Part shown: piece after piece, positions 1 through 64,000 of the stretch | How positions within the stretch are numbered: the first letter of the stretch is position 1 | Layout of the letters: every line of letters starts with the position of its first letter | NCBI GenBank assembly: GCA_030427245.1 | Contig: JAUHXA010000011.1 | Location: 1 to 64,000 of the forward strand | DNA: 64,000 nucleotides | Reading direction: 5' to 3' | DNA from: Bacteroidia bacterium | GTDB lineage: Bacteria > Bacteroidota > Bacteroidia > Chitinophagales > UBA2359 | The notes under the pieces: generated by a model | The model's input: the letters and a program-made list of their open reading frames with translations, nothing else | Told to the model about the DNA's origin: nothing | Database searches by the model: none | Made by a program: the position numbers and the translations under genes

Positions 1-159
1 ATTCATACCTTAAAAATTCCCTTTCATTCCTTTTTAATAGGATTTGCGAAGGCTTTTAGTTATATTCACAACATCTTTAAAGCTCATAACTCTCATTTTT
101 GAACCCATTTTCCCTATAAAACCAAATACCCCTGAAACTTTTTAAGTTTCAAGACAAAT

Positions 160-189
160 AACGTCTCAATATTTATTGAGGCGTTTTTT
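160..189 (+). terminator. Rho-independent terminator of a gene left of the window
   Basis: The arms AACGTCTCAATA and TATTGAGGCGTT form a 12-bp stem with one G-T wobble, followed by six T. It probably ends a transcript entering from before position 1. A smaller hairpin (GAAACTT/AAGTTTC, 134-150) lies just upstream. I see no gene in 1-406. Confidence 0.75.
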
Positions 190-250
190 CATGCCCCAAC
201 TCTTCCTTTTCTATCAAGATCTAAGAAAAAAGTGTACTTTAGTAAGGGTA

Positions 251-353
251 AAAAAATAACTCCTCGTTTTCTTTTGCTAACATACCGCATCCCCCACCGA
301 GAAATCGGGGCAGGCTTTTCAAAAGGGGAATATTGGTCGATGAGTTATTTTTT
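251..353. repeat. 103-bp element with 16-bp terminal inverted repeats
   Basis: Positions 251-266 and 338-353 are inverted copies (AAAAAATAACTCCTCG type, 15 of 16 bases pairing). They enclose about 70 bases that contain a small GNRA-like hairpin (CCGA-GAAA-TCGG, near 298-309). The A/T runs at both outer ends could serve as a terminator in either direction, or the element could be MITE-like. A related CCCCGA/TCGGGG hairpin occurs at 43619-43634. No coding capacity. Confidence 0.5.
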
Positions 354-406
354 CTTTTTTACTTAGAAGCATCATTTCAAATTCTAAAAAACAAACTTCA
401 ATCCTT

Positions 407-1279
407 ATGAGTCAATCATTCTACCTCAACTTATTTTTTTCCTGCTTCCTTTGCAGTGCCTTATTCATAGTAGGCTGCAACAATTCTTCTTCCCAAAAAA
501 GTGCTACTTGCCATGACACAACAATGGTCGCTAAAGACATGAAAGATTTTGCGAAAGACGAAGACTTCAAAAACGCACACGAACTCAAAGACGATGTGCC
601 CTTCGAGCCTAAAGGGGAAATGATGGAATTTCCTTCAACGGATGGCAAACAGGGCAGCGCTTATTTTTTGAAAGCTGCAGAAGGCGGTTCTGACTATTTA
701 TTTGTAATACACGAATGGTGGGGACTCAACAATCACATCAAACAAGAAGCCGAAAGACTGCAAGCAGATTTAGGCGGCAATGTCAATGTCATGGCACTTG
801 ACCTATACGACGGTAAAGTGGCTACAAACCGGGAAGATGCTGGAAAATACATGCAGGCTACCAAAGAGGAAAGAGCTTCTGCTATTATTGAAGGGGCGAT
901 ACAACATGCTGGTGAACAAGCCAAAATTGCTACAATAGGATGGTGTTTTGGAGGTGGTTGGTCTTTGAAGTCTTCAATTTTAGCGGGCGAACAGGGGGTA
1001 GGTTGTGTGATTTACTACGGAATGCCACTACAAGAACCCGATAAATTGAAGCCATTGAAAGCCGATGTATTGGGAATTTTTGCAGAAAAAGATGGTTGGA
1101 TTACGCCCGAAGTTGTCGACAACTTCAAAGAAACTGCCGAAGGAGTGGGTAAAAAGGTCGAAATTCACCAATTTGATGCCGACCATGCTTTTGCCAATCC
1201 AAGTAGTGAGCGCTACAACAAAGAAGCTGCAATGAAAGCCAATGTGCTTGCTTTGGAGTTTTTGAAGGAACGTTTTTGA
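407..1279 (+). CDS. Dienelactone hydrolase family lipoprotein
   Basis: An alpha/beta-hydrolase of the dienelactone hydrolase family, probably anchored in the envelope and cleaving an ester or lactone of unknown identity. Residues 1-24 form a lipoprotein signal ending in a lipobox (FIVGC, Cys24). The family triad is visible: nucleophile Cys180 in GWCFGGG, Asp229 in AEKDGW and His260 in DADHAF. The HEWWGLN segment (about 102-108) is also typical. At 290 residues it is a family-size domain plus a roughly 60-residue acidic linker after the signal. The ATG start gives a well-formed signal. It appears monocistronic; the next gene is 167 bases downstream. Confidence 0.88.
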   Translation: MSQSFYLNLFFSCFLCSALFIVGCNNSSSQKSATCHDTTMVAKDMKDFAKDEDFKNAHELKDDVPFEPKGEMMEFPSTDGKQGSAYFLKAAEGGSDYLFVIHEWWGLNNHIKQEAERLQADLGGNVNVMALDLYDGKVATNREDAGKYMQATKEERASAIIEGAIQHAGEQAKIATIGWCFGGGWSLKSSILAGEQGVGCVIYYGMPLQEPDKLKPLKADVLGIFAEKDGWITPEVVDNFKETAEGVGKKVEIHQFDADHAFANPSSERYNKEAAMKANVLALEFLKERF

Positions 1280-1446
1280 AATGTTTGAAGTAGTAAGCAA
1301 GGACTTTGGAGGTCATTTGGCTTGTAGATTTAATTTCTATAACTTGCGTAAGCCAAAACCTTCCTCTTCGTGCTAATCTAAGTACATTCCCATTTGGAAT
1401 GGATTGGGCCAGGTTTCAGCACAGTGACTTAACAATAACGACACTA

Positions 1447-2118
1447 ATGAAAACATCACTTTATATTTTCTTAACGATTCTATTTACTTTAACGCTGCCA
1501 AGCTGCGACAATTCCAATTCACATCAAGGACACGATGCCAACAAACACATGAACAAAAGCAGTTTTGAAGACTTGGTGAATCGCTTTGAGGAGGAAGATA
1601 GAATCAAATGGCAAAAACCTTATGAGGTCATTGACAAATTGGACATTGAAGGAAAAACGGTGGCGGATATTGGTGCAGGAACAGGCTATTTTGCGTTTCG
1701 GATGTTGAACAAAGTCCAAAAGGTCATTGCGATAGATATTGACAAGCGATTCATTGACTATATGCAGCAGAAAATAAGACAAGTTCCCGATAGTCTACAA
1801 AGTCGTTTTGAAACCCGATTGGGAGAGTCCAATGACCCAATGCTCAAACACAATGAGGTCAATGTGATTTTGGTCGTAAATACTTATCACCACATTGACG
1901 ACCGCATACGATACTTTAGAGGCTTGCAGAAAAACTTGGACATTGATGGAAAGTTGGTAATCATTGACTTCAAAAAGAAACGCACCCCCAATGGACCACC
2001 CAAAAAGATGAGAATGGCAGCAAAAACCGTTGTAGAAGAACTGGAAGAGGCGGGATTCACTCACATTGAAGTAGATGAAGACACACTGCCTTATCAATAC
2101 ATCATTACGGCGATTTGA
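1447..2118 (+). CDS. Class I SAM-dependent methyltransferase lipoprotein
   Basis: A methyltransferase of the Rossmann-fold class I type. Motif I is VADIGAGTGYF (about residues 72-82), followed by an acidic AIDID segment that would bind the SAM ribose. The N-terminus is a lipoprotein signal (MKTSLYIFL... ending LPSC), so the enzyme is predicted to be exported and lipid-anchored, which is unusual for a SAM-dependent enzyme because SAM is cytoplasmic. The frame is open upstream to 1306, but only the ATG at 1447 puts the signal at the N-terminus. Substrate unknown; it lacks the cysteine pattern of ArsM. A 9-bp AT hairpin (2113-2121/2128-2136) overlaps the stop codon, between this gene and convergent mtnA. 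Confidence 0.8.
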   Translation: MKTSLYIFLTILFTLTLPSCDNSNSHQGHDANKHMNKSSFEDLVNRFEEEDRIKWQKPYEVIDKLDIEGKTVADIGAGTGYFAFRMLNKVQKVIAIDIDKRFIDYMQQKIRQVPDSLQSRFETRLGESNDPMLKHNEVNVILVVNTYHHIDDRIRYFRGLQKNLDIDGKLVIIDFKKKRTPNGPPKKMRMAAKTVVEELEEAGFTHIEVDEDTLPYQYIITAI

Positions 2119-2144
2119 TTTGATTTGAAATCAAATGAGGAAGG

Positions 2145-3245
2145 TTATTTACTGTCAAACAAATCTCTAATTCCCTTCTCACTTGCCTCACACACACCCT
2201 TTTCGGTAATCAACCCTGTCACCAATCGTGCGAGAGTTACATCAAAAGCGTAATTGGCAGCAGGGCTTGAATCAGGCGTTAACAATACTTGCTTGATTTC
2301 CTGTTCGTGTAAGCCTTGAATATAGGTCACTTCCGAAGCATCCCGTTCTTCAATCGGAATCATCAATCCATCGCTGATTTCCCAGTCAATCGTGGTCGAA
2401 GGCAGTGCAACGTAGAAAGGAATACCGTTGTCATTGGCAGCAAGGGCTTTGAGATAAGTACCGATTTTGTTGGCAACATCACCCGTATAAGTCGTTCTAT
2501 CCGTTCCGACTATGCACATATCCACCATTCCGTGTTGCATCAAATGGCCACCCACATTGTCAACAATCACTGTATGCGGCACTCCATGATGCCCCAATTC
2601 CCAAGCCGTAATACGTGCACCTTGATTGCGAGGTCGGGTTTCGTCCACCCAAACATGAACTTTGATGCCCTTGTCGTGGGCTTTATAAATCGGTGCAGTT
2701 GCAGTTCCCCAATCTACGGTTGCCAACCATCCTGCATTGCAGTGAGTGAGAATGTTCACAACTTCCCCACTCTTCAGTTCACTTATCGCTTCAATCAACT
2801 CTAAGCCGTGATTGCCGATATTTTCCGAAATCACCACATCTTCTTCACAAATATCTTTAGCCGTCTGCAAAGCAATCCTTACTTTGTCTTCAATGTTTTC
2901 GACTCCTTCAATGGCTTTCTGTTGTCGTTTAATCGCCCAATGCAAATTAATGGCTGTGGGACGAGTTGCCAGCAACATTTTTGCAGCATCTTCCATGTAT
3001 GCCTCAAAATCACCGCTTTTACTGGCTTCCAAGGCCGCCAAATACATGCTATACCCCGCAGTTGCGCCAATCAGAGGCGCTCCTCGAACCCACATTTCTT
3101 CGATAGCTCTTGCGCCTTCTTTTGCAGTAGTAATATCTGCAATCACAAAGCGATGTGGCAAATGGCGTTGGTCAATGATTTGAAAAACGAGGTTGTTTTT
3201 GGGATGAAGCCAAATAGTTCGGTGAGATTTTCCATTGATATTCAT
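2145..3245 (-). CDS. mtnA: S-methyl-5-thioribose-1-phosphate isomerase
   Basis: Converts 5-methylthioribose-1-phosphate to 5-methylthioribulose-1-phosphate in the methionine salvage pathway. The family signatures are clear: MWVRGAPLIGATAG near residues 51-64, catalytic Cys169 in THCNAGW, DETRPRNQGAR around 201-211 and catalytic Asp249 in GTDR. I chose the ATG at 3245 (366 residues); a TTG nine codons upstream is less likely. Cytoplasmic. No other methionine-salvage gene is adjacent, so the remaining steps must be encoded elsewhere or the enzyme works alone. Confidence 0.93.
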   Translation of the reverse strand: MNINGKSHRTIWLHPKNNLVFQIIDQRHLPHRFVIADITTAKEGARAIEEMWVRGAPLIGATAGYSMYLAALEASKSGDFEAYMEDAAKMLLATRPTAINLHWAIKRQQKAIEGVENIEDKVRIALQTAKDICEEDVVISENIGNHGLELIEAISELKSGEVVNILTHCNAGWLATVDWGTATAPIYKAHDKGIKVHVWVDETRPRNQGARITAWELGHHGVPHTVIVDNVGGHLMQHGMVDMCIVGTDRTTYTGDVANKIGTYLKALAANDNGIPFYVALPSTTIDWEISDGLMIPIEERDASEVTYIQGLHEQEIKQVLLTPDSSPAANYAFDVTLARLVTGLITEKGVCEASEKGIRDLFDSK

Positions 3246-3448
3246 AAGACTTCTGATATTTTGATTGGACAAAAATAAGGTTTTAATTTTTTTTTGCGAT
3301 AAAAAAACGCAAATCTCTCATTTGATTCGATACCATATTATAAAGAGATATTATTCACTTCAATTTACCCCCTTAGATAAAAAAGGAAATTACACAGACA
3401 CCCTTTTTAAACCTTTTAGCATCTTTAATAATGACACTCACACAAACT

Positions 3449-3490
3449 TCATCATTCGCTCAAATACACTTGAACGAATGATGATTTTTT
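3449..3490 (+). terminator. Orphan terminator-like hairpin
   Basis: Arms 3449-3463 and 3470-3484 pair over 15 positions with one mismatch around a 6-base loop, then six T. It points on the plus strand, but the only gene upstream (mtnA) is on the minus strand. The 3246-3622 gap has no ORF I believe. A short stem (TTTGCG/CGCAAA) lies at 3293-3313. A short untranslated transcript ending here is possible. Confidence 0.6.
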
Positions 3491-3622
3491 CCAGAATTGA
3501 ACCATGAAGTTCCATGTCGAGCTTTATTTTTTTCAAAAAAATGAACTAAAAATTTAGTTTTAAATCATCATTATAAACTCTGAAACAACACCAAAACATT
3601 GTTTCACAAACCTTTCATCAAT

Positions 3623-5296
3623 ATGAAAAATCTAAGCGAATTGTTAAAAATCACCCGACTCGTATTGGTTGTAGCTTTTTTGGTAAGCTGCCATAGCTCT
3701 TCCAGCAGCGACAAATCTGTTTACACTACACAAGAAACGATAGGTGCAGCAGAATCTCAGCCTTATCAACAAAATGAGGTAAGAGCAGGAGCAAACAAAA
3801 TGTCAGGAAATACTCCCCCTGCCAAACCAAGTATAGAGTCAAAACCCGATATGGATGGAGACCTTTCGGACACCGAATACAATACCGAAGAATACAGCGA
3901 CATTCCCGAAAACCCATTTTTGGAAGCCACCAAAAATCCTTTGTCGACTTTTTCGATTGACGTAGATGCAGCCTCTTACAGCAATATGCGCCGATTCATC
4001 AACAATCACTCTTTGCCCGCCGAAGGTTCCGTGCGTATTGAAGAATTCATCAACTATTTCACCTACGATTATCCACAGCCCAAAGATGGACATCCTTTTT
4101 CGATTACGACTGAGATAGACAAATGCCCCTGGAATGGCGACAATATGGTATTGCACATCGGATTGCAGGGCAAAAAAATGGACATTCAAGAATTGCCTCC
4201 CAACAATCTCGTTTTTTTATTAGATGTATCTGGTTCGATGAACAATTACGACAAATTGCCTTTACTCAAAAAAGCCCTGCATCTACTCGTCAATGAAATG
4301 CGTTCCAATGACCGAGTAGCGATTGTGGTCTATGCAGGTGCAGCAGGTTTGGTTTTGCCTTCGACTTCTTTTGACGAAAAAGGCAAGATTTTGGAGGCCA
4401 TCGAACGACTCAATGCAGGCGGCTCAACAGCAGGAGGAGAGGGCATTCAATTGGCGTATAAGGAAGCCCAGAAAAACTTCATCAAAAACGGCAACAACCG
4501 CATCATTCTGGCAACCGATGGCGACTTCAATGTGGGCGCATCTTCGGAAGCAGCCTTGGTGAAAATGATTGAAGAAAAACGAGAATCAGGGGTCTTCTTG
4601 ACCGTTTTGGGCTTTGGTACAGGCAACTATAAAGATTCGAAAATGGAGCAGCTAGCAGACAAAGGCAATGGTAATTATGCATATATAGACAACATCATGG
4701 AAGCCAAAAAAGTATTGGTCAATGAAATTGGTGCTACGTTGTTTACCATCGCCAAAGATGTCAAACTGCAAATCGAGTTCAACCCTGCAAAGGTGAAATC
4801 TTACCGTTTGATTGGCTACGAAAACCGAATGTTGCGAGCCGAAGACTTCAATGACGACACCAAAGATGCGGGTGAATTGGGCGCAGGTCATTCGGTAACA
4901 GCCTTATATGAAATCGTTCCTGCTGACTCCAATACGCCTGTCGCTTCGGTCGATCCCCTCAAATACCAACAAACCGACATTAAGCCTTCTGCAATGGAAA
5001 CAGATGAATGGCTAACCGTCAAATTCCGCTACAAAGCTCCCGACGCTTCTACAAGTCGCTTGATTGTCCATCCCGTCAAAGAAAGCTCAAAAGGATTAGT
5101 TTCCAACAATTTACCTTTTTCGGCTGCCGTAGCGAGTTTTGGGATGATACTTCGAGATTCACCCAACAAAGGCGAAAGCTCTTATGAGTTGGTCAAACGT
5201 TTGGCGAGTCGTGCGAAAGGGGAGGATGAGTCTGGTTATCGCACAGAGTTTATTCGTTTGGTGGAACAGGCAGAGGCTTTGGATAATCGGAAGTAG
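3623..5296 (+). CDS. YfbK-like von Willebrand factor A domain lipoprotein
   Basis: An envelope lipoprotein of the YfbK/DUF3520 family. Lipobox LVSC follows the N-terminal hydrophobic stretch. After a Ser/Glu-rich linker comes the family's N-terminal region (PLSTFSIDVDAASYSNMRRF and EEFINYF). Next is a vWA domain with a complete metal-ion MIDAS (DVSGS, about residue 200), TDGDFNVG and GFGTGNY, and then the DUF3520-type C-terminal domain. The molecular role of the family is unknown; the MIDAS implies divalent-metal-dependent protein binding. The ATG at 3623 is preferred to the upstream TTG at 3599. Full family length (557 residues). Appears monocistronic. Confidence 0.88.
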   Translation: MKNLSELLKITRLVLVVAFLVSCHSSSSSDKSVYTTQETIGAAESQPYQQNEVRAGANKMSGNTPPAKPSIESKPDMDGDLSDTEYNTEEYSDIPENPFLEATKNPLSTFSIDVDAASYSNMRRFINNHSLPAEGSVRIEEFINYFTYDYPQPKDGHPFSITTEIDKCPWNGDNMVLHIGLQGKKMDIQELPPNNLVFLLDVSGSMNNYDKLPLLKKALHLLVNEMRSNDRVAIVVYAGAAGLVLPSTSFDEKGKILEAIERLNAGGSTAGGEGIQLAYKEAQKNFIKNGNNRIILATDGDFNVGASSEAALVKMIEEKRESGVFLTVLGFGTGNYKDSKMEQLADKGNGNYAYIDNIMEAKKVLVNEIGATLFTIAKDVKLQIEFNPAKVKSYRLIGYENRMLRAEDFNDDTKDAGELGAGHSVTALYEIVPADSNTPVASVDPLKYQQTDIKPSAMETDEWLTVKFRYKAPDASTSRLIVHPVKESSKGLVSNNLPFSAAVASFGMILRDSPNKGESSYELVKRLASRAKGEDESGYRTEFIRLVEQAEALDNRK

Positions 5297-5333
5297 TAAC
5301 AAAGAACCGATAGCTGTATTGTCTATAATATTG

Positions 5334-5364
5334 AAAGAGGATGGAAAGAGTTCTGTCCTCTTTT
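5334..5364 (+). terminator. Possible terminator of the vWA gene
   Basis: AAAGAGGA (5334-5341) and TCCTCTTT (5356-5363) form an 8-bp stem with a 14-base loop and a short T tract, 38 bases after the vWA stop codon. Confidence 0.5.
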
Positions 5365-5438
5365 ATTTAATTTCTTGACAAGGTATCTTGAAAGAAAAAA
5401 ACGACTCAATTAAGGACAATAACGAACGGTCATGCCAC

Positions 5439-5465
5439 TTGGATAAAATGGAAATTGTAAATTTG
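5439..5465 (+). promoter_or_regulatory. Bacteroidota-type promoter
   Basis: TAAATTTG (5458-5465) fits the TAnnTTTG -7 consensus, with TTG at 5439-5441 sixteen bases upstream. It lies 22 bases before the ATG of the serine hydrolase at 5488. Confidence 0.55.
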
Positions 5466-5487
5466 CGATTACAAAATTACCCTGCAA

Positions 5488-6636
5488 ATGAAAAATCTTT
5501 CTAAACAATTCCTTTTAACCCTCTTTTTCACAATTTCACTTCTTATTCTCACCAACTGTCAACAAAACTCTCCAGAAGAAAAAGAAGCAGAACAAAATCC
5601 CTTTACTCAATTCATTGACCAACAAATAGATTCACTCCTTGCCGAGCCAGAGATTAAGGCCGTTTCGATGGGCATATGGACTGGCGGTAAGGTGTACAAA
5701 TTCCACAGAGGAGAATTGGAGGAAGGAAAAATTCCGAATGACCAAACCCTCTACGAAATTGCGTCTTTGACAAAAACTTTCACAGGTACCTTGCTTGCAC
5801 AAGCCATTTTGGACAAAAAAGTGACAATAGACGACGATATAAGAAAAGTCTTGTCTGACAGCCTACCCAATTTGGAGTACGAAGGACAACCGATTACCTT
5901 TCGGCATTTGGTGACACATACCAGCGGACTACCCGATATGTTTCCACACGTTCCCGATTTGTTCAACAATCCCAATTTTGATACCTTGCCCTATAAAATA
6001 AATGAACTGCAAAAAAACTTTTCGAGAACACAGTTTTTTGAAGAACTGCAAAAAGTAAAATTGGACACGCTTTCAGGACACAAATTCAAATACTCTAATG
6101 CAGGGGCAAATTTGTTGGGTTATTGTTTGGAGGCGATGTATGGCAAATCTTATGAAGAACTGCTGCAAGAATATATTTTCAAACCTCTTCAAATGACCAA
6201 CTCTGCTATTCAACTCTCTGGTGAACTGACCCCACATTTGGCACAAGGCTTCAATCCCAATGGTGTAAAAATGCCCGTTTACATCGAAAAAGCTATGAGT
6301 GCCGAAGGAGGCATCAAGTCCAACTTAGACGATATGATACAATATTTGAAATTCCATGCCGATACCCTTCACCCATTGGTTGATATTTCACATCAGGAAT
6401 TGTGGGAAGGAAAATATGGAGATTATGAAAGTGGTTTGTTTTGGCAGATTTTTAAAGATGGAAACCAACCCGACCAGTTTTTTCAAAATGGGGGTGCTTT
6501 TGGCACTTCAAGTTGGATGACCATCATTCCCGAATTGCAAACAGGTGTATATTTGGTCACAAATGTTTCGGGACCTGAAGTGCATCAAAAAATGAGTAAT
6601 AGAGTGAAGGTGATTTTAGACGAGTTGAAGAAGTAA
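5488..6636 (+). CDS. Beta-lactamase/class C-type serine hydrolase lipoprotein
   Basis: A penicillin-binding-protein-like serine hydrolase (beta-lactamase superfamily, class C/esterase group). It has a lipoprotein signal with lipobox LTNC. The SxxK active site is in IASLTKTF (about residues 91-98) and the YxN motif is YSNAG (about residue 204). The third motif, normally KTG or HxG, seems to be the degenerate GGAFGTSS. Substrate unknown: peptidoglycan stem peptides, D-amino-acid peptides or esters are all possible. It is not convincing as a resistance beta-lactamase. 382 residues is family length. Monocistronic with its own promoter. Confidence 0.85.
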   Translation: MKNLSKQFLLTLFFTISLLILTNCQQNSPEEKEAEQNPFTQFIDQQIDSLLAEPEIKAVSMGIWTGGKVYKFHRGELEEGKIPNDQTLYEIASLTKTFTGTLLAQAILDKKVTIDDDIRKVLSDSLPNLEYEGQPITFRHLVTHTSGLPDMFPHVPDLFNNPNFDTLPYKINELQKNFSRTQFFEELQKVKLDTLSGHKFKYSNAGANLLGYCLEAMYGKSYEELLQEYIFKPLQMTNSAIQLSGELTPHLAQGFNPNGVKMPVYIEKAMSAEGGIKSNLDDMIQYLKFHADTLHPLVDISHQELWEGKYGDYESGLFWQIFKDGNQPDQFFQNGGAFGTSSWMTIIPELQTGVYLVTNVSGPEVHQKMSNRVKVILDELKK

Positions 6637-6654
6637 GTAACTTTCATCACCTTT

Positions 6655-6680
6655 TTGAACTTCAATCTTTCGTAGTTTTG
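6655..6680 (+). promoter_or_regulatory. Candidate promoter of the molybdoenzyme operon
   Basis: TAGTTTTG (6673-6680) matches TAnnTTTG, and a TTG lies at 6655-6657. It is about 100 bases before the ATG at 6780, leaving a substantial 5' leader. Confidence 0.4.
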
Positions 6681-6779
6681 TAGCCCTTAAAACCATATAA
6701 CCTCATATAAAAGGTTATTTCTGAAGATGATAAACTTCAATAGATTTGCCAACATCTCCAATATCATAAAAAACTGCAA

Positions 6780-8021
6780 ATGCCTCATTACAAACCCACT
6801 TCAAGACGCACCTTCCTCCAACAAACCACCTTAGCCACTTTCAGTGGTCTTTTGGGAACAGAAATAGCCTTTGCCGAACATATTTTTGAAGGATGGACAC
6901 CTTTAGCTCTCACTGACCTTGGCGACCCTTTCAGCTTGAAAGGCAAGCACAAAGATTTGGTGGTCTTAAACGACAAACCCATCAATGCCGAAGTACCTCC
7001 ACATTTACTAAACGACAAAATCACCCCTACTGACAAACTTTTTGTCCGCAATAATGGCATTCCACCCATTGAAGTAGATACAAAAAATTGGACACTGACC
7101 ATTGAAGGAGAAGCTGCAAAACAAAAAGTGGTTTTGACTTTGGCAGATTTGAAGTCCAAATTTAAGCATTACACCTACCAACTGACCTTAGAATGTGGCG
7201 GCAATGGGCGCAGTGAATTCAATCCTCCTGCAAAGGGCAATCAGTGGACAACAGGCGCAGTAGGAAGCCCCAAATGGACAGGTGTGAAATTGAAGGAGGT
7301 ATTGGAATATGTAGGAATAAACGCCAATGCGATCTATATCGGCTATTACGGTAAGGACACCCACCTTTCGGGCGACCCCAAAAAAGTGGTTATTTCGAGG
7401 GGTGTTCCAATAAATAAGGCATTGGAGGAAGAAAGCCTGATAGCTTGGGCGATGAATGGCGAAGATTTACCGCTTCAAAATGGTTATCCTTTGCGACTGG
7501 TGTTCAGCGATGTGCCTGCTTCGACTTCGGGCAAATGGCTCTACAAAATCGTGGTGCGGGACCGTGTTCACGATGGCCCAAAAATGACGGGTCAATCCTA
7601 TCGAGTACCTTGCGAACCCGTTGCAGCAGGTTCGACAGTAGCCGACGAAAAAATGTGCATCATTGAAGATATGCCTGTCAAATCCCTGATTACTTACCCC
7701 AAAACAGGGGCAGTCATTACACTTGGGAGAACCTTGGACATTTCGGGTCAAGCTTGGGCAGGAAAATTAGCTATCAAAGAAATGCACTGTTCGATAGACT
7801 ATGGCGCAACTTGGCAAAAATGTACTTTAGACGCACCCGCCAACCGATATGCTTGGCAACATTGGAGTGCAAAACTTTCTTTTCCTCAAAAAGGTTACTA
7901 CGAAATTTGGGCAAGAGCAACGGATGGAAATAGTGAAATGCAGCCGATGGTTTTGCCGGGTTGGAATCCAAGAGGGTATTTGAACAACGCCTGTCATCGG
8001 ATTGCAGTGATGGTAAAGTAG
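6780..8021 (+). CDS. Tat-exported sulfite-oxidase-family molybdopterin oxidoreductase
   Basis: A periplasmic molybdenum enzyme of the sulfite oxidase family. The N-terminus carries a twin-arginine signal (SRRTFLQ, residues 8-14), fitting export of a folded cofactor-bearing protein. The Moco-ligating cysteine is Cys139 in LECGGNGR. The C-terminal 130 residues form the Mo-co dimerisation domain (LITYPKTG...GQAWAG...WARATDG). A one-haem cytochrome gene follows 69 bases later, the arrangement of sulfite:cytochrome c oxidoreductases (SorAB). Sulfite is thus a likely substrate but not proven; other members of the fold act on other oxyanions. 413 residues. Confidence 0.87.
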   Translation: MPHYKPTSRRTFLQQTTLATFSGLLGTEIAFAEHIFEGWTPLALTDLGDPFSLKGKHKDLVVLNDKPINAEVPPHLLNDKITPTDKLFVRNNGIPPIEVDTKNWTLTIEGEAAKQKVVLTLADLKSKFKHYTYQLTLECGGNGRSEFNPPAKGNQWTTGAVGSPKWTGVKLKEVLEYVGINANAIYIGYYGKDTHLSGDPKKVVISRGVPINKALEEESLIAWAMNGEDLPLQNGYPLRLVFSDVPASTSGKWLYKIVVRDRVHDGPKMTGQSYRVPCEPVAAGSTVADEKMCIIEDMPVKSLITYPKTGAVITLGRTLDISGQAWAGKLAIKEMHCSIDYGATWQKCTLDAPANRYAWQHWSAKLSFPQKGYYEIWARATDGNSEMQPMVLPGWNPRGYLNNACHRIAVMVK

Positions 8022-8090
8022 GTCGGATTTTTAGTCCGAATAAAGTTTAGATTCTTTATTTTTGAACGGAACAAACTGTATTCTACTTTT

Positions 8091-8573
8091 ATGAAAGACA
8101 AACGAATACTGAATCTCATTTCCTTCATCCTCAAAGGAACTTCAATGGTGATTCTTATGCTGATAGCGGCTATTTTTTGGGTATTTTATACCGATACGAT
8201 TGCTCCTCATGCCCAAAAACTACAAATAGAAAAAGACCAAAAATTGCAGGAACAGAAAAAAACGATGGAAGAAAACCCGATAAAAGATGGGATTCATGTA
8301 GCTACTGGATTTGCGGAAGGAGAGGGTTTAGAGATGGTGATAGCAACTTGTACGGCTTGTCATTCTGCCAAATTGGTGACGCAAAACCGAGCAACTCGTG
8401 AAAGTTGGGAGCAGATGATTCGGTGGATGCAAAAAACACAAAATCTTTGGGATTTGGGCGAACAAGAGGAAATCATCCTCGACTATCTGGCAAAATACTA
8501 CGCTCCCGAAAACACAGGACGACGGAAGTTGTTGACCGATATTGAGTGGTATGAATTGGAGGAAGAGGATTAG
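8091..8573 (+). CDS. Membrane-anchored mono-haem c-type cytochrome
   Basis: A 160-residue cytochrome with one transmembrane anchor (about residues 12-35) and a single haem-binding CxxCH (CTACH, about residue 92). Candidate distal ligands are methionines in the EQMIRWMQKTQ helix. It probably receives electrons from the upstream molybdoenzyme and passes them to the respiratory chain, as SorB does for SorA. A TATTTTTG element at 8057-8064 could give it a promoter of its own, but co-transcription is more likely. The CDS ends 18 bases before the next gene. Confidence 0.85.
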   Translation: MKDKRILNLISFILKGTSMVILMLIAAIFWVFYTDTIAPHAQKLQIEKDQKLQEQKKTMEENPIKDGIHVATGFAEGEGLEMVIATCTACHSAKLVTQNRATRESWEQMIRWMQKTQNLWDLGEQEEIILDYLAKYYAPENTGRRKLLTDIEWYELEEED

Positions 8574-8591
8574 TAAAAAGGATATTTAGAC

Positions 8592-9602
8592 ATGAACAAT
8601 TATTTAGAAACTTTCATCAACGGATATACAGGTTATTTCAACTACCTGATTCACGAAATAACGCATCCAACTTGGCACAATTATTTTTATTGGCTGCTGT
8701 TGGTATCCGCTTTTTTCTTTGCCTTAGAATGGTTTGCACCGTGGCGAAAAGACCAAGCCAAATTCCGCAAAGACTTTTGGTTGGACTTTTTCTACATGTT
8801 CTTCAATTTCTTTTTGTTTTCGCTGATCATCTACAATGCCGCTTCGGATGTAGTCGTCCAACTCTTTAAGGACTTTTTAGGGCTGTTTGGCGTGACCAAT
8901 TTAGTTGCCATTGAAGTGCAAAGTTGGCCCTTATGGGGGCACTTGTTATTAGGTTTCATTGTTCGGGATTTCGTACAGTGGAACATTCACCGCCTCCTGC
9001 ATCGTTCTCCCAGATTATGGGAATTTCACAAAGTCCATCACTCGGTCGAAGAAATGGGTTTTGCAGCACATTTACGCTATCATTGGATGGAGAATGTGGT
9101 CTATCGTTCCTTGGAGTACCTTCCCTTGGCCTTGATTGGCATTGGTTTAAACGATTTTTTCATTATCCACATTTTTACCCTCGCCGTAGGTCACTACAAT
9201 CACTCCAATATCACTGTTAGTGGGCGCATTACAGGTGGCGTTGTGGGTTTTCTGATAGGCATTTTTATCATCAGTCAGTGGGAAAATGCCAATGCCAACG
9301 AAACCGTTTTTTTAGTCATAGGTACTACCTTAGTCGGCATTGGCGTATTGAGTCATTTTATGAAATACATTTTCAATAGTCCCGAAATGCACATCTGGCA
9401 CCATGCCTACGAGCTACCTGAAGGCCGACCTTATGGCATGAACTACGGCTTGACCCTCGCTTGTTGGGACTACCTTTTCAAAACCGCATATATTCCCCAC
9501 GATGGTCGGGATATTCGATTGGGATTCCCTGGCGTAGAAGATTTCCCCCATGACTTTGTGGGGCAGAATCTGCACGGGTTCGGGAAGAAGGAAGAAGAAT
9601 AG
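8592..9602 (+). CDS. Sterol desaturase/fatty acid hydroxylase family membrane enzyme
   Basis: An integral membrane di-iron oxygenase of the fatty-acid hydroxylase superfamily. Histidine boxes are visible: HRLLH (about residue 134), FHKVHHS (about 147-153), HYNHSN (about 198-203) and WHHAYE (about residue 267). Several hydrophobic segments surround them (about 35-50, 70-95, 112-128, 175-200, 210-230). Substrate unknown: a sterol-like lipid, fatty acid or carotenoid. It sits 18 bases after the cytochrome gene and probably shares its transcript, so electrons for hydroxylation may come from this cluster; that link is inference. Confidence 0.87.
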   Translation: MNNYLETFINGYTGYFNYLIHEITHPTWHNYFYWLLLVSAFFFALEWFAPWRKDQAKFRKDFWLDFFYMFFNFFLFSLIIYNAASDVVVQLFKDFLGLFGVTNLVAIEVQSWPLWGHLLLGFIVRDFVQWNIHRLLHRSPRLWEFHKVHHSVEEMGFAAHLRYHWMENVVYRSLEYLPLALIGIGLNDFFIIHIFTLAVGHYNHSNITVSGRITGGVVGFLIGIFIISQWENANANETVFLVIGTTLVGIGVLSHFMKYIFNSPEMHIWHHAYELPEGRPYGMNYGLTLACWDYLFKTAYIPHDGRDIRLGFPGVEDFPHDFVGQNLHGFGKKEEE

Positions 9603-9649
9603 ATTTGGAGTTGACAATATTGTCAAAACTTGTTCTGAAAGAATCTTGG

Positions 9650-9684
9650 TTGGGAAAGTTTTCCTTCACATTTACCTATATTTG
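9650..9684 (+). promoter_or_regulatory. Promoter of the GH65 gene
   Basis: TATATTTG (9677-9684) is a perfect TAnnTTTG element 44 bases before the ATG at 9729. A TTG at 9650-9652 could be the -33 element, with a somewhat long gap of 24 bases. Confidence 0.55.
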
Positions 9685-9728
9685 CAATCAGAGCCTAAAC
9701 AGACAAACTACAAATCATACCGCCAAAT

Positions 9729-11735
9729 ATGAAAACAAAACTCCTACTTTCCATCCTCCTGTTTTCAGCCCTGCAACTCGCCGCCCAAAAAAACAGCACT
9801 TGGCACATTGTAGCCGACGACATTGACCCGAATAACTACTATGGCATTACCGTTGCCAATGGCATGATAGGTGTAGTTTCTTCGCCTGAACCTTTGCAGG
9901 TCAAGGACATCGTTTTGAATGGAGTGTATGACACCTACAATAGAGGGAGAGTATCGAATATATTGAAAGGATTCAGTTTTGCGAACATGTATTTGGATGT
10001 GGATGGACAGCGTATCAATGCCCAAAACATCACCAATTTTACCCAGACTCTCGACATGAAACGGGCCGTTTTGGTGACGACTTTTGAAGTGGGCAAAAAA
10101 GCGAGTGTACGACATGAAATAATGGCATTGCGGCACTTGCCTTATTCGACCTATATCCGCATGGAAATCACCGCTAAACAAGACATTGATATTCAAATTT
10201 CGAGTGTTATGGAATCCCCCGAACACCTCCGCAATGTCAAAAACTTCTATACCGAAATAGACCGCCCACACGTCACAATTCCCCTCTTGACCTCCGTGGC
10301 AGAAAGTCCAACAGGTAAACACACGATTGCAGCCTCCAATAGCTTCTTGTTTGAAGACGAAAAAGACATTCCCAATATCATTCACGAAGATTGGGATTAC
10401 GGTCGGCATTGGATGAAGTTCAAACAATCCATCAAAAGAGGTAAAAGTTTTGAATTTGGGGTTGTGGGGTCTTCTTGTTCGACAGCACATTACGACGATC
10501 CGCACAACGAAGCTGAACGATTGACCATTTTTGCAGCTTTAGAACGAGCCGAAAGATTGCAGCAACGTCACGAAGCGGCTTGGGCAGAATTGTGGGAAAG
10601 TGACATTGTCATTGAAGGAGCGGATGCCGAACAGCGAGCAGTGCGTTCGATGTTGTATCATTTATATTCTTTTGTCCGAAAAGGAACAGCTTACAGCTTG
10701 TCACCCATGGGTTTATCAGGTTTGGGCTACAATGGACATGTTTTCTGGGATACCGAAATTTGGATGTATCCACCCTTATTGATGTTGCAGCCCGAAATGG
10801 CAAAGTCGGTTTTGGAGTACCGTTTTCAGCGAATGGATGCAGCTCGTCAAAATGCCTTTGCTCATGGCTATGAAGGAGTCATGTTTCCGTGGGAATCTGC
10901 CGATTCAGGTGATGAAGATACGCCTGTTTGGGCTTTGACGGGACCGTTTCAACATCACATTACGGCGGATATTGGATGGGCGTTTTGGAAATACTATCAG
11001 GTGACCAAAGACAAGGAATGGCTCAAAAGCCGAGGCTATCCAATGCTCAAAGAAGTGGCGGAGTTTTGGACGAGTCGGGTCGAGCGAAATGGTGTGGGAC
11101 AATACGATATCAAAAATGTGATTGGTGCAAATGAGTTTGAAGAAAACATTGACAACAACGCCTATACAAATGGGATGGCAAAGACGGTTTTGGAGTATGC
11201 GGCTCTGGCTGCAGAGGCTCTGGACCTTGTGCCCGACCCCGATTGGAGGCATGTAGCCGACAATATTCCGATTTTGAAATTTGCTGATGGGACAACTCGC
11301 GAAAACGCAACTTACAATGGAGCAATTATCAAACAGGCGGATGCTAATTTATTGGCTTACCCTATGAAAATCATTGAAGGAGAAGAAAATATCCGCAAAG
11401 ATTTGGAATACTACGAACCCAAAATGGCAGAAGAGGGGCCTGCAATGGCACATGCGATTTTAGCGGTATTGTACGCTCGTTTGGGGGATGCGACAAAGGC
11501 ACATGAGTTGTTTATACGTAGCTACAAACCAAACGAAAATCCTCCTTTTGGTGTTTTAGCTGAAACTGCTGGTGGCACAAATCCTTATTTTGCAACAGGT
11601 GCAGGTGGAGCTTTGCAGGTTGTGTTGTCGGGTTTTGGAAGTTTGGATATAGGGGAGGATGGAATTGAAGAAGGTGAACAGGTTTTACCGCCTAAGTGGA
11701 AGTCATTGAAGATTAAATTGGGAGCTGAGGAGTGA
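9729..11735 (+). CDS. Secreted glycoside hydrolase family 65 protein
   Basis: A family 65 (alpha,alpha)6-barrel protein. It has a Sec signal (residues 1-19, ending ALQLAAQ) but no T9SS tail, so a periplasmic location is likely. The N-terminal beta-sandwich (about 20-290) is followed by the catalytic barrel. FWDTEIWMYPPLL (about 340-352) is the canonical substrate-pocket motif, and the IGANEFEENIDNNAYTN segment (about residue 462) carries the candidate catalytic acid. GH65 includes disaccharide phosphorylases and true hydrolases such as the glucosylgalactosyl-hydroxylysine glucosidases; signal-bearing members are more likely hydrolases, but I cannot decide from sequence. 668 residues. Its own promoter lies upstream. 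Confidence 0.87.
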   Translation: MKTKLLLSILLFSALQLAAQKNSTWHIVADDIDPNNYYGITVANGMIGVVSSPEPLQVKDIVLNGVYDTYNRGRVSNILKGFSFANMYLDVDGQRINAQNITNFTQTLDMKRAVLVTTFEVGKKASVRHEIMALRHLPYSTYIRMEITAKQDIDIQISSVMESPEHLRNVKNFYTEIDRPHVTIPLLTSVAESPTGKHTIAASNSFLFEDEKDIPNIIHEDWDYGRHWMKFKQSIKRGKSFEFGVVGSSCSTAHYDDPHNEAERLTIFAALERAERLQQRHEAAWAELWESDIVIEGADAEQRAVRSMLYHLYSFVRKGTAYSLSPMGLSGLGYNGHVFWDTEIWMYPPLLMLQPEMAKSVLEYRFQRMDAARQNAFAHGYEGVMFPWESADSGDEDTPVWALTGPFQHHITADIGWAFWKYYQVTKDKEWLKSRGYPMLKEVAEFWTSRVERNGVGQYDIKNVIGANEFEENIDNNAYTNGMAKTVLEYAALAAEALDLVPDPDWRHVADNIPILKFADGTTRENATYNGAIIKQADANLLAYPMKIIEGEENIRKDLEYYEPKMAEEGPAMAHAILAVLYARLGDATKAHELFIRSYKPNENPPFGVLAETAGGTNPYFATGAGGALQVVLSGFGSLDIGEDGIEEGEQVLPPKWKSLKIKLGAEE

Positions 11736-11844
11736 GAAAAGTGGGAAGTGGGGAAATAGTTAACAATTTTTTAGGAAAAATCTCTCTTCTCACCTCTATG
11801 CTCTCACTTCCAAAAATTAAAGGAATTGAATCAAAATAAACGCA

Positions 11845-12372
11845 ATGAATTACTTGAAAAAATATGGATTTTTTACCTTGCTGTTGTTTGCAAGCATCGT
11901 TTACAGTTGTGATGTAGCACCTGATTGCAGTACGACAGATGATATGGAAGAGTTTGAAAGTGCAGAGCATTTGGAGGAAGCGGCTATTTACGATAGTATT
12001 TTTTTGTTGCCGCATGGATTGAGCACCTCCGTACAGATAGGGCAGGAGTACCGAATTGATACAGAGGAAGCTTATCAAGCCCTTTTTCCAACCGAAAACT
12101 GTCCTGATTGCCGATTACCGCCTATTAACTTGGACACACATACCTTGATTGGTAAATACTTGAACGAAGCATGTTTGTCAGTTTTTGCTCGAAAAATCAT
12201 TAAAATTGATGAAACGCATTATCGTTATCTCATCAAAGTTATCAAAGATTCACGTTGTGTAACCGCTACTTGCCTCAACTTTTCCTTCAATTTCATCGCT
12301 GTTCCTAAACTGCCTGCGGATGCGGAGGTAGAGATTGAAGTTGGACATCGGCTGGTGGAATGTGAGTGTTGA
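11845..12372 (+). CDS. Cys-rich hypothetical lipoprotein
   Basis: Not recognised. 175 residues with a lipoprotein signal (lipobox VYSC at about residues 19-22). The mature part is acidic and has nine further cysteines, including CPDC (about 92-95), a CVTATC segment and a C-terminal CEC, which suggests disulfides in the periplasm or at the surface. The predicted pattern is mostly beta. The 109-base gap before it contains a purine-rich/pyrimidine-rich inverted pair (11729-11757 versus 11788-11815). Confidence 0.75.
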   Translation: MNYLKKYGFFTLLLFASIVYSCDVAPDCSTTDDMEEFESAEHLEEAAIYDSIFLLPHGLSTSVQIGQEYRIDTEEAYQALFPTENCPDCRLPPINLDTHTLIGKYLNEACLSVFARKIIKIDETHYRYLIKVIKDSRCVTATCLNFSFNFIAVPKLPADAEVEIEVGHRLVECEC

Positions 12373-12540
12373 CACCCTACAAGGTGAACTATCCTTGATG
12401 GAAGGTGAAATGACTAAATTGTTTTTCAGAATAAGCGTATTTGCTTATATAAAAAAACTTAAAAACCTTTGAGTCAAATGAGAATATCGTTGGAAAAATG
12501 GAAAGAATCATTCTCTTTATGACTTACTAAAAAAGATACT

Positions 12541-13884
12541 ATGGACTTCAAAAACTACTCTTTATTGAGCTTATTGGTGATATGTTTTTGTGTGATTACG
12601 GCTTGTCAAGAAAGTAGTCATAGCGACTACAAAGCGGCTGCAAGCGATCCTGCGCATTACCACGATGCAGTCAAAAAATTAACAGATGTGATTGTCCATG
12701 ATATTTTTTCTCCACCTGTAGCAAGTCGGATTTATGCCTACCCCAACATTGCAGCTTATCAAGTACTTCGACAAGAACATGGTGAATACAAAAGTCTTGC
12801 AGGACAGTTAACAGAGTTGGAGGAAGTCCCTTCTCCCCAAAAAAATGTGGAATATTGCTACCCTTTGGCTGCTATTCATGCGTTTTTAACGGTTGGAAAA
12901 ACCTTTATTTTTTCGGAAGCCAAGATTGAAGCCCATGAAAAAAACGTGTATCAAGCCTACAAAGACATGGGTGTTCCGAGTGAAGTATATGAACGTTCGA
13001 TGGACTATGGAAACGCTGTTGCTAAGCACATTCTTGCTTGGGCGGATGGCGATAACTATAAGCAAACCAGAACTTTTCCAAAATATAGCATCACCGAAGA
13101 CCCAGACAAATGGAAACCCACACCGCCTGCTTATATGGATGGCATCGAACCCCATTGGAAAGATATTCGCCCTTTTGTGATTGATTCAGCACAGCAGTTT
13201 ATTCCGATGCCTCCTCCAAAATTTGACATGACCGAAGGCAGTGATTTTTACAAAGAAGCAATGCACGTCTATGAAACAACCAACAATTTAACAGAAGATC
13301 AAACGGCAATTGCGAGTTTTTGGGACTGCAATCCCTATGTATCACACCAAACGGGACATGTCATGTTTGCCACCAAAAAAATCACGCCTGGCGGTCATTG
13401 GATGGGGATTACATCTATCGTGACCAAACAGGAAAATGCCGACATTATGCGAGCTTCGGAGGTTTATACGACTGTAGCAATTGCTTTAGCAGATGCCTTT
13501 ATCAGTTGTTGGGATGAAAAATACCGTAGCAATTTGATTCGCCCCGAAACGGTTATCAATGAATACATTGACGAAAATTGGTTGCCCGTTTTGCAGACCC
13601 CTCCTTTTCCAGAACATACGAGTGGCCATAGTGTTATTTCGACCGCTGCCGCAACAGTTTTGACCGATTTGATGGGGGATAATTTTGCTTTTATAGATAC
13701 CACAGAAGTTGCGTATGGATTGCCGCCTCGCTCCTTCAATTCTTTTTTTCATGCTTCGGGCGAAGCTGCCATTAGCCGCTTGTATGGCGGAATTCATTAC
13801 ATGCCTGCAATTGACTATGGAGTGGAGCAAGGCAAGAAGGTAGGGGAATTTATTGTCAAAAAATTGAAAACAAAAGAAGAATAA
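12541..13884 (+). CDS. Vanadium haloperoxidase / PAP2-family lipoprotein
   Basis: A helical acid-phosphatase/vanadium-chloroperoxidase-fold lipoprotein (lipobox VITAC). The three phosphate- or vanadate-binding motifs are present: KYRSNLIRP (K-x6-RP), HTSGHS with His363, and SRLYGGIH with Ser412, Arg413 and His419. The downstream Asp expected four residues after the last His is displaced (His419, Asp425). The 447-residue length and the layout favour the vanadium-dependent haloperoxidase branch over small PAP2 phosphatases, but sequence alone does not separate peroxidase from phosphatase activity. Monocistronic; a CTCACTTA/TAAGTGAG hairpin (13888-13925) follows the stop codon. Confidence 0.83.
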   Translation: MDFKNYSLLSLLVICFCVITACQESSHSDYKAAASDPAHYHDAVKKLTDVIVHDIFSPPVASRIYAYPNIAAYQVLRQEHGEYKSLAGQLTELEEVPSPQKNVEYCYPLAAIHAFLTVGKTFIFSEAKIEAHEKNVYQAYKDMGVPSEVYERSMDYGNAVAKHILAWADGDNYKQTRTFPKYSITEDPDKWKPTPPAYMDGIEPHWKDIRPFVIDSAQQFIPMPPPKFDMTEGSDFYKEAMHVYETTNNLTEDQTAIASFWDCNPYVSHQTGHVMFATKKITPGGHWMGITSIVTKQENADIMRASEVYTTVAIALADAFISCWDEKYRSNLIRPETVINEYIDENWLPVLQTPPFPEHTSGHSVISTAAATVLTDLMGDNFAFIDTTEVAYGLPPRSFNSFFHASGEAAISRLYGGIHYMPAIDYGVEQGKKVGEFIVKKLKTKEE

Positions 13885-13953
13885 CCTCTCACTTAAGCAA
13901 ATTCAAATAATGTCTTGTAAGTGAGTTGTTTGGATTTCCTGAATAGCAAAAAC

Positions 13954-14096
13954 TGTCAAAATTTTAGTCTTTTCTGACATTATGTCATTTTTATTATCTA
14001 TATGTACTCATTTTCTAAAAAAATGACATTGATTTGTCAAATGGCATCCCATTTGTATAATTGATAAGCGTAAATCCACTTTCATATCGGATTTAC
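13954..14096. promoter_or_regulatory. Cluster of TGACA/TGTCA half-sites and palindromes before hsp20
   Basis: Five TGACA or TGTCA half-sites occur between 13954 and 14039. They include the palindrome TGACAT-T-ATGTCA (13975-13987) and TGACA-N6-TGTCA (14024-14039). Two further inverted repeats follow: CAAATGG-CATC-CCATTTG (14038-14055) and GTAAATCC-N11-GGATTTAC (14070-14096). This density of dyads in the 285-base gap ahead of a heat-shock gene suggests operators. It is not a CIRCE element. Confidence 0.5.
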
Positions 14097-14170
14097 ATTC
14101 CATTTTGGTGATTAAATTTACAATCATCTTTGTTAATTTTTATTTGTCTAACTTTTAAAATTTAATAATC

Positions 14171-14617
14171 ATGACACTTGTAAAGCATTCTGTGAGACCG
14201 AAATTGGGATATTTTTTTGACGATTTTTTATCCCAAGATTTGTTTAATTGGAATAATAACAACTATTCCAGCACCAACACCAACCTTCCTGCCGTCAACA
14301 TATTGGAGCAAGAGGATAGCTATATTGTAGAAATGGCAGCTCCTGGTATGACAAAAGAAGATTTTCATATTGAAATGAAAAACAATCTTTTGACTATTAG
14401 GAGTGAAAACAGCAACAATAATGAGTTGTCAGAAAATCAACGCTATGCCTTGCGAGAATTTAGCTATCAATCTTTTCACCGTTCTTTTGAATTGAACAAA
14501 AAAGTAGTCGACGATTCCAATATTCAGGCTAATTATTCAGACGGCATTTTGAGAATTGTACTTCCAAAAACAGCAGAAGCTAAACCTAAGCCACCTCGAA
14601 TGATAGAGGTTCATTAG
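14171..14617 (+). CDS. Small heat-shock protein, Hsp20/alpha-crystallin family
   Basis: An ATP-independent holdase chaperone. The alpha-crystallin domain spans about residues 43-140, with MAAPGMTKEDFHIEM and LTIRSE early and the conserved end GILRIVLPK (about 127-135). The C-terminal tail (PRMIEVH) lacks a clean IxI motif but could serve as the oligomerisation tail. 148 residues is the usual bacterial length. The dyad-rich upstream region suggests stress control, and a strong terminator follows, so it is monocistronic. Confidence 0.93.
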   Translation: MTLVKHSVRPKLGYFFDDFLSQDLFNWNNNNYSSTNTNLPAVNILEQEDSYIVEMAAPGMTKEDFHIEMKNNLLTIRSENSNNNELSENQRYALREFSYQSFHRSFELNKKVVDDSNIQANYSDGILRIVLPKTAEAKPKPPRMIEVH

Positions 14618-14658
14618 TCAAATAATTCTCATTTTTAAATTTTGCTTTCTATCTCAAC

Positions 14659-14690
14659 AGAGCTTCTAATTCATCTTAGAAGCTCTTTTT
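14659..14690 (+). terminator. Strong terminator of hsp20
   Basis: A perfect 11-bp stem (AGAGCTTCTAA/TTAGAAGCTCT) with the loop TTCATC and a T run (14686-14690), 42 bases after the hsp20 stop codon. Confidence 0.9.
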
Positions 14691-14734
14691 GTATAATGTC
14701 GTGTGATTTAATCACTATACATGAAAAATTTTCA

Positions 14735-16003
14735 TCAATACCCATACTTCTTCCCCCACCAAGTCCGCAACTGTTTCCGCATTTGGTTTTCACGAGCGTT
14801 GTTACCTGGTTCATAAAATTTAGTGTCCTTGATTTCATCAGGTAAAAATTCTTGTGGCGCAAAATTGCCTTCGTAGTCGTGCGAATATTGGTAATTTTTA
14901 CCGTAGTTGAGTTCCTTCATCAATTTAGTGGGGGCATTGCGGAGGGGAAGCGGAACAGGAAGGTTACCCGTTTTTTTGGCTTGAGCTTGGGCGAGTTTGA
15001 GTGCCTTATAAGAGGCATTACTTTTTGCAGAAGTAGCAAGGTAAATAGCAGTTTGAGAGAGAATCAAACCACATTCGGGATAACCAATTTTGGCAACGGC
15101 TTCAAAACACGCATTCGCCAACAAAAGCGCATTGGGATTGGCATTACCGATGTCTTCAGATGCCAAAATCAACAATCGTCGAGCAATGAACTTTGGGTCT
15201 TCACCTCCTTCCAACATTCTCGCCAACCAATATACAGCTGCATTTGGGTCACTGCCTCGTATGGACTTGATGAATGCCGAAATGATGTCGTAGTGTTGTT
15301 CGCCGCCCTTGTCATATCGAAGCATTTGATTGTGAGCAAAATGTTCGACCACTTTATTGGTAATCACTGCCTTGGGCGTTTGAATACTTTGAAGTAATAG
15401 CTCAAACAAGTTCAACAATCTGCGAGCATCTCCACCCGACAATTGCAGCAAAGCCTCGTATTCTTTAAGTTCAATCTGCCTTTTCTGCAAAGCTGCATCC
15501 TTTTCCATTGCTTGCCGCAAAATCTTCAGCAAATCTTCCTTGCCCAATTCCTCCAATACATACACCTGACTGCGAGACAATAATGCTGCGATGACTTCAA
15601 AAGAAGGGTTTTCGGTTGTTGCGCCAATCAAAGTAATCGTGCCTTTTTCGACTGCGCCTAAAAGTGAATCCTGTTGTGATTTGCTGAAACGGTGGATTTC
15701 GTCAATGAACAAAATTGCTCGCCCACCCTTCAATCTCGCCTTTGCAATCACCTCACGCACCTGTTTCACACCCGAGCTGATGGCACTCAAGGTATAAAAA
15801 GGTAAATCCAAATAATTGGCTATCAACATCGCCATCGTTGTTTTGCCTACACCTGGCGGTCCCCAAAATATCATCGAAGGACAGTTTCCGCTTTCCAATA
15901 CCTTGCGGAGTACCTTGTCTCTGCCGACTAAATGTTCTTGCCCCACAAACTCGTCTAAAGTTTTGGGTCTCATGCGTTCTGCTAAAGGTTGAAATAAGGA
16001 CAT
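14735..16003 (-). CDS. rarA: Replication-associated recombination protein A (AAA+ ATPase)
   Basis: RarA/MgsA, a clamp-loader-like AAA+ ATPase acting at stalled replication forks. It begins LAERMRPKTLDEFVGQEHL, the family N-terminus. Walker A is GPPGVGKTT (about residues 48-56), Walker B is ILFIDEIHRF (about 96-105), sensor 1 is GATTENPS, and the C-terminal tetramerisation domain ends in a family-typical tail around residues 380-422. 422 residues is normal. Cytoplasmic, with a convergent relation to hsp20. Confidence 0.95.
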   Translation of the reverse strand: MSLFQPLAERMRPKTLDEFVGQEHLVGRDKVLRKVLESGNCPSMIFWGPPGVGKTTMAMLIANYLDLPFYTLSAISSGVKQVREVIAKARLKGGRAILFIDEIHRFSKSQQDSLLGAVEKGTITLIGATTENPSFEVIAALLSRSQVYVLEELGKEDLLKILRQAMEKDAALQKRQIELKEYEALLQLSGGDARRLLNLFELLLQSIQTPKAVITNKVVEHFAHNQMLRYDKGGEQHYDIISAFIKSIRGSDPNAAVYWLARMLEGGEDPKFIARRLLILASEDIGNANPNALLLANACFEAVAKIGYPECGLILSQTAIYLATSAKSNASYKALKLAQAQAKKTGNLPVPLPLRNAPTKLMKELNYGKNYQYSHDYEGNFAPQEFLPDEIKDTKFYEPGNNARENQMRKQLRTWWGKKYGY

Positions 16004-16086
16004 GAATGTGTTGGTTTTGGCTTTGAAAGATACTTCTGGATTTTAGAATGTCTGCAAATATCTTAAAAAAGCCAAAACTTTGGGCA

Positions 16087-17031
16087 TCAATGGTATCTTT
16101 GAAAATGAGGTTGCAATAAATACAGCGTTCCACAAATTATCAGCAACAAAGCCAAGTTGATCAATCCCCATGTTCCTAATGTCGGCACAGAAGGTGGATT
16201 TGCACTTGTAATGCTGAAAGGCGACAAAGATTGAATGGCAGTTCGGGTAAGTGTGTAAGGGGCGTTTCCTGCGGCAGTCATTGGAGGATGTGCATCCCAA
16301 TTGCCACTATTGTAGTGGGTAATGTAGGCTTCTTGGCGATTGAAGTCAGGACTTTCTTCGTTTTCATTCCATTGCAGTTTCATTTCCAAATTTGAACCTT
16401 CTGTATTTGCTTCTGTAATCAACCAAGTGCGCTCTACGGTTTCTTGGTCAATCGCTATTCCCGAAGTTCCGTCTTCTAAGCGGCTATCGGTGACTCTCAT
16501 TTGATAGTTGTCGGTCGTACCGTCTGTATTGTTAAGTATTGCAGGATTGTAAGCACTGTTCCCGACTGGAAAAACCACTTCACCGCTCCCGACCTCCTGT
16601 TGCAATGTGCCTGTACCTGAAGTTTTGACATAGCTATTGGCAGAAGCATTGGCAATTTTGCCTGTGTTTTGAATCGTCAATTGATGGTTGTATAGATCAA
16701 TGTGTCCATTTTGAAGGTCGAGTGTTCCTTTCACTTCAATGTCTTGCTGCAATTGGGTGTTGTTGCTGTTTTTGTCAATCATCAAGTTGTGGAAAGTAGT
16801 GTTGCTGCTTCCTTCAATGGTGGATTGGGCATCACTTGCACTACCTGTTATTTTGACTGTTCCATTTCCTGCTTCAAATGTGCCATCGTTCACCATTTTT
16901 CCATCTTTGATGACAATGGAAGCTCCATCTGTGACCTTCAATGTGCTGCCATTGGTGATTTTCAGGGTGTTTTGTCCAAAAATAGAGAAGGATAAGAGAT
17001 AGAGGGGAAGAATAATGATTATTTTTTCCAT
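16087..17031 (-). CDS. Exported repeat protein with a VPTL-CTERM-like C-terminal anchor
   Basis: 314 residues: a Sec signal (MEKIIIILPLYLLSFSIFGQ), then beta-helix-like short repeats (NGSTLKVTDGASIVIKDG; GTLDLQNGHIDLYNHQLTI) to about residue 150, and a beta-rich region. The C-terminus has a PTLGTWGLI motif, a hydrophobic helix and a short basic tail (LLQPHFQRYH). That end matches the layout of IPTL-CTERM sorting signals (I/V-PTL-x-x-WG-L/I plus membrane segment plus basic end) rather than a T9SS tail. The gene follows the 876-residue surface protein by 27 bases and is almost certainly in its operon. Confidence 0.75.
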   Translation of the reverse strand: MEKIIIILPLYLLSFSIFGQNTLKITNGSTLKVTDGASIVIKDGKMVNDGTFEAGNGTVKITGSASDAQSTIEGSSNTTFHNLMIDKNSNNTQLQQDIEVKGTLDLQNGHIDLYNHQLTIQNTGKIANASANSYVKTSGTGTLQQEVGSGEVVFPVGNSAYNPAILNNTDGTTDNYQMRVTDSRLEDGTSGIAIDQETVERTWLITEANTEGSNLEMKLQWNENEESPDFNRQEAYITHYNSGNWDAHPPMTAAGNAPYTLTRTAIQSLSPFSITSANPPSVPTLGTWGLINLALLLIICGTLYLLQPHFQRYH

Positions 17032-17058
17032 GATTTGATTTTTTTTTTTGGGTTCTAA

Positions 17059-19689
17059 CTAAAATTTAATCGCCGATAGCTTAACATGACTTAGTTCCAC
17101 ATCATCATCCGTACCACTCATATCTACTTGTAGTCTAAATGTATGGTTGCCATTTGAGGATGCAGTAAAGACATGTTGGATAGAAACCTGAGTAAATTCA
17201 CCTCGATTGTTCTCAAAATTTTCTAAAGAAGCCGTTTCTCCTCCATTGAAATCGTTAAGTCCTTGACTCATTGTAAATCGAAATCGCAGCGGGTCATTTC
17301 CCGAACCATCCGCCAATTTGACTGCAAAGGTAGCTTGTACCAATACTGCATCTCCAATGTCTAATGATATGGCATCCGTTACTGAAAATGTTCCAGTCCA
17401 ATCATCGTAGGCATTCGCCTCCAAAGTCTGAGGGGTATTGTTTTCCTTATATAAAAGCCTATCCTTATTGTCTGTCCAATTTCCTGTACCATCGGCATTT
17501 GCGGTAAGTACTTTTCCTGTTCTGTTGCCTTGGCTTGTCAACTTAAAATAGTTGGTAGTCAACGTTCCATTGACAATTTGACTGCCATTGACTTCCAATT
17601 TTTGAGAAGGATTGCTTTCTCCAATACCTACATTCCCGTTGTCCAAAATATAAATACCTTCATTGTCGCCATCATTGGAGATGTTGTTTCCATTCAGTTG
17701 TATATTTTGGGTAGCAGTGTGATTGCCCATATTGTCTGCATCCAAGTAGCCACTCAAGTCAACACTTGACGCATCATTTGTCAAACTCAAAGTATTCTCA
17801 GAAAGGGTTAAATCTTGATTGTCGGAATTGGAGAAAGTACTCCAAGAAAGATTTCCGCTTCCGTCAGTGGTCATGATTTGCCCATCAGAACCGTCCGAAT
17901 CGGGAAAAGTAAAGGCATTGTTCACCGTCAGTTCTCCATTGATCCAAGTATTGCCATTTTTCAAAATCATTAAAGCATTTGATCTTTCTTCAGGGTTCAT
18001 ACCGTTTCCAATCGTGAACAATCGGTCATTCTCATCAATGTCAGATACATCATTGGGGGTATAATTGGTGGCAAAATAACCTAAAGTGGTTTCAAAGGCA
18101 GAATGAGACGTATTCTCACGCCCTAATGCGACTGAGCCAAATCCGTCAGCAGTTACATCATAGCCAAGGGCTACTGTTGCAGTGTTGTTAGCAGCGGCTT
18201 GGTAACCCAATGCTGTTGAGAATAATCCATTAGCAAACACATTATTTCCGATAGCCACAGCTCCAAAATTAGAAGAAAGGACATCCTTCCCTATTGCTAT
18301 AGAAAAATCTTCGTTGGCTTGTACGTTATCTCCCGCTGCAAAACTAAATTCTCCGAGTGCTTGGGAATTTCTCCCAATCACAAAGCTCGCTTTTCCAATT
18401 GCTTTGGTGTCCTTTCCGAAGGCAACCGAAAAATCTCCCACATTGGCATCGTCCCAACTATCGTCTTTCACATCTCCTGCTCGGAACGCACCTTTGGATT
18501 TGTCAAAAAAGAAGCGTTGGTCGTGGTCGGAATTGTCCACATCCCCCAATTGAGGCGAACCGAACACAAAATCATCGGTAGCAATATCAACAAGGCTCGT
18601 ATTGGGTTTGACTATATTATTGGCTGCATCGTGTTCGAAAGGAAAGGCTGAATCTCCTGAACCTTCGGAATCGGAGGGCGTACTCCAATATAGATTTCCA
18701 CTTCCGTTGGTAGTCATCACCTGCCCATTAGAACCATCCGTAGTTGGAAAAGTAAAGGCATTGTTCACCGTCAATTCTCCATTAATCCAGGTATTGCCAT
18801 TCTTCAAAATCAACAAAGCATTCGACCGATTCGAGTTGCTCGTACCGTTTCCAATCGTAAACAAACGGTCATTGGCATTGAAGTCGAGTATATTATTGGG
18901 CGTGTAATTGGTTGCAAAAAGTCCGAATACGGTTTCATGTGCTGAATAAGCTGTATTTCTAAGCCCATAAGCCATAGAATACATTCCGTTGGCATTGTTG
19001 TTTTTTCCAATAGCAACCGAATAGAGATTGTTTGCATTGACTTTTTCTCCAATGGCAAGCGAAAAATTTAGAAGGGCTGTAATCTCATCTCCTGCTGCAA
19101 AACTATAATCTCCAAAAGCATTGCTATTTCTTCCAATCGCAAAACTCGCTTTCCCGCTCGCTTTGGTGTCTTTTCCAAAGGCTACCGAAAAATCTCCTAC
19201 ATTGGAGTTGTCCCATTGGTCGCCTTTCACATCTCCTGCCCGAAATGCGGCTTTGGATTTGTTGAAAAAGAAACGTTGATCGTGGTCAGAATTGCCTGAG
19301 TCACCCAATTGAGGTGAGCCAAATACAAAGTCGGTACTGCTCAAATCAACGAGGGAGGCGTTGGGGATGATGCGGTCGTTTGGTTCGTCGAAGGTAAAGG
19401 GTATTTCGGTAGTCAATTCTATCCAAACGGATTTGGAGGAATGAAAATACCAAAACGAATTTTTATCTGTGTCAAAAACCAACAATCCATTTGCAGGGGA
19501 ATCAATATCGGTTCTTTGAGTGCTGGTCATGCGAGGGATTAGCACTCCTTTGTCGGTGCTTTGGATGTCCAACATGGCAGAGGCATCGGGGTCAGTATTG
19601 GTATTGTTGATGGCGACTTGTGCGTGTATCGTTATTGAAGTGAGGTGGAAGAGGGCGAAGAGTGTAAGGGCTAAAATGTTGTTTTTCAT
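17059..19689 (-). CDS. Large exported protein with duplicated YadA-head-like modules
   Basis: An 876-residue surface or extracellular protein. Signal peptide 1-24 (ending ITIHAQ); then a region of a common Bacteroidota type with GVLIPRMTSTQR and LLVFDTDKNSFW (about 48-82). Two long homologous modules follow (about 98-338 and 348-619), each with GSPQLGD, DHDQRFFF, 14-residue left-handed-roll repeats of the trimeric-adhesin head type (SVAFGKDTKASGKASFAIG), NDRLFTIGNG and ILKNGNTWINGELTVNNAFTF. Residues 620-740 carry another NG-rich stretch, and the last 130 form a beta-sandwich-like domain. I see no membrane anchor and no T9SS tail. Adhesion or matrix function is inferred from the head repeats. 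First gene of a two-gene operon. Confidence 0.78.
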   Translation of the reverse strand: MKNNILALTLFALFHLTSITIHAQVAINNTNTDPDASAMLDIQSTDKGVLIPRMTSTQRTDIDSPANGLLVFDTDKNSFWYFHSSKSVWIELTTEIPFTFDEPNDRIIPNASLVDLSSTDFVFGSPQLGDSGNSDHDQRFFFNKSKAAFRAGDVKGDQWDNSNVGDFSVAFGKDTKASGKASFAIGRNSNAFGDYSFAAGDEITALLNFSLAIGEKVNANNLYSVAIGKNNNANGMYSMAYGLRNTAYSAHETVFGLFATNYTPNNILDFNANDRLFTIGNGTSNSNRSNALLILKNGNTWINGELTVNNAFTFPTTDGSNGQVMTTNGSGNLYWSTPSDSEGSGDSAFPFEHDAANNIVKPNTSLVDIATDDFVFGSPQLGDVDNSDHDQRFFFDKSKGAFRAGDVKDDSWDDANVGDFSVAFGKDTKAIGKASFVIGRNSQALGEFSFAAGDNVQANEDFSIAIGKDVLSSNFGAVAIGNNVFANGLFSTALGYQAAANNTATVALGYDVTADGFGSVALGRENTSHSAFETTLGYFATNYTPNDVSDIDENDRLFTIGNGMNPEERSNALMILKNGNTWINGELTVNNAFTFPDSDGSDGQIMTTDGSGNLSWSTFSNSDNQDLTLSENTLSLTNDASSVDLSGYLDADNMGNHTATQNIQLNGNNISNDGDNEGIYILDNGNVGIGESNPSQKLEVNGSQIVNGTLTTNYFKLTSQGNRTGKVLTANADGTGNWTDNKDRLLYKENNTPQTLEANAYDDWTGTFSVTDAISLDIGDAVLVQATFAVKLADGSGNDPLRFRFTMSQGLNDFNGGETASLENFENNRGEFTQVSIQHVFTASSNGNHTFRLQVDMSGTDDDVELSHVKLSAIKF
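17833..19398 (-). repeat. Internal tandem duplication in the surface-protein gene
   Basis: Two homologous coding segments, 18676-19398 and 17833-18648, encode the modules described for the host gene. The second copy is longer because it has about two additional 14-residue head repeats (around residues 495-520). They are coding repeats, not a mobile element. Confidence 0.8.
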
Positions 19690-19854
19690 CTGTCAAATTT
19701 TTTTACGAAGAAATGGGAAGAGAGAGGCGAGAAGTGGGATTTTTCTCTATTCAGACTTTTCTTTTCCAAAATCTATAAGCAATTAAATAAATTCTGACTG
19801 CAAGTAGCACAAAAAATCAGGCATGAGAAAGCAAAAGAAAGGTGGGATTGTAAG

Positions 19855-19897
19855 AGTCTATAAACTAAGCGGATTTAGGCGTACAAGTCTATAAACT
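19855..19897. promoter_or_regulatory. Direct-repeat operator candidate between the surface-protein operon and the AraC regulator
   Basis: AGTCTATAAACT occurs perfectly at 19855-19866 and 19886-19897. The start-to-start spacing is 31 bases, close to three helical turns, so both copies face the same side of the DNA. They lie in the 283-base divergent gap between the surface operon (start 19689) and an AraC-family regulator (start 19973), as expected for its binding sites. The rest of the gap holds purine-rich sequence (19711-19740) and no ORF. Confidence 0.55.
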
Positions 19898-19972
19898 TAA
19901 ACAAAAGTTGCTTTATTTTGTGTTTGATAGGTGCCTGTTGCCTTCAACCCTTCATCTATTTTATATAACACA

Positions 19973-21151
19973 ATGACCCCTAACCTTGATTCCTTTTTGT
20001 TGCTTTTAGAAGTCTGTATTGTTTACCAAAGTCTGTTCAGTAGTTTGTATTTGAGCATTCAGAACTGGAAACAAAACAAGTGGATGGTGATGGTATTATT
20101 AGCCCCTGCTTGTGTTTTTCTGAGCTTGCGATTGGGAAGCAATGGTTTTGAGGTGATGGACATTCCTAGCATAACGGACAATATTTCTTTCTTACTCTTG
20201 ATTTTTCCTGGACTCTATTTTTATGTGCGGCAATTGGTGGGTTTGAAAAAAGTGGAAGGAAAACATATGGCTCTCCACTTTCTTCCATTTTTATTTTTTA
20301 GCGGTTTGTTTTGTTATTTTGAAGTGCCGATGTCCACCTCTTTCAAATTTCTTTTTACCCTCACGGTCTTAATCTTATCTGTGATTTATTGTTATTTCAC
20401 CTTACAATTGGTGAAGCTGAACCAAGAGAAATACAAACAAGAATTTGCAGAAGATGGGGTTTTTGTCACCTTGAATTGGGTAAAATGGATGATGTGGATG
20501 GTGACATTTATAGGAGCTTTGGGGTGTTTGTACCAGTTTTCGCAGGTTTTTTCGGGTGATTTTTTAGAAGGCTATCCCCCACGACTGATTATTTTGTCGA
20601 ACAGCATCATTTTGAGTTTTTTCTCCTTTATGCAGCCTACTTTGTACAAAGTCATGGAAGGTAGAATTTCAAAGAAATCAAGTGATTTAGTTGCTGATAC
20701 TCTTCAAGTTTCTTTCTCCTCAGAAGCAGCATCTGTAAATAATGTTGAAGAAAATTCTGTGAGTACATCTGTCAGCAAATACGACCAATTGATTTCGGAG
20801 GAAGAAAAGAAAGGGTTGATTGCTCAAATTGAAGCCTATATGATTGCCCATAAACCCTTTTTGCAGCCTAAAATAAGGATGCCTGAATTGGCGAATTTGC
20901 TACAACTTTCTCCCAATGTTTTTTCGTATTTAATCAATGAATACTACGGTATGAATTTTTTCAAATTCATCAACCAACATCGGGTACAATATGCTGCTGA
21001 ACTGTTGAAGCAAGAAGACTACCAACATTATACCTTAGAGGCAATTGCCGAAATGGCGGGCTTCAATTCTAAAACGACTTTTAACAATCGCTTCAAGGAA
21101 ATGATGAGTGAAACACCGAGTATGTATCGGAGGCGGATGATTGAAGGATAG
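19973..21151 (+). CDS. AraC-family regulator with a membrane-embedded N-terminus
   Basis: A transcription factor of 392 residues. The N-terminal part (about 1-230) has roughly seven hydrophobic segments, a layout known from Bacteroidota helix-turn-helix proteins that sense signals in the membrane. A linker (about 230-285) leads to a C-terminal AraC DNA-binding domain: first helix-turn-helix MPELANLLQLSPNVFSYLIN (about 303-322), second LEAIAEMAGFNSKTTFNNRF (about 357-376). The ATG at 19973 is chosen; a GTG 14 codons upstream is possible. Divergent from the surface-protein operon, which it may control through the 31-bp-spaced repeats at 19855-19897. Confidence 0.87.
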   Translation: MTPNLDSFLLLLEVCIVYQSLFSSLYLSIQNWKQNKWMVMVLLAPACVFLSLRLGSNGFEVMDIPSITDNISFLLLIFPGLYFYVRQLVGLKKVEGKHMALHFLPFLFFSGLFCYFEVPMSTSFKFLFTLTVLILSVIYCYFTLQLVKLNQEKYKQEFAEDGVFVTLNWVKWMMWMVTFIGALGCLYQFSQVFSGDFLEGYPPRLIILSNSIILSFFSFMQPTLYKVMEGRISKKSSDLVADTLQVSFSSEAASVNNVEENSVSTSVSKYDQLISEEEKKGLIAQIEAYMIAHKPFLQPKIRMPELANLLQLSPNVFSYLINEYYGMNFFKFINQHRVQYAAELLKQEDYQHYTLEAIAEMAGFNSKTTFNNRFKEMMSETPSMYRRRMIEG

Positions 21152-21263
21152 AGAAACAACACCCAATTCTTATTAGTCAAGCCTCTAAAAATTTTGAAGG
21201 TAGTTTTGTTCCCTTTCTTTGAGAAAACTGTAATTTTAGAATTTGCCATGAAAAATTACGACC

Positions 21264-22871
21264 ATGAAGCACTTCCATCACTTGTTAACATTGCTACTAA
21301 CAAGTATAAGCGCCATTCTTTTTACTTCCGTACCTATACATGCGGTCCCTTCCAACCTGAATCCCCCTGAAATAGAAATTTTAGAAGGCGAAATAGACTT
21401 AGAATTAACCTTTACCACTGATTCGCTAGAATACAATATTTTCACCAATCACTTGTTTACCCTCACGCTCACCAATAACGGCACAGAAACCGCTACAGGA
21501 ATAGCCGTTTATGCACCCTTTCCCAATACTTTGTCTTACACGACCTCGACTGTTTCGCAAGGAGAATACAGCGTTTGGGCGAGTATTTGGAATATAGACA
21601 GTTTGGCAAATGGAGAAAGTGCAACTTTGGATTTGACACTTTTTGTGTTGAATGTGGATGTGGACATCAGTTTATTTGCACAGGTACAAGCTGCCAACGA
21701 AACAGATTTAGACTCAACTCCCAACAATAATACAACACAAACTCCAATGGAGGACGACGAAGCATCGGTCACCATTACAAAGAAGGGTGGAGGCGGCAAC
21801 AATGGCGGAAATGAAGATGTGGATATCGAACTGAGCATGACGACCAACCATACAGAGGTCAATGCTGGATTGGAATTTTCTTATATCCTGACCGCTGTCA
21901 ATGATGGTATGGACAAGGCAACAGGGGTAAGAGTTCATTTTCCTTTGCCTTCACAAGTGGCCTATGTGAGCAGTGACAGCGATCAAACAACCTACAATTC
22001 GGAGACAGGAGAATGGAATATTGGCAATATTCCTGCCCATACAAACCGCTCAATTATCATTGATGTCGAGGTATTGGTAGGCGGAAACATCTCGGCAACT
22101 GCTGAGGTGATTGCCATGAATGAAAAGGATACGGATTCTACCCCCAACAATGGAGAAGTCGACGAGGATGATATATTCAGTGTGGATGTCTTGGGTTTGC
22201 AGATAGATTTGGAGCTGAATATAGAATTGCCCTTAGGCGCATCGAATGTAGTCGAGCAAGGGAGTGAGGTGACATTTTTGGTGTATGTAGAAAATAAAGG
22301 CCCTACGTTGGGCTACAATTCTAAAGTCCGGGCCATCTTACCAAGCGGACTTACCTATCTCAAAAATACAGTGACGATGGGCGAATATTTGGACGATTTG
22401 GGAGTTTGGGTAATCGGAGACATTCCCGCTTTTGAGACACAAACAATGGAAATTACCGCTATCATGGAGTCAATGGATTCGCTAACTTATACTTGTGAAG
22501 TTCGGACTTCCAATGTGCCTGATGTGGATTCAACACCCAGCAACTTCGACCCAACCGAAGATGACATAGATAGTTTGACCATTTATAGAAGTATTGATAC
22601 TGCTATTGCAACTCCTTCAGATGTCGAAAATTTGCGTATCTATCCTGTCCCGACTAAAAATTTCGTGACTGTTTTTTTTGCTTCAAAATCAGAAACTACC
22701 CACTTTGTATTATACGATTTGAATGAACGTATGCTTCAACAGCAAACCTTGAAAAAGAGTTTGGGACTTAATTCTGTGGCATTTGACCTAAGTATACTAC
22801 CTGCTGGAATGTATTTTGTTTCGATGAAAACGGAAAGAGGTACAATTAGGAAAAAAGTGGTAAAGCAGTAA
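21264..22871 (+). CDS. T9SS-secreted protein with three DUF11-like repeats
   Basis: 535 residues. Signal peptide to about residue 27; three DUF11-type beta-sandwich repeats (about 45-155, 185-290, 310-430), each with the pattern TLTNNGTETATG / VHFPLP / NIGNIPAH and ending near D(x)DSTPNN. A Gly/Asn hinge lies near 172-182. The last 75 residues form a type IX sorting domain: LRIYPVPTKNFVTVFF, then FDLSILPAGMYFVSM and a basic end (RKKVVKQ). It is therefore predicted to cross the outer membrane by T9SS and be attached or released. Function probably structural or adhesive. Confidence 0.88.
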   Translation: MKHFHHLLTLLLTSISAILFTSVPIHAVPSNLNPPEIEILEGEIDLELTFTTDSLEYNIFTNHLFTLTLTNNGTETATGIAVYAPFPNTLSYTTSTVSQGEYSVWASIWNIDSLANGESATLDLTLFVLNVDVDISLFAQVQAANETDLDSTPNNNTTQTPMEDDEASVTITKKGGGGNNGGNEDVDIELSMTTNHTEVNAGLEFSYILTAVNDGMDKATGVRVHFPLPSQVAYVSSDSDQTTYNSETGEWNIGNIPAHTNRSIIIDVEVLVGGNISATAEVIAMNEKDTDSTPNNGEVDEDDIFSVDVLGLQIDLELNIELPLGASNVVEQGSEVTFLVYVENKGPTLGYNSKVRAILPSGLTYLKNTVTMGEYLDDLGVWVIGDIPAFETQTMEITAIMESMDSLTYTCEVRTSNVPDVDSTPSNFDPTEDDIDSLTIYRSIDTAIATPSDVENLRIYPVPTKNFVTVFFASKSETTHFVLYDLNERMLQQQTLKKSLGLNSVAFDLSILPAGMYFVSMKTERGTIRKKVVKQ

Positions 22872-22873
22872 AA

Positions 22874-23389
22874 TCAGGAAGTTTCTTCGTTGGAATAGAC
22901 CCAAGTATCTTCCTCGTAGTTACCAAATTGTATTTTTTTGAGAAACTTCAAACCCAGTTTTTCGAGTAACCTTTGAGATTTGATATTGGATGGTCCTGTG
23001 ATTCCCCAAATCACCTCCAGCCCAAGTGTTGAAGCGCCATATTCCATCGTGGCTTTTGCAGCTTCAAAAGTGTATCCTTTTCCCTGATATTCAGGCAAAA
23101 TGGCAAAGCCAATGTCTACATGTGGCAAGTCTGAACGGTCAATCAAACCACACATTCCAATCGGTTTTTCACTTTCTTTCAAGACCATTTTGTACAAGCC
23201 AAAACCATCTTTTTGATAACCTTCAATAAGTGGATTTTGGATATAAGCCTCCGCATCTGCAATGGTGTCAATTCCTCTATTGCCGATAAACTCTATCCAC
23301 CCTGGACTGTTCAACAGGTCGAAAATAAATGATCCATCTTCTAAGTTTACTTCTTGAATTTGAAGCCTTTGAGTTTCTATTATAATCAT
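22874..23389 (-). CDS. GNAT family acetyltransferase, RimJ/RimL type
   Basis: A 171-residue acetyl-CoA-dependent N-acetyltransferase. The RimJ/L-like opening IIIETQRLQIQEVN, the pyrophosphate-binding loop QGKGYTFEAAKA (about residues 100-111) and the later GITGPSNIKSQRLLEKLGL segment all fit the family. The substrate is unknown; it could be a ribosomal-protein N-terminus or a small amine. Convergent with the T9SS gene (2 bases between stops) and 13 bases downstream of the nitroreductase, likely its operon partner. Confidence 0.88.
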   Translation of the reverse strand: MIIIETQRLQIQEVNLEDGSFIFDLLNSPGWIEFIGNRGIDTIADAEAYIQNPLIEGYQKDGFGLYKMVLKESEKPIGMCGLIDRSDLPHVDIGFAILPEYQGKGYTFEAAKATMEYGASTLGLEVIWGITGPSNIKSQRLLEKLGLKFLKKIQFGNYEEDTWVYSNEETS

Positions 23390-23402
23390 ATTTTTTTATT
23401 AT

Positions 23403-24146
23403 TTAAATCTCAAAAATCACCTCTTCATTTGGTATTCTAAAACGTGGCCCATAAATGCCTTCTGGATATTTTCCTACACCTACTGCAATCATCATAGACA
23501 CTTCTGCCCTTCTCGGCAAGTCTAAAAACTTCCGCACCCGAACCTGGTCAAATCCTTCCATCGGACAAGTATCATAGCCCTCCGACTTCATACCCAACAT
23601 AAAAGTCTGTGCTGCCAAAGCTGCGCTTTTGTGGCACACGATACGACAATCGGTATAGGTCAACAAACGAGGAAAAGGTTTTCGCAGCCCCTGAACAAAT
23701 CCGACTACTCGCTTTATACTATTCCAAATTCCAGTAGGTTCGTAGCTGTAAACTATGGGAATCAACCTATTGTAGTAAGTGACGGCTCGCTTGTCTTTAG
23801 GGGTCAAAGGCGTGCTGAAACTGGGACGTATAGCTTTGAATACAGCTTGACTTCTTTTTTTATATAAATCAGGGCGAATCACTACTGCAATGAGTTCACG
23901 AGAAGTTCGAGCTGCACTTTGATTGAGGCACAACTTCGCCAATGCCTCTTTCTTTCTTGGGTTTTTGACTCGGTAAAACTCCCACAGTTGCAGATTGCTG
24001 CTGTTTGCCGACAAAACCGCACGCTCCAAACTCCGTTTTACTGCCTCTTCATCAAAAGGTACATTTTGCTCATATACCCTTATCGAACGTCGTTGGTTTA
24101 CGATTTCGTTGAAAATTTCGGCAGAGATTGGATTGTCTATAGTCAT
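23403..24146 (-). CDS. Nitroreductase family flavoprotein
   Basis: A 247-residue FMN-dependent oxidoreductase of the nitroreductase fold. The N-terminal NQRRSIRVYEQNV supplies the FMN phosphate ligands, followed by SANSSNLQLWEFYRV and the conserved CHKSAALAAQTFMLGMKSEGYDTCPMEGF region in fragments (about 171-200). The middle (about 95-150) is longer than in minimal family members. Physiological substrate unknown. Probably transcribed with the downstream acetyltransferase. Confidence 0.85.
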   Translation of the reverse strand: MTIDNPISAEIFNEIVNQRRSIRVYEQNVPFDEEAVKRSLERAVLSANSSNLQLWEFYRVKNPRKKEALAKLCLNQSAARTSRELIAVVIRPDLYKKRSQAVFKAIRPSFSTPLTPKDKRAVTYYNRLIPIVYSYEPTGIWNSIKRVVGFVQGLRKPFPRLLTYTDCRIVCHKSAALAAQTFMLGMKSEGYDTCPMEGFDQVRVRKFLDLPRRAEVSMMIAVGVGKYPEGIYGPRFRIPNEEVIFEI

Positions 24147-24189
24147 TTTAAAATGTTTTTAGATGGTGAGAATAACAGCGTTTTGTGGC

Positions 24190-25062
24190 TTACTTCACTA
24201 TTCGGTAATTTCGATACTCAAACAATCGTTTACCTGTCTTTTGCTCCCACCAATACAATAATCGGTCTGTCCACTTGAAGGATTTGTGGTTGGTATTCAA
24301 GTTCAAATCCCAATTCATTTGCTCCACAAAAGGTAAAATCGCTTTAGGATGAGTGCCATTGAAGTGTTGGAGAGAGTCAATTTTGCTGTAATCAAACTGT
24401 TCGGTTTGTTCGATGTTTTGTTGAATCCATTCGTCCGAATGCCACAATCTGTGAAAGCTTTTTTCTTTCGCTTTCATGATTGCGGGATGCTTTACCCAAC
24501 CATAGTGATAGATATAAGCATCTATCGGCTTCACCTTTAAGCTCTTTCCCTCCTTCTTAAATCCCTGTGCATCTTTATAAGAATAAATCGCTTTGTCATT
24601 GCGAATCACCCGAACCTCTCGACGGTACCAACGGCGTGAATCTCCCACATAGCTGTATGTACCATAAAAGTGCAAATATTTGAACAACAATCCTTCTACT
24701 ACTGAATTGTTCAGATTTTGGCGCATAGCATTTTGTATGATGGACAAATATTTCTCGTGAACGACTTCGTCTCCTTGAATGTAAAATGCCCAATCGCTAT
24801 CCGCTGCAACTGCGGCAAAAGCCTTGTCTGTTTCGGCTGCCAAAACCCGCCCGCCTTCTCTTAGGCCATCGTCCCAGATACTGTGAACGATTTTGATTTT
24901 ATTGGAAGGCATACTTTCAATCAAGGTAAGTGTATCGTCTTCAGATTGACCGACACAAACCACTACTTCGTCACAAATAGGTAAAATAGATTGAATCGCA
25001 GCTTCAATGGGATAACCGTACTGTATGGCATTTCGAACAAAGGTAAAACCACTTACTTTCAT
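24190..25062 (-). CDS. Glycosyltransferase, family 2-like
   Basis: A 290-residue GT-A fold transferase. It begins with the nucleotide-sugar-binding strand MKVSGFTFVRNAIQYGYP and continues with DEVVVCVGQSEDDT. The acidic element FYIQGDEVVHE (about residues 93-103) takes the place of the DxD metal site. No membrane segment; cytoplasmic. The acceptor could be a surface polysaccharide or glycoprotein, but there is no polysaccharide cluster here. The C-terminal third is rich in aromatic and basic residues and is characteristic of Bacteroidota orphan transferases. Confidence 0.78.
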   Translation of the reverse strand: MKVSGFTFVRNAIQYGYPIEAAIQSILPICDEVVVCVGQSEDDTLTLIESMPSNKIKIVHSIWDDGLREGGRVLAAETDKAFAAVAADSDWAFYIQGDEVVHEKYLSIIQNAMRQNLNNSVVEGLLFKYLHFYGTYSYVGDSRRWYRREVRVIRNDKAIYSYKDAQGFKKEGKSLKVKPIDAYIYHYGWVKHPAIMKAKEKSFHRLWHSDEWIQQNIEQTEQFDYSKIDSLQHFNGTHPKAILPFVEQMNWDLNLNTNHKSFKWTDRLLYWWEQKTGKRLFEYRNYRIVK

Positions 25063-25160
25063 GAAGGGAATATTTTACTTATTCATCTGATGAGAATTGA
25101 CGAACTTACTATTAATCAAAATACTTGAAGCCCTCACCTAATGAATCTAAAATAGTTAGT

Positions 25161-25673
25161 TTAGGTTTTGTGATACAATTTTTGAGCAGTGTATATAAGA
25201 ACGCTTTGAAGGTAGAAAAACAAAATCCAATAAGCCGAGTCGGTTCGCAGAGTATAAGCTTTGTGGAGGCGGTAATCTTCCGAACTCAATTGCTTCACTA
25301 TCTTTTCTTTGCTTGCCAATACGTATTCTCCTTTTGCGACACAAACTTGCGCCCCCTCATTGAGTATCATGAAATTGTAGAAAAAATTAAACAATCCATA
25401 CGCCAGCAAAACCACTGCCACTAATTGCAATATTTTTGGTACTTTTTGCTGCAAACTGTTCCACATCAATCGCCAATTGTTAGATTCGTTGATTCGGTCT
25501 AATGCTCCAATGGTAGGTACGACCATCAACAAGGCGAAAAAGTGTAGCCCATAAGTATAAGAAAATCCTCCTATACTTTGAGGTGAAAAATAGCTAAGGA
25601 TATGAATCGTTAGGCTCACTCCCAAACCCAATAGGGCAGCAAACAAAAATATGGAAGGTTGTTTTTCTTGCAT
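25161..25673 (-). CDS. Four-helix integral membrane protein, unknown function
   Basis: Not recognised. 170 residues with about four transmembrane helices (near 8-28, 40-57, 80-104, 147-165) and a periplasmic or cytoplasmic loop with INEGAQ-type and basic residues between helices 3 and 4. I use the ATG at 25673; the TTG three codons upstream is unlikely. The gene is divergent from deoC with about 150 bases between them. Confidence 0.65.
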   Translation of the reverse strand: MQEKQPSIFLFAALLGLGVSLTIHILSYFSPQSIGGFSYTYGLHFFALLMVVPTIGALDRINESNNWRLMWNSLQQKVPKILQLVAVVLLAYGLFNFFYNFMILNEGAQVCVAKGEYVLASKEKIVKQLSSEDYRLHKAYTLRTDSAYWILFFYLQSVLIYTAQKLYHKT

Positions 25674-25822
25674 GTTATCCAAAGATACTCATTGCAGAGA
25701 GTTTTTTCAAAAAAAGTGTTTTAAAATCACTTTTACCCATCTTGCCCTTCAAAACCTATTCTATCAGTTGCTTCTTTACTGGAGAAGTTGTAGCTTTATT
25801 TATTTTAATACTCATCCTTAGT

Positions 25823-26482
25823 ATGACCAACCAACAAATAGCTTCAAAAATTGACCACACCCTTTTAAAACCTACAACCACCGAAATGCAGATAGACCAA
25901 CTCTGTAAAGAAGCCCTTCAATATGGCTTTGCAGCCGTTTGTGTACCTCCCAATCGAGTAGAGCAAGCAGCCGAAAAATTAGAAGGCAGTTCGGTAAAAG
26001 TTGCAACCGTTGTAGGCTTTCCTTTGGGCTACAATGAGTCCATTGTCAAAATGTTAGAGGCCAATACTGCAATAGAAAGCGGAGCAGATGAAGTAGATAT
26101 TGTAGCGCATTTAGGGGCGATAAAAGAGCACGATTGGGAAGTTGCCAAAATGGATTTGATGATTGCGGTTAACCTATGTCGAGAAAACGATGTCATTTCC
26201 AAAATTATCATCGAAACGGGCTTATTGACCGAAACCGAAATTGTCAAAATGTGTGAAATTTGTACAGAATTGCAAGTGGATTTTGTAAAGACTTCAACGG
26301 GCTTCAATGGCGGAGGTGCAACAGTCGAAGCAGTGAGATTGATGCGAGCAAATCTGCCGAAAAATATTAAAATCAAAGCATCGGGAGGTATTCGCACACG
26401 AGATTTTGCAATGCAATTGATTGAAGCTGGAGCAGATAGACTGGGTTGTTCGGGGAGTGTGGGGATTATAAATGAAAAGTGA
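25823..26482 (+). CDS. deoC: Deoxyribose-phosphate aldolase
   Basis: Cleaves 2-deoxyribose-5-phosphate to glyceraldehyde-3-phosphate and acetaldehyde in deoxynucleoside catabolism. The catalytic residues are visible: Schiff-base Lys156 in FVKTSTGF, Lys185 in IKASGGIR and Asp92 in DEVDIV. The 219-residue length is normal if the ATG at 25823 is used; the frame is open upstream to a TTG at 25742, but that would add an uncharacteristic hydrophobic extension. A 5'-deoxynucleotidase at 30500 would fit the same salvage theme, though the two are far apart. Confidence 0.95.
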   Translation: MTNQQIASKIDHTLLKPTTTEMQIDQLCKEALQYGFAAVCVPPNRVEQAAEKLEGSSVKVATVVGFPLGYNESIVKMLEANTAIESGADEVDIVAHLGAIKEHDWEVAKMDLMIAVNLCRENDVISKIIIETGLLTETEIVKMCEICTELQVDFVKTSTGFNGGGATVEAVRLMRANLPKNIKIKASGGIRTRDFAMQLIEAGADRLGCSGSVGIINEK

Positions 26483-26615
26483 GTAGAGTGGACGAACTGC
26501 CACTAGAGAATTCACAAATCCAATATCCCATTTTTTTGACTTTGGACAAGGGAGCAGGGAGGCGAGAGATTGGATATAAAAATGTATTTTTGTCCTTCAT
26601 TCTTCAATCACTTCA

Positions 26616-28376
26616 ATGAGTCATTCCATGAAATCACCAACTATACTTTTCTCCATAACACTAACTGCACTACTTTTATTTTCCTGCAATAGCCAATCTA
26701 CACAAAATGCTTCAACAAATTCCGATTCCAATACTTCAAAAACCGACTTAATTCTTTACAACGGAACTATTTATACCGTCGACCAACAACTGCCAAAGGC
26801 TGAGGCCGTAGCGGTAAAAAATGGCAAAATCACCTTTGTAGGGAGCAATTCAGACATCCAATCTTGGATACCCAATGCCGCAAAAGTTATCGACTTGGAA
26901 GGAAAAACCGTTTTCCCTGGATTCATCGAAAGTCATGGACACCTCTTAGGAATGGGTCGGCAAAAAACACGTTTAGAGTTGTCCAATCTCAAAAGTTATG
27001 AAGAAATGGTGGATTTGGTGGCAGAAGCCGTGAAAACGACTAAGAAAGGAGAATGGATTTTGGGACGAGGATGGCATCAAAGCAAATGGGGAAAAATTCC
27101 CAGCCCTTCGGTCAAAGGTTTCCAAATACATGATGCCTTGAGTGCAGTTTCTCCTGACAACCCCGTTTACCTCACCCATGCAAGCGGTCATGCAGGTTTT
27201 GCCAATGCACAAGCGATGAAGTTGGCAGGGGTAACGAGCGAAACGACCTTTGCAGACGATGGCGAAATTATGAAAGATGAAGAAGGTAATCCCACAGGGA
27301 TTTTTGTAGAAAATGCAATGGGATTGATTTCCACACATATTCCCAAATCCACGCCCGAAACCGATACAAAGGCATTGAAGGCTGCAATGGAGGAATGTTT
27401 GAGGTATGGAGTTACCTCTTTTCAAGATGCAGGTTCAGAGCAAAAAGACATTGACCTTTACAAACAGTTTTTAACGGATGACCAATTGAAAATCAGGCTT
27501 TATGTGATGTTGGCAGGTTGGGCAGAAGACGACAGTTTACTGCAAAGGTGGTACGCCAAAGGACCAGAAATTGGTCTGGGAGACAATCACCTTACCATTC
27601 GCAGCATCAAAATGTATTCGGATGGCGCATTGGGTTCACGTGGCGCTTGGCTGCTCAATGAATACAGCGACCGCCCCGCCCATTTTGGAAACTCTATTAT
27701 GAAAATGGAAGCTATTTATAATACCGCCTCCAATGCGCTGCAAAATGGTTTTCAAGTTTGCACACATGCCATTGGCGACAAGGCAAACCGAGAGGTTTTG
27801 AATCAATACCAAAAAGCATTGGAAACTCATCCCGAAGCCGCAAAAAATGCCCGTTTTCGCATCGAACATGCCCAGCATCTTTCACTGCAAGACATTCCAA
27901 GATTTGCAGAAATGGGCGTAATTGCTTCGATTCAAGGAATACACATGGCTTCTGATCGTCCTTGGGCGATTGACCGCTTGGGCAAAAAACGAATTGAAGA
28001 AGGGGCTTATGTTTGGCAAAAACTCCTTCAATCAGGTGCTAAAGTAATCAATGGAACTGACACACCCGTTGAACCCTTGAATCCTTTTGCTTGTTTTTAT
28101 GCCTCGGTGACTCGCCAGACTTTGGCGGGTACGCCAGAGGGAGGCTATGAAGCCGACCAAAAAATGACCCGTGAACAGGCTTTGAAAACCTATACTTTAG
28201 ATGCGGCTTATGGCAGTTTTGAGGAGAACATCAAAGGTTCTATTGAAGTAGGGAAATTGGGCGATTTGGTAGTTTTGGATAAGGATTTGATGAAAATTCC
28301 TGCGGAGGAAATTTTGAGGACGAAGGTTTTATATACCATTGTGGGAGGCGAAGTTGCTTTTGAAGAGAAGTTTTGA
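26616..28376 (+). CDS. Amidohydrolase family lipoprotein, YtcJ type
   Basis: A 586-residue metal-dependent hydrolase of the amidohydrolase-3/YtcJ group. It has a lipoprotein signal (lipobox LFSC near residue 24; a second ATG four codons in is equally usable). The metal-binding motif is FIESHGHLLGMG (about 109-120), with THAIGDKANRE (about 385-395), RIEHAQHL (about 417-424) and NGTDTPVEP (about 480-488). The beta-sandwich flanks (LYNGTIYTVD, VVLDKDL) are typical. Substrate unknown; exported members of this family probably hydrolyse amide or ester bonds of scavenged compounds. A TATTTTTG element at 26585-26592 may be its promoter. Confidence 0.87.
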   Translation: MSHSMKSPTILFSITLTALLLFSCNSQSTQNASTNSDSNTSKTDLILYNGTIYTVDQQLPKAEAVAVKNGKITFVGSNSDIQSWIPNAAKVIDLEGKTVFPGFIESHGHLLGMGRQKTRLELSNLKSYEEMVDLVAEAVKTTKKGEWILGRGWHQSKWGKIPSPSVKGFQIHDALSAVSPDNPVYLTHASGHAGFANAQAMKLAGVTSETTFADDGEIMKDEEGNPTGIFVENAMGLISTHIPKSTPETDTKALKAAMEECLRYGVTSFQDAGSEQKDIDLYKQFLTDDQLKIRLYVMLAGWAEDDSLLQRWYAKGPEIGLGDNHLTIRSIKMYSDGALGSRGAWLLNEYSDRPAHFGNSIMKMEAIYNTASNALQNGFQVCTHAIGDKANREVLNQYQKALETHPEAAKNARFRIEHAQHLSLQDIPRFAEMGVIASIQGIHMASDRPWAIDRLGKKRIEEGAYVWQKLLQSGAKVINGTDTPVEPLNPFACFYASVTRQTLAGTPEGGYEADQKMTREQALKTYTLDAAYGSFEENIKGSIEVGKLGDLVVLDKDLMKIPAEEILRTKVLYTIVGGEVAFEEKF

Positions 28377-28477
28377 GGTAAGAAGAAGGAAGCAAAATGT
28401 CAGAAGCGAGAAGAGTATTTACTCTGAAAATTCCAAAGTCTTCAATAAATAATACAACCATATAGCAATACACTACT

Positions 28478-29509
28478 ATGTTTATAGACTTTACAACGAT
28501 TGTAAAATACGCATGGATGGCTTACGATACTTCAAGGTCCATCAAATCTATCACCGACATCAGTGCAATGGTTTCGACCAATCACGTTTACAAAGTATTG
28601 TTGAATAATCGAAGTTATGTAATTGCCAAAATATCGTATTTTGGTCGTTATGAGCATTTTGTAGAAGATCATACGATTATCAATGTCTTGGCAAACAATC
28701 TCCCTTCCCCTTTTGAGAATTTTTTAGCTCGTTCCCTGATTGGAGGAAAAGAATTGTTTGTCCACCGTTTTCAAAACAATTTGGTAGATGCTTGGGTTGT
28801 TTTTTACAAACCCATCAAAATCAGTAAGCGACTACCCAAACGTTTTGATAGTGAACAAATCAACGCATTGGGCAAACAGTTTGCGATATTTCACCAAACC
28901 TGTACGGACATCCGAAACACCCTGCCACCTTCATCCAAAACCCTGCAAACCGACATTCACGACCTCTTATATAGCATACAGTCAGAAGAATATGAACTTC
29001 GCAATTACAAGGATTTAATTGGCAAACATTGTGAATTGTTTCTCGAAAATACGGAGAAATTGGAGGTAGATAAATTTCCTAAAATTCCTGTTTTTGTAGA
29101 TTGGAACATTGGTAATTTTTCTGTCAGTAGAACCTATAAGCTATTTTCTCGTTGGGATTATGATTGGTTTAGAATGAGTTCTCGTATCTTGGATTTTTAT
29201 TTTTTGAGTCGCATTGTCTCCGATGTTGGTGACCGCACCGTTTTTACCTACAATATTGAGGTATTGATGGAAAACCGCTTTTTGCAGTTTTTGAAATCCT
29301 ATCACGAAGTTTATCCCTTGCAAAAAAACGAAGTATTGTTTATGAAAGAAGCCTATCGTTTTTTTATTTTGACTTATGTAATCAAATATGGGCGGTATTT
29401 TTTCCATGAAATCTATGCCAACAAACTGCAAAAAGAAGCCCTCGAACAGCATCTGCCTTCAATAGATAGGTTTGACGCAGAAGGTATTTTACGAGTATTG
29501 CAGATTTAA
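28478..29509 (+). CDS. APH/choline-kinase-fold protein with altered catalytic loop
   Basis: A 343-residue protein of the aminoglycoside-phosphotransferase-like kinase fold. The Brenner loop HxDxxxxN appears as FVDWNIGN (about residues 206-213), keeping the catalytic Asp and the Asn but losing the His. The metal-binding DxD appears as RWDYDWFR (about 225-232). The N-lobe has a plausible nucleotide-binding Lys in YVIAKISYFG (about 48-57). The C-terminal half is helical with many aromatic residues. Substrate unknown; drug resistance should not be assumed. The downstream HAD phosphatase lies 92 bases away, across a heptamer-repeat spacer. Confidence 0.7.
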   Translation: MFIDFTTIVKYAWMAYDTSRSIKSITDISAMVSTNHVYKVLLNNRSYVIAKISYFGRYEHFVEDHTIINVLANNLPSPFENFLARSLIGGKELFVHRFQNNLVDAWVVFYKPIKISKRLPKRFDSEQINALGKQFAIFHQTCTDIRNTLPPSSKTLQTDIHDLLYSIQSEEYELRNYKDLIGKHCELFLENTEKLEVDKFPKIPVFVDWNIGNFSVSRTYKLFSRWDYDWFRMSSRILDFYFLSRIVSDVGDRTVFTYNIEVLMENRFLQFLKSYHEVYPLQKNEVLFMKEAYRFFILTYVIKYGRYFFHEIYANKLQKEALEQHLPSIDRFDAEGILRVLQI

Positions 29510-29562
29510 TCATTTTGGGAGGCAGGAAGCAAAATTCGAGAAGTAAGATTTTACTAGAAAAT

Positions 29563-29590
29563 CACTTCTCACTTCTCACTTCTCACTTCT
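29563..29590. repeat. Perfect heptamer array (CACTTCT) x 4
   Basis: Four exact CACTTCT copies end 11 bases before the ATG at 29602. The upstream GAGAAGTAAG (29539-29548) is partly complementary, so the spacer can fold back on itself. A GGAAGCAAAAT-containing stretch (29525-29553) closely resembles 28388-28423 after the preceding gene. Confidence 0.85.
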
Positions 29591-29601
29591 AAAACATCGC
29601 T

Positions 29602-30450
29602 ATGAAAATCAAATCTTTTCGTTCTGTTGCCTCTCAATACAAAGCCATTTTTTTCGATTCCTATGGGGTTTTGAAGAACTACAACGGCTTGATTGAAGGA
29701 GTCGAAAATACCATTCAAGAACTGCGAAATCAGGGTATTATCATCCATGTTTTGACCAATGATGCTTCCCGAGGGCCTCAAGAATTAGCCGAAAAATTTC
29801 ACAAATTGGGACTAATCGAAATCGAAGCAGATGACATCATTTCATCGGGCATGATGGCAAGAGAATATTTGCGCCTCAAAGTGAAAGAAGGAACGGTCGC
29901 TTATTTGGGGACAGAAAATTCGGCACACTACATCGAAACGGCTAATTTACATACTATTCCTCTTAGTGATTTGGACTTCGATAAAGTTCATGAAATCAGT
30001 GCATTGGTTTTGCTTGATGATGAGGGTTTTGATTGGAATACGGACTTCAACAAAGCCATCAATCTCCTTCGTATCAGAAACATCCCTGTGGTCATTGCCA
30101 ATACGGATCATACCTATCCTGTGTCTGGCAATCAAGTCGCTTTGGCGATTGGTGGCATCGGTAATCTACTCGAAAGTGTGGTTAAAAAACGCTTTATTCG
30201 CTTCGGCAAACCCGATTCGCAGATGTTTATTTTCGCCTATGAACACCTTCTTCAAAAAAGCAATCTTCACAAAAGCGAAATCCTCATGGTAGGCGATTCA
30301 CTCCGCACCGACATCATGGGCGGCAATAAGTTTGGATTTGATACGGCTTTGGTTTTGACGGGCAAGACATTGCCGAAAGAAGCGAAAATGTTGATAAAAA
30401 CGACTGGAGTGATTCCCGACTATGTTTGTGAGTCGGTAGCGATGGGTTGA
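29602..30450 (+). CDS. HAD superfamily class IIA phosphatase
   Basis: A 282-residue haloacid-dehalogenase-like hydrolase with a class IIA (NagD-type) cap. Motif I is FFDSYGVLKNYNG (about residues 16-28): the nucleophile Asp is present, but the second Asp of DxD is Tyr, as in the subgroup with a D-x-W/Y-G-V motif. Motif II is LTNDASR (about 53-59) and motif III/IV is LMVGDSLRTDIMGGNKFG (about 232-249), with a complete metal-binding Asp pair. It probably dephosphorylates a sugar or nucleotide phosphate. Cytoplasmic. Confidence 0.85.
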   Translation: MKIKSFRSVASQYKAIFFDSYGVLKNYNGLIEGVENTIQELRNQGIIIHVLTNDASRGPQELAEKFHKLGLIEIEADDIISSGMMAREYLRLKVKEGTVAYLGTENSAHYIETANLHTIPLSDLDFDKVHEISALVLLDDEGFDWNTDFNKAINLLRIRNIPVVIANTDHTYPVSGNQVALAIGGIGNLLESVVKKRFIRFGKPDSQMFIFAYEHLLQKSNLHKSEILMVGDSLRTDIMGGNKFGFDTALVLTGKTLPKEAKMLIKTTGVIPDYVCESVAMG

Positions 30451-30475
30451 AGATGAGTTTTTAGTCATTTGTTTC

Positions 30476-30483
30476 TATTTTTG
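30476..30483 (+). promoter_or_regulatory. -7 element before the deoxynucleotidase
   Basis: TATTTTTG fits TAnnTTTG and lies 16 bases before the ATG at 30500, implying a very short leader. No well-spaced -33 TTG is present. Confidence 0.4.
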
Positions 30484-30499
30484 TTGAAAACCCCAAAAA

Positions 30500-31033
30500 A
30501 TGAAAAAACGAATAGCAATAGACATGGATGAGGTCATGGCAGAACCCGTTTCTCGATTTGAAGAGTGGTACTATCGAGATTTTGGCGAACGCATTTCCTA
30601 CCCAAGAGTGGCAAGTAAATTATTTCCCGATACCATATCCGAGGAACGCCGAAAAATCGTTCAGCAGTATTTACACACCAAAGGCTTTTTTGCAGATTTA
30701 CCCATCATTGAAGGAAGTCAAGAAGTTGTCAAAGAATTGATGGACAATGGTTTTGAGATTTTCATTGCAACAGCAGCCATGCAGTTCAGAGCTTCTTTTG
30801 AAGACAAATACGATTGGTTGGCACAACATTTTCCCTTTATCCCCTGGCAAAACATTGTATTTTGTGGCAACAAAAGCATTATTCATGCCGACTATTTGAT
30901 TGACGATAGTCCCTATCAACTGAGGGCTTTTTCGGGAACAGGCTTGCTATTTGACGCACATCACAATCAGCGTGAAAATGGTTTTATGAGAGTTCACAAT
31001 TGGCAAGAAGTAAGAGCTTATTTTTTGGGATAA
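30500..31033 (+). CDS. 5'(3')-deoxyribonucleotidase, NT5C family
   Basis: A 177-residue HAD-fold nucleotidase that removes phosphate from deoxynucleoside monophosphates. The DxD motif is AIDMDEVMAEP (about residues 6-16), followed by FFADLPIIEGSQEVVKEL and motif II FIATAAM (about 91-97), with FCGNKSIIHADYLIDDSP in the C-terminal half supplying the last metal-binding acids. The length is typical of the bacterial YorS/NT5C-like group. Soluble, cytoplasmic. Together with deoC (25823) it points to deoxynucleotide turnover. Confidence 0.88.
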   Translation: MKKRIAIDMDEVMAEPVSRFEEWYYRDFGERISYPRVASKLFPDTISEERRKIVQQYLHTKGFFADLPIIEGSQEVVKELMDNGFEIFIATAAMQFRASFEDKYDWLAQHFPFIPWQNIVFCGNKSIIHADYLIDDSPYQLRAFSGTGLLFDAHHNQRENGFMRVHNWQEVRAYFLG

Positions 31034-31147
31034 AGTAGTATTGAGAAATTTTTCTAAATCTTTTTTGGTAGGGTGTAAACATCTCTGTTTTATTACCGTT
31101 TAAATTGGGAAAATCAAAGATTCCCTAACAATTTAATACAATAAAAC

Positions 31148-31462
31148 ATGCAATTGATTCTTAATTTTATTTTCGGATTGTACTGTTTAGGTAGGTTGGT
31201 CAGCATGGTTCCGCTTCACCGTTCACCTATGGAAGAAGATGTACCTAATGTAGTAGTTAACAAACCTACTGCTACTCCATTAGGTACTGTTGCTCCTGCG
31301 GCTCAAAAAGGACCTGGCAATGAAGCCTTTAACCTATTTAACTATGTTGAAATAATTGGTGTTGTAATACTGTTTTTTAGTATGGCTATGCGTAAGAAAA
31401 GAAGTCAAGTAGTCGTACAAGATTCTACCAATCCTGCCGTAGTAGACACAACTCCGATATAA
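31148..31462 (+). CDS. Small membrane protein, unknown function
   Basis: 104 residues, not recognised. It has an N-terminal hydrophobic stretch (about 2-22), a Pro/Ala/Thr-rich loop (about 23-60), a second transmembrane helix (about 65-82, VEIIGVVILFFSMAM) and a basic then polar tail (RKKRSQVVVQ...). This could be a small two-helix envelope protein. It is preceded by a 114-base gap and followed by an excellent terminator, so it is a separate transcription unit, which supports its being real. Confidence 0.65.
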   Translation: MQLILNFIFGLYCLGRLVSMVPLHRSPMEEDVPNVVVNKPTATPLGTVAPAAQKGPGNEAFNLFNYVEIIGVVILFFSMAMRKKRSQVVVQDSTNPAVVDTTPI

Positions 31463-31484
31463 GATTCACTTCAAAACAAAATTG

Positions 31485-31522
31485 AAAACCGCCCAAATCA
31501 GTCTTTGATTTGGGCGGTTTTT
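31485..31522 (+). terminator. Strong terminator
   Basis: A perfect 16-bp stem (31485-31500 and 31506-31521, core ACCGCCCAAATCA) with a 5-base loop, ending in a T run. It lies 22 bases after the small membrane protein gene. Confidence 0.93.
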
Positions 31523-31567
31523 ATTTCTATCTGGATTTAAGCTACTTAGTCCTTAAACGGATGATTC

Positions 31568-31686
31568 ATACTGCTATACAAAATGATTTTTGAACCACAA
31601 AAGTATCAAAAAGAGATGGTTGAATTTCAGTTCTTTACTTTTGTTTTCTTTGTATCTTTTGTGGTTAACTTAAAAATGTGCAGTAT
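31568..31686. repeat. Nested inverted repeats in an intergenic gap
   Basis: Outer arms ATACTGC (31568-31574) and GCAGTAT (31680-31686) enclose inner arms AACCACAAAAG (31593-31603) and CTTTTGTGGTT (31656-31666), with further imperfect pairing beside them. The gap lies between the terminator and convergent ctlX. It may be a MITE-like remnant or a structured RNA; no ORF. Confidence 0.5.
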
Positions 31687-31715
31687 CATGACTGTGGTTA
31701 TATTTAGAATTTTAT

Positions 31716-32663
31716 CTAAGCGTTTTTCTTAGGCAAAAACACCTCTGCCATCATACACCTTACACTTCCACCACCGTACTTTTCTATGGTTGGAATGGGA
31801 GAGCTCACCAAATGGTCATTGAAAGACTGCAATTTTTCGATTTGGGAAGCGGTCAAAGAATTGTAAGCCGCCTGTGACATCACCAACAATTTTTCGCCTT
31901 TGTCGTTCTTCAATTGCAGCATATTCCCTGCAAAATGGTTCATCTGGTCAAAAGTAATGGCTACCAATGTTCGCTCACTTTCCTTAAAGCTTTCAAGGAC
32001 TCTTTCTCTATCCGCCTCATCCTTAATTGCTTCCATACAAATTACCACAAAACGATCCCCTAAGCACATCAACACATTGGTGTGGTAAATCTCTTGCCCT
32101 GCTTCATCCACTGCTTCAAAAATAATGGGTTCACAACCCCAATACTCCGCCCAATCTTCGACCAACTCCCTGTGAGTTCTCGGTGAAGTGCAAGCATAAA
32201 CAAACAACTCATTTCGGTCAATAATCAAACTTCCTGTACCTTCTAAAAAGCGTTCTTCTGCCTCGTACAAAGGTCCCATATCAATCACCTGCGTCACTTC
32301 AAAGCCATACTCGTTCTGCAAATCTTCGATAACATCTTTTCTACGCTCCAATCTTCGGCTAACAGCTTGCATCGGATAGGTCATCACCCGCCCATTGTTG
32401 TGAAACGAAATCCAATTGTTGGGAAAAATGGAATCGGGCGTTCGAGGTTCTAATCTATCTTCAAAAACTACTACTTCTACACCATAACTCCGTAGCTTTT
32501 CTACAAACGCATCAAATTCAGCTACCGCTTTAGCTTGTACTTCTTTAGCAGATTCGTCTGTTCTTTCTTCTTGAAAGGCATTTGATTCCATCGTTTCTTC
32601 ATTCGCATCAAATGCTACAGGGCGAATCATGAGGATGGTATTGGTAATATTGGTATGTTTCAT
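31716..32663 (-). CDS. ctlX: Citrulline hydrolase / amidinotransferase-fold protein, CtlX-like
   Basis: A 315-residue guanidino-modifying enzyme superfamily member (pentein fold) resembling the CtlX group of arginine-deiminase-related proteins. Recognisable features are ILMIRPVAFDANEET at the start, PDSIFPNNWISFH (about 75-87), EGTGSLIIDR, the active-site His in YHTNVLMCLGDRF (about 193-205) and the C-terminal nucleophile in GGGSVRCMMAEVFLP (Cys about 303). It probably hydrolyses citrulline or a related ureido/guanidino compound. Cytoplasmic, alone in its transcription unit. Confidence in the superfamily is high; in the substrate, moderate. Confidence 0.85.
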   Translation of the reverse strand: MKHTNITNTILMIRPVAFDANEETMESNAFQEERTDESAKEVQAKAVAEFDAFVEKLRSYGVEVVVFEDRLEPRTPDSIFPNNWISFHNNGRVMTYPMQAVSRRLERRKDVIEDLQNEYGFEVTQVIDMGPLYEAEERFLEGTGSLIIDRNELFVYACTSPRTHRELVEDWAEYWGCEPIIFEAVDEAGQEIYHTNVLMCLGDRFVVICMEAIKDEADRERVLESFKESERTLVAITFDQMNHFAGNMLQLKNDKGEKLLVMSQAAYNSLTASQIEKLQSFNDHLVSSPIPTIEKYGGGSVRCMMAEVFLPKKNA

Positions 32664-32824
32664 TAAATAGAGTTGTGATAAAATCTGTATTGATTGGCAA
32701 GAGGTTCTATTTCACGAAATTCTGAAATCTGGCCTCTTGAATGAACCTCCAAAAATAGCAAAGTAAGGTGAAACAGTTTTCGATATTTCTACTCTTTCAT
32801 AGCAAATTAGCAGGCTCAAAATCT

Positions 32825-34924
32825 CTATACAATCTTATAGATTCTACACTCATCTTCCTCCAACCCATGACTCACCGTATAATGTTTCCCATTAAAAAAC
32901 AGCTCCTTATCTATTTCTGCCACACCCAAAGTAGTTGAAAAAATGAGCTTCAATGAATGATTTTCCACGCCTTCAATAGCAGGAATTGCAAACCGTTTGC
33001 AGCGATTTTGAAGGTCGGTATTGGCTACAAAAACAAATTGTGGGCTTTCATTTTGTGTCCACACAATCACCTTTTTCCAGGTCATGGCATCGGGATAAAT
33101 CAGCCATTGCGTCTTTTGTGCTGCGATAACTGGGAGAATGTCTTCTGCCAACAATTTGAGATAGGTGAGTAGGTGAAATAGCATTGTATTTTTTCCCCAT
33201 TCAAATACCCCATTTGTGGCTTTTTCTGGGTCTTTCACCTGAAACACAAAATATTTGCTGTACTCCTCATTGTGTTCTGCATGACCCAAATGTGTATTGC
33301 GGGTTTCAAATCCCAAGCCCATATAACTCGGCATATCCGCTACAAATAATGCTACAAACATCCGCAACACATTTCCTGCCACATAAAACTTGTCAAAACG
33401 AGGGTCGTCTTTGTCGGCGGTCATCACCGTAAAGTTGGGCGCAAAACTTCGAGTTTCTAACAAGTCTAAATACTGCCGAAAACGCTGTAAGAAATCTGGT
33501 GTGCCGACAATTGTCGACTGCAAATCGCCCAAAGTGCTGTCGGCATCTGAGGCTTCCAAATGGTCGGCTTCGTCGCCATAACCCATAAAATCGGTATGCG
33601 CCAAAAAGGTTTCTGCAAAATAGCCAAAGTAAGGAGTGCCTTGGTTTTGAATCCTTTGTTTGACATACTTCAACAGGTCGTAATGGTCGTCTATTGCAGC
33701 TGGCACGCCTTCGGGACGCATCTGAACATGCGACATATCACCCCGCATAAAGTCCAAATTGAAGGCAGCTTGAATCTCACTGTATTTTCTGCCAACATAC
33801 TCCCAAATCTCTGTTCGAGGCTTGGTAAAATCAATTTCCCAATCTTGGTTGTCATTCAGTCGCTCATACAATTTGTAGCGGGTCAAAGGTCCAAAAACAC
33901 GGGACATTTCTTGCGGTTGGGTGATTTTGAAGTCTCGCCACACAATACCCATTTCGTCCACTATTTCGCTGTTTCTATCTACTTCTACACCCCGATAAGG
34001 TGGAGCCATTGTGGCAGGAAGTGGTTCAAAACCTTCCGCAAGTAAGTGTTTCATCAGCGCAACCCGTCGATTCAACCGCAACTCTGCATCTTCCGTTTTT
34101 CCAAACAAAATTTCACCTCTCTCCTGTTCTTCAATGGCGTTGGAGAAAAACGTTTCTCGCTCCAATGGAAAATCTATCTGCCTATTTTCTGCTACTCCTT
34201 CTAATCTCAAAAACTCCAAAATGCGCTCTTGTACTGCAATGTGCAAGTTCTCCGAATGATTGGTGATTTGAAATTCGTGTCTTTGCACCCATTCAAAATA
34301 ATGTGGGTTTGCCAAAACGATTTCCGAAAAACGGTCGGTATGCGGAATCACATCCATCCCAACGGTTTTGCCCATCAGATGCAAAATATTGACCATCGCC
34401 CGTAGTTGTTTTTCTACGGTATTCAGATGCTCGAAACCCACTACCAACTCCAAACTAAAAAACTCTCGATTGATGTTCCAACTGCTCATTCCATACAAAC
34501 TTCCAACTACACCTGGCTCCCAAATCGGTAATAAGTGAATGGAATCTTGAAATTTGGGCAAGGTCAAAGCGTATTTAACCACATTCCAAAAACTTCCAAC
34601 GGTTCGCACATTGATGCCTACCATATTGCTGCGTTTCAGCCATGTACCATCAGTCTGTTGTCGAACAGGACTTTGCAGCACTTCGGGTAGTTCGGAAATG
34701 GGAAAATTGGGGTTGGTATAGGTGGGGGAAAGCGCCAAGTCAATGTTATCACCAAATTTACTTCGTAGAATTGCCATCGTATCCACAACACTGAAAGACA
34801 CTGCTTTTTCGGGTAAAAGATTCGGAATAAACGAGTTCTTACCACTACTGTATAGTTGCTTCAATGAGCTTTGTTGCCATTGCCAAATATCTTGGTATTC
34901 TTCGTAAGTTTTGGGAACGTACAT
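32825..34924 (-). CDS. GH13-like alpha-amylase-fold protein, cytoplasmic
   Basis: A 699-residue protein with a TIM-barrel related to alpha-amylases. The four short GH13 regions can be traced: region I VGMDVIPHT (about residue 192), region II DFMRGDMSHV (Asp about 397, nucleophile candidate), region III GYFAETFL (Glu about 437, acid candidate) and region IV VMTADKDDPRF (about 500-510, Asp). The N-terminal 100 residues and the long insert around 230-340 are unlike standard amylases. No signal peptide, so intracellular. It could act on a storage glucan or trehalose-like compound, or be a divergent non-hydrolytic relative. Confidence 0.68.
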   Translation of the reverse strand: MYVPKTYEEYQDIWQWQQSSLKQLYSSGKNSFIPNLLPEKAVSFSVVDTMAILRSKFGDNIDLALSPTYTNPNFPISELPEVLQSPVRQQTDGTWLKRSNMVGINVRTVGSFWNVVKYALTLPKFQDSIHLLPIWEPGVVGSLYGMSSWNINREFFSLELVVGFEHLNTVEKQLRAMVNILHLMGKTVGMDVIPHTDRFSEIVLANPHYFEWVQRHEFQITNHSENLHIAVQERILEFLRLEGVAENRQIDFPLERETFFSNAIEEQERGEILFGKTEDAELRLNRRVALMKHLLAEGFEPLPATMAPPYRGVEVDRNSEIVDEMGIVWRDFKITQPQEMSRVFGPLTRYKLYERLNDNQDWEIDFTKPRTEIWEYVGRKYSEIQAAFNLDFMRGDMSHVQMRPEGVPAAIDDHYDLLKYVKQRIQNQGTPYFGYFAETFLAHTDFMGYGDEADHLEASDADSTLGDLQSTIVGTPDFLQRFRQYLDLLETRSFAPNFTVMTADKDDPRFDKFYVAGNVLRMFVALFVADMPSYMGLGFETRNTHLGHAEHNEEYSKYFVFQVKDPEKATNGVFEWGKNTMLFHLLTYLKLLAEDILPVIAAQKTQWLIYPDAMTWKKVIVWTQNESPQFVFVANTDLQNRCKRFAIPAIEGVENHSLKLIFSTTLGVAEIDKELFFNGKHYTVSHGLEEDECRIYKIV

Positions 34925-35148
34925 GTTGGATTCAATTGATGTTCATTGATACTTAGTACACTGTTTCATAAGTAATTTAATGATGACTAAAATTCTGAAA
35001 CAGTGTCCTTAGTATAGGCTCTATGAATTAAGGAGATTCTTTCTATTCACTTATTGCAAAGTTCAAATGTAACCATATATCGGTTCTCTACAAAATTGTT
35101 TCTTTAATTCAAAAAAATCGACCAAGAATCCACTAAGTATCAATAGCA

Positions 35149-36507
35149 TTACTGCTGCCGCTTCCCTATGGTGTACCAATCAATATTTCTCGACAAATAC
35201 ATCACGGCTGCCAAAATCACAAACAAGCCAACACTCCCCATCAGCAAAGCGTAGTCCTGCAATTGAAGGAGAGAGTATAAAAAGCCATACAAACCAATCA
35301 AAGTGCCAAACATCACCATCGTTAAGAAATTGTTTTTCAGTACACTTTTAGAGTAAATCGTAATCAGCAAAATCACTCCTGCGCTCGCAATAAAATAGGC
35401 ATTGTTGAAGCCAATTTGCTCAGAGAAAGATAGAAGAAGTAGGTAAAAAACGCAGATAGACAAACCTACAAGTAAATATTGAAGGGGATGAATTCGGGTC
35501 GTATTGAGGATTTCAACAAAAAAGAAAAGCAGGAAGGTTAAGCAAATAAACATAATGGCGTATTTGACCGATCGTTCATTTTTTTGGTATTGATCGAGGG
35601 GCATCAAGAGTGATAGGCCGAATTGGGATTGTGAAATGTCTTGGCTTTTACCAATCCATTGTTGTGGATAGTTTCGATTGAGATGCAAGACTTTCCAATT
35701 GGCTGTAAAACCATCAGGGGTGATGTTTCGTCCATCGGGTAAAAATGCACCATTGAAGCTTGGACTGCCCCAATCGGACTCCATCGTAAGGGTTGTTTCT
35801 TTGCCCAAAGGCATAAAATTGAGGGATTCACTTCCATTGATATTGATGTCAAGCGAAAAAGTATGGGAAGTTTTGGCTGTTTCCGTGTCCTTCAATCCGA
35901 TGCCTACGTTTACTCCCGAACCAAAAATGTCGTTTACAGGAATGCCAGGGTCAAACAAAACTTGGAGGCTATCCCATTGCAGTTCAATACTTTCTTGGAT
36001 TCCCCGCATATCGGTGATACCCACTGCAATAAATGCTTCTTTCCACAACACATTTTCTTCTCCCACTCCCAAAGCATTAAAATTGGGGCGGTCAAATTTT
36101 CCGTTGAAGTTCAGTTGGGTATTGTAGAGAATGGCTTCGTAAATCCCTCGATAGCGTATTTCGGGGCTCACCTTGCTTTTGATGTCCAAATCATTGGGCA
36201 AGAAGTGGGCGTAATGGGTCGTCACCACTGTTTTTTTGTTTTTGCCATCGTCGTCTTCCGTAATATGGTACTTTTGGTAAGGCACGGTCAGAACAGGTCC
36301 TGCAATGGTTTGGGCATTTCCCCACGTATCGCTGATTTCTCTGACAGTCGCATCTCTGCGGTATTCCCGCTCTTTGATAAGGCTGTGAATCATCATCGTG
36401 GGTATCAACAATATCAAAATCAAGAAACCAATGGACATTAATTTGACTGTTAGGGATTGACGTACCCAGCCGCCAATTTTTTCTATAGTGGAAGGATTTT
36501 CAGACAT
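35149..36507 (-). CDS. creD: CreD-like inner membrane protein
   Basis: A 452-residue member of the CreD family of inner membrane proteins. One N-terminal helix (about 20-40) is followed by the signature RRDATVREISDTWGNAQTIAGPVLTVPY in pieces (about 51-78), then a large beta-rich periplasmic domain (to about 300). At least five helices follow (about 315-335, 345-362, 370-385, 392-410, 420-440). In enteric bacteria CreD is linked to envelope stress and beta-lactam or colicin tolerance; its biochemical action is unknown. No creBC two-component genes are nearby. Confidence 0.92.
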   Translation of the reverse strand: MSENPSTIEKIGGWVRQSLTVKLMSIGFLILILLIPTMMIHSLIKEREYRRDATVREISDTWGNAQTIAGPVLTVPYQKYHITEDDDGKNKKTVVTTHYAHFLPNDLDIKSKVSPEIRYRGIYEAILYNTQLNFNGKFDRPNFNALGVGEENVLWKEAFIAVGITDMRGIQESIELQWDSLQVLFDPGIPVNDIFGSGVNVGIGLKDTETAKTSHTFSLDININGSESLNFMPLGKETTLTMESDWGSPSFNGAFLPDGRNITPDGFTANWKVLHLNRNYPQQWIGKSQDISQSQFGLSLLMPLDQYQKNERSVKYAIMFICLTFLLFFFVEILNTTRIHPLQYLLVGLSICVFYLLLLSFSEQIGFNNAYFIASAGVILLITIYSKSVLKNNFLTMVMFGTLIGLYGFLYSLLQLQDYALLMGSVGLFVILAAVMYLSRNIDWYTIGKRQQ

Positions 36508-36806
36508 TTTTGGTTCTGTTTAGGTTTGTAAGTGTTTATGTATTTGGGTTGGTAGTTGTGTTTGAGGTCAAGTATTTAGGAATTGAAGTAATTCCTCCGA
36601 ATTCCAAATTTTTGTTCCCGTTACACATTGCAGTGAATCCATCAAACCATACACTTTTACATCAAAAAACGTTCAATTTATGCCTGAGAACCTCCAGACC
36701 CTTTTCTATTTGGGTGTTTTATAGACAGATAGGAATTTATATTTTTTGTTTGTGCTTTGAATTTAAGCCTTCCCAATGACTATTCACCAATCCACAAATC
36801 ACCGCC

Positions 36807-37133
36807 CTACTGTTTCCACACTCTCGTCTGATTCACCGCATCTTTGGCTCGAAAAGCCTGCTCCAAATCTACATTGAAGAAGTTGGCAAGGTCTAAAAGG
36901 TAGGCAAAAACGTCTGCAAACTCCTCCTCCAATTCGGTTTGTTTGTGTTCTCGTTCTGACTCTGTGTATAGGCGGGTATGGTTGCGGATGGCTTTGGCGA
37001 GTTCACCGACTTCTTCTGAAAATAGTAGAAACAATTCCAAATGATTGTTTTTGTTCCAACCTCTTTCTGCACAAATGTCGTGAATGTATTTTTGAAGGTC
37101 GGGAAGCGTTGGGTTTGGTTTGAGTACGGGCAT
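36807..37133 (-). CDS. MazG-like nucleotide pyrophosphohydrolase
   Basis: A 108-residue all-alpha NTP pyrophosphatase. The metal-binding pattern is EEVGELAKAIR (about 39-49) with EEEFADVFAYLLDLAN (about 68-83), i.e. ExxE and ExxD helices. It would hydrolyse non-canonical or surplus (d)NTPs. The start is the ATG at 37133: an upstream in-frame ATG at 37184 would add a hydrophobic stretch and lies inside the loop of the preceding terminator, so it is rejected. It follows the arsenosugar gene but is separated from it by that terminator. Confidence 0.87.
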   Translation of the reverse strand: MPVLKPNPTLPDLQKYIHDICAERGWNKNNHLELFLLFSEEVGELAKAIRNHTRLYTESEREHKQTELEEEFADVFAYLLDLANFFNVDLEQAFRAKDAVNQTRVWKQ

Positions 37134-37160
37134 AATTGTTAATAATTGAAGGTGAATCAC

Positions 37161-37210
37161 AAAAATAAAAAAGCTGAGATTCATTTTAGGGGAAAAAACG
37201 AATCTCAGCT
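37161..37210 (-). terminator. Strong terminator of the arsS unit
   Basis: Read on the minus strand, AGCTGAGATTC and GAATCTCAGCT (37200-37210 and 37172-37182) form a perfect 11-bp stem followed by a T-rich run (37161-37171). It lies 51 bases after the arsS stop codon. Confidence 0.9.
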
Positions 37211-37261
37211 AACAATTATCAAATCTACTCAAGGTATTTTTGAACTTGAATTTGAATTTCT

Positions 37262-38338
37262 CTAAGCAGTTGTGCCTCCACAACTCGAACCCGCACCTGC
37301 CGTACAGCCATAACAATGTTGATTCAGCACAATATTTCGTTTGTTCAAAATATCCAAATCAAAATCATCAATGTGTTGGGGGGAACTGCGCTCTACTTTG
37401 AGTTCCAGCATTTGATTGAAGTCGCAGTCGTAGAGATAGCCATCCCATCCCACCGAAATCGTATTGCGGCACATCACACCCATTGCAGCAGAAGGATTGA
37501 AGGCTTCTACCAATTCCGTCATATAGGATTCGTAGTTTTCACTTTCCAATAAATAATCCAAGAAGCGACTGACAGGAAGGTTGGTAATAGCGAATAAACT
37601 GTTGAAAATGACATCGTAACGCCGCTTCAATTGACGCTTGAATTCTCCTTCAAGTGTACCTTGATCGCCTGGTAAAAATGCCCCGGATGGATTGTAAACT
37701 AAATGCAAATCCAGTCCAGAACCTTCTTTCCCATACCCGACTTCGTTCAGCATTTGCAGGGCCTTGATTGAAGCCTGAAAAACACCATCTCCACGCTGAC
37801 TATCCGTTCTGCTTTTGCTGAAGTAAGGCAACGAAGAGACAACTTCGACTTTATGTTCTGCAAAAAACTCTGGCAAATCGTGGTATTTGGGATTGGCGAG
37901 AATGATGGTCAGATTGCATCTGTCTATCACTTTCTTTCCCAACTTACTACATTCTTCCACAAACCATCGAAAATTAGGATTCATTTCGGGTGCACCGCCT
38001 GTAATGTCGACAGTAGGAATGTCTGTACTTGCCAAAATTTCAAGGCAACGCTCAAAGGTTTTGCGGGTCATAATCTCCTTGCGGTCAGGGCCTGCATCTA
38101 CATGACAATGTTTACAGACTTGATTGCACATTTTTCCCGCATTGATTTGAAAAATTTCAATGCCTGTTGGTCTTAACGGCAACAAGCCGATGTCCTTCAA
38201 TTTCCGCCCAAAAGGGGTGAATTTCGCATCAATGATGTCTTTGCCATTTAGTACATCCAACTGAATCATCGTGTCCGAAAGTCGGTGTCCTTTCCCTTGT
38301 AAGGAACGCTTTGATTCCTTTTTATTTGCTGCTATCAT
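37262..38338 (-). CDS. arsS: Arsenosugar biosynthesis radical SAM protein
   Basis: A 358-residue radical SAM enzyme of the ArsS group, which installs the adenosyl-derived ribose moiety on dimethylarsenic species during arsenosugar formation. The [4Fe-4S] motif is CNQVCKHCHVDAGPDR (cysteines about 72, 76 and 79), followed by DITGGAPEMNP (about 117-127). The C-terminal part is the family-specific SPASM-like region with VMCRNTISVGWDGYLYDCDFN in pieces and a final CYGCTAGAGSSCGG. A peroxidase-like partner gene lies 44 bases upstream in the same direction. No arsM is present in the window. Confidence 0.93.
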   Translation of the reverse strand: MIAANKKESKRSLQGKGHRLSDTMIQLDVLNGKDIIDAKFTPFGRKLKDIGLLPLRPTGIEIFQINAGKMCNQVCKHCHVDAGPDRKEIMTRKTFERCLEILASTDIPTVDITGGAPEMNPNFRWFVEECSKLGKKVIDRCNLTIILANPKYHDLPEFFAEHKVEVVSSLPYFSKSRTDSQRGDGVFQASIKALQMLNEVGYGKEGSGLDLHLVYNPSGAFLPGDQGTLEGEFKRQLKRRYDVIFNSLFAITNLPVSRFLDYLLESENYESYMTELVEAFNPSAAMGVMCRNTISVGWDGYLYDCDFNQMLELKVERSSPQHIDDFDLDILNKRNIVLNQHCYGCTAGAGSSCGGTTA

Positions 38339-38382
38339 CCTGAATTTTAAGTTATTGAATTGCTTTTTTGTTGAAATGGTGA

Positions 38383-38718
38383 CTACATAAGCACTTCTTT
38401 CGCCTTGTTCATCATCTGAGTGCTATGTACCAACGAAGCACCTCCACGAATCGCCACTGCAACATGCACTGCTTCCATCATCTGCTCTTCATCTGCACCA
38501 TTTTTGAGGCAGTCACCCGTATAAGCATCAATGCAATAAGGACACTGAACAGTATGTGCTACTGCCAAAGCAATCAAAGCTTTCTCTCTCACGGTTAGCG
38601 CGCCTTCTTCAAAAACAGATCCATAGTAATCGAAGAATTTTTTGCCCATTTCTTCTTGCCACTCTGTCACCTTCCCAAATTTTTTTAAGTCTGCTGGGTT
38701 ATAATAAGTATCAGTCAT
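38383..38718 (-). CDS. Arsenosugar-associated peroxidase-like (CMD/AhpD) protein
   Basis: A 111-residue carboxymuconolactone-decarboxylase/AhpD-fold protein. The CxxC redox pair is in VQCPYCIDAYTGDCLKNG (CPYC about residues 59-62), embedded in the helical pattern LTVREKALIALAVAHT...EAVHVAVAIRGGAS. This is the family repeatedly found next to arsS. It may act as a peroxidase or thiol reductant in the arsenosugar pathway; the role is not established. It begins the arsS transcript (44-base gap). The roughly 280-base gap upstream (38719-38999) holds no ORF I support. Confidence 0.9.
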   Translation of the reverse strand: MTDTYYNPADLKKFGKVTEWQEEMGKKFFDYYGSVFEEGALTVREKALIALAVAHTVQCPYCIDAYTGDCLKNGADEEQMMEAVHVAVAIRGGASLVHSTQMMNKAKEVLM

Positions 38719-38999
38719 AAGATTATGCTATTATTTTTTTGAGAATAAACGATAAATGTAAAGTCTTTGGAAGTGTCGAACTGTCTTATCAAGGACGAAT
38801 CACAACTCTATAACTTTTCTAAACATACGATGAAAAGTAGATTTTGGACTATGGAAAGGAGGAAAATAGAATAGAAGCAAGAGAGGAGAGACTTCAAATT
38901 TTAGGTTATTTTAGAAAGCAATTATCAAATAAATCCAAATTGGATTTCAAATCTCTTTGATCAGTAAGTCGTTTTATTCATTTCTTAGTTTGAGTTTCT

Positions 39000-39533
39000 T
39001 CATGGCTTTTCATCGAAATATCGGGAGACGATAATATTGGTAGGCTGTTTATTTCCTTGAATCTTTTCCAAACTCACTGCAAAACCACCTGCTTCAACGG
39101 CATTTTTCATCCGAAAAAAGTTGGGGACATCGGTTTGGTAATTGAATACACCCAAATCTATATAGGTATCCTTTTGCCTAAACCATACTTGGTACTGTTT
39201 GCTTGGAGGTGGAGCGGGTAGTCCATCGGCGTCTAAATAAACAAAATGTGTTTGCGGGTTCCAATAAACAATTGCTTTTGCAGTATCTTCAACAGCACGA
39301 CCTTCCAAAAGGATTTCTCTCATATCTTTTCGACGCAATACCTCAAAGTTTTCTTTGGTCACTTCATAATTTCGCTGCAAAACCTTGTATTGCTCCAAAA
39401 GCATCGCTTCTTTGTCCTTCAATTCTTCCATCCGTTCATCCGTTCCTCTCAACTCCATTACAAAAAAAACATTCGCCAATAAGCTAATACTCAGCAGTAC
39501 AAGTGTTACAATCCGCAGTATATTTGAGTTCAT
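39000..39533 (-). CDS. Membrane protein with RskA-type anti-sigma C-terminal domain
   Basis: A 177-residue protein. One transmembrane helix (about 7-26) is followed by a coiled-coil-like segment (about 28-72, ERMEELKDKEAMLLEQYKVL) and a C-terminal beta-domain of the anti-sigma-K (RskA) type (KAIVYWNPQTHFVYLDADGLP, KQYQVWFRQKDTY). The usual N-terminal zinc-binding anti-sigma domain is absent; only six residues precede the helix. No sigma gene is adjacent. It may be a derived envelope protein that keeps the extracytoplasmic domain only, or its N-terminal partner may be separate. Confidence 0.78.
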   Translation of the reverse strand: MNSNILRIVTLVLLSISLLANVFFVMELRGTDERMEELKDKEAMLLEQYKVLQRNYEVTKENFEVLRRKDMREILLEGRAVEDTAKAIVYWNPQTHFVYLDADGLPAPPPSKQYQVWFRQKDTYIDLGVFNYQTDVPNFFRMKNAVEAGGFAVSLEKIQGNKQPTNIIVSRYFDEKP

Positions 39534-39610
39534 AGAATAACTGTTTATAGTGTCCTGCTCAATAATTATCGGTAATTGATTGGGTTTGGATTTGAGCTTT
39601 GAAATTGAAG

Positions 39611-40126
39611 TTAATCATATACCTTTTCCACCTTCTTATTCAGCCAGATTCCCCAAGATTTAGAAAACCCGTGTACTTTTTTAGTCTTAGTGTCGGTAGA
39701 ATCCAACACTTCATTTTCTCTATTTGCCCATTCAAAAATCCCCCCATAAAGGTTATACACATTAGTGAATCCCATCTCTTGCAGTTGTTCTCCAATCCGT
39801 TCACTTCGATAACCCACCGAACAATAGACTACTATCGCCGTATCTTTGGGAAAATCCAACACCTTGGTCGAATCAAAATTTTCGTAGCCAACCCAAATTG
39901 AGTTTTTGATATGACTTACCTCATACTCCGACTTTGCCCGACTATCCAACAATACAATGCTATCCGCAGGCAATTCTTTGGAAAGCTGCTCAACATTCAC
40001 CAAAGGAACTGTGTTTTTATAGAGTGTTTTTAGTAGAAGATTGTAGGCAGCATTGTTCACATTTTTGGAGGAATTGCAGGCAGTAAAGGTCATCATCAGC
40101 AATAATAGGAAATTGAAGGATTTCAA
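39611..40126 (-). CDS. Rhodanese-domain lipoprotein with a TTG start
   Basis: A 171-residue sulfurtransferase-like lipoprotein. The signal is K-S-F-N plus a leucine-rich core and lipobox FTAC (Cys17). The rhodanese domain spans about residues 45-140 with the active-site loop CSVGYRSE (catalytic Cys about 102). TTG at 40126 is the only start that keeps the positively charged n-region and full hydrophobic core: the first ATG would be ten codons in, and an in-frame stop lies five codons upstream. Probably persulfide transfer or redox at the envelope; partner unknown. Confidence 0.83.
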   Translation of the reverse strand: MKSFNFLLLLMMTFTACNSSKNVNNAAYNLLLKTLYKNTVPLVNVEQLSKELPADSIVLLDSRAKSEYEVSHIKNSIWVGYENFDSTKVLDFPKDTAIVVYCSVGYRSERIGEQLQEMGFTNVYNLYGGIFEWANRENEVLDSTDTKTKKVHGFSKSWGIWLNKKVEKVYD

Positions 40127-40141
40127 ACGTATATATTTTTA

Positions 40142-40149
40142 CAAAGATA
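40142..40149 (-). promoter_or_regulatory. -7 element before the rhodanese gene
   Basis: On the minus strand the sequence reads TATCTTTG, an exact TAnnTTTG match 15 bases before the TTG start. The remainder of the 395-base gap up to 40522 is AT-rich and holds no gene I support. Confidence 0.5.
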
Positions 40150-40522
40150 CACCAAAACTCAAAATTTGTTCCGCATTTTCAATCAGGATTCAAATTGCAG
40201 CCTGATATTCAAAAAACAATTGATTCACAATCAGATAAAACGATGGTTTATTTACTTTATGAGTGTTTTTTGTCTTTCATTAACATTTTTTTGGGAACTT
40301 TATTGAACTGTACTACCTTTATAAATAGGAATGTAGTGCAAATTCACTTGGATATTTAGATTACTGAAAATCAGAGATTTTCTCATCTGTTTATTTTTTC
40401 TTTTTGAAGGTCAGTTGGAACTTATCTTTTGAGTACTAATTAAAATATGGGACAATTTTTGAGTTTTCCAAAGTAACCTTTGCAGTACATTCCTCGACAA
40501 ATAATCAAACAAATAAAACAAC

Positions 40523-41965
40523 ATGGCACGAAGTGCAAAACTAAAAAAAGGCAATATTATCTTTTTCATTCTTTTGATATTTGGATTGTTGTACTACTTC
40601 AATCGAGAACAAATCAATAGAGACTTGGAAAACCTAGGAATATTGCCCAACTCTGAAGAAGTCGAAGCAGAGGAAGAGCCTATTGAGGAAATTCCTGCTA
40701 TTGACACCAAAACCATACAAGAGGAACTGAACAACGAAGAATCCTCAAGCAACGAACCTACTTTTCAGATACTCACCAAAGGCGGCATGGAGCATCTCTA
40801 CATTGGTGAAAATCCCATTCGGATACAAGCCAATGGAATCGAACTCGTCAATGTAACTCCCATTGCAGAAGGTTCAACAATTGACATCGAAACCATTGAC
40901 AAAGAGAGAGGTCTTTACAATATCAAACCTCAGCAAAGAGGCTCTGCAAAAATAAACCTGTTTGCTAAAATAAAAGGCAAGTATGGTGTGGTCAGCGAAC
41001 ACAATTTCAAAGTACTTCCTAAGCCTCCACCAAATGTAAATGCGCCTGCAGTTGACAATCCAATAGATGATTTGCTTTGGACAGTTACCAATTTGGAAGG
41101 AGAAGACGGAATTCTGAAGGTTGGGGAAGATAATAAACTGGAGGTAGCCATTGCAGAAGTCGACCCTCGCACGATTCGCCTTGAAATCAGTGGCGACGGC
41201 AATACGATTACCCCTACTGACCCAAGCAAAGGGAGATTCAATGTGAAGGTAGGGCCTGGAAATCGAGTTATTCTGACTGTTCGAGCCAAAGTAGGCGGTC
41301 GCCCGCAAATTGTAGGCACGAAGGACTTTTTGGTGAGTGAAAATGGAATCACCAATACCAAAAACATTCCTACAAATAACGAAACCACTTCAACAGATTC
41401 AAAAATCGAAAAATCAGATGCCATTTTGTATGTTGGCATTGACTATCCCTTCAATATTGATGACCCAAATGTCGAGCCAAAATACCTGCAATTCAAGGGT
41501 GAAAATGCACGTATTACGGGCAATAATGGTGAGTATGTGATGAAGGTGACGCAAGCGGGAGAGGTGAAAGTCGAAATATACGATAGAAGCAGTGGTAAAC
41601 CCGAACTGATGGAAACCACGATTTACCAAGCCGAAGAACTGCCTGCTCCCATCGCTATGATTGATGGCAAAACGGGTGGTGAAATATCCGTGGCCAAAAT
41701 GCGTGACATCAAAAATCTCGAATTTGGTTACAAAGATTTGGACATTGATGTAAATTTCCAATTGATTCGCTGCAAAGTCACTCGCTATCCTTCCGATGCT
41801 GCTCCCGAATCCCAAATCAATGGCGGTAATGTGTTCAGCACATCTACTCGGCGTTTGTTTTTGGAAGCGAAAGCAGGTGATTTGTATCGTATTACCGACA
41901 TTAAAGTAAAAACGCCAAACAATAAGTTTTTGGAGGTGAAGGATCTGAATTTTGAAGTGAAGTGA
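40523..41965 (+). CDS. GldM C-terminal-domain-like membrane-anchored protein
   Basis: 480 residues that resemble GldM/PorM, the periplasmic stalk of the T9SS gliding motor. A short basic N-terminus and one helix (about 11-26) are followed by an acidic linker (to about 75). Three similar beta-domains come next (about 85-165, 180-270, 295-370; HLYIGENPIRI, GILKVGEDNKLEV, LYVGIDYPFNI). The C-terminal domain starts LPAPIAMIDGKTGGEIS and ends ITDIKVKTPNNKFLEV. The N-terminal helical periplasmic domain of genuine GldM is missing, and no gldK, gldL or gldN flanks it. It is therefore a paralogue of unknown role, perhaps a T9SS accessory. Confidence 0.75.
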   Translation: MARSAKLKKGNIIFFILLIFGLLYYFNREQINRDLENLGILPNSEEVEAEEEPIEEIPAIDTKTIQEELNNEESSSNEPTFQILTKGGMEHLYIGENPIRIQANGIELVNVTPIAEGSTIDIETIDKERGLYNIKPQQRGSAKINLFAKIKGKYGVVSEHNFKVLPKPPPNVNAPAVDNPIDDLLWTVTNLEGEDGILKVGEDNKLEVAIAEVDPRTIRLEISGDGNTITPTDPSKGRFNVKVGPGNRVILTVRAKVGGRPQIVGTKDFLVSENGITNTKNIPTNNETTSTDSKIEKSDAILYVGIDYPFNIDDPNVEPKYLQFKGENARITGNNGEYVMKVTQAGEVKVEIYDRSSGKPELMETTIYQAEELPAPIAMIDGKTGGEISVAKMRDIKNLEFGYKDLDIDVNFQLIRCKVTRYPSDAAPESQINGGNVFSTSTRRLFLEAKAGDLYRITDIKVKTPNNKFLEVKDLNFEVK

Positions 41966-41984
41966 TTAAACTTATATTTGCATT

Positions 41985-42890
41985 ATGAGCACTTTCCAAA
42001 GATTACCCACCACACAATCAGGTTTTGAAGCGATTCGAGAAGAGGGATTGTTGTATGTAGATAAGACTCCGCAACTTCTAAATGCTTTGTCCAAAGGTAA
42101 ATATTTGTTTTTGTCTCGCCCTCGTCGTTTTGGAAAAAGTATTCATTACAGGCGTTTCAAAGTTGGCAAAAGTGTCTGTGTTTTCGGGCATGAACAATGT
42201 AGATGATTTGAGTTTAATGTCTGATTTGAACGATGTAGTGGGTTTGACACAAAAGGAAGTAGAAAGTAATTTTGCCGATTATTTGGCGGCATTGCAAGAG
42301 CGATTCAACTTTCCTTCTCACGAGGCATTGATGAAAGCAGTAAAGCATTGGTACAATGGCTATAGTTGGAATGGTGAGCAGCAAATATACAATCCCTATT
42401 CGATTGTTCATTTGTGCAATCGCTTGGAGTTTAAGAACTATTGGTACAAATCTGGAACACCTACTTTACTTATTGACTTGATTGTACGAAGGGCAAGGCT
42501 GAAAGACAAAGCCCTCAAAACAGAACCTACTGAGTATGAAAATGTAAAAGTAGCAGAAACGGTCTTTGATGCTGCCGAATTGGATAATTTGAGTGTCGAG
42601 GGGTTGTTGTTTCAAACAGGCTACTTAACCATCACAAAGGTTGAGTATGTGAATTTAACTGCTCGTTATACGCTTAATTATCCCAATCACGAAGTCCGTT
42701 GGTCTTTTGCAGCCCATATACTTTGATTGGCATTGAAATGTTATCGGAACGTTCAACGATTGATGGTCGAATAGATGGGGTGATAGAATTTGAGGACAAA
42801 ATCTACATTATTGAGTTTAAGTTTGCTCGAAAGGCTCACCTTTTGAGCCTTATTGAACTACTCAATAAAGAAATCGGAACATCCTGTGTT
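41985..42890 (+). pseudogene. Decayed AAA-ATPase-like / PD-(D/E)XK nuclease-like gene
   Basis: Remnants of a Bacteroidota ATP-binding protein (AAA-ATPase-like plus PD-(D/E)XK-like C-terminus) in three pieces. 41985-42140 encodes the N-terminus up to LSRPRRFGKS. A junction near 42140 then jumps about 150 codons and shifts frame to FITGVSKLAKVSVFSG...WYNGYSWNG...LLFQTGYLTI (42139-42720). After a second deletion the original frame resumes with GRIDGVIEFEDKIYIIEFKF (about 42725-42840), then homology stops. A perfect TATATTTG promoter element (41973-41980) survives 4 bases before the ATG. It presumably makes no working enzyme. Confidence 0.8.
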
Positions 42891-42897
42891 GATTTCT

Positions 42898-43587
42898 TCA
42901 CCTTATCCCACTTGTCAAAGCTCCCCAAATCACTTCTTTCGGCGGTTCTGCCGTAATAATAATCGGTTCTTTTGAAACAGGATGAATGAATTCAATTTTT
43001 CGGGCATGAAGGTGAATCGAAGCATCTTTATTTGTGCGTTTGAAGCCGTATTTGATGTCGCCTTTGATGGGACAATCAATTGTGGAAAGTTGTACTCGGA
43101 TTTGATGGTGTCTGCCCGTCAAAGGTTTCATTTCGAGTAGGTGATAATTGTCCGAACTTTGCAGCCATTTATATTGGGTTTCAGCTCTTTTTGTGCCTTT
43201 TCGTTCGATAGGGTAGGCTTTGGATTTGTTGCGGACTTGGTCTTTGACCAGATAATGTACCAATGTATCCTCCATTTTGGGAGGATTGTTTTTGACCACT
43301 GCCCAATAGGTTTTTTGGATGGTTTTATCTTGAAACATCTTGTTCAATCTCGCTAATGCTTTGCTCGTTCGAGCAAACAACAAAACGCCTGAAACGGGGC
43401 GGTCTATTCTATGGGTAACACCGAGATAGACATTGTTTTGTTTTTTGTATTTCTCCTTGATGTATTGTTTGACATGTTCACTCAGGGGAATATCGCCTGT
43501 TCTGTCACCTTGCACCAACATTCCTGCAGGTTTGTTGATGGCAATCAAGTGGTTGTCTTCGTATATGACTTCAAAAGGTAGGTTCAT
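42898..43587 (-). CDS. RluA-family RNA pseudouridine synthase
   Basis: A 229-residue stand-alone catalytic domain of the RluA family that isomerises uridine in rRNA or tRNA. The catalytic Asp is in VTHRIDRPVSGVLLFA (HRID, about residues 59-62), with INKPAGMLVQG at the start and GRHHQIRVQL (about 160-169) as the later conserved block. There is no S4 domain, as in RluA/TruC-like single-domain members. RNA target unknown. The stop codon lies at the end of the neighbouring pseudogene on the opposite strand. Confidence 0.92.
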   Translation of the reverse strand: MNLPFEVIYEDNHLIAINKPAGMLVQGDRTGDIPLSEHVKQYIKEKYKKQNNVYLGVTHRIDRPVSGVLLFARTSKALARLNKMFQDKTIQKTYWAVVKNNPPKMEDTLVHYLVKDQVRNKSKAYPIERKGTKRAETQYKWLQSSDNYHLLEMKPLTGRHHQIRVQLSTIDCPIKGDIKYGFKRTNKDASIHLHARKIEFIHPVSKEPIIITAEPPKEVIWGALTSGIR

Positions 43588-43591
43588 CGTA

Positions 43592-43612
43592 GTAATGAAT
43601 GAAAATTAAAAT
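43592..43612. repeat. Recurring AT-rich motif, copy 1
   Basis: A 21-base element (core GAATGAAAATTAAAAT) just 5 bases upstream of the pseudouridine synthase ATG. Near-identical copies lie at 50011-50031, 56297-56317 and 59266-59286. In all four cases the gene-sense strand reads as the reverse complement and the motif precedes a gene. Confidence 0.6.
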
Positions 43613-43795
43613 GACTTGCCCCGAAATCTCGGGGAGAAGTAAAACGAAAAATGCATTGAACTGATAATCAAAACACTATTGATTGTAAATGGATAAAGGA
43701 ACTAATTTTGGAGCTTTAGGGTTAATTAAAGGGCTGTCAAAATTAAAACTTAATTTTGACTATATTCTATTTCCTACAACAAAACATCCTGTATC

Positions 43796-44107
43796 ATGGA
43801 ATCAACAAAATCTATTATCTTGTCAAAAATTGGAGAAGAGTATAAACCCATTTTAGGTTTTGTCAACAAAAAACTACAAATTCGACAGTGGCCTACCAAA
43901 CACAGCAAAAAGCAGTTGGTGCTTGAATATTTGGTTTCTAAGTTTGAAGCAAATAAAAAGTATTCAGAAAAAGAGGTCAATGTACTTCTCAATCAGCACC
44001 ATACTTTTGGTGACCCCGCACTCTTGCGGCGAATGATGTTTGGGGCGAAATTGTTAGATAGGACATTGGATTGTCGAGCGTATTGGGTCATTCGTGGAAA
44101 TGAATAG
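43796..44107 (+). CDS. DUF2087 domain protein
   Basis: A 103-residue protein consisting of a single DUF2087 domain: ILGFVNKKLQIRQWPTKHSKK, QLVLEYLVSKFEANKKYSEK, EVNVLLNQHHTFGDPALLRR and a final LLDRTLDCRAYWVI. The domain is winged-helix-like and elsewhere occurs at the C-terminus of regulators, so a DNA- or RNA-binding function is plausible. It ends 6 bases before the Fic gene and is most likely co-transcribed with it, possibly as its regulator or partner. Confidence 0.85.
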   Translation: MESTKSIILSKIGEEYKPILGFVNKKLQIRQWPTKHSKKQLVLEYLVSKFEANKKYSEKEVNVLLNQHHTFGDPALLRRMMFGAKLLDRTLDCRAYWVIRGNE

Positions 44108-44113
44108 TAAAAA

Positions 44114-45478
44114 ATGAATTTACAAACACTAATTCAACAAATTGAGGAAGGAAAAAAAGAGTTGGATGCTTTGCGTCCAATTTCTCCAGAACGTGAGGCG
44201 AAAATCAAACAAACTTTTCGCTTATGGTGGAACTATCACTCCAATGCGATAGAAGGAAATCAATTGACCTTGGGTGAAACTGTTTCCTTGATTCTTTATG
44301 ATTTAACGGCAAAAGGAAAATCATACAAAGACCACCGAGAGGTGAAAGGACACAATGAAGCCTTATTGTGGATTGAAGAAATTGTAGCCGAAAATCGTCC
44401 CATTACTCAAACGTTTGTTCGTGAGCTTCACCAAATGTTGCTGAAGGAATCTTACGATTCTCCGGCGATTACCCCAACAGGTCAAACTGTTCAAAAGAAA
44501 ATCAAGGTAGGGGAGTATAAAACAACGCCCAATCATGTTCGAACTCCAACAGGTGAAATTTACCACTATGCCTCGCCAGAAGAAGTGCCTGCAAAAATGG
44601 ATGATTTATTGAGGTGGTACGAACAGGAAAAAGACGATTTACACCCTCTGATTTTGGCAGCTACTTTCCACTATCGATTTGTAAAAATTCATCCTTTTGA
44701 TGATGGAGATGGCAGAATGTCAAGGGTTTTGATGAATCTAATTTTGATGCAAGGCGGATATCCGCCTGCCATTATTAAAATGGAAAAACGCAGTGAATAT
44801 TTGGCAGCTTTGAGTGAAGCGGATTCAGGTGATTTAGAAAAGTTTATTCTATTTGTAGGCGAATGTTTATTGGAGTCCACTGATTTGTATGTGCGAGGTG
44901 CAAAGGGTGAAAATATTGGTGAATCGGATGATTTAGATAAACAGATTGCGCTATTGAAATTGCAGTTGAAGAACAATCCCAAAATAGAAGATAAGCTAAT
45001 AAAGAGAAGTGCTAAAATAGAAGAAGAACTATTTGAAAAAACTTTCAAACCACTTTTTTTGAGTGTTGGAGACAAATTATCTCAATTTGATGAACACTTT
45101 CTATTAGTACAACATGGATTACAAATAAAAAATACTTTTATTAAGTATGCTGACTTGTTATTGTATAGCAAAGAGCAATTTTCTGAATCATTAATTGATG
45201 TACAAAGAATCATTTTAAGTTTCATGTGGGCGCAACCTAAATTTCACACAAAAAATCCGAATTTAATACACAAAGGAATTGAAATTTCATTGCACACACA
45301 TGAATACAATATAAAAACTGTTGATTTAGAAGGCATGAAAACGTTTACAGCTAACGAGCATTTATTCGCTAATAAATATAATATTCAATTAACTTCAAAA
45401 GAAATCAACCAAATCGTTACTATTATAACTGAGTCTGTATTGAAAGAAATTCAAGAAAAAACTAATGCCAAATTATAA
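44114..45478 (+). CDS. Fic family protein with GDGR variant motif
   Basis: A 454-residue class II Fic protein. The inhibitory helix SNAIEG (residues 43-48, SxxxE[G/N]) precedes the Fic core. The catalytic motif is HPFDDGDGRMSR with His193, and Asp199 replaces the usual Asn of GNGR, a substitution that may change nucleotide or metal handling. Residues about 270-454 form an extra C-terminal domain that is more AT-rich in DNA and Lys/Ile/Asn-rich in protein than the core, and which I do not recognise. Typical Fic enzymes AMPylate proteins. It forms an operon with the upstream DUF2087 gene. Confidence 0.87.
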   Translation: MNLQTLIQQIEEGKKELDALRPISPEREAKIKQTFRLWWNYHSNAIEGNQLTLGETVSLILYDLTAKGKSYKDHREVKGHNEALLWIEEIVAENRPITQTFVRELHQMLLKESYDSPAITPTGQTVQKKIKVGEYKTTPNHVRTPTGEIYHYASPEEVPAKMDDLLRWYEQEKDDLHPLILAATFHYRFVKIHPFDDGDGRMSRVLMNLILMQGGYPPAIIKMEKRSEYLAALSEADSGDLEKFILFVGECLLESTDLYVRGAKGENIGESDDLDKQIALLKLQLKNNPKIEDKLIKRSAKIEEELFEKTFKPLFLSVGDKLSQFDEHFLLVQHGLQIKNTFIKYADLLLYSKEQFSESLIDVQRIILSFMWAQPKFHTKNPNLIHKGIEISLHTHEYNIKTVDLEGMKTFTANEHLFANKYNIQLTSKEINQIVTIITESVLKEIQEKTNAKL

Positions 45479-45502
45479 GACTCTCTGACTCTCCGGCTCT
45501 CT
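45479..45502. repeat. Octamer-like short tandem repeat
   Basis: GACTCTCT-GACTCTCC-GGCTCTCT, three imperfect 8-base units directly after the Fic stop codon. It belongs to the same class of short arrays at gene ends as those at 29563 and 57075. Confidence 0.7.
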
Positions 45503-45576
45503 GAACCTGTGTTCAATTCTAGTTTCAACTGTTGTCAAGGTCTTCAACCATTGACAAAGTTTTCGTTTATTTCCTT

Positions 45577-46437
45577 TCAAACAATCACCCCACCCACTTC
45601 ATCTCGATACTCTGTCGGATTTTTCCCAATAATTTCTTTGAACATTTTATTGAAGTGCGACAAATTATTGAAGCCTACTTCAAAGGCTATCTCCGCAACA
45701 GGAGCATCCTCCTCCGCCAATAATTTACATGCTTGAGCAATGCGAAATTCATTCACAAATTTTGTAAAAGTCGTGTTGGTGAGTTTTTTGAAGTAGCGAC
45801 AAAATGCAGGCACAGTCATGTGGACTTCTTGAGCTATTTCATCAAGTGTGATGGTTTCCTCATAATGCTTCTGAATGTATTCATGTATGACAATCATGCG
45901 CTCACGCTCCTGCACATTCACTTCTACGGTAAGACCTTCCCCATTCAGTAACTGATAGTCATCGGCTTTAGCCAGCTCTTGTAGGATGTCTAATAAGGCC
46001 AATAACTTAGAAAATTGAGGCAATTGAACCAAGTACTCCAATCGCTCTCCAATGCGTTTTTTTGTTTTTGAAGAAAAGGAAATTCCTCCTTTGGCTTTTT
46101 CCAATAACTGATTAATAGCCGCCATTTCAGGCGTATTCAAAAATTCACTTCCTAAGAAGTCGGCTTTCATTTGTACAACTATTTCTCTTTGTTCTTGACC
46201 TGCTTGATTGGCAAATGTGAGGTGAGGTAGGTTGGGCCCCAATAGCAGTAAATCCCCATTGCGATAGTAAGAGATGTGTTGTCCGATATGACGTTTACCG
46301 CTTCCATTAGCGATATAGACCAATTCGTATTCACTGTGAAAATGCCAAGTAGGTTTTTTTTCGTTTTGTTTGAAAAATTTTCTGACGGCAAAAGAACTTC
46401 CAAAATTGGGTTTGATGGCTTCTAAAACTGGTTTCAT
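45577..46437 (-). CDS. AraC-family transcriptional regulator with cupin domain
   Basis: A 286-residue regulator. The N-terminal cupin (about 30-110) contains WHFHSEYELVYIANGSGKRH and LLLGPNLPHL, the ligand-binding fold of sugar- or arabinose-type regulators. The C-terminal AraC domain has its first helix-turn-helix at LDEIAQEVHMTVPAFCRYFKK (in fragments, about 200-220) and its second at PVAEIAFEVGFNNLSHFNKMF (about 248-268). It is divergent from the exported protein at 46693; the 254-base gap carries 21-bp-spaced direct repeats that fit its likely binding sites. Ligand unknown. Confidence 0.92.
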   Translation of the reverse strand: MKPVLEAIKPNFGSSFAVRKFFKQNEKKPTWHFHSEYELVYIANGSGKRHIGQHISYYRNGDLLLLGPNLPHLTFANQAGQEQREIVVQMKADFLGSEFLNTPEMAAINQLLEKAKGGISFSSKTKKRIGERLEYLVQLPQFSKLLALLDILQELAKADDYQLLNGEGLTVEVNVQERERMIVIHEYIQKHYEETITLDEIAQEVHMTVPAFCRYFKKLTNTTFTKFVNEFRIAQACKLLAEEDAPVAEIAFEVGFNNLSHFNKMFKEIIGKNPTEYRDEVGGVIV

Positions 46438-46522
46438 CTGTCTTTATTTCGTGAAAAAATACAAATCTGATGTTTGTAGTTTGGTTTTCAATCATTTGTA
46501 TAAGCAACATCAAATCTGGGTT

Positions 46523-46584
46523 AATATAGCACTACAAGTCGTCAATATAGCAGTAGTGAGGTCTTGTGCGCCAATGTACCTTTG
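46523..46584 (+). promoter_or_regulatory. AraC-type half-sites next to a Bacteroidota promoter
   Basis: AATATAGCA occurs at 46523-46531 and 46544-46552, exactly 21 bases apart (two helical turns, the spacing of AraC I1/I2 half-sites). A canonical -7 element, TACCTTTG (46577-46584), follows 24 bases later, so the downstream half-site would overlap the -33 region as in activated promoters. The promoter points toward the gene at 46693; its leader would be about 100 bases. Confidence 0.6.
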
Positions 46585-46692
46585 CAGTGAAAATAATACG
46601 AAAGTTGTACCAATACTGAAAGGAATAAGTTGGTATAACCAATTTCAAAACTAAAAAGTTCTTATTTACTTAAAACTTAAAATTCACGTAAC

Positions 46693-47307
46693 ATGAAAAA
46701 CGTAAAATTAATTTTCACAAGTATGTTGATGAGCGTCCTATTCTTCACGACTTCAATGGCTTTTGCCAGTTCTTTTGGAGTAGAGACACGCATTCAAGTC
46801 GTACACCCTGACAACGGTCACAAAAGCATTTCGATAAGAATTCCCCAATCCGATACGCCTAAAGTAACGGTTAAATTGGAGGATTCCAAAGGTGAGACTT
46901 TATACAGCAAAAAATCAAAAGGAGAAGACGGAGTTGCTACCTTATTGAATGTAAATAGCTTGCCCAATGGAATGTATTATATTACGGTGGAAGATAATTA
47001 CAAAATCACCAAACAGCCTTTGCGTATCGAACTGGACAAAGTGGTAGTTGATGAGTACAAAATGGCAACTACTCAAAAACCAACCTTTCAGTACAATACT
47101 CGCAGAAGATTGGTTTCATTGAATATCCTTACAGAAGGAGAGATTGATGTATTACTTCTTAATGAAAATGGTCATAAGTTGTTGGTAACAAAAGAAATGG
47201 GACAACTCAACAAGACCTTCAATCTCAAAAATTTGAATCAAGGAAACTATACTTTTATTATGAGTTATAACGGCAAAACTTTTTATGAAAATATTCTTGT
47301 TAAATAA
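46693..47307 (+). CDS. Exported protein with two T9SS-tail-like beta-domains
   Basis: A 204-residue protein with a signal peptide (to about residue 25, MAFASS). Two similar beta-sandwich units follow: about 32-105 (VTVKLEDSKGETLYSK, LPNGMYYITVEDN) and about 125-204 (IDVLLLNENGHKLL, LNQGNYTFIMSYNGKTFYENILVK). The last unit resembles a short T9SS sorting domain but lacks the PNP motif and basic ending, so secretion by T9SS is doubtful. Function unknown. Expression is probably controlled by the divergent AraC regulator through 46523-46552. Two terminators follow. Confidence 0.72.
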   Translation: MKNVKLIFTSMLMSVLFFTTSMAFASSFGVETRIQVVHPDNGHKSISIRIPQSDTPKVTVKLEDSKGETLYSKKSKGEDGVATLLNVNSLPNGMYYITVEDNYKITKQPLRIELDKVVVDEYKMATTQKPTFQYNTRRRLVSLNILTEGEIDVLLLNENGHKLLVTKEMGQLNKTFNLKNLNQGNYTFIMSYNGKTFYENILVK

Positions 47308-47352
47308 AAATAATTAAGTAGTAGAGTTTTAAAAACACATCATTTTGTTTGT

Positions 47353-47382
47353 AGCCATTGGAGGGCACTTCAATGGCTTTTT
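47353..47382 (+). terminator. Terminator copy 1
   Basis: AGCCATTG...CAATGGCT with an extended 11-bp stem (one wobble), a GGCA tetraloop and five T, 46 bases after the exported protein gene. Confidence 0.85.
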
Positions 47383-47450
47383 ATGAAAATTTTAGCGCTT
47401 AATAAGATTGATTAAAGTAGTAAAGTTTTATAAAGCATCATTTTGTTTGT

Positions 47451-47482
47451 AGCCATTGGAGTTCTTACTTCAATGGCTTTTT
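47451..47482 (+). terminator. Terminator copy 2
   Basis: The second copy keeps the AGCCATTG/CAATGGCT arms (47453-like positions shifted by about 100) and T run, but has a larger 12-base loop. It immediately precedes the thiL promoter and insulates it. Confidence 0.8.
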
Positions 47483-47487
47483 ATATT

Positions 47488-47495
47488 TATCTTTG
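47488..47495 (+). promoter_or_regulatory. -7 element of thiL
   Basis: TATCTTTG, an exact TAnnTTTG match 20 bases before the chosen thiL ATG and directly behind the second terminator. No TPP riboswitch-like structure is seen in the short leader. Confidence 0.6.
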
Positions 47496-47515
47496 CCGCT
47501 ACAAGAAAAAAATAT

Positions 47516-48565
47516 ATGAGCGACAACAATTCCAACCAACCCAAACTAACTCCCGTCAGTGAATTGGGAGAATTTGGCTTAATTGAGCATTTGAACAAAA
47601 ACGCACGTAATAGCAATGCCAGTACTTTGAAGAGTATTGGTGATGATGCGGCAGTGATTCAATACGAAAAAGACAAGGTGACAGTCATTTCTACCGATTT
47701 ATTGGTCGAAGGAATTCACTTTGATATGGTTTATACACCTTTGAAGCATTTGGGCTACAAAGCAGTGGCAGTCAATCTTTCGGATATTTACGCCATGAAT
47801 GCTACTCCTCGACAAATTACTGTTTCGATGGCTGTTTCCAGTCGTTTTACGGTGGAAGCATTGGACGAAATTTATGCAGGAATTCACACCGCCTGCAATA
47901 CTTTTGATGTGGATTTGATTGGAGGCGATACGAGTTCTTCTCGCTTGGGTTTGGTCATTAGCGTTACGGCAATTGGTGAAGCGAAAGCAGAAGATGTGGT
48001 GTATCGAAATACCGCACAAGTTGGTGATATGATTTGTATGACGGGTGATTTAGGTGGCGCTTATTTGGGCTTGCAGATTTTGGAGCGTGAAAAGCAAGTG
48101 TTTTTGGCAGATTCCAATATGAAACCCGATTTAACAGCCTCTAAATACTTGGTTGCTCGACAATTGAAGCCCGAACCTCGCAACGATATCATTGAGATTC
48201 TACGCAATATGAAAATCAAACCGACTGCAATGATTGACATTTCGGATGGTTTGTCGTCTGACTTGTTGCACATCTGCAATCAATCAAATGTGGGTTGTGA
48301 CCTTTTTGAAGAGAATATTAAGCTACATCCTGATACGCTCGAAACAGCTATGAAAATGGGTTTGCCACCTTTTACTTGTGCCTTGAGTGGAGGCGAAGAC
48401 TATGAATTACTGTTTACGGTGAATCCCAAAGATGGAGAACGTTTGCGAGAAATCCAGGGCTTTTCGATTATCGGACGCATCACAGAAGCTACAAAAGGAC
48501 GGTATCTTTATACTCAAAAAGGGGTGAAGCATGAGTTGGTGGCGCAAGGGTGGAAGCATATTTAG
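47516..48565 (+). CDS. thiL: Thiamine-monophosphate kinase
   Basis: Phosphorylates thiamine monophosphate to thiamine diphosphate. A 349-residue member of the PurM/ThiL superfamily with GELGEFGLIEHL-type opening, GDDAAV (about 42-47), STDLLVEGIHFD (about 60-71), GGDTSSS (about 139-145), MTGDLGGAYLGL (about 177-188), DISDGLSSDL (about 241-250) and SGGEDYELLF (about 300-309). The ATG at 47516 is chosen; the frame is open to a TTG within the terminator stem. Its stop codon overlaps that of the convergent anti-sigma-like gene (both use the bases TTAG at 48562-48565). Confidence 0.95.
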   Translation: MSDNNSNQPKLTPVSELGEFGLIEHLNKNARNSNASTLKSIGDDAAVIQYEKDKVTVISTDLLVEGIHFDMVYTPLKHLGYKAVAVNLSDIYAMNATPRQITVSMAVSSRFTVEALDEIYAGIHTACNTFDVDLIGGDTSSSRLGLVISVTAIGEAKAEDVVYRNTAQVGDMICMTGDLGGAYLGLQILEREKQVFLADSNMKPDLTASKYLVARQLKPEPRNDIIEILRNMKIKPTAMIDISDGLSSDLLHICNQSNVGCDLFEENIKLHPDTLETAMKMGLPPFTCALSGGEDYELLFTVNPKDGERLREIQGFSIIGRITEATKGRYLYTQKGVKHELVAQGWKHI

Positions 48566-49200
48566 GGCATCAACTCTTTTCGAACGAAAAACATCCCCAT
48601 CATCAAATCCGACCTATTCCAAAGTTTCCAATAATAACGACCGGGAGCAAGTTGTCTTGTATCTACTGTGAAATTTGTAGTAGAAGCCTTGAAACGTTGG
48701 GTCAAAAGTGCTTCCATTTTATTGTTTTCGATGCGGACTTTGAAGTCATTGGATAAAGCTTGTTTCAAAACAAAGTCTATTTTATCACTGCAATTTTGCC
48801 CATTTACAGGTTGGACGACTTCAATACTTCCAGCCCGTTCTGCCGCCTCCAAAAGTTCCTCATATTCTGTCACAGGTCGAAACATCGCTAAGAGTTCGTC
48901 TAAAGTATAGGTAGTTTTGGATTCTTCCTTCAATAAATCTTGCACATTAAGGTGGTGTGTTTGGTCAATTGCTTCAATATTTGCAACAAATTCATCTAAA
49001 TTGGCATCGCTTTCGGCCTCCTCCAACAGGCCCACTAAATAGTTTTCCTCCGCAGTTTCTTGAATCAGTTGACGCACAAAAACCTCTTGCATTAACTCCA
49101 CATTGTCAGCCATTTCTTCTACGAAATTTTTCGATTCATCCTCGCTCAAACGACCGTAAATGTAATCCTCTATCCGATTGATTTCTTTTGTAGTAAACAT
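48562..49200 (-). CDS. Soluble anti-sigma-like protein, partner of the ECF sigma factor
   Basis: 212 residues, not assigned to a named family. Residues 5-45 (RIEDYIYGRLSEDESKNFVEEMADN) match the helical start of many Bacteroidota anti-sigma proteins (GxLSxxE...DNxEL). There is no zinc motif and no transmembrane helix, so it should be cytoplasmic. Acidic middle (55-110). The C-terminal 80 residues (KVRIENNKMEALLTQRF, LAPGRYYWKLWNRSDLM) look like a small beta-sandwich. It lies 87 bases downstream of the sigma gene on the same strand. Anti-sigma function is inferred from position and the N-terminal pattern. Confidence 0.65.
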   Translation of the reverse strand: MFTTKEINRIEDYIYGRLSEDESKNFVEEMADNVELMQEVFVRQLIQETAEENYLVGLLEEAESDANLDEFVANIEAIDQTHHLNVQDLLKEESKTTYTLDELLAMFRPVTEYEELLEAAERAGSIEVVQPVNGQNCSDKIDFVLKQALSNDFKVRIENNKMEALLTQRFKASTTNFTVDTRQLAPGRYYWKLWNRSDLMMGMFFVRKELMP

Positions 49201-49287
49201 ATATAGTTCATAAATAAAAATTAGTGTAAAACGCTATGTCTTGTTTGTCAGTAGTCAGTAAAAATAATCCTACTTTCCGCATCTATA

Positions 49288-49977
49288 TCAACGTACATAT
49301 TTTTCAATAAAAGCGTGAATCGCTCGATTATCACACAATTCTCGGTAATACACACTCTGCTTAATCCGATTTGCCAAAGCCGTTTTACAATCATGAATTC
49401 CTTTTCGAGAAGCACCTTCTGATATTTTTAGAAGTTTGGCAATTTCTCGATGTGATTTCTCAGCTCCATACAGCAGCATTATTTTCTTGCAGCGTTCAGT
49501 CAAAGATTGAATCATGCCCACCACTATTTTGTGCAATTGCTGAATTTGCAAAGCCTGTTCTACATCTTCGTCTGTCGCTTGCTCTGGAAACTGTGATAAA
49601 TCATTCGTTGAATCTTCGTCTTCCCCACTTCTTTTCCGTTGTAGCATCACCTTTACATGACTCATAGCATCCTGCTTTCTATCCCGCAACTTTCGTAACC
49701 ACAGCTTTCGGCAAACCGCATAAGTATAGGTGGAGAATTTTGCAGTTAGTTGAAAATTATTTTTTTCACATTGTTTTCTAAAGATTTTAAAGCTGTCTAA
49801 AATAAGGGTTCTAGCATCGTCAATCGTTCCTCCGTTTGCTGTCACCAAACGCTCTATCATACCATATACTTCTTCGTAACATTGCTGCAATACGTTCCAA
49901 TCGTTCTGCAAAAAAGCCTGAATGATTTTTTGATTTTTGGCTTGCTCCAATGGATTTAAGGTTCGTTCTCTACTCAT
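49288..49977 (-). CDS. ECF-type RNA polymerase sigma factor
   Basis: A 229-residue sigma factor with only regions 2 and 4. Region 2 spans about 35-95 (YGMIERLVTANGGTIDDART, FSTYTYAVCRKLWLRKLRDR, the -10-binding helix). An acidic, variable linker (about 105-140) leads to region 4 (about 150-205, LTERCKKIMLLYGAEKSHREIAKLLKISEGAS). The tail (to 229) has additional helices. The start is the ATG at 49977; a TTG seven codons upstream is rejected. The gene is divergent from the exported CARDB-like protein and TPR-CHAT gene, with a 319-base AT-rich gap holding motif copy 2 and no ORF. Confidence 0.9.
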   Translation of the reverse strand: MSRERTLNPLEQAKNQKIIQAFLQNDWNVLQQCYEEVYGMIERLVTANGGTIDDARTLILDSFKIFRKQCEKNNFQLTAKFSTYTYAVCRKLWLRKLRDRKQDAMSHVKVMLQRKRSGEDEDSTNDLSQFPEQATDEDVEQALQIQQLHKIVVGMIQSLTERCKKIMLLYGAEKSHREIAKLLKISEGASRKGIHDCKTALANRIKQSVYYRELCDNRAIHAFIEKYVR

Positions 49978-50010
49978 TGTATGCCTTTTTTGATACAAAA
50001 TGTTACCTCA

Positions 50011-50031
50011 GTCATGAATGAAAATTAAAAT
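50011..50031. repeat. Recurring AT-rich motif, copy 2
   Basis: Core GAATGAAAATTAAAAT, 33 bases upstream of the sigma factor ATG. See copy 1 at 43592. Confidence 0.6.
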
Positions 50032-50296
50032 ACAAATCAAAATGAAAGTTTAAATGGACTTAAGGCCTTTCTTTGGAAGGTAAGACAAGATAAAAAAAAA
50101 TTGGCTTTTATGTTGGCTACTCCTTTTTTAAAATAAAATTTTAGTCAAAAACTGCTTAATATCAACTCGAAATAAATGTAGGAAAATAAATTACAACTTT
50201 TAAAGGTAACAATTTTGAAGACTTTGGTAATGTAGAAAGTGTACGACACAGAAAACATTTTTTCCTTTTATAAACCTTTTAAATTTTATTAAAACC

Positions 50297-50908
50297 ATGA
50301 CAACTTCAAAATTTCAATTCAGATTCAGCAGCATTTTGACAAGCATCGTATTCGCTTTAACTATCCTATTTTTTGGAGACGCAACTGCTCAAATAAAGAC
50401 ATTTCAAGGACCTAAAGTAACCGACATCAGTCCGCAAACAAGAGACAGACTCAATGCCAACTTGAAACCTTGTCCAGATTTGATGGCAGAATCCATCCAA
50501 TTTGAAATTGTTGGCGTAAAAAGTACACATGTATTACGAGTAAGAGTAACAGGTATCGTGAAAAATATTGGTTCAAAAGAATTTCGCTCCAATGCTCGCC
50601 AACAGTCTGTAAATCTTTACATTGGCAGTAGATGGATGGCAACAAAATCAAACATCACTTCTATTGCACCAGGTGAATCTGTATCCGTTTCTTATACGAT
50701 GGACTTTCACCTATCCAACGAATTTCCAGAAACAGCAAAAGTGAGTATCAGCTACGACCCCGATATCTTGAACGATGGCAATCCAATGAATGATGATTGT
50801 ACAACTGCCAACAATACGGCTACTCGCAGCATGGCAGATGTTCACGATATTCCCTACTTGAGACCCTCACCACCTTCTAAAACGACAACGATTCGCAAGT
50901 CAAAGTAA
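50297..50908 (+). CDS. Exported CARDB-like protein
   Basis: 203 residues: signal peptide (about 1-31, ending ATAQ) and one beta-sandwich resembling CARDB/DUF11-type adhesion modules (about 60-165; VTGIVKNIGSKEFRSNARQQ, VNLYIGSRWMA, APGESVSVSYTMDFHL, NDDCTTANNTAT). A basic, proline-rich tail (PSPPSKTTTIRKSK) follows, without a T9SS signature. Cys58 and Cys169 could pair. Function unknown. It lies between the divergent sigma gene and TPR-CHAT, oriented with the latter. Confidence 0.72.
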   Translation: MTTSKFQFRFSSILTSIVFALTILFFGDATAQIKTFQGPKVTDISPQTRDRLNANLKPCPDLMAESIQFEIVGVKSTHVLRVRVTGIVKNIGSKEFRSNARQQSVNLYIGSRWMATKSNITSIAPGESVSVSYTMDFHLSNEFPETAKVSISYDPDILNDGNPMNDDCTTANNTATRSMADVHDIPYLRPSPPSKTTTIRKSK

Positions 50909-50927
50909 GCAGCGAATAACAGCGCTT

Positions 50928-50976
50928 TCAAAACTCCAAACTCTCAATAAGCTCAATCGCTTGTTGGGAGTTTTGA
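50928..50976 (+). promoter_or_regulatory. Long hairpin between the CARDB-like and TPR-CHAT genes
   Basis: Outer arms TCAAAACTCC (50928-50937) and GGAGTTTTGA (50967-50976) and inner arms CAATAAGC and GCTTGTTG (50945-50952/50959-50966) form an 18-bp interrupted stem with a 7-base bulge. No T run follows, so it could be an attenuator or mRNA stabiliser rather than a simple terminator. Confidence 0.55.
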
Positions 50977-51022
50977 TATTTGGGTATTTCCTTCAAATTG
51001 GTTAAATTTATTGACTCCAAAC

Positions 51023-54000
51023 ATGAACGTTCAAGCAATTGCCATTATGCCCACTACCTCTCTTACCCAACAAGCAGATTTTATTTGCAAAGAAGCGAAG
51101 GAGCTTCAACAGCAGGGAATCTATGTCAAAGCATTGGAATATTTTGAAGAAGCAAGTCGCCTGTTTCAAGAAAATCAGGAGTTGAATAAATACTTGGATA
51201 CAGAGTTGCAACGCATTGAGTTGCAGCTGGAATCCTTTGTTTTTGAAGGCATGTTGGAGCGTTTGAAGGAGTTGCTGCAATATTGTCTCTCCCATTTTGG
51301 AAAAAATCACCTCAAAACAGCTACTTGCTATCGAAACTTAGGACATTTTTACCGATATGCTGAATACCGTACCGATGAAAGAAAAATAGCCTATCAACAA
51401 TGTTTGGCAAATTATACTCTGTATGGCGAAATTATTCAAGGATTGTATGGCAAAAATGATCCAAAATTGTTTAAGCATCATTGTGATTTGGGAGATTATT
51501 GGATGATAAAGCAAAATAACTCCAAAGCTTTTGTCCATTTTGAGAAAATGATTGCTTTATTAAATCAGCAAAATACAGGGAATGTCAAGGATTTAGGAAC
51601 CTATTATCGAAAAATAGGCCTTTGTTGTTTTTATCAAGGCAATTATCATAAGGCACTCAATTGGTATCAGAAAGCATTGAATGTTTGCCTCAAAAACTAC
51701 TCACAATTCCATCCCAAGACTGCTTTGATTTATCAAGCGTTGGCAGTTGGTTATCAAGCCATAGGAGATGTGGACAAGTCGCTTTTGTATGTCCAACAAG
51801 CTTTTGATATTCATTCTGAAACATTGGGTGTCAGCAACTTCCAAACCTACTATTCTTACAATCTTATTGGACGAGCTTACCTCAACAAATACGATTTTTC
51901 AAATGCTATCCTCTATTTAGAAAAGTTCATTAACAACTTACAACAGCATCACCCAACACTGAAAGAATACCTCGCTTTCGCCTACCTCAATTTGGGATAC
52001 TGCTATTTTGACCAACAAAAAACCAAACAAGCGAAGCCCTACTTTGAACAAGCGTTGACACTTTTTCAACAGTTTGACAACCAAAACAATCGTGCAAAGG
52101 TCTACTGTCTATCAGATTTGGGAAGGTGTTATTTGAAGCACAGGGAATTTGAGAATGCTCTTTATTGCCTAGAAGAATCATTGAGGCTGTCCCTCAAAAT
52201 TTCTGGTGAACAGCATCCTTGCGTGGCGGATAGCTATTCTGTCTTGGGTGACTACTACCTTCAAAAACAGGACTTTGATACTGCTTTGTGGCATTTACAA
52301 AAAGCTATTGACAGTTTGTCAAGTGATTGGGCAAACTTGAATATTTACAGTTTACCGTCTTTATCCCAAACAAAACATTACATCAATCTCCTTGAAGTGC
52401 TAAAAGGAAAGGCTCAGGCTTTTTATCAACGTTATCAATCCTCTTTTCAATTAAAAGATTTGGAAGCTGCTGCGGCTACTCATCTATTGGCAAATCAAAC
52501 AATTGATGCCCTAAGGAGTAGTTATCATTCCGAAACTTCTAAATTAATTTTGGTTTCAAGAGCGCAAGCTATTTATGCTTCTGCGATTGAAGTAAACTTG
52601 TGCCTTTACCAACAAACCCAAGACAATCAATACTTGAAAACCTGTTTTCGGTATTGTGAAAAATCAAGAGCGATAGTACTGCTCTCTCAACTCAAAGATG
52701 CAGAAGCCAAAATCAATGCTCATATACCCGCCGATTTGTTGCAAAAAGAATTTGATTTGCGAACAAGTCTCAATTATTTGGACAAACAGATTCTCACGTA
52801 TGAAAATGCGAAAGAAAAACAGTTGCGTACTCTCCAAACAAAACGCTTCGATTGTTTGCAAGAATACAACGATTTGATTTCTACTTTTGAAGCCGATTAT
52901 CCACAATACCATGAACTGAAATACAATATTGAAGTCGCTTCTATTGAAGCTCTACAAACCAAATTGAAGGAAGGGGAAGCTATTGTTGAGTATTTTGTAG
53001 GAGAAAAATATTTGTTCACTTTTTTCATTACCTGCAATGATTTTCAAGTATTTCAACAAGAAAAACCCAGGGTTTTCGAACAGATGGTGGAAGATTTCAA
53101 CGAGGCTATCCACATAATGTTGAAAAGTGATTACCTCAAATTGGCCTATCAACTCTACTTACTACTTTTCGATTCATTGCCACTTCAAATCCCCTGTGGT
53201 AAGAATCGCAAATCTGCTATTTCCAAAATTCTTATCATACCTGATGGTGTATTGACTCAATTGCCCTTTGAAGCCCTACTGACAACCGAGGTAAATTCTA
53301 AGAATCCTTATGCAGATCTACCTTATTTGTTGATGAAATACGATGTTTATTACCATTATTCGGCTACTTTGTGGTATCAAGATCAAGGACTATCCAAATC
53401 CTTAGACGAACTTGCAGAAAGCTTTGTCGGTTTTGCGCCTATATATAGAGATGAAAATGGAGAGTTGTCAGAAAGAAAGGAATCTGGACTGGCAGAAGAA
53501 ATTACTCGAAGTATAACGATTAGAGGAACAGACTATAAAGAGTTGATATACTCCGAAAAAGAAGTCAACGAAATCAAGTATTTGTTTGACAATAAAGCTC
53601 ATAAAACACAAATTTTCCTCCACGAAAAAGCCTCTATTCTCAACTTCAAAAAGTCATTGAAGGGCTTCAAATACTTACACATTGCAGCACATGGCTACTA
53701 CAACGCTGAAACTCCTGAATATTCGGGCATTCTTTTTTCACCTGAAAAAGAAGCTCAAAAAGAAAGTGAAGCTATTTTCAGTTTGGGAGATGCCTATCAC
53801 CTGCAATTGGATGCCGACTTAGTGGTATTGAGTTGTTGTGAAAGTGGTATCGGCAAATTGGCGAAAGGAGAGGGCATGATAGCCATGAATCGAGGTTTTC
53901 TTTCGGCAGGGGCAAGCAATGTAATCTACACACTCTTCAAAGTTTATGACAAGGCTTCTTGTGAATTGACTCAAAGTTTGTTTCAACACATTTTGGAAGG

Positions 54001-54103
54001 TAAAAACTATGTACAGTCATTGAAAGCTGCCAAATTGCAGTTAATTCAAAGCGGAAAAGCTACACCTAGGTTGTGGGCTGGTTATGTTTTGATTGGAGTA
54101 TAA
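51023..54103 (+). CDS. TPR-CHAT caspase-like protease protein
   Basis: 1026 residues, no signal peptide or helix, so cytoplasmic. Residues about 10-460 contain a ladder of tetratricopeptide repeats (for example GTYYRKIGLCCFYQGNYHKA, AYLNLGYCYFDQQKTKQAKP, ADSYSVLGDYYLQKQDFDTA). A helical linker (about 470-640) leads to a C-terminal CHAT domain (about 650-1026), a caspase-fold cysteine protease. The catalytic dyad is intact: His890 in HIAAHGYY and Cys939 in LSCCESGIG. It ends with SLKAAKLQLIQSGKATPRLW, typical of CHAT. The ATG at 51023 is chosen over a TTG at 51011. Its neighbours suggest cleavage of a regulatory protein in response to a signal sensed by the TPRs; that is inference. Confidence 0.9.
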   Translation: MNVQAIAIMPTTSLTQQADFICKEAKELQQQGIYVKALEYFEEASRLFQENQELNKYLDTELQRIELQLESFVFEGMLERLKELLQYCLSHFGKNHLKTATCYRNLGHFYRYAEYRTDERKIAYQQCLANYTLYGEIIQGLYGKNDPKLFKHHCDLGDYWMIKQNNSKAFVHFEKMIALLNQQNTGNVKDLGTYYRKIGLCCFYQGNYHKALNWYQKALNVCLKNYSQFHPKTALIYQALAVGYQAIGDVDKSLLYVQQAFDIHSETLGVSNFQTYYSYNLIGRAYLNKYDFSNAILYLEKFINNLQQHHPTLKEYLAFAYLNLGYCYFDQQKTKQAKPYFEQALTLFQQFDNQNNRAKVYCLSDLGRCYLKHREFENALYCLEESLRLSLKISGEQHPCVADSYSVLGDYYLQKQDFDTALWHLQKAIDSLSSDWANLNIYSLPSLSQTKHYINLLEVLKGKAQAFYQRYQSSFQLKDLEAAAATHLLANQTIDALRSSYHSETSKLILVSRAQAIYASAIEVNLCLYQQTQDNQYLKTCFRYCEKSRAIVLLSQLKDAEAKINAHIPADLLQKEFDLRTSLNYLDKQILTYENAKEKQLRTLQTKRFDCLQEYNDLISTFEADYPQYHELKYNIEVASIEALQTKLKEGEAIVEYFVGEKYLFTFFITCNDFQVFQQEKPRVFEQMVEDFNEAIHIMLKSDYLKLAYQLYLLLFDSLPLQIPCGKNRKSAISKILIIPDGVLTQLPFEALLTTEVNSKNPYADLPYLLMKYDVYYHYSATLWYQDQGLSKSLDELAESFVGFAPIYRDENGELSERKESGLAEEITRSITIRGTDYKELIYSEKEVNEIKYLFDNKAHKTQIFLHEKASILNFKKSLKGFKYLHIAAHGYYNAETPEYSGILFSPEKEAQKESEAIFSLGDAYHLQLDADLVVLSCCESGIGKLAKGEGMIAMNRGFLSAGASNVIYTLFKVYDKASCELTQSLFQHILEGKNYVQSLKAAKLQLIQSGKATPRLWAGYVLIGV

Positions 54104-54111
54104 CTGTGATT

Positions 54112-54474
54112 TCACATAGGGATTACAGGATCGATAAAGCACGAACTTTTGCTGATGGTTTCGACAACATTACCTCCATCTTCAAATATCAATCGCACTT
54201 TTACACGACCTCTTTTAGAGTAGTTTTTCAAAATCACCCCTTTTCTGTCTGGTGAAATTTCGCCTTTTATAGGTGTTTTTTCTTCATTGTCGTAGTAGAT
54301 TTCTTCGATTTGTTTGATGGGTTTATCGAGGTGAATTTGATACCATTCCTCTGAATCTATATGTTGATTGTCGTTCACAGGAATTTCAAGTTCAATGGTT
54401 TTTGAGGAAGGATTTTGAGCCAACAATATTGAAGTAGTAGCAGTCAAAAGGAAAAGATAGAGTAGATTTTTCAT
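54112..54474 (-). CDS. Small exported protein, unknown function
   Basis: 120 residues: signal peptide (MKNLLYLFLLTATTSILLAQ), then a beta-rich region with TIELEIPVNDNQ, HLDKPIKQIEEIYYD and KGVILKNYSKRGRVKVRLIF, and a single Cys near the C-terminus. Not recognised. I use the ATG at 54474 (the TTG at 54483 is weaker). The gene is 16 bases downstream of the next exported-protein gene, the last of the DUF58 operon, and convergent with TPR-CHAT (8 bases between stops). Confidence 0.65.
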   Translation of the reverse strand: MKNLLYLFLLTATTSILLAQNPSSKTIELEIPVNDNQHIDSEEWYQIHLDKPIKQIEEIYYDNEEKTPIKGEISPDRKGVILKNYSKRGRVKVRLIFEDGGNVVETISKSSCFIDPVIPM

Positions 54475-54490
54475 AGCCTTCAAAGGTTTA

Positions 54491-55210
54491 TTATTTTAGT
54501 AAAGTTTGTACTTGTTGCACGATGAAATTTAATTGGGATTCAACACTTACTGGAAATAACTTATAGAAACTACCTTTCTCAATCGTCACTGCATAATCTT
54601 CTACATATAGGTCAGGAACAGGTTTGAGTTGGTCTTCAAGTGTAGCTTTTTCGATATGGAAAAACACCAAGCGATTCTTTTGGTCTTTGTTTCTAGCAAT
54701 AAACCATCCAGTTCCATCGTCTAGTTTCATTTCTGCTACCGCATATTTTTCCTCCAATTTTTCCAATTTTTCGTTCACTTCCGAAAATAGCTCCTTAGAG
54801 TTTAAATATTGTGTCTTAGGAAAAGACTCAAATCGAAGTACCAATTCGTAAGTTCTTTTGCCATATTGCAGAGTAGCTTGTTCTTCTTCCTGTATTGGGT
54901 CTTCAGGAATTACGTTTAACGGAAGTTTTTGAACAGTTACAGCAGGTCGTGAAATAATTATATTTGACTCTCTTTCACTCATTTGCCATCCGACAGGCAA
55001 TATATTAAGTAGAGCTGTGTAAAATTCGTATTTTGTTAAAAACTCTTTTGACTTTACCACATTGGTACTTGCGCCAATAGGACTTGTATCTATATTGAGG
55101 CTTGATGCAGGGCCAATCGCCCCCACATCTTCCGTAGAGTTCTGAGCAATGGCTAAAGAACTTGGTAAAAGAAAAAATAGAAATAGAATGGGAAAGTAAT
55201 TTGTTTTCAT
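54491..55210 (-). CDS. Exported protein of the DUF58 operon, unknown function
   Basis: 239 residues with a signal peptide (ending SLAIAQ, about residue 23). The mature domain is alpha/beta (ILPVGWQMSERESNIIISRP, GKRTYELVLRFESFP, DGTGWFIARNKDQKNRLVFF, VEDYAVTIEKGSFYKLFPVS). Not recognised. It starts 4 bases after the DUF58 gene and is thus translationally close to it, with the small exported protein following. The function may be tied to envelope stress along with DUF58, but nothing in the sequence shows it. Confidence 0.7.
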   Translation of the reverse strand: MKTNYFPILFLFFLLPSSLAIAQNSTEDVGAIGPASSLNIDTSPIGASTNVVKSKEFLTKYEFYTALLNILPVGWQMSERESNIIISRPAVTVQKLPLNVIPEDPIQEEEQATLQYGKRTYELVLRFESFPKTQYLNSKELFSEVNEKLEKLEEKYAVAEMKLDDGTGWFIARNKDQKNRLVFFHIEKATLEDQLKPVPDLYVEDYAVTIEKGSFYKLFPVSVESQLNFIVQQVQTLLK

Positions 55211-55214
55211 GCTC

Positions 55215-56174
55215 TTAGTTACCTCTTTTTTTGAAAAAATTCATTAAGTATTTTACATAAGGACGATTCGTGGGAATACTGATTAAGTCTGCTCCGCTTT
55301 TCGAAAAAATCTGTTTGCAGTTGCCTTCATTTCTTAAGTAATTTACCTTATATCGTTTCATTTCGGCTTTGTTGGCAGTATCCAACCATATTGTTTTGTC
55401 TGTTTCTGCATCTCTTACCCTTATCAAACCCACTGAAGGTAATTCTTGTTCTCGTGGGTCGTAGATACGGATGCCTACCAAGTCGTGTTTGCGTCCTACA
55501 ATATTGAGTGATTTTTCATATTTGTCATCTATAAAGTCAGACAACAAAAAGGCAATACACTTTTTTTTGATAACATTGCCGAAGTACTTCAGTGCCAACT
55601 CTATATCTGTTTTGTTGGCAGAGGTTCCTTTTTGTGATTTGGCTTGAAAAAGAGATTTTACTTGTTGAAAAACAGATACTTTCGTTGGCTTTTCCTGCAA
55701 TGTATGGTCGGTGTAACCTACTTCAATCAGTTCTCTAATAATTCTAAGAACATGAGCTTTACCTTTTTTGGGTGGTATAAATTTTTCAATCTTATCACTA
55801 AAGAATATAACGCCCACTTTGTCATTATTATTGATTGCAGAGAAAGCTAAAACCGCACAAATTTCGGTAATCATCTCATTTTTCATCTGATTCGCTGTTC
55901 CGAAAAAGGCAGAAGGGCTGATGTCAACCAACAACATGACCGTAAGTTCTCGTTCTTCCTCGAAGATTTTGACATAGGGCGTATTGAAGCGAGCCGTTAC
56001 ATTCCAATCAATTGCTTTGATGTCGTCACCATAGCTGTATTCTCGCACCTCACTAAACGACATTCCTCTGCCCTTGAAGGCACTGTGGTATTCTCCCGAA
56101 AAGATGTGGTTGGACAATCCTTTCGTTTTGATTTCGATCTTACGAACTTTTTTGATTAATTCACTGGTTTCCAT
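55215..56174 (-). CDS. DUF58 domain protein
   Basis: A 319-residue DUF58 protein of the type found with MoxR ATPases and Bat proteins. It starts with LIKKVRKIEIKTKGLSNHIF, then GEYHSAFKGRGMSFSEVREY, DIKAIDWNVTARFNTPYVKI (about 52-71) and a vWA-like fold beginning VMLLVDISPSAFFG (DxSxS metal site, about 80-92), with the C-terminal LRNEGNCKQIFSKSGADLISI. No helix, so cytoplasmic. The usual MoxR gene upstream is missing; the gap to the divergent gene is 250 bases and contains motif copy 3. Confidence 0.9.
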   Translation of the reverse strand: METSELIKKVRKIEIKTKGLSNHIFSGEYHSAFKGRGMSFSEVREYSYGDDIKAIDWNVTARFNTPYVKIFEEERELTVMLLVDISPSAFFGTANQMKNEMITEICAVLAFSAINNNDKVGVIFFSDKIEKFIPPKKGKAHVLRIIRELIEVGYTDHTLQEKPTKVSVFQQVKSLFQAKSQKGTSANKTDIELALKYFGNVIKKKCIAFLLSDFIDDKYEKSLNIVGRKHDLVGIRIYDPREQELPSVGLIRVRDAETDKTIWLDTANKAEMKRYKVNYLRNEGNCKQIFSKSGADLISIPTNRPYVKYLMNFFKKRGN

Positions 56175-56296
56175 GTAGGCAAAATTAGCGATAAAAGAAT
56201 CAAATTGAAAACGAAATGCTCGGCAGCATCGTTATGTAAAGGAAAATTTGGCTCTCGGTGATTGAGTTAAGAAGCAGTTTTTTTATTTTAATTCTT

Positions 56297-56317
56297 ATTT
56301 TAATTTTCATTCGTTAC
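56297..56317. repeat. Recurring AT-rich motif, copy 3
   Basis: The reverse complement reads GTAACGAATGAAAA-type, with the core GAATGAAAATTAAAAT. It lies 106 bases before the GTG-start gene at 56424, in the same gene-relative orientation as the other copies. Confidence 0.6.
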
Positions 56318-56423
56318 TGAATCAATTATTTTTACTGTCAGAAGTGAGAGACATTCGATACCTATATTATCTATAATTTCACTTAGAACCGAACATTTTA
56401 TCATTACCTAAAATATAAACAAC

Positions 56424-56660
56424 GTGTCAAACAAAAAAAAGGTTATCAAAAAACCATTCAAGAAAGACCATTTGAAAGATTACGAAATTAATGTCAATGA
56501 ATTTGGAGAAATCAAAACCAATCTAGATATTGATGCCATCAATGAGTTTTTGGACGAGCATGTGGAAGACAAAAAACTCGTGGATAGGGAGGATACTCAA
56601 ACTCTTCGCAAAGGAAATAAAAAAGCAAACATCAACGACAAAGACAAGACAGATGACTGA
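56424..56660 (+). CDS. Small Lys-rich protein coupled to the B12-binding subunit
   Basis: 78 residues, GTG start, not recognised. Strongly charged: a Lys-rich head ([14 protein letters not shown]) and tail ([13 protein letters not shown]) surround a short acidic helix-forming middle ([20 protein letters not shown]). The stop codon overlaps the next ATG by 8 bases, implying translational coupling to the cobalamin-binding subunit, which suggests a role with that enzyme, for example in subunit assembly. No alternative ATG exists in the frame. Confidence 0.6.
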
Positions 56661-57072
56661 GAAACTTCAAAGACCTATTCGTGTATTGGTAGCCAAAGTG
56701 GGCTTAGACGGTCATGATAGAGGGGCTAAGGTGATTGCTACTGCCTTTAGAGATGCAGGCATGGAGGTGATTTACACAGGCCTGCGCCAAACTCCTCAAA
56801 TGGTGGTCAATGCTGCTCTGCAAGAGGATGTAGATGTCATTGGCATTAGTATTCTTTCGGGCGCACACATGACCGTATTTCCTAAAGTATTGACCTTGAT
56901 GAAAGAACAGGAAATGGATGATGTGTTGCTTACAGGCGGCGGAATCATTCCCGAAGAAGACATGAAAACACTACAAGAAATGGGCGTTGGCGGACTTTTT
57001 CCTCCCGGTACTAAAATGACTGACATCGTGGCTTATATCAGTGAATGGGTCAGTGAACACCGAGATTTTTAG
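56653..57072 (+). CDS. B12-binding subunit of an acyl-CoA mutase
   Basis: A 139-residue stand-alone cobalamin-binding domain of methylmalonyl-CoA-type mutases. The cobalt-ligating motif DxHxxG is [11 protein letters not shown] (about residues 15-25), followed by SxL ([11 protein letters not shown]) and the GGG loop ([13 protein letters not shown]). It corresponds to the small subunit of two-subunit mutases, whose substrate could be methylmalonyl-CoA or 2-hydroxyisobutyryl-CoA. The large subunit is not in the window. The ATG at 56653 overlaps the upstream small gene; an enoyl-CoA hydratase gene follows after 173 bases of repeats. Confidence 0.92.
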
Positions 57073-57074
57073 TG

Positions 57075-57102
57075 GACTGGTGACTGGTGACTGGTGACTG
57101 GT
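57075..57102. repeat. Perfect heptamer array (GACTGGT) x 4
   Basis: Four exact GACTGGT copies begin 3 bases after the mutase subunit stop codon. Confidence 0.9.
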
Positions 57103-57127
57103 GGAGTAGTAATTAGCTATTAATAAT

Positions 57128-57226
57128 CCAAAGCATCGACCAAGCCCCCAAAGTATCAGCCAAACATCCAAAGCATCGACCAAGCCCCAAAGTATCAGCC
57201 AAACATCCAAAGTATCAACTAAGCAC
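57128..57226. repeat. 20-bp minisatellite, five copies
   Basis: Units of the type CCAAAGYATCRRCYAARC repeat five times with alternating variants, so a 40-base higher-order period also exists. Short, degenerate and without spacers, so not CRISPR. It fills most of the gap before the enoyl-CoA hydratase gene. Confidence 0.85.
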
Positions 57227-57245
57227 CAATAGAAAAGAAAATTAA

Positions 57246-58028
57246 ATGAACGAATACAAATACATTCTTCTTCAAATCGAAGACAACATTCTCACCATTA
57301 CCATCAATCGCCCTGACAAACTCAATGCCCTCAATGCTCAGTTATTGCAGGAAATCAAGGCCGCTTTAACGACACATCGCGACAACGATGCTGTAAAAGG
57401 AGTAATTTTGACGGGTTCGGGCAAAAAAGCCTTTGCAGCGGGAGCTGATATCTCAGAGTTTGCAAGTTTTGATGGTGAAAGAGCCAAGAAACTATCAAGA
57501 GATGGGCATACAGTGATGGATTATATTGAAGCTTATCCAAAGCCTGTTATAGCCGCTGTTAATGGATTTGCTTTAGGAGGTGGTTGTGAACTGACGATGT
57601 GTTGTCATTTGCGGGTAGCTTCTGACAATGCACGTTTTGGACAACCTGAAGTAAATTTGGGTTTGCCTCCTGGCTATGGCGGTACACAACGTTTGGTGCA
57701 GTTGATTGGTAAGACCAAAGCAATGGAATATTTACTAACTGCCGATATGATTAAGGCTGATGCAGCACTGCAATTGGGTTTGGTCAATTATGTGGTTTCG
57801 CAAGACGAACTACTGGACAAATGTAAATCCATCCTTCAAAAAATTGCGACAAAGGGACCTATTGCAGTCGCTCAAACGATTGACTGTGTGAACGCAGTTG
57901 CAGATGAAAGTCGAAATGGTTTTGAAGTAGAAATCAATGCTTTTGGAACTTGCTTTGATACCGAGGACTTCAAAGAGGGGACAGGGGCATTTTTGGAGAA
58001 AAGGAAGGCGGAGTTTAAAGGAAAGTAG
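57246..58028 (+). CDS. Enoyl-CoA hydratase/isomerase
   Basis: A 260-residue crotonase-fold enzyme. The oxyanion-hole segments are AFAAGADISEFASF (about 62-75) and NGFALGGGCELTMCC (about 105-119), with the catalytic glutamates in GGGCELTM and FGQPEVNLGLPPGYGGTQRL (in fragments, about 131-150). Catalyses hydration of trans-2-enoyl-CoA or a related reaction in fatty acid or amino acid degradation, consistent with the neighbouring acyl-CoA mutase subunit. Cytoplasmic; family length. Confidence 0.93.
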   Translation: MNEYKYILLQIEDNILTITINRPDKLNALNAQLLQEIKAALTTHRDNDAVKGVILTGSGKKAFAAGADISEFASFDGERAKKLSRDGHTVMDYIEAYPKPVIAAVNGFALGGGCELTMCCHLRVASDNARFGQPEVNLGLPPGYGGTQRLVQLIGKTKAMEYLLTADMIKADAALQLGLVNYVVSQDELLDKCKSILQKIATKGPIAVAQTIDCVNAVADESRNGFEVEINAFGTCFDTEDFKEGTGAFLEKRKAEFKGK

Positions 58029-58119
58029 CGGCTGAATTGCTAAATCGTTGAACTGTTCTATTGCTAAGTATTTTCCCGAACAATATAACAGTTCAACCAT
58101 AAAACAGTATATTCATTTA

Positions 58120-59238
58120 TCAATTATTCAACATAATCGGCATCACCAACATTAACAAATCTTCTTCTTCTACTTGAACCGTTGGTACAATCAAACCTGC
58201 CCTTGAAGGCGTAGAAAGCTCTAAGGCTATTTCTTCACCATCCATTACCCCCAATATTTCCACCAAAAATTTTGCATTGAAAGCAATTTCCATGTCGTCT
58301 CCTTCATATTCGCAAATCAAATTCTCTTTTGCTTCGCTGGAAAAATCAATATCCTGAGCCGATAAAGACAATTTGTTGTTTTCAATCTTCAAAGCCACTT
58401 GATAGGTTGTTTTATTTGAGAAAATAGCAATTCGCTTCAAGGAATTTTGAAAATCTTTTTTATTAATAATCAATCGGTTGGGATTTTCAGTTGGAATCAC
58501 CGCATTGTAGTCTGGGTAGCGGGCATCAATCAAGCGACACTTCAATCGAGTACCGTTGAAGCTGAAAAATACGTCCGCTTGGTCATAAGATATGGTCACA
58601 TCCGTTTCGTCACTTGGAAGGGCTGCCTTCAACAAACCCAACGCCTTCTTTGGAACAATAAAACTGGAGTTTTCAGAAGTTGTCTGCCCCGTATGTGTAT
58701 AACGTACCAATTTATGGGCATCTGTCGCCACAAAGGTTACACCCTCTGTTCCCATGATGAAATAAACACCTGTCATAGAAGGACGCAATTCATCCGTACT
58801 GACCGCAAACATACTTTTGTTGATGGCATTGGATAATATGGAAGCCTGCAAAACTACCTGATTCGCATCCTCCAAACTCGGCACTTGGAAAAAATCATCG
58901 TCTGGTTCACCCGCCAACTTGTATCGTCCGTTTAGTGATGAAATTGTGATGATGTTTGTGTCAGGATTCAATTCAAAAGTCAATGGTTGATCAGGAAGAG
59001 TTTTGAGTAAGTCCGTCAAGATTTTTGCAGGAATGGCAATTTTACCATCCTGTTGTGCGCTTACATCCAACGCCACCGACATCGTTGTTTCCAAGTCCGT
59101 AGCTACGACGGTTAATTGTGAATTGTTGACTTCAAACAAAAAATCTTCCAAAATAGGAATCGTTGTATTCGTACCTACGGCTCCATTTATGATATTCAAT
59201 TGTTTTTGCAGTTCGGATGTGCTGGTCGTAAATTTCAT
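58120..59238 (-). CDS. dnaN: DNA polymerase III beta subunit (sliding clamp)
   Basis: A 372-residue processivity clamp with three repeated clamp domains. It opens MKFTTSTSELQKQLNIINGAV and has FLFEVNNSQLTVVATDLETTMS, AIPAKILTDLLKTLPDQ, FVATDAHKLVRY (about 174-185) and the C-terminal TVQVEEEDLLMLVMPIML, which forms the hydrophobic-cleft edge. Not next to dnaA or recF, as is common in Bacteroidota. Motif copy 4 lies 27 bases upstream of the ATG. Confidence 0.96.
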   Translation of the reverse strand: MKFTTSTSELQKQLNIINGAVGTNTTIPILEDFLFEVNNSQLTVVATDLETTMSVALDVSAQQDGKIAIPAKILTDLLKTLPDQPLTFELNPDTNIITISSLNGRYKLAGEPDDDFFQVPSLEDANQVVLQASILSNAINKSMFAVSTDELRPSMTGVYFIMGTEGVTFVATDAHKLVRYTHTGQTTSENSSFIVPKKALGLLKAALPSDETDVTISYDQADVFFSFNGTRLKCRLIDARYPDYNAVIPTENPNRLIINKKDFQNSLKRIAIFSNKTTYQVALKIENNKLSLSAQDIDFSSEAKENLICEYEGDDMEIAFNAKFLVEILGVMDGEEIALELSTPSRAGLIVPTVQVEEEDLLMLVMPIMLNN

Positions 59239-59709
59239 ATTATTTTTTGAGTTAAAAACACCTTGGTAATGAATAAAAATTAGAATGCAAATGAAAAAAG
59301 TGCCTGATTTTCCATAAATCTGAGAAATGAAATCAGGAACTCATTTTTTAAGCATTGCTTAAAGAAGAATTGCTAATTTACAACAATTTTAGAGATTTGA
59401 GATTGAAGATAGCCTATGAAAAAACGAAAATTGAAAGGGAAGGCGAATTTTAGGGTAGAAAACACACTCAATTTAATAAAATATGTAAATCTCAAATCAC
59501 TTAATTTAAGTAATTGACTTAAAATGGTTTACAACCATACGTCGTCAAAAGCCATTTTAAGCACTTCAATTCTTTGTTTATATTCTGATATAAAGAACGG
59601 GGAGTTCGTTGAATACAATGAAATAAAATTTTAGCTACTATTATTTACTTTTGACTATCAATTATTTACAAAAATAAACATGCAAACTTCAATAAAATAA
59701 TTTTTCATT
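59239..59709. other. 471-base intergenic region with motif copy 4
   Basis: AT-rich divergent gap between dnaN and the carbonic anhydrase gene. It holds the fourth copy of the recurring motif (59266-59286) and a weak CCTGATTT/AAATCAGG inverted pair (59303-59337). I see no ORF, terminator or promoter element that is convincing. Confidence 0.6.
59266..59286. repeat. Recurring AT-rich motif, copy 4
   Basis: The most divergent copy (GAATAAAAATTAGAAT core), 27 bases upstream of the dnaN ATG. See copy 1 at 43592. Confidence 0.5.
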
Positions 59710-60222
59710 ATGGCAATCATTAAGACAGTACGAGATTACACACCTCAATTTGGAGAAAATTGTTTTTTGGCAGACAATGCTGTGGTGATTGGAGAAGTGA
59801 CAACGGGTGACAACTGCAGTGTTTGGTTCAGTGCCGTTGTTCGAGGAGATGTGAATTTCATCAAAATGGGCAGCAAGGTAAATGTTCAAGATGGTGCAGT
59901 GATTCACTGTACCTACCAAAAATGTCCAACAACTATCGGCAACAATGTTTCGATTGGGCACAATGCGATTGTACATGGCTGCACGATTCACGACAATGTA
60001 TTGATTGGAATGGGCGCAATTGTGATGGACAATGCAGTCGTTCATTCAAATAGTATCATTGCAGCAGGGGCAGTAGTTTTGGAAAATACGGTGGTTGAAT
60101 CGGGTTGTATTTATGCAGGCGTTCCTGCCAAAAAGGTGAAAAATCTGAGTGAGGAACAAACTGCTGATTTGATTGAACGGATTGCGAATAATTATGTGTT
60201 TTACAGTAAGTGGTTTGAGTAG
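59710..60222 (+). CDS. Gamma-class carbonic anhydrase family protein
   Basis: A 170-residue left-handed beta-helix protein (hexapeptide repeats). The rolls run through FGENCFLADNAVVIGEVTTG, CSVWFSAVVRGD and MGSKVNVQDGAVIHCT. The zinc histidines are in VIHCT (about residue 67) and IGHNAIVHGC (about 84-94). C-terminal helix YVFYSKWFE. It may be a true carbonic anhydrase or a related metal-dependent acyl transferase-like protein (PaaY/CaiE type). Cytoplasmic; convergent with the remnant described next. Confidence 0.92.
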   Translation: MAIIKTVRDYTPQFGENCFLADNAVVIGEVTTGDNCSVWFSAVVRGDVNFIKMGSKVNVQDGAVIHCTYQKCPTTIGNNVSIGHNAIVHGCTIHDNVLIGMGAIVMDNAVVHSNSIIAAGAVVLENTVVESGCIYAGVPAKKVKNLSEEQTADLIERIANNYVFYSKWFE

Positions 60223-60227
60223 GGGAG

Positions 60228-60388
60228 TTTACTTCAAATCCACCGTCACCTCATTTTCCCAATTCGGTCGAATCTCCACCTTTTCGGGAATCACAAATAT
60301 CTTCTCTGGCTGACGCTTCAATTCATAGTTTCCAGTAGTCCAAACACCATCTTTGTTTCGGTCTTCAATGACAGATATTTGGTATTCA
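60228..60388 (-). pseudogene. Duplicated 3' fragment of the Ig-like lipoprotein gene
   Basis: 161 bases nearly identical (about 151 matches, the last half exact) to 61306-61466, the end of the gene at 61307-62929. It encodes the last ~47 residues (EYQISVIEDRNKDGVW...NWENEVTVDLK) without any upstream part, so it is a fragment and not a gene; the nominal 90-residue frame runs through unrelated AT-rich sequence. With 61306-61466 it brackets the lipoprotein gene 60505-61236. Confidence 0.85.
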
Positions 60389-60504
60389 TTGAACTTTCGA
60401 ATAAGGTAGGGGAGAAATGATTGAAAAAAATGAACAAAAATCATTAAATTCCTCTTTAATTTAAAGGGTTTCACTTCTTTATTAAAAACAAAATTTTGCA
60501 TAGT

Positions 60505-61236
60505 ATGAAAAACTTAATTACAATATTATCCACCATACTTATACTCTTTACTTCCTGCAAAAAAGGCAATGATTTTGGAGAGTTCAAAGAACTACTGACT
60601 TTTGATTGTAAACCTACCGAAAGCCCCTATCTATTAGAAGGTATTTTTGAAGGACAACATTTTTGTTATCACGAAGATGATAAATTCAATGTTGAATATT
60701 CTGTTACTTCCGCTTTTAGTACAAAAGGACCAACAATGTCTTCAGATATAGACACATCAGTAGTGAGTGATTTTAGAATGTGGGTTAATTGGGGATTTCG
60801 TCCTATCTATATTTGGAGTTCAGAAAATGAACTTCACAAGATTCCTCCTCCTTATAAGCACTACTTATTTATTCACTCTCCTATGACTTCTGAACAGCAA
60901 AGTAGAGATGCTTTGGTTGAGAAGGTGATTACATCTGAAGGAGATTTATCTTTTAGAACTTTGAAGGAAAGTGGTTTCAATATACAATTTAGAGGAGCTG
61001 ATCCAGACAAATCTCGTCTTTTTGTCAGCGAAAAGGGGCATCAAGGTGATGGAACGTATCTGCGTATTGCAGAGTTGGATATAGATACTTTACATTCGGA
61101 TAAGTTTACGCTCGTTAGAGGTTTTGATGTGACTTTTGAATTCACCTGCGACTTATACGACTATTACGAGCCACACGATTATTTTGGACGCATTGAAGAA
61201 GGGCGATTGCGTACTTATTTTGAAGTCGTTCGATAA
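60505..61236 (+). CDS. Lipoprotein of unknown function between direct repeats
   Basis: 243 residues: a lipoprotein signal (MKNLITILSTILILFTSCKK) and a globular, aromatic-rich mature domain (LEGIFEGQHFCYHEDDKFN, FRMWVNWGFRPIYIWS, LFVSEKGHQGDGTYLRIAEL, VTFEFTCDLYDYYEPHDYF). Not recognised; probably periplasmic. It occupies the segment between the two 161-bp direct repeats and looks like recombination-inserted cargo. The ATG at 60505 is preferred to the TTG at 60496. A terminator follows. Confidence 0.72.
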   Translation: MKNLITILSTILILFTSCKKGNDFGEFKELLTFDCKPTESPYLLEGIFEGQHFCYHEDDKFNVEYSVTSAFSTKGPTMSSDIDTSVVSDFRMWVNWGFRPIYIWSSENELHKIPPPYKHYLFIHSPMTSEQQSRDALVEKVITSEGDLSFRTLKESGFNIQFRGADPDKSRLFVSEKGHQGDGTYLRIAELDIDTLHSDKFTLVRGFDVTFEFTCDLYDYYEPHDYFGRIEEGRLRTYFEVVR

Positions 61237-61267
61237 CGATACATTCAAGATTTGAATTCAACACAAT

Positions 61268-61304
61268 TGGCTTATCCGAATCATTTTGGGTAAGCCAGTT
61301 TTTT
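61268..61304 (+). terminator. Terminator of the lipoprotein gene
   Basis: TGGCTTATCC (61268-61277) pairs with GGGTAAGCCA (61288-61297) with one wobble around a 10-base loop, followed by T-rich sequence. Confidence 0.8.
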
Positions 61305-61306
61305 AT

Positions 61307-62929
61307 TTACTTCAAATCCACGACAACCTCATTTTCCCAATTCGGTCGAATTTCCACTTTCTCAGGAATCACAAATATTTTCTCAGGCTGACGCTTCAAT
61401 TCATAGTTTCCAGTAGTCCAAACACCATCTTTGTTTCGGTCTTCAATGACAGATATTTGGTATTCAGAAGGCTTCAAATAAGGAAGTGTAAGTTTGTTAT
61501 TGGTGAGTTTTTGTTCTTGGACAATTTTTTTGTTCTTGTCGAGAAGTTGAAAAATGTAGTCCAAATCTTCGTTGAAGTTTTGAAGTTGGACAATCAGAGT
61601 GCCGTAATTTTCTTCGGTTTGAACGGTGAAATTCAATTGAATCGTATCACGAGTTTGCCCAAAAAAATCGGTCGCAAAAGTAGGGTAGAGGCTGACTTGG
61701 TAATTTTGGGCGGGTTTCCAATCGGCATCTAAGTAAATGCGGTGGATATTAGAAGTATCCTTCCATACCTTCAAAGGCTGATTCGCCCTTACCGAATCTT
61801 CAAAAAAGGCATATTGAGTCGAGTCAATTTGCAGAATCGGGTGATTGTAGTGAAGCCAAACTCGTTGATTCAAGTCCAAATTTCCTCGCCCCAAATTGGT
61901 TCGATGACTCAATTTCGGCAAATCTTCCGCCTTTTTCAAGCTTTTAAATTCAATCGTATCTACATACCCTTCACTTCCGATGACTTGAAAAACCAATTCT
62001 TCGGCCTCTCTAGACCGATACCATATATTGACCGTATCCTTTTTTGCGGCATAATCTATCAGCAATGAATCAGCAGAAATCAAACCCAAGCTATCCAATA
62101 ATCGTACTTCCAAAGTATCTTGCGGTTTGGAAAACAACAATTGAAGTCGTCCATAGTCCAACTTTTTTTTGTCGCTCAACCTCAATTTTGTTTTTCCTTC
62201 ATTGAACATCAATAGGTCAAAATGCCCATGAAGACTATCGGTAATATTAATAGGAGAGGAGTAAAAAGCGATATCTTCGGTCGGTTGGTCAAAGAAATAG
62301 TTGTTGTTTTTATCAGACAAAGCAATCAATTGATATTCCCCTGCTCGAATATTGCGAAGATTGAAGGAGCCTTTCTTGTCAGTTCGGCTGATATATTTGG
62401 GTGTAGTAGTAGTAAACAAGGTGTCCGTTCCAGCCTCATACAAAGCAACCAATATATTCTCAGCTGCTACCTTATCTTTGGCATACAGCACTTCGCCATG
62501 AACCTCCAATGAATCAATTTCGTTGCCTGTGGCAAAGGCATATTCGTAGTTTTCCAGCTCATTGCTTTCATTGTTGTCCTGAATTGCCAAACCAAAATTA
62601 ATGGTGTAGGTCGTATTTTCCTGCAAATCTTCTTGCAGTTCAATGGTCAAAGTTCTGCCTTTGATTTTGAATTCTGGGCGTTTGACCATCAAAGGAGAAA
62701 TGACGATTTGCTCATTGGGATTGTTGAGTTTGGTAAATTCGTCAAACTCAATCTCAATTGTTTTACTATTGAAGTTGGTTGATAGGTGAGGGGGGCTTAC
62801 CATTAAAACCTTTGGAGGCGTTTCATCTTTAGGTCCACCATTTGGAGATATTTGTTTGGCACATGCTATCAATACGCAGTACGCCAATAGGCATAAACCA
62901 AAAATTTGCAGCCAATTTTTCAAAACCAT
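61307..62929 (-). CDS. Ig-like (SbsA/Big_5 type) domain lipoprotein
   Basis: 540 residues, lipid-anchored (VLKNWLQIFGLCLL...ACAKQ, lipobox IAC) from the ATG at 62929. The N-terminal SbsA-type Ig-like domain begins CAKQISPNGGPKDETPPKVL and runs to about 130 (FDEFTKLNNPNEQIVISP, NTTYTINFG). A carboxypeptidase-regulatory-like beta-domain follows (GSFNLRNIRAGEYQLIALSD, about 195-214), then further beta-domains to the end. The last 47 residues are duplicated at 60228-60388. The family is common in Bacteroidota and probably structural or surface-exposed; function unknown. Confidence 0.85.
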   Translation of the reverse strand: MVLKNWLQIFGLCLLAYCVLIACAKQISPNGGPKDETPPKVLMVSPPHLSTNFNSKTIEIEFDEFTKLNNPNEQIVISPLMVKRPEFKIKGRTLTIELQEDLQENTTYTINFGLAIQDNNESNELENYEYAFATGNEIDSLEVHGEVLYAKDKVAAENILVALYEAGTDTLFTTTTPKYISRTDKKGSFNLRNIRAGEYQLIALSDKNNNYFFDQPTEDIAFYSSPINITDSLHGHFDLLMFNEGKTKLRLSDKKKLDYGRLQLLFSKPQDTLEVRLLDSLGLISADSLLIDYAAKKDTVNIWYRSREAEELVFQVIGSEGYVDTIEFKSLKKAEDLPKLSHRTNLGRGNLDLNQRVWLHYNHPILQIDSTQYAFFEDSVRANQPLKVWKDTSNIHRIYLDADWKPAQNYQVSLYPTFATDFFGQTRDTIQLNFTVQTEENYGTLIVQLQNFNEDLDYIFQLLDKNKKIVQEQKLTNNKLTLPYLKPSEYQISVIEDRNKDGVWTTGNYELKRQPEKIFVIPEKVEIRPNWENEVVVDLK

Positions 62930-62974
62930 ACGAATACTGTTCACCAATTACTAATCCACAAATCACTACTATTA

Positions 62975-64000
62975 CTATCTTCCCAAATGCACCATCAACA
63001 CTGATACATCAGAAGGAGAAACGCCACTGATTCTACTTGCTTGCCCCAAAGTAGTCGGTTTGATGCTCCTCAATTTTTCTCTTGCTTCCGAAGACAAGCC
63101 TTTTAGCTGCTCATAATCAAAAGAAGGATTCAATTTTATGTACTCCAAACGGTTCATTTTTTCGGCCGTTTCTTGTTCTTTTTGAATATAGCTGTCGTAT
63201 TTTGCGCCAATCTCTACTTGTTCGATGGCTTCTGCTGTGTGGTTTGCCATGAATTCTCCAATCTTTGGAACTTGCGAAAGAGCCGCAATATCTATCTGTG
63301 GGCGCAGCAAAAGATTGAATACTTTCATTTTTTGGCGAAGTGGCGTTGTCCCTTTTGCGGTCAAAATACCATCTACTTCTTCGGGCAAAACGCTTAGATT
63401 TTCCAAGAAATGCTTGATTTCTGCCGCCCCATTTTTCTTTGCCTCCATCCTATCGTAGCGTTCTTTGCTTGCCAATCCTATCTCATGCCCTATTGCAGTC
63501 AATCGCAAATCGGCATTGTCTTGTCTCAACAAAATACGATATTCGGCACGAGAGGTAAACATTCGATAAGGTTCTTCTGTGCCTTTATTTATTAGGTCGT
63601 CAATCAATACACCTATATAGGCATCCGACCGCTTCAAAACGAGCGACTCCTCTCCTTTTGTCTTTCTATGTGCATTGATTCCCGCCATCAACCCCTGACA
63701 TGCTGCTTCTTCGTAGCCTGTTGTGCCATTGATTTGTCCTGCAAAAAATAAATTGTCCACCAGTTTTGTTTCGAGCGTATGTTTCAATTGTATGGGTGGA
63801 AAATAATCGTATTCGATGGCATAGCCTGGGCGGAACATCTTGGCATTTTCAAATCCAGGAATCAGCTTCATTGCTTTCATTTGGACATCTTCTGGCAAGG
63901 AAGTCGAAAAGCCATTGAGGTAAATCTCTACAGTGTCCCAGCCTTCAGGTTCTACAAATAATTGATGTCTGTTGCGTTCCGAAAAACGATTAATTTTGTC
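62975..64000 (-). CDS. mnmG: tRNA uridine-5-carboxymethylaminomethyl modification enzyme, partial
   Basis: The C-terminal part of MnmG (GidA), which with MnmE modifies the wobble uridine of several tRNAs using FAD and folate. The frame is open to the window edge, so the N-terminus lies beyond 64000; about 341 residues are visible. It contains [62 protein letters not shown] (FAD-binding) and [16 protein letters not shown], and ends with the family's C-terminal domain ([20 protein letters not shown]). The gap to the Ig-like gene is 45 bases. Confidence 0.95.

Follow-up and report, generated by a model that had tools for sequence, protein, structure and literature searches.

In a 64,000-nucleotide stretch of DNA from a Bacteroidia bacterium (hereafter the window), genes for a TPR-CHAT protease, an ECF sigma factor and a soluble anti-sigma-like protein were found side by side, and together they probably represent a CRISPR-free system in which a separase-type protease releases a sigma factor. 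We consider it likely that this set works as a regulated-proteolysis switch: the TPR-CHAT protein would cut the anti-sigma factor after Arg122, with Asp976 of the protease holding this arginine, and thereby free the sigma factor. Four observations form the basis of this reading, namely the gene set itself, the matching of compartments between anti-sigma factor and protease, a conserved arginine in the linker of the anti-sigma factor, and the co-variation of this arginine with Asp976. Beyond these, we infer the binding of sigma and anti-sigma factor, the cleavage, the direction of signalling, the regulon, and the signal.

Products of the four genes

The four genes that an earlier note on this DNA had placed here, encoding the sigma factor, the anti-sigma-like protein, a CARDB-like protein, and the TPR-CHAT protein, were confirmed in position (Table 1). 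The sigma factor gene is followed after 87 bases by the gene for the 212-residue protein, both on the minus strand. Divergent from this operon, the CARDB-like and TPR-CHAT genes lie on the plus strand, where they are probably co-transcribed. The identical gene order, with a double CARDB, was detected at a paralogous locus (L036). The flanking genes, read from the sequence, are mostly what we take to be housekeeping genes, with a gene resembling thiamine-monophosphate kinase on one side and, further along the other, one resembling the DNA polymerase beta-clamp.

Table 1. Coordinates of the genes and of the proposed functional residues in the window
Feature	Position	Strand	Evidence
Soluble anti-sigma-like protein, 212 aa	48562..49200	-	ORF, alignments, model
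Arg122 codon, proposed P1 residue (R|AGS)	48835..48837	-	Conserved Arg-small in relatives and co-variation with CHAT D976
ECF-type sigma factor, 229 aa	49288..49977	-	Profile match; directly upstream of anti-sigma gene, same direction
Exported CARDB-like protein with signal peptide	50297..50908	+	Pfam match below cut-off, signal peptide
Cytosolic TPR-CHAT protease, 1026 aa	51023..54103	+	Pfam CHAT, alignments, model; no signal peptide, no transmembrane helix
Catalytic His890 codon	53690..53692	+	Invariant in CHAT alignment
Catalytic Cys939 codon	53837..53839	+	Invariant in CHAT alignment
Asp976 codon, proposed S1 aspartate for P1 Arg	53948..53950	+	Positional equivalent of Asp2151 in Chaetomium separase

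The 1030-aa open reading frame of the protease matched the Pfam family CHAT (PF12770) with 154 bits (cut-off 24), and TPRs are located at about residues 155-435. Both residues of the catalytic dyad, His890 and Cys939 (numbering counted from the ATG at 51023), were invariant in an alignment of 34 relatives. With a domain above the cut-off and a His-Cys dyad, the product belongs to the CHAT family, and the intact dyad on a TPR scaffold described in the earlier note was borne out. Among solved folds, Csx29 of Craspase was closest to the structure model of the protease (mean pLDDT 86, pTM 0.85), as seen in two matches (7y9x_B, Z 30.7, rmsd 11.0 over 533 residues; 8eex_B, Z 30.3, rmsd 7.5 over 551). 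Separase was matched as well (5u1s_A, Z 27.0; ctSPD 5fby_A, Z 25.5, rmsd 3.3 over 313).

The sigma factor is encoded by a 236-aa open reading frame with a likely start at the ATG at 49977. Its sigma-2 and sigma-4 regions matched the NCBIfam model sigma70-ECF (TIGR02937) with 48.7 bits against a cut-off of 42.9, which agrees with its earlier assignment to the ECF group. For the exported protein described earlier as CARDB-like, the signal peptide was upheld, but the CARDB match (20 bits) stayed below the Pfam cut-off (22.7 bits).

No family was matched by the 212-aa protein in profile searches. It had previously been called helix-free, which holds with respect to transmembrane helices (best 19-residue hydropathy 0.32) but not with respect to the fold: in the model, the N-terminal ~115-120 residues are helical and are followed by a C-terminal Ig-like beta-sandwich. 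The linker carries the motif 'YTLDELLAMFRPVTEYEELLEAAER|AGS', and the C-terminal domain ends with GRYYWKL...FFVRKELMP. The beta-sandwich resembles DUF3244 and type IX secretion C-terminal domains (8qb1_A, Z 9.3, rmsd 2.0 over 77 residues; 3d33_B, Z 9.2). Sigma and anti-sigma factor, which are encoded in the same frame, were also modelled as one read-through chain with the stops read as Gly. This gave a mean pLDDT of 83.6 and a pTM of 0.53 but no interface score, and sigma binding is therefore proposed from gene order and homology.

With regard to gene order, the anti-sigma gene followed the sigma gene on the same strand, with a gap of -63 to +298, in 35 loci. It thus lies directly downstream of an ECF sigma gene, as is characteristic of class I anti-sigma factors. 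With regard to homology, the N-terminal domain recurs in most relatives from outside the window's family, where one transmembrane helix and then TPRs follow it. At three loci (L139, L150, and L151), the anti-sigma factor bears the zinc motif HxxxCxxC, a transmembrane helix, and an Ig-like domain akin to the window's; at two further loci (L142 and L164), zinc motif and Ig-like domain occur without a transmembrane helix. The window's protein itself has neither zinc motif nor transmembrane helix. Through the relatives with HxxxCxxC or a transmembrane helix, it is linked to class I anti-sigma factors, and it therefore seems to have descended from this class as a membrane-free form. No sequence homology of the anti-sigma factor to Csx30 or to other solved proteins was detected, and its profile matched no Csx30 PDB chain at the sequence level at E up to 5.

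Recurrence of the gene set and compartments of its products

Alongside 45 CHAT matches, the window's genome (7.58 Mb) encodes some 20 proteins related to the 212-residue protein, nearly all of them directly behind an ECF sigma gene. Within this genome, nine of the 20 anti-sigma-like genes have a CHAT domain at a distance of at most 4 kb, against 1.1 expected (P = 3e-7); likewise, 15 of the 45 CHAT domains have a sigma factor gene at most 4 kb away, against 3.6 expected (P = 1e-6). The trio was also found in other genera of the window's family and, in total, in at least eight Bacteroidota families. Among 56 CHAT-centred loci chosen without regard to sigma factors, 28 contained a sigma/anti-sigma pair within about 4.5 kb. 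The co-occurrence that the earlier note had named as a check is conserved across Bacteroidota. Seen from the other partner, about 22 of the 26 anti-sigma hits of a phylum scan (same class) were located at most 9 kb from a CHAT gene. A scan of genome contigs with a shorter alignment recovered only seven loci.

Compartments were assigned by hydropathy rules and agreed in all 70 anti-sigma/CHAT pairs after one start-codon correction. A membrane-spanning anti-sigma factor was paired with an exported CHAT in 42 pairs and a soluble anti-sigma factor with a cytosolic CHAT in 27, the corrected pair (L012) apart. The latter appeared mixed because its open reading frame had been taken to begin ahead of the first Met, which is residue 33, and the mismatch was rejected as an ORF-start artefact. 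In the window's family, 27 soluble/cytosolic, six membrane/exported, and no mixed pairs were counted. Within the window's genome, the pairs at L009 and L016 are membrane/exported and all remaining ones soluble/cytosolic; about four of its 41 long CHATs are exported, and those at L009 and L016, beside membrane-type anti-sigma factors, are two of these. Five compartment changes were placed on the sigma tree, with three independent pairs on well-supported branches, all in step. Independent co-changes of compartment amount to three to five on the sigma tree and to only two on the CHAT tree.

The exported gene between sigma factor and CHAT was not matched in compartment to the CHAT. In the window locus and at L036, L018, L026, and L144, a signal peptide is present on the neighbour but not on the CHAT. 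The CARDB protein is an unlikely substrate because it is exported, whereas the CHAT of the window is cytosolic, and other exported neighbours are likewise unlikely to be CHAT substrates in cytosolic loci.

The linker arginine and the proposed S1 position of the protease

Soluble anti-sigma factors share the motif 'YTLEELlaxFxPVPxYExxLxxxxR[SAGN]' immediately N-terminal of the Ig-like domain, and membrane-type anti-sigma factors share 'LYAxYFxPYxxxxxxR[GSN]' immediately past the membrane helix, so that the linker Arg is followed by G, S, A, or N. This Arg was present in 37 of 40 membrane-type proteins (plus one with Lys), among which it is the most conserved column, and, as counted after local realignment, in about 42 of the 45 soluble proteins. 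A profile-profile comparison aligned the two types through the linker Arg (probability 97.5, E 2.9e-11). In the protein of the window it corresponds to R122, which lies, in the model, in the coil connecting the last helix to the first strand.

On the side of the protease, D976 sits 37 residues past the catalytic Cys and, by position, would be the counterpart of Asp2151 in the separase of Chaetomium. Separase requires a P1 Arg, with which this aspartate forms a bidentate salt bridge (PMC10317155). An S1 aspartate in the protease and a conserved Arg in the proposed substrate suggest, at the level of sequence only, a separase-like Arg specificity for the CHAT of the window.

Asp was absent from position 976 in five of the 70 CHAT partners, namely (i) L011 and (ii) L012, both with Gln; (iii) L175, with Ala; (iv) L197, with Glu; and (v) L186, with Met. 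The first four are paired with anti-sigma factors that lack the Arg, carrying Lys in L011, L012, and L175 and Met in L197. Both residues are changed in L175, and both are retained in its sisters L176 and L199. Two exceptions were detected: L186 has kept the anti-sigma Arg with Met at the S1 position, and L177 has the Asp but no clear Arg. Two further loci (L017 and L187) are ambiguous with respect to this pairing. An out-of-sample set of 20 further loci was then considered, for which the expectation had been written down before the loci were read. Its only Arg-less close pair (L222) had Met in place of Arg and Glu in place of Asp, and the other 16 close pairs had Arg and Asp.

When all CHAT columns were compared over 85 pairs with kinship ignored, D976 was the best of 293 for loss of the Arg (p = 1.1e-6; next column 0.0019). 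Conversely, the linker Arg was the best of 233 membrane-type anti-sigma columns for loss of the Asp (p = 0.0014; next column 0.028; kinship again ignored). The independent co-changes of Arg and Asp number three to four; since independent co-changes are few, for this residue pair as for the compartments, tree-aware sign tests cannot reach 0.05. Taken together, the matching compartments and the pairing of S1 and P1 residues indicate that the CHAT protein probably cuts the anti-sigma factor.

Proposed switch, alternative readings and related systems

In the proposed switch, the soluble anti-sigma factor would keep the sigma factor inactive via its helical N-terminal domain until a signal, read through the TPRs, activates the TPR-CHAT protein. 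The activated protease would then cut the linker that joins the sigma-binding and the Ig-like domains, on the C-terminal side of Arg122, with Asp976 holding the Arg as in separase. Upon cleavage, the N-terminal piece of the anti-sigma factor would lose its grip or be degraded, and the freed sigma factor would turn on a regulon to which the operon encoding it and the divergently oriented CARDB-CHAT operon probably belong, resulting in positive feedback. In most relatives, the same step would take place in the periplasm, where a CHAT that is exported and often tethered to the membrane would cut a membrane-spanning anti-sigma factor just outside the membrane, equivalent to the site-1 cut of an RseA/DegS-like cascade. 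Of the protease-to-sigma relay suggested in the earlier note, the conserved module survived and gained the pairing of compartments and of S1 and P1 residues; its possible link to defence was not supported.

The main rival to cleavage of the anti-sigma factor is that the CHAT gene is a mere target of the sigma factor, forming a local regulon with the exported protein, and that its product cuts something else. The CHAT strand was opposite to the sigma operon in 53 of the 70 loci (22 of these divergent), as is typical for regulators and the genes they control, and exported proteins are located between the sigma operon and the CHAT. We regard this as unlikely, however, since it leaves unexplained both the compartment matching of anti-sigma factor and CHAT and the joint loss of D976 and the linker Arg. 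The two readings can be compatible, in that control of CHAT by the sigma factor would provide positive feedback on cleavage. Less probable still, the linker Arg may be cut by another protease or be structural, with the CHAT sensing or scaffolding the anti-sigma factor without cutting it. Some sigma/anti-sigma pairs without a CHAT within 4.5 kb do retain the Arg, and the membrane-type site is located where generic site-1 proteases act; yet the catalytic His was retained in 70 and the Cys in 69 of the 70 partner CHATs, and it is the S1 position itself that correlates best among the CHAT columns.

It also appears very improbable that the trio serves in defence, as a descendant or an ancestor of Craspase, with the TPR-CHAT protein sensing phage and the sigma factor driving a defence programme. 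Csx29 is the closest fold to the protease, and the logic matches that of Csx29-Csx30-CASP-sigma (PMC10028731). However, no informative PADLOC match was obtained for the four genes, the only neighbour matching PADLOC models being a Fic protein (44114-45478). Moreover, CRISPR-like repeats were not found at 40-62 kb, no Csx30 relative was detected, many paralogues exist per genome, partner proteins are exported, and the version found in most of the phylum is periplasmic. With these PADLOC results and neighbours that are presumably mostly housekeeping genes, the defence role put forward earlier found no support. Finally, a merely coincidental proximity of the genes, in a genome this rich in CHAT genes (45 matches in 7.6 Mb), is ruled out for practical purposes by the within-genome enrichment and by the recurrence at the comparative loci, in families with few CHATs each.

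Craspase (Cas7-11 / Csx29 / Csx30 / CASP-sigma) and the window trio have in common a TPR-CHAT protease directed against a soluble ECF sigma inhibitor, with cleavage being proposed here, and the Csx29 fold of the protease (Z about 30). They differ in the inhibitor, which has no detectable relation to Csx30, and in the absence of a CRISPR array and Cas7-11 from the scanned neighbourhood: PADLOC matched no cas genes among 14 gene products of 44-58 kb, and no gRAMP was seen among the scanned neighbours. Csx29 cuts Csx30, an anti-sigma factor, at residues 427-429, around Met427 (PMC10028731). In an HMM alignment it has Ser at the position of D976, whereas the CHAT of the window has Asp and is predicted to cut after Arg. 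Most relatives of the window trio also differ from Craspase in being periplasmic. By sequence and within the scanned neighbourhood, the trio is thus not a member of the type III-E CRISPR systems, but it probably works like the Craspase output module, with an Arg-specific, separase-like CHAT, in line with the stand-alone, CRISPR-independent module suggested earlier, which is conserved in Bacteroidota.

Release of an ECF sigma factor by a cut in its anti-sigma factor, as proposed here, is shared with RseA-DegS-RseP/sigma-E of E. coli and with RsiW/sigma-W, and the membrane-type relatives would also share the position of the site-1 cut just outside the membrane. Unlike in these systems, the protease of the window is a TPR-CHAT protein of cysteine clan CD encoded beside the pair, not a PDZ serine protease, and the window version is wholly cytosolic. 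With separase and bacterial CHAT proteases it shares a TPR-like helical scaffold, a CHAT/caspase fold, the S1 Asp, by position, and the proposed P1 Arg; separase, however, cuts cohesin, whereas the proposed substrate here is an anti-sigma factor. ECF54 sigma factors have CHAT, subtilase, and carboxypeptidase neighbours, and proteolytic control has been proposed for them (PMC8999054); they were described without an anti-sigma factor, whereas in the window a dedicated one follows the sigma gene. Kaur et al. reported caspase (EACC2) genes near an ECF sigma factor and a TPR (DUF1822) protein (PMC8195603); these encode a caspase with EACC2 rather than a TPR-CHAT protein, and no anti-sigma substrate was proposed there. 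The literature searched, which was mostly non-subscription, contained no earlier account of the trio, and a prior mention of the neighbourhood is possible.

With somewhat less confidence than for the locus itself, we favour a Bacteroidota-wide family of sigma-factor switches, each with a dedicated TPR-CHAT protease of separase type that cleaves its cognate anti-sigma factor after the linker Arg. Such a family would comprise periplasmic and cytosolic forms whose partners switched compartment jointly, with co-evolving S1 and P1 residues, and Craspase would represent a single instance, captured by CRISPR, of a CHAT-to-sigma logic that extends beyond it. The predicted cut after R122 would depend on C939 and D976, and the pairs Glu/Met, Gln/Lys, and Ala/Lys are predicted to have altered specificity. 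If this holds true, the protease-to-sigma output of Craspase would be a widespread bacterial signalling logic that is not specific to CRISPR, a large group of CHAT proteases without known targets would be provided with physiological substrates and a predicted cleavage site, and a caspase/separase-type site-1 protease would be added to the regulated proteolysis of anti-sigma factors.

Surroundings of the trio and CHAT genes of its genome

About 3 kb from the sigma factor, the anti-sigma-like protein and the TPR-CHAT protease, the window encodes a Fic-domain protein matching the PADLOC SoFic/PDC-S04 models. Short intergenic direct repeats with a period of ~20 nt, located between two flanking genes, had no CRISPR-like character. 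In the whole genome (7.6 Mb), 45 CHAT matches were detected, an expansion of unusual size; by appearance, only about 4 of the 41 long ones are exported.

Positions of features in the window and in the compared loci (locus-internal numbering)
Locus	Position	Feature
Window	44114-45478	Fic-domain protein
Window	57106-57243	Direct repeats
L015	6552-7040	CHAT remnant
L024	11363-11887	CHAT remnant
L037 (own genome, C148)	7443-8507	Sigma/CHAT ORF
L042	7745-10990	Divergent CHAT beside sigma/anti-sigma pair
L063	6569-12036	Sigma/anti-sigma pair near LRR-Roc-COR GTPase
L071	7048-8748	DUF389/Ig-like fusion
L146	5334-7172	Lipoprotein

Exported genes and the Ig-like domain at related loci

Between sigma operon and CHAT gene, locus L146 carries an exported gene for a thiol-activated-cytolysin-like lipoprotein (Pfam); in other loci, ricin lectin, hemopexin, beta-helix, PKD or type IX sorted proteins occupy this position. 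At L071, a DUF389 membrane protein is fused to the Ig-like domain with which the anti-sigma family ends at its C-terminus.

Apparently rearranged modules and possible alternative partners

In the 354-residue ORF of L037, an N-terminal segment from a large ECF sigma factor runs into the second half of a CHAT domain, with His and Cys present; the ORF looks like a deletion fusion of a sigma/CHAT locus. Truncated CHAT remnants adjoin sigma/anti-sigma pairs at L024 and L015, which suggests that sigma/anti-sigma/CHAT modules undergo decay and turnover. Near a same-family sigma/anti-sigma pair at L063, an LRR-Roc-COR GTPase gene stands in place of the CHAT gene. At L042, the CHAT protein beside the pair is cytosolic but highly divergent and belongs to another type; therefore, sigma/anti-sigma pairs may undergo replacement of their partner.
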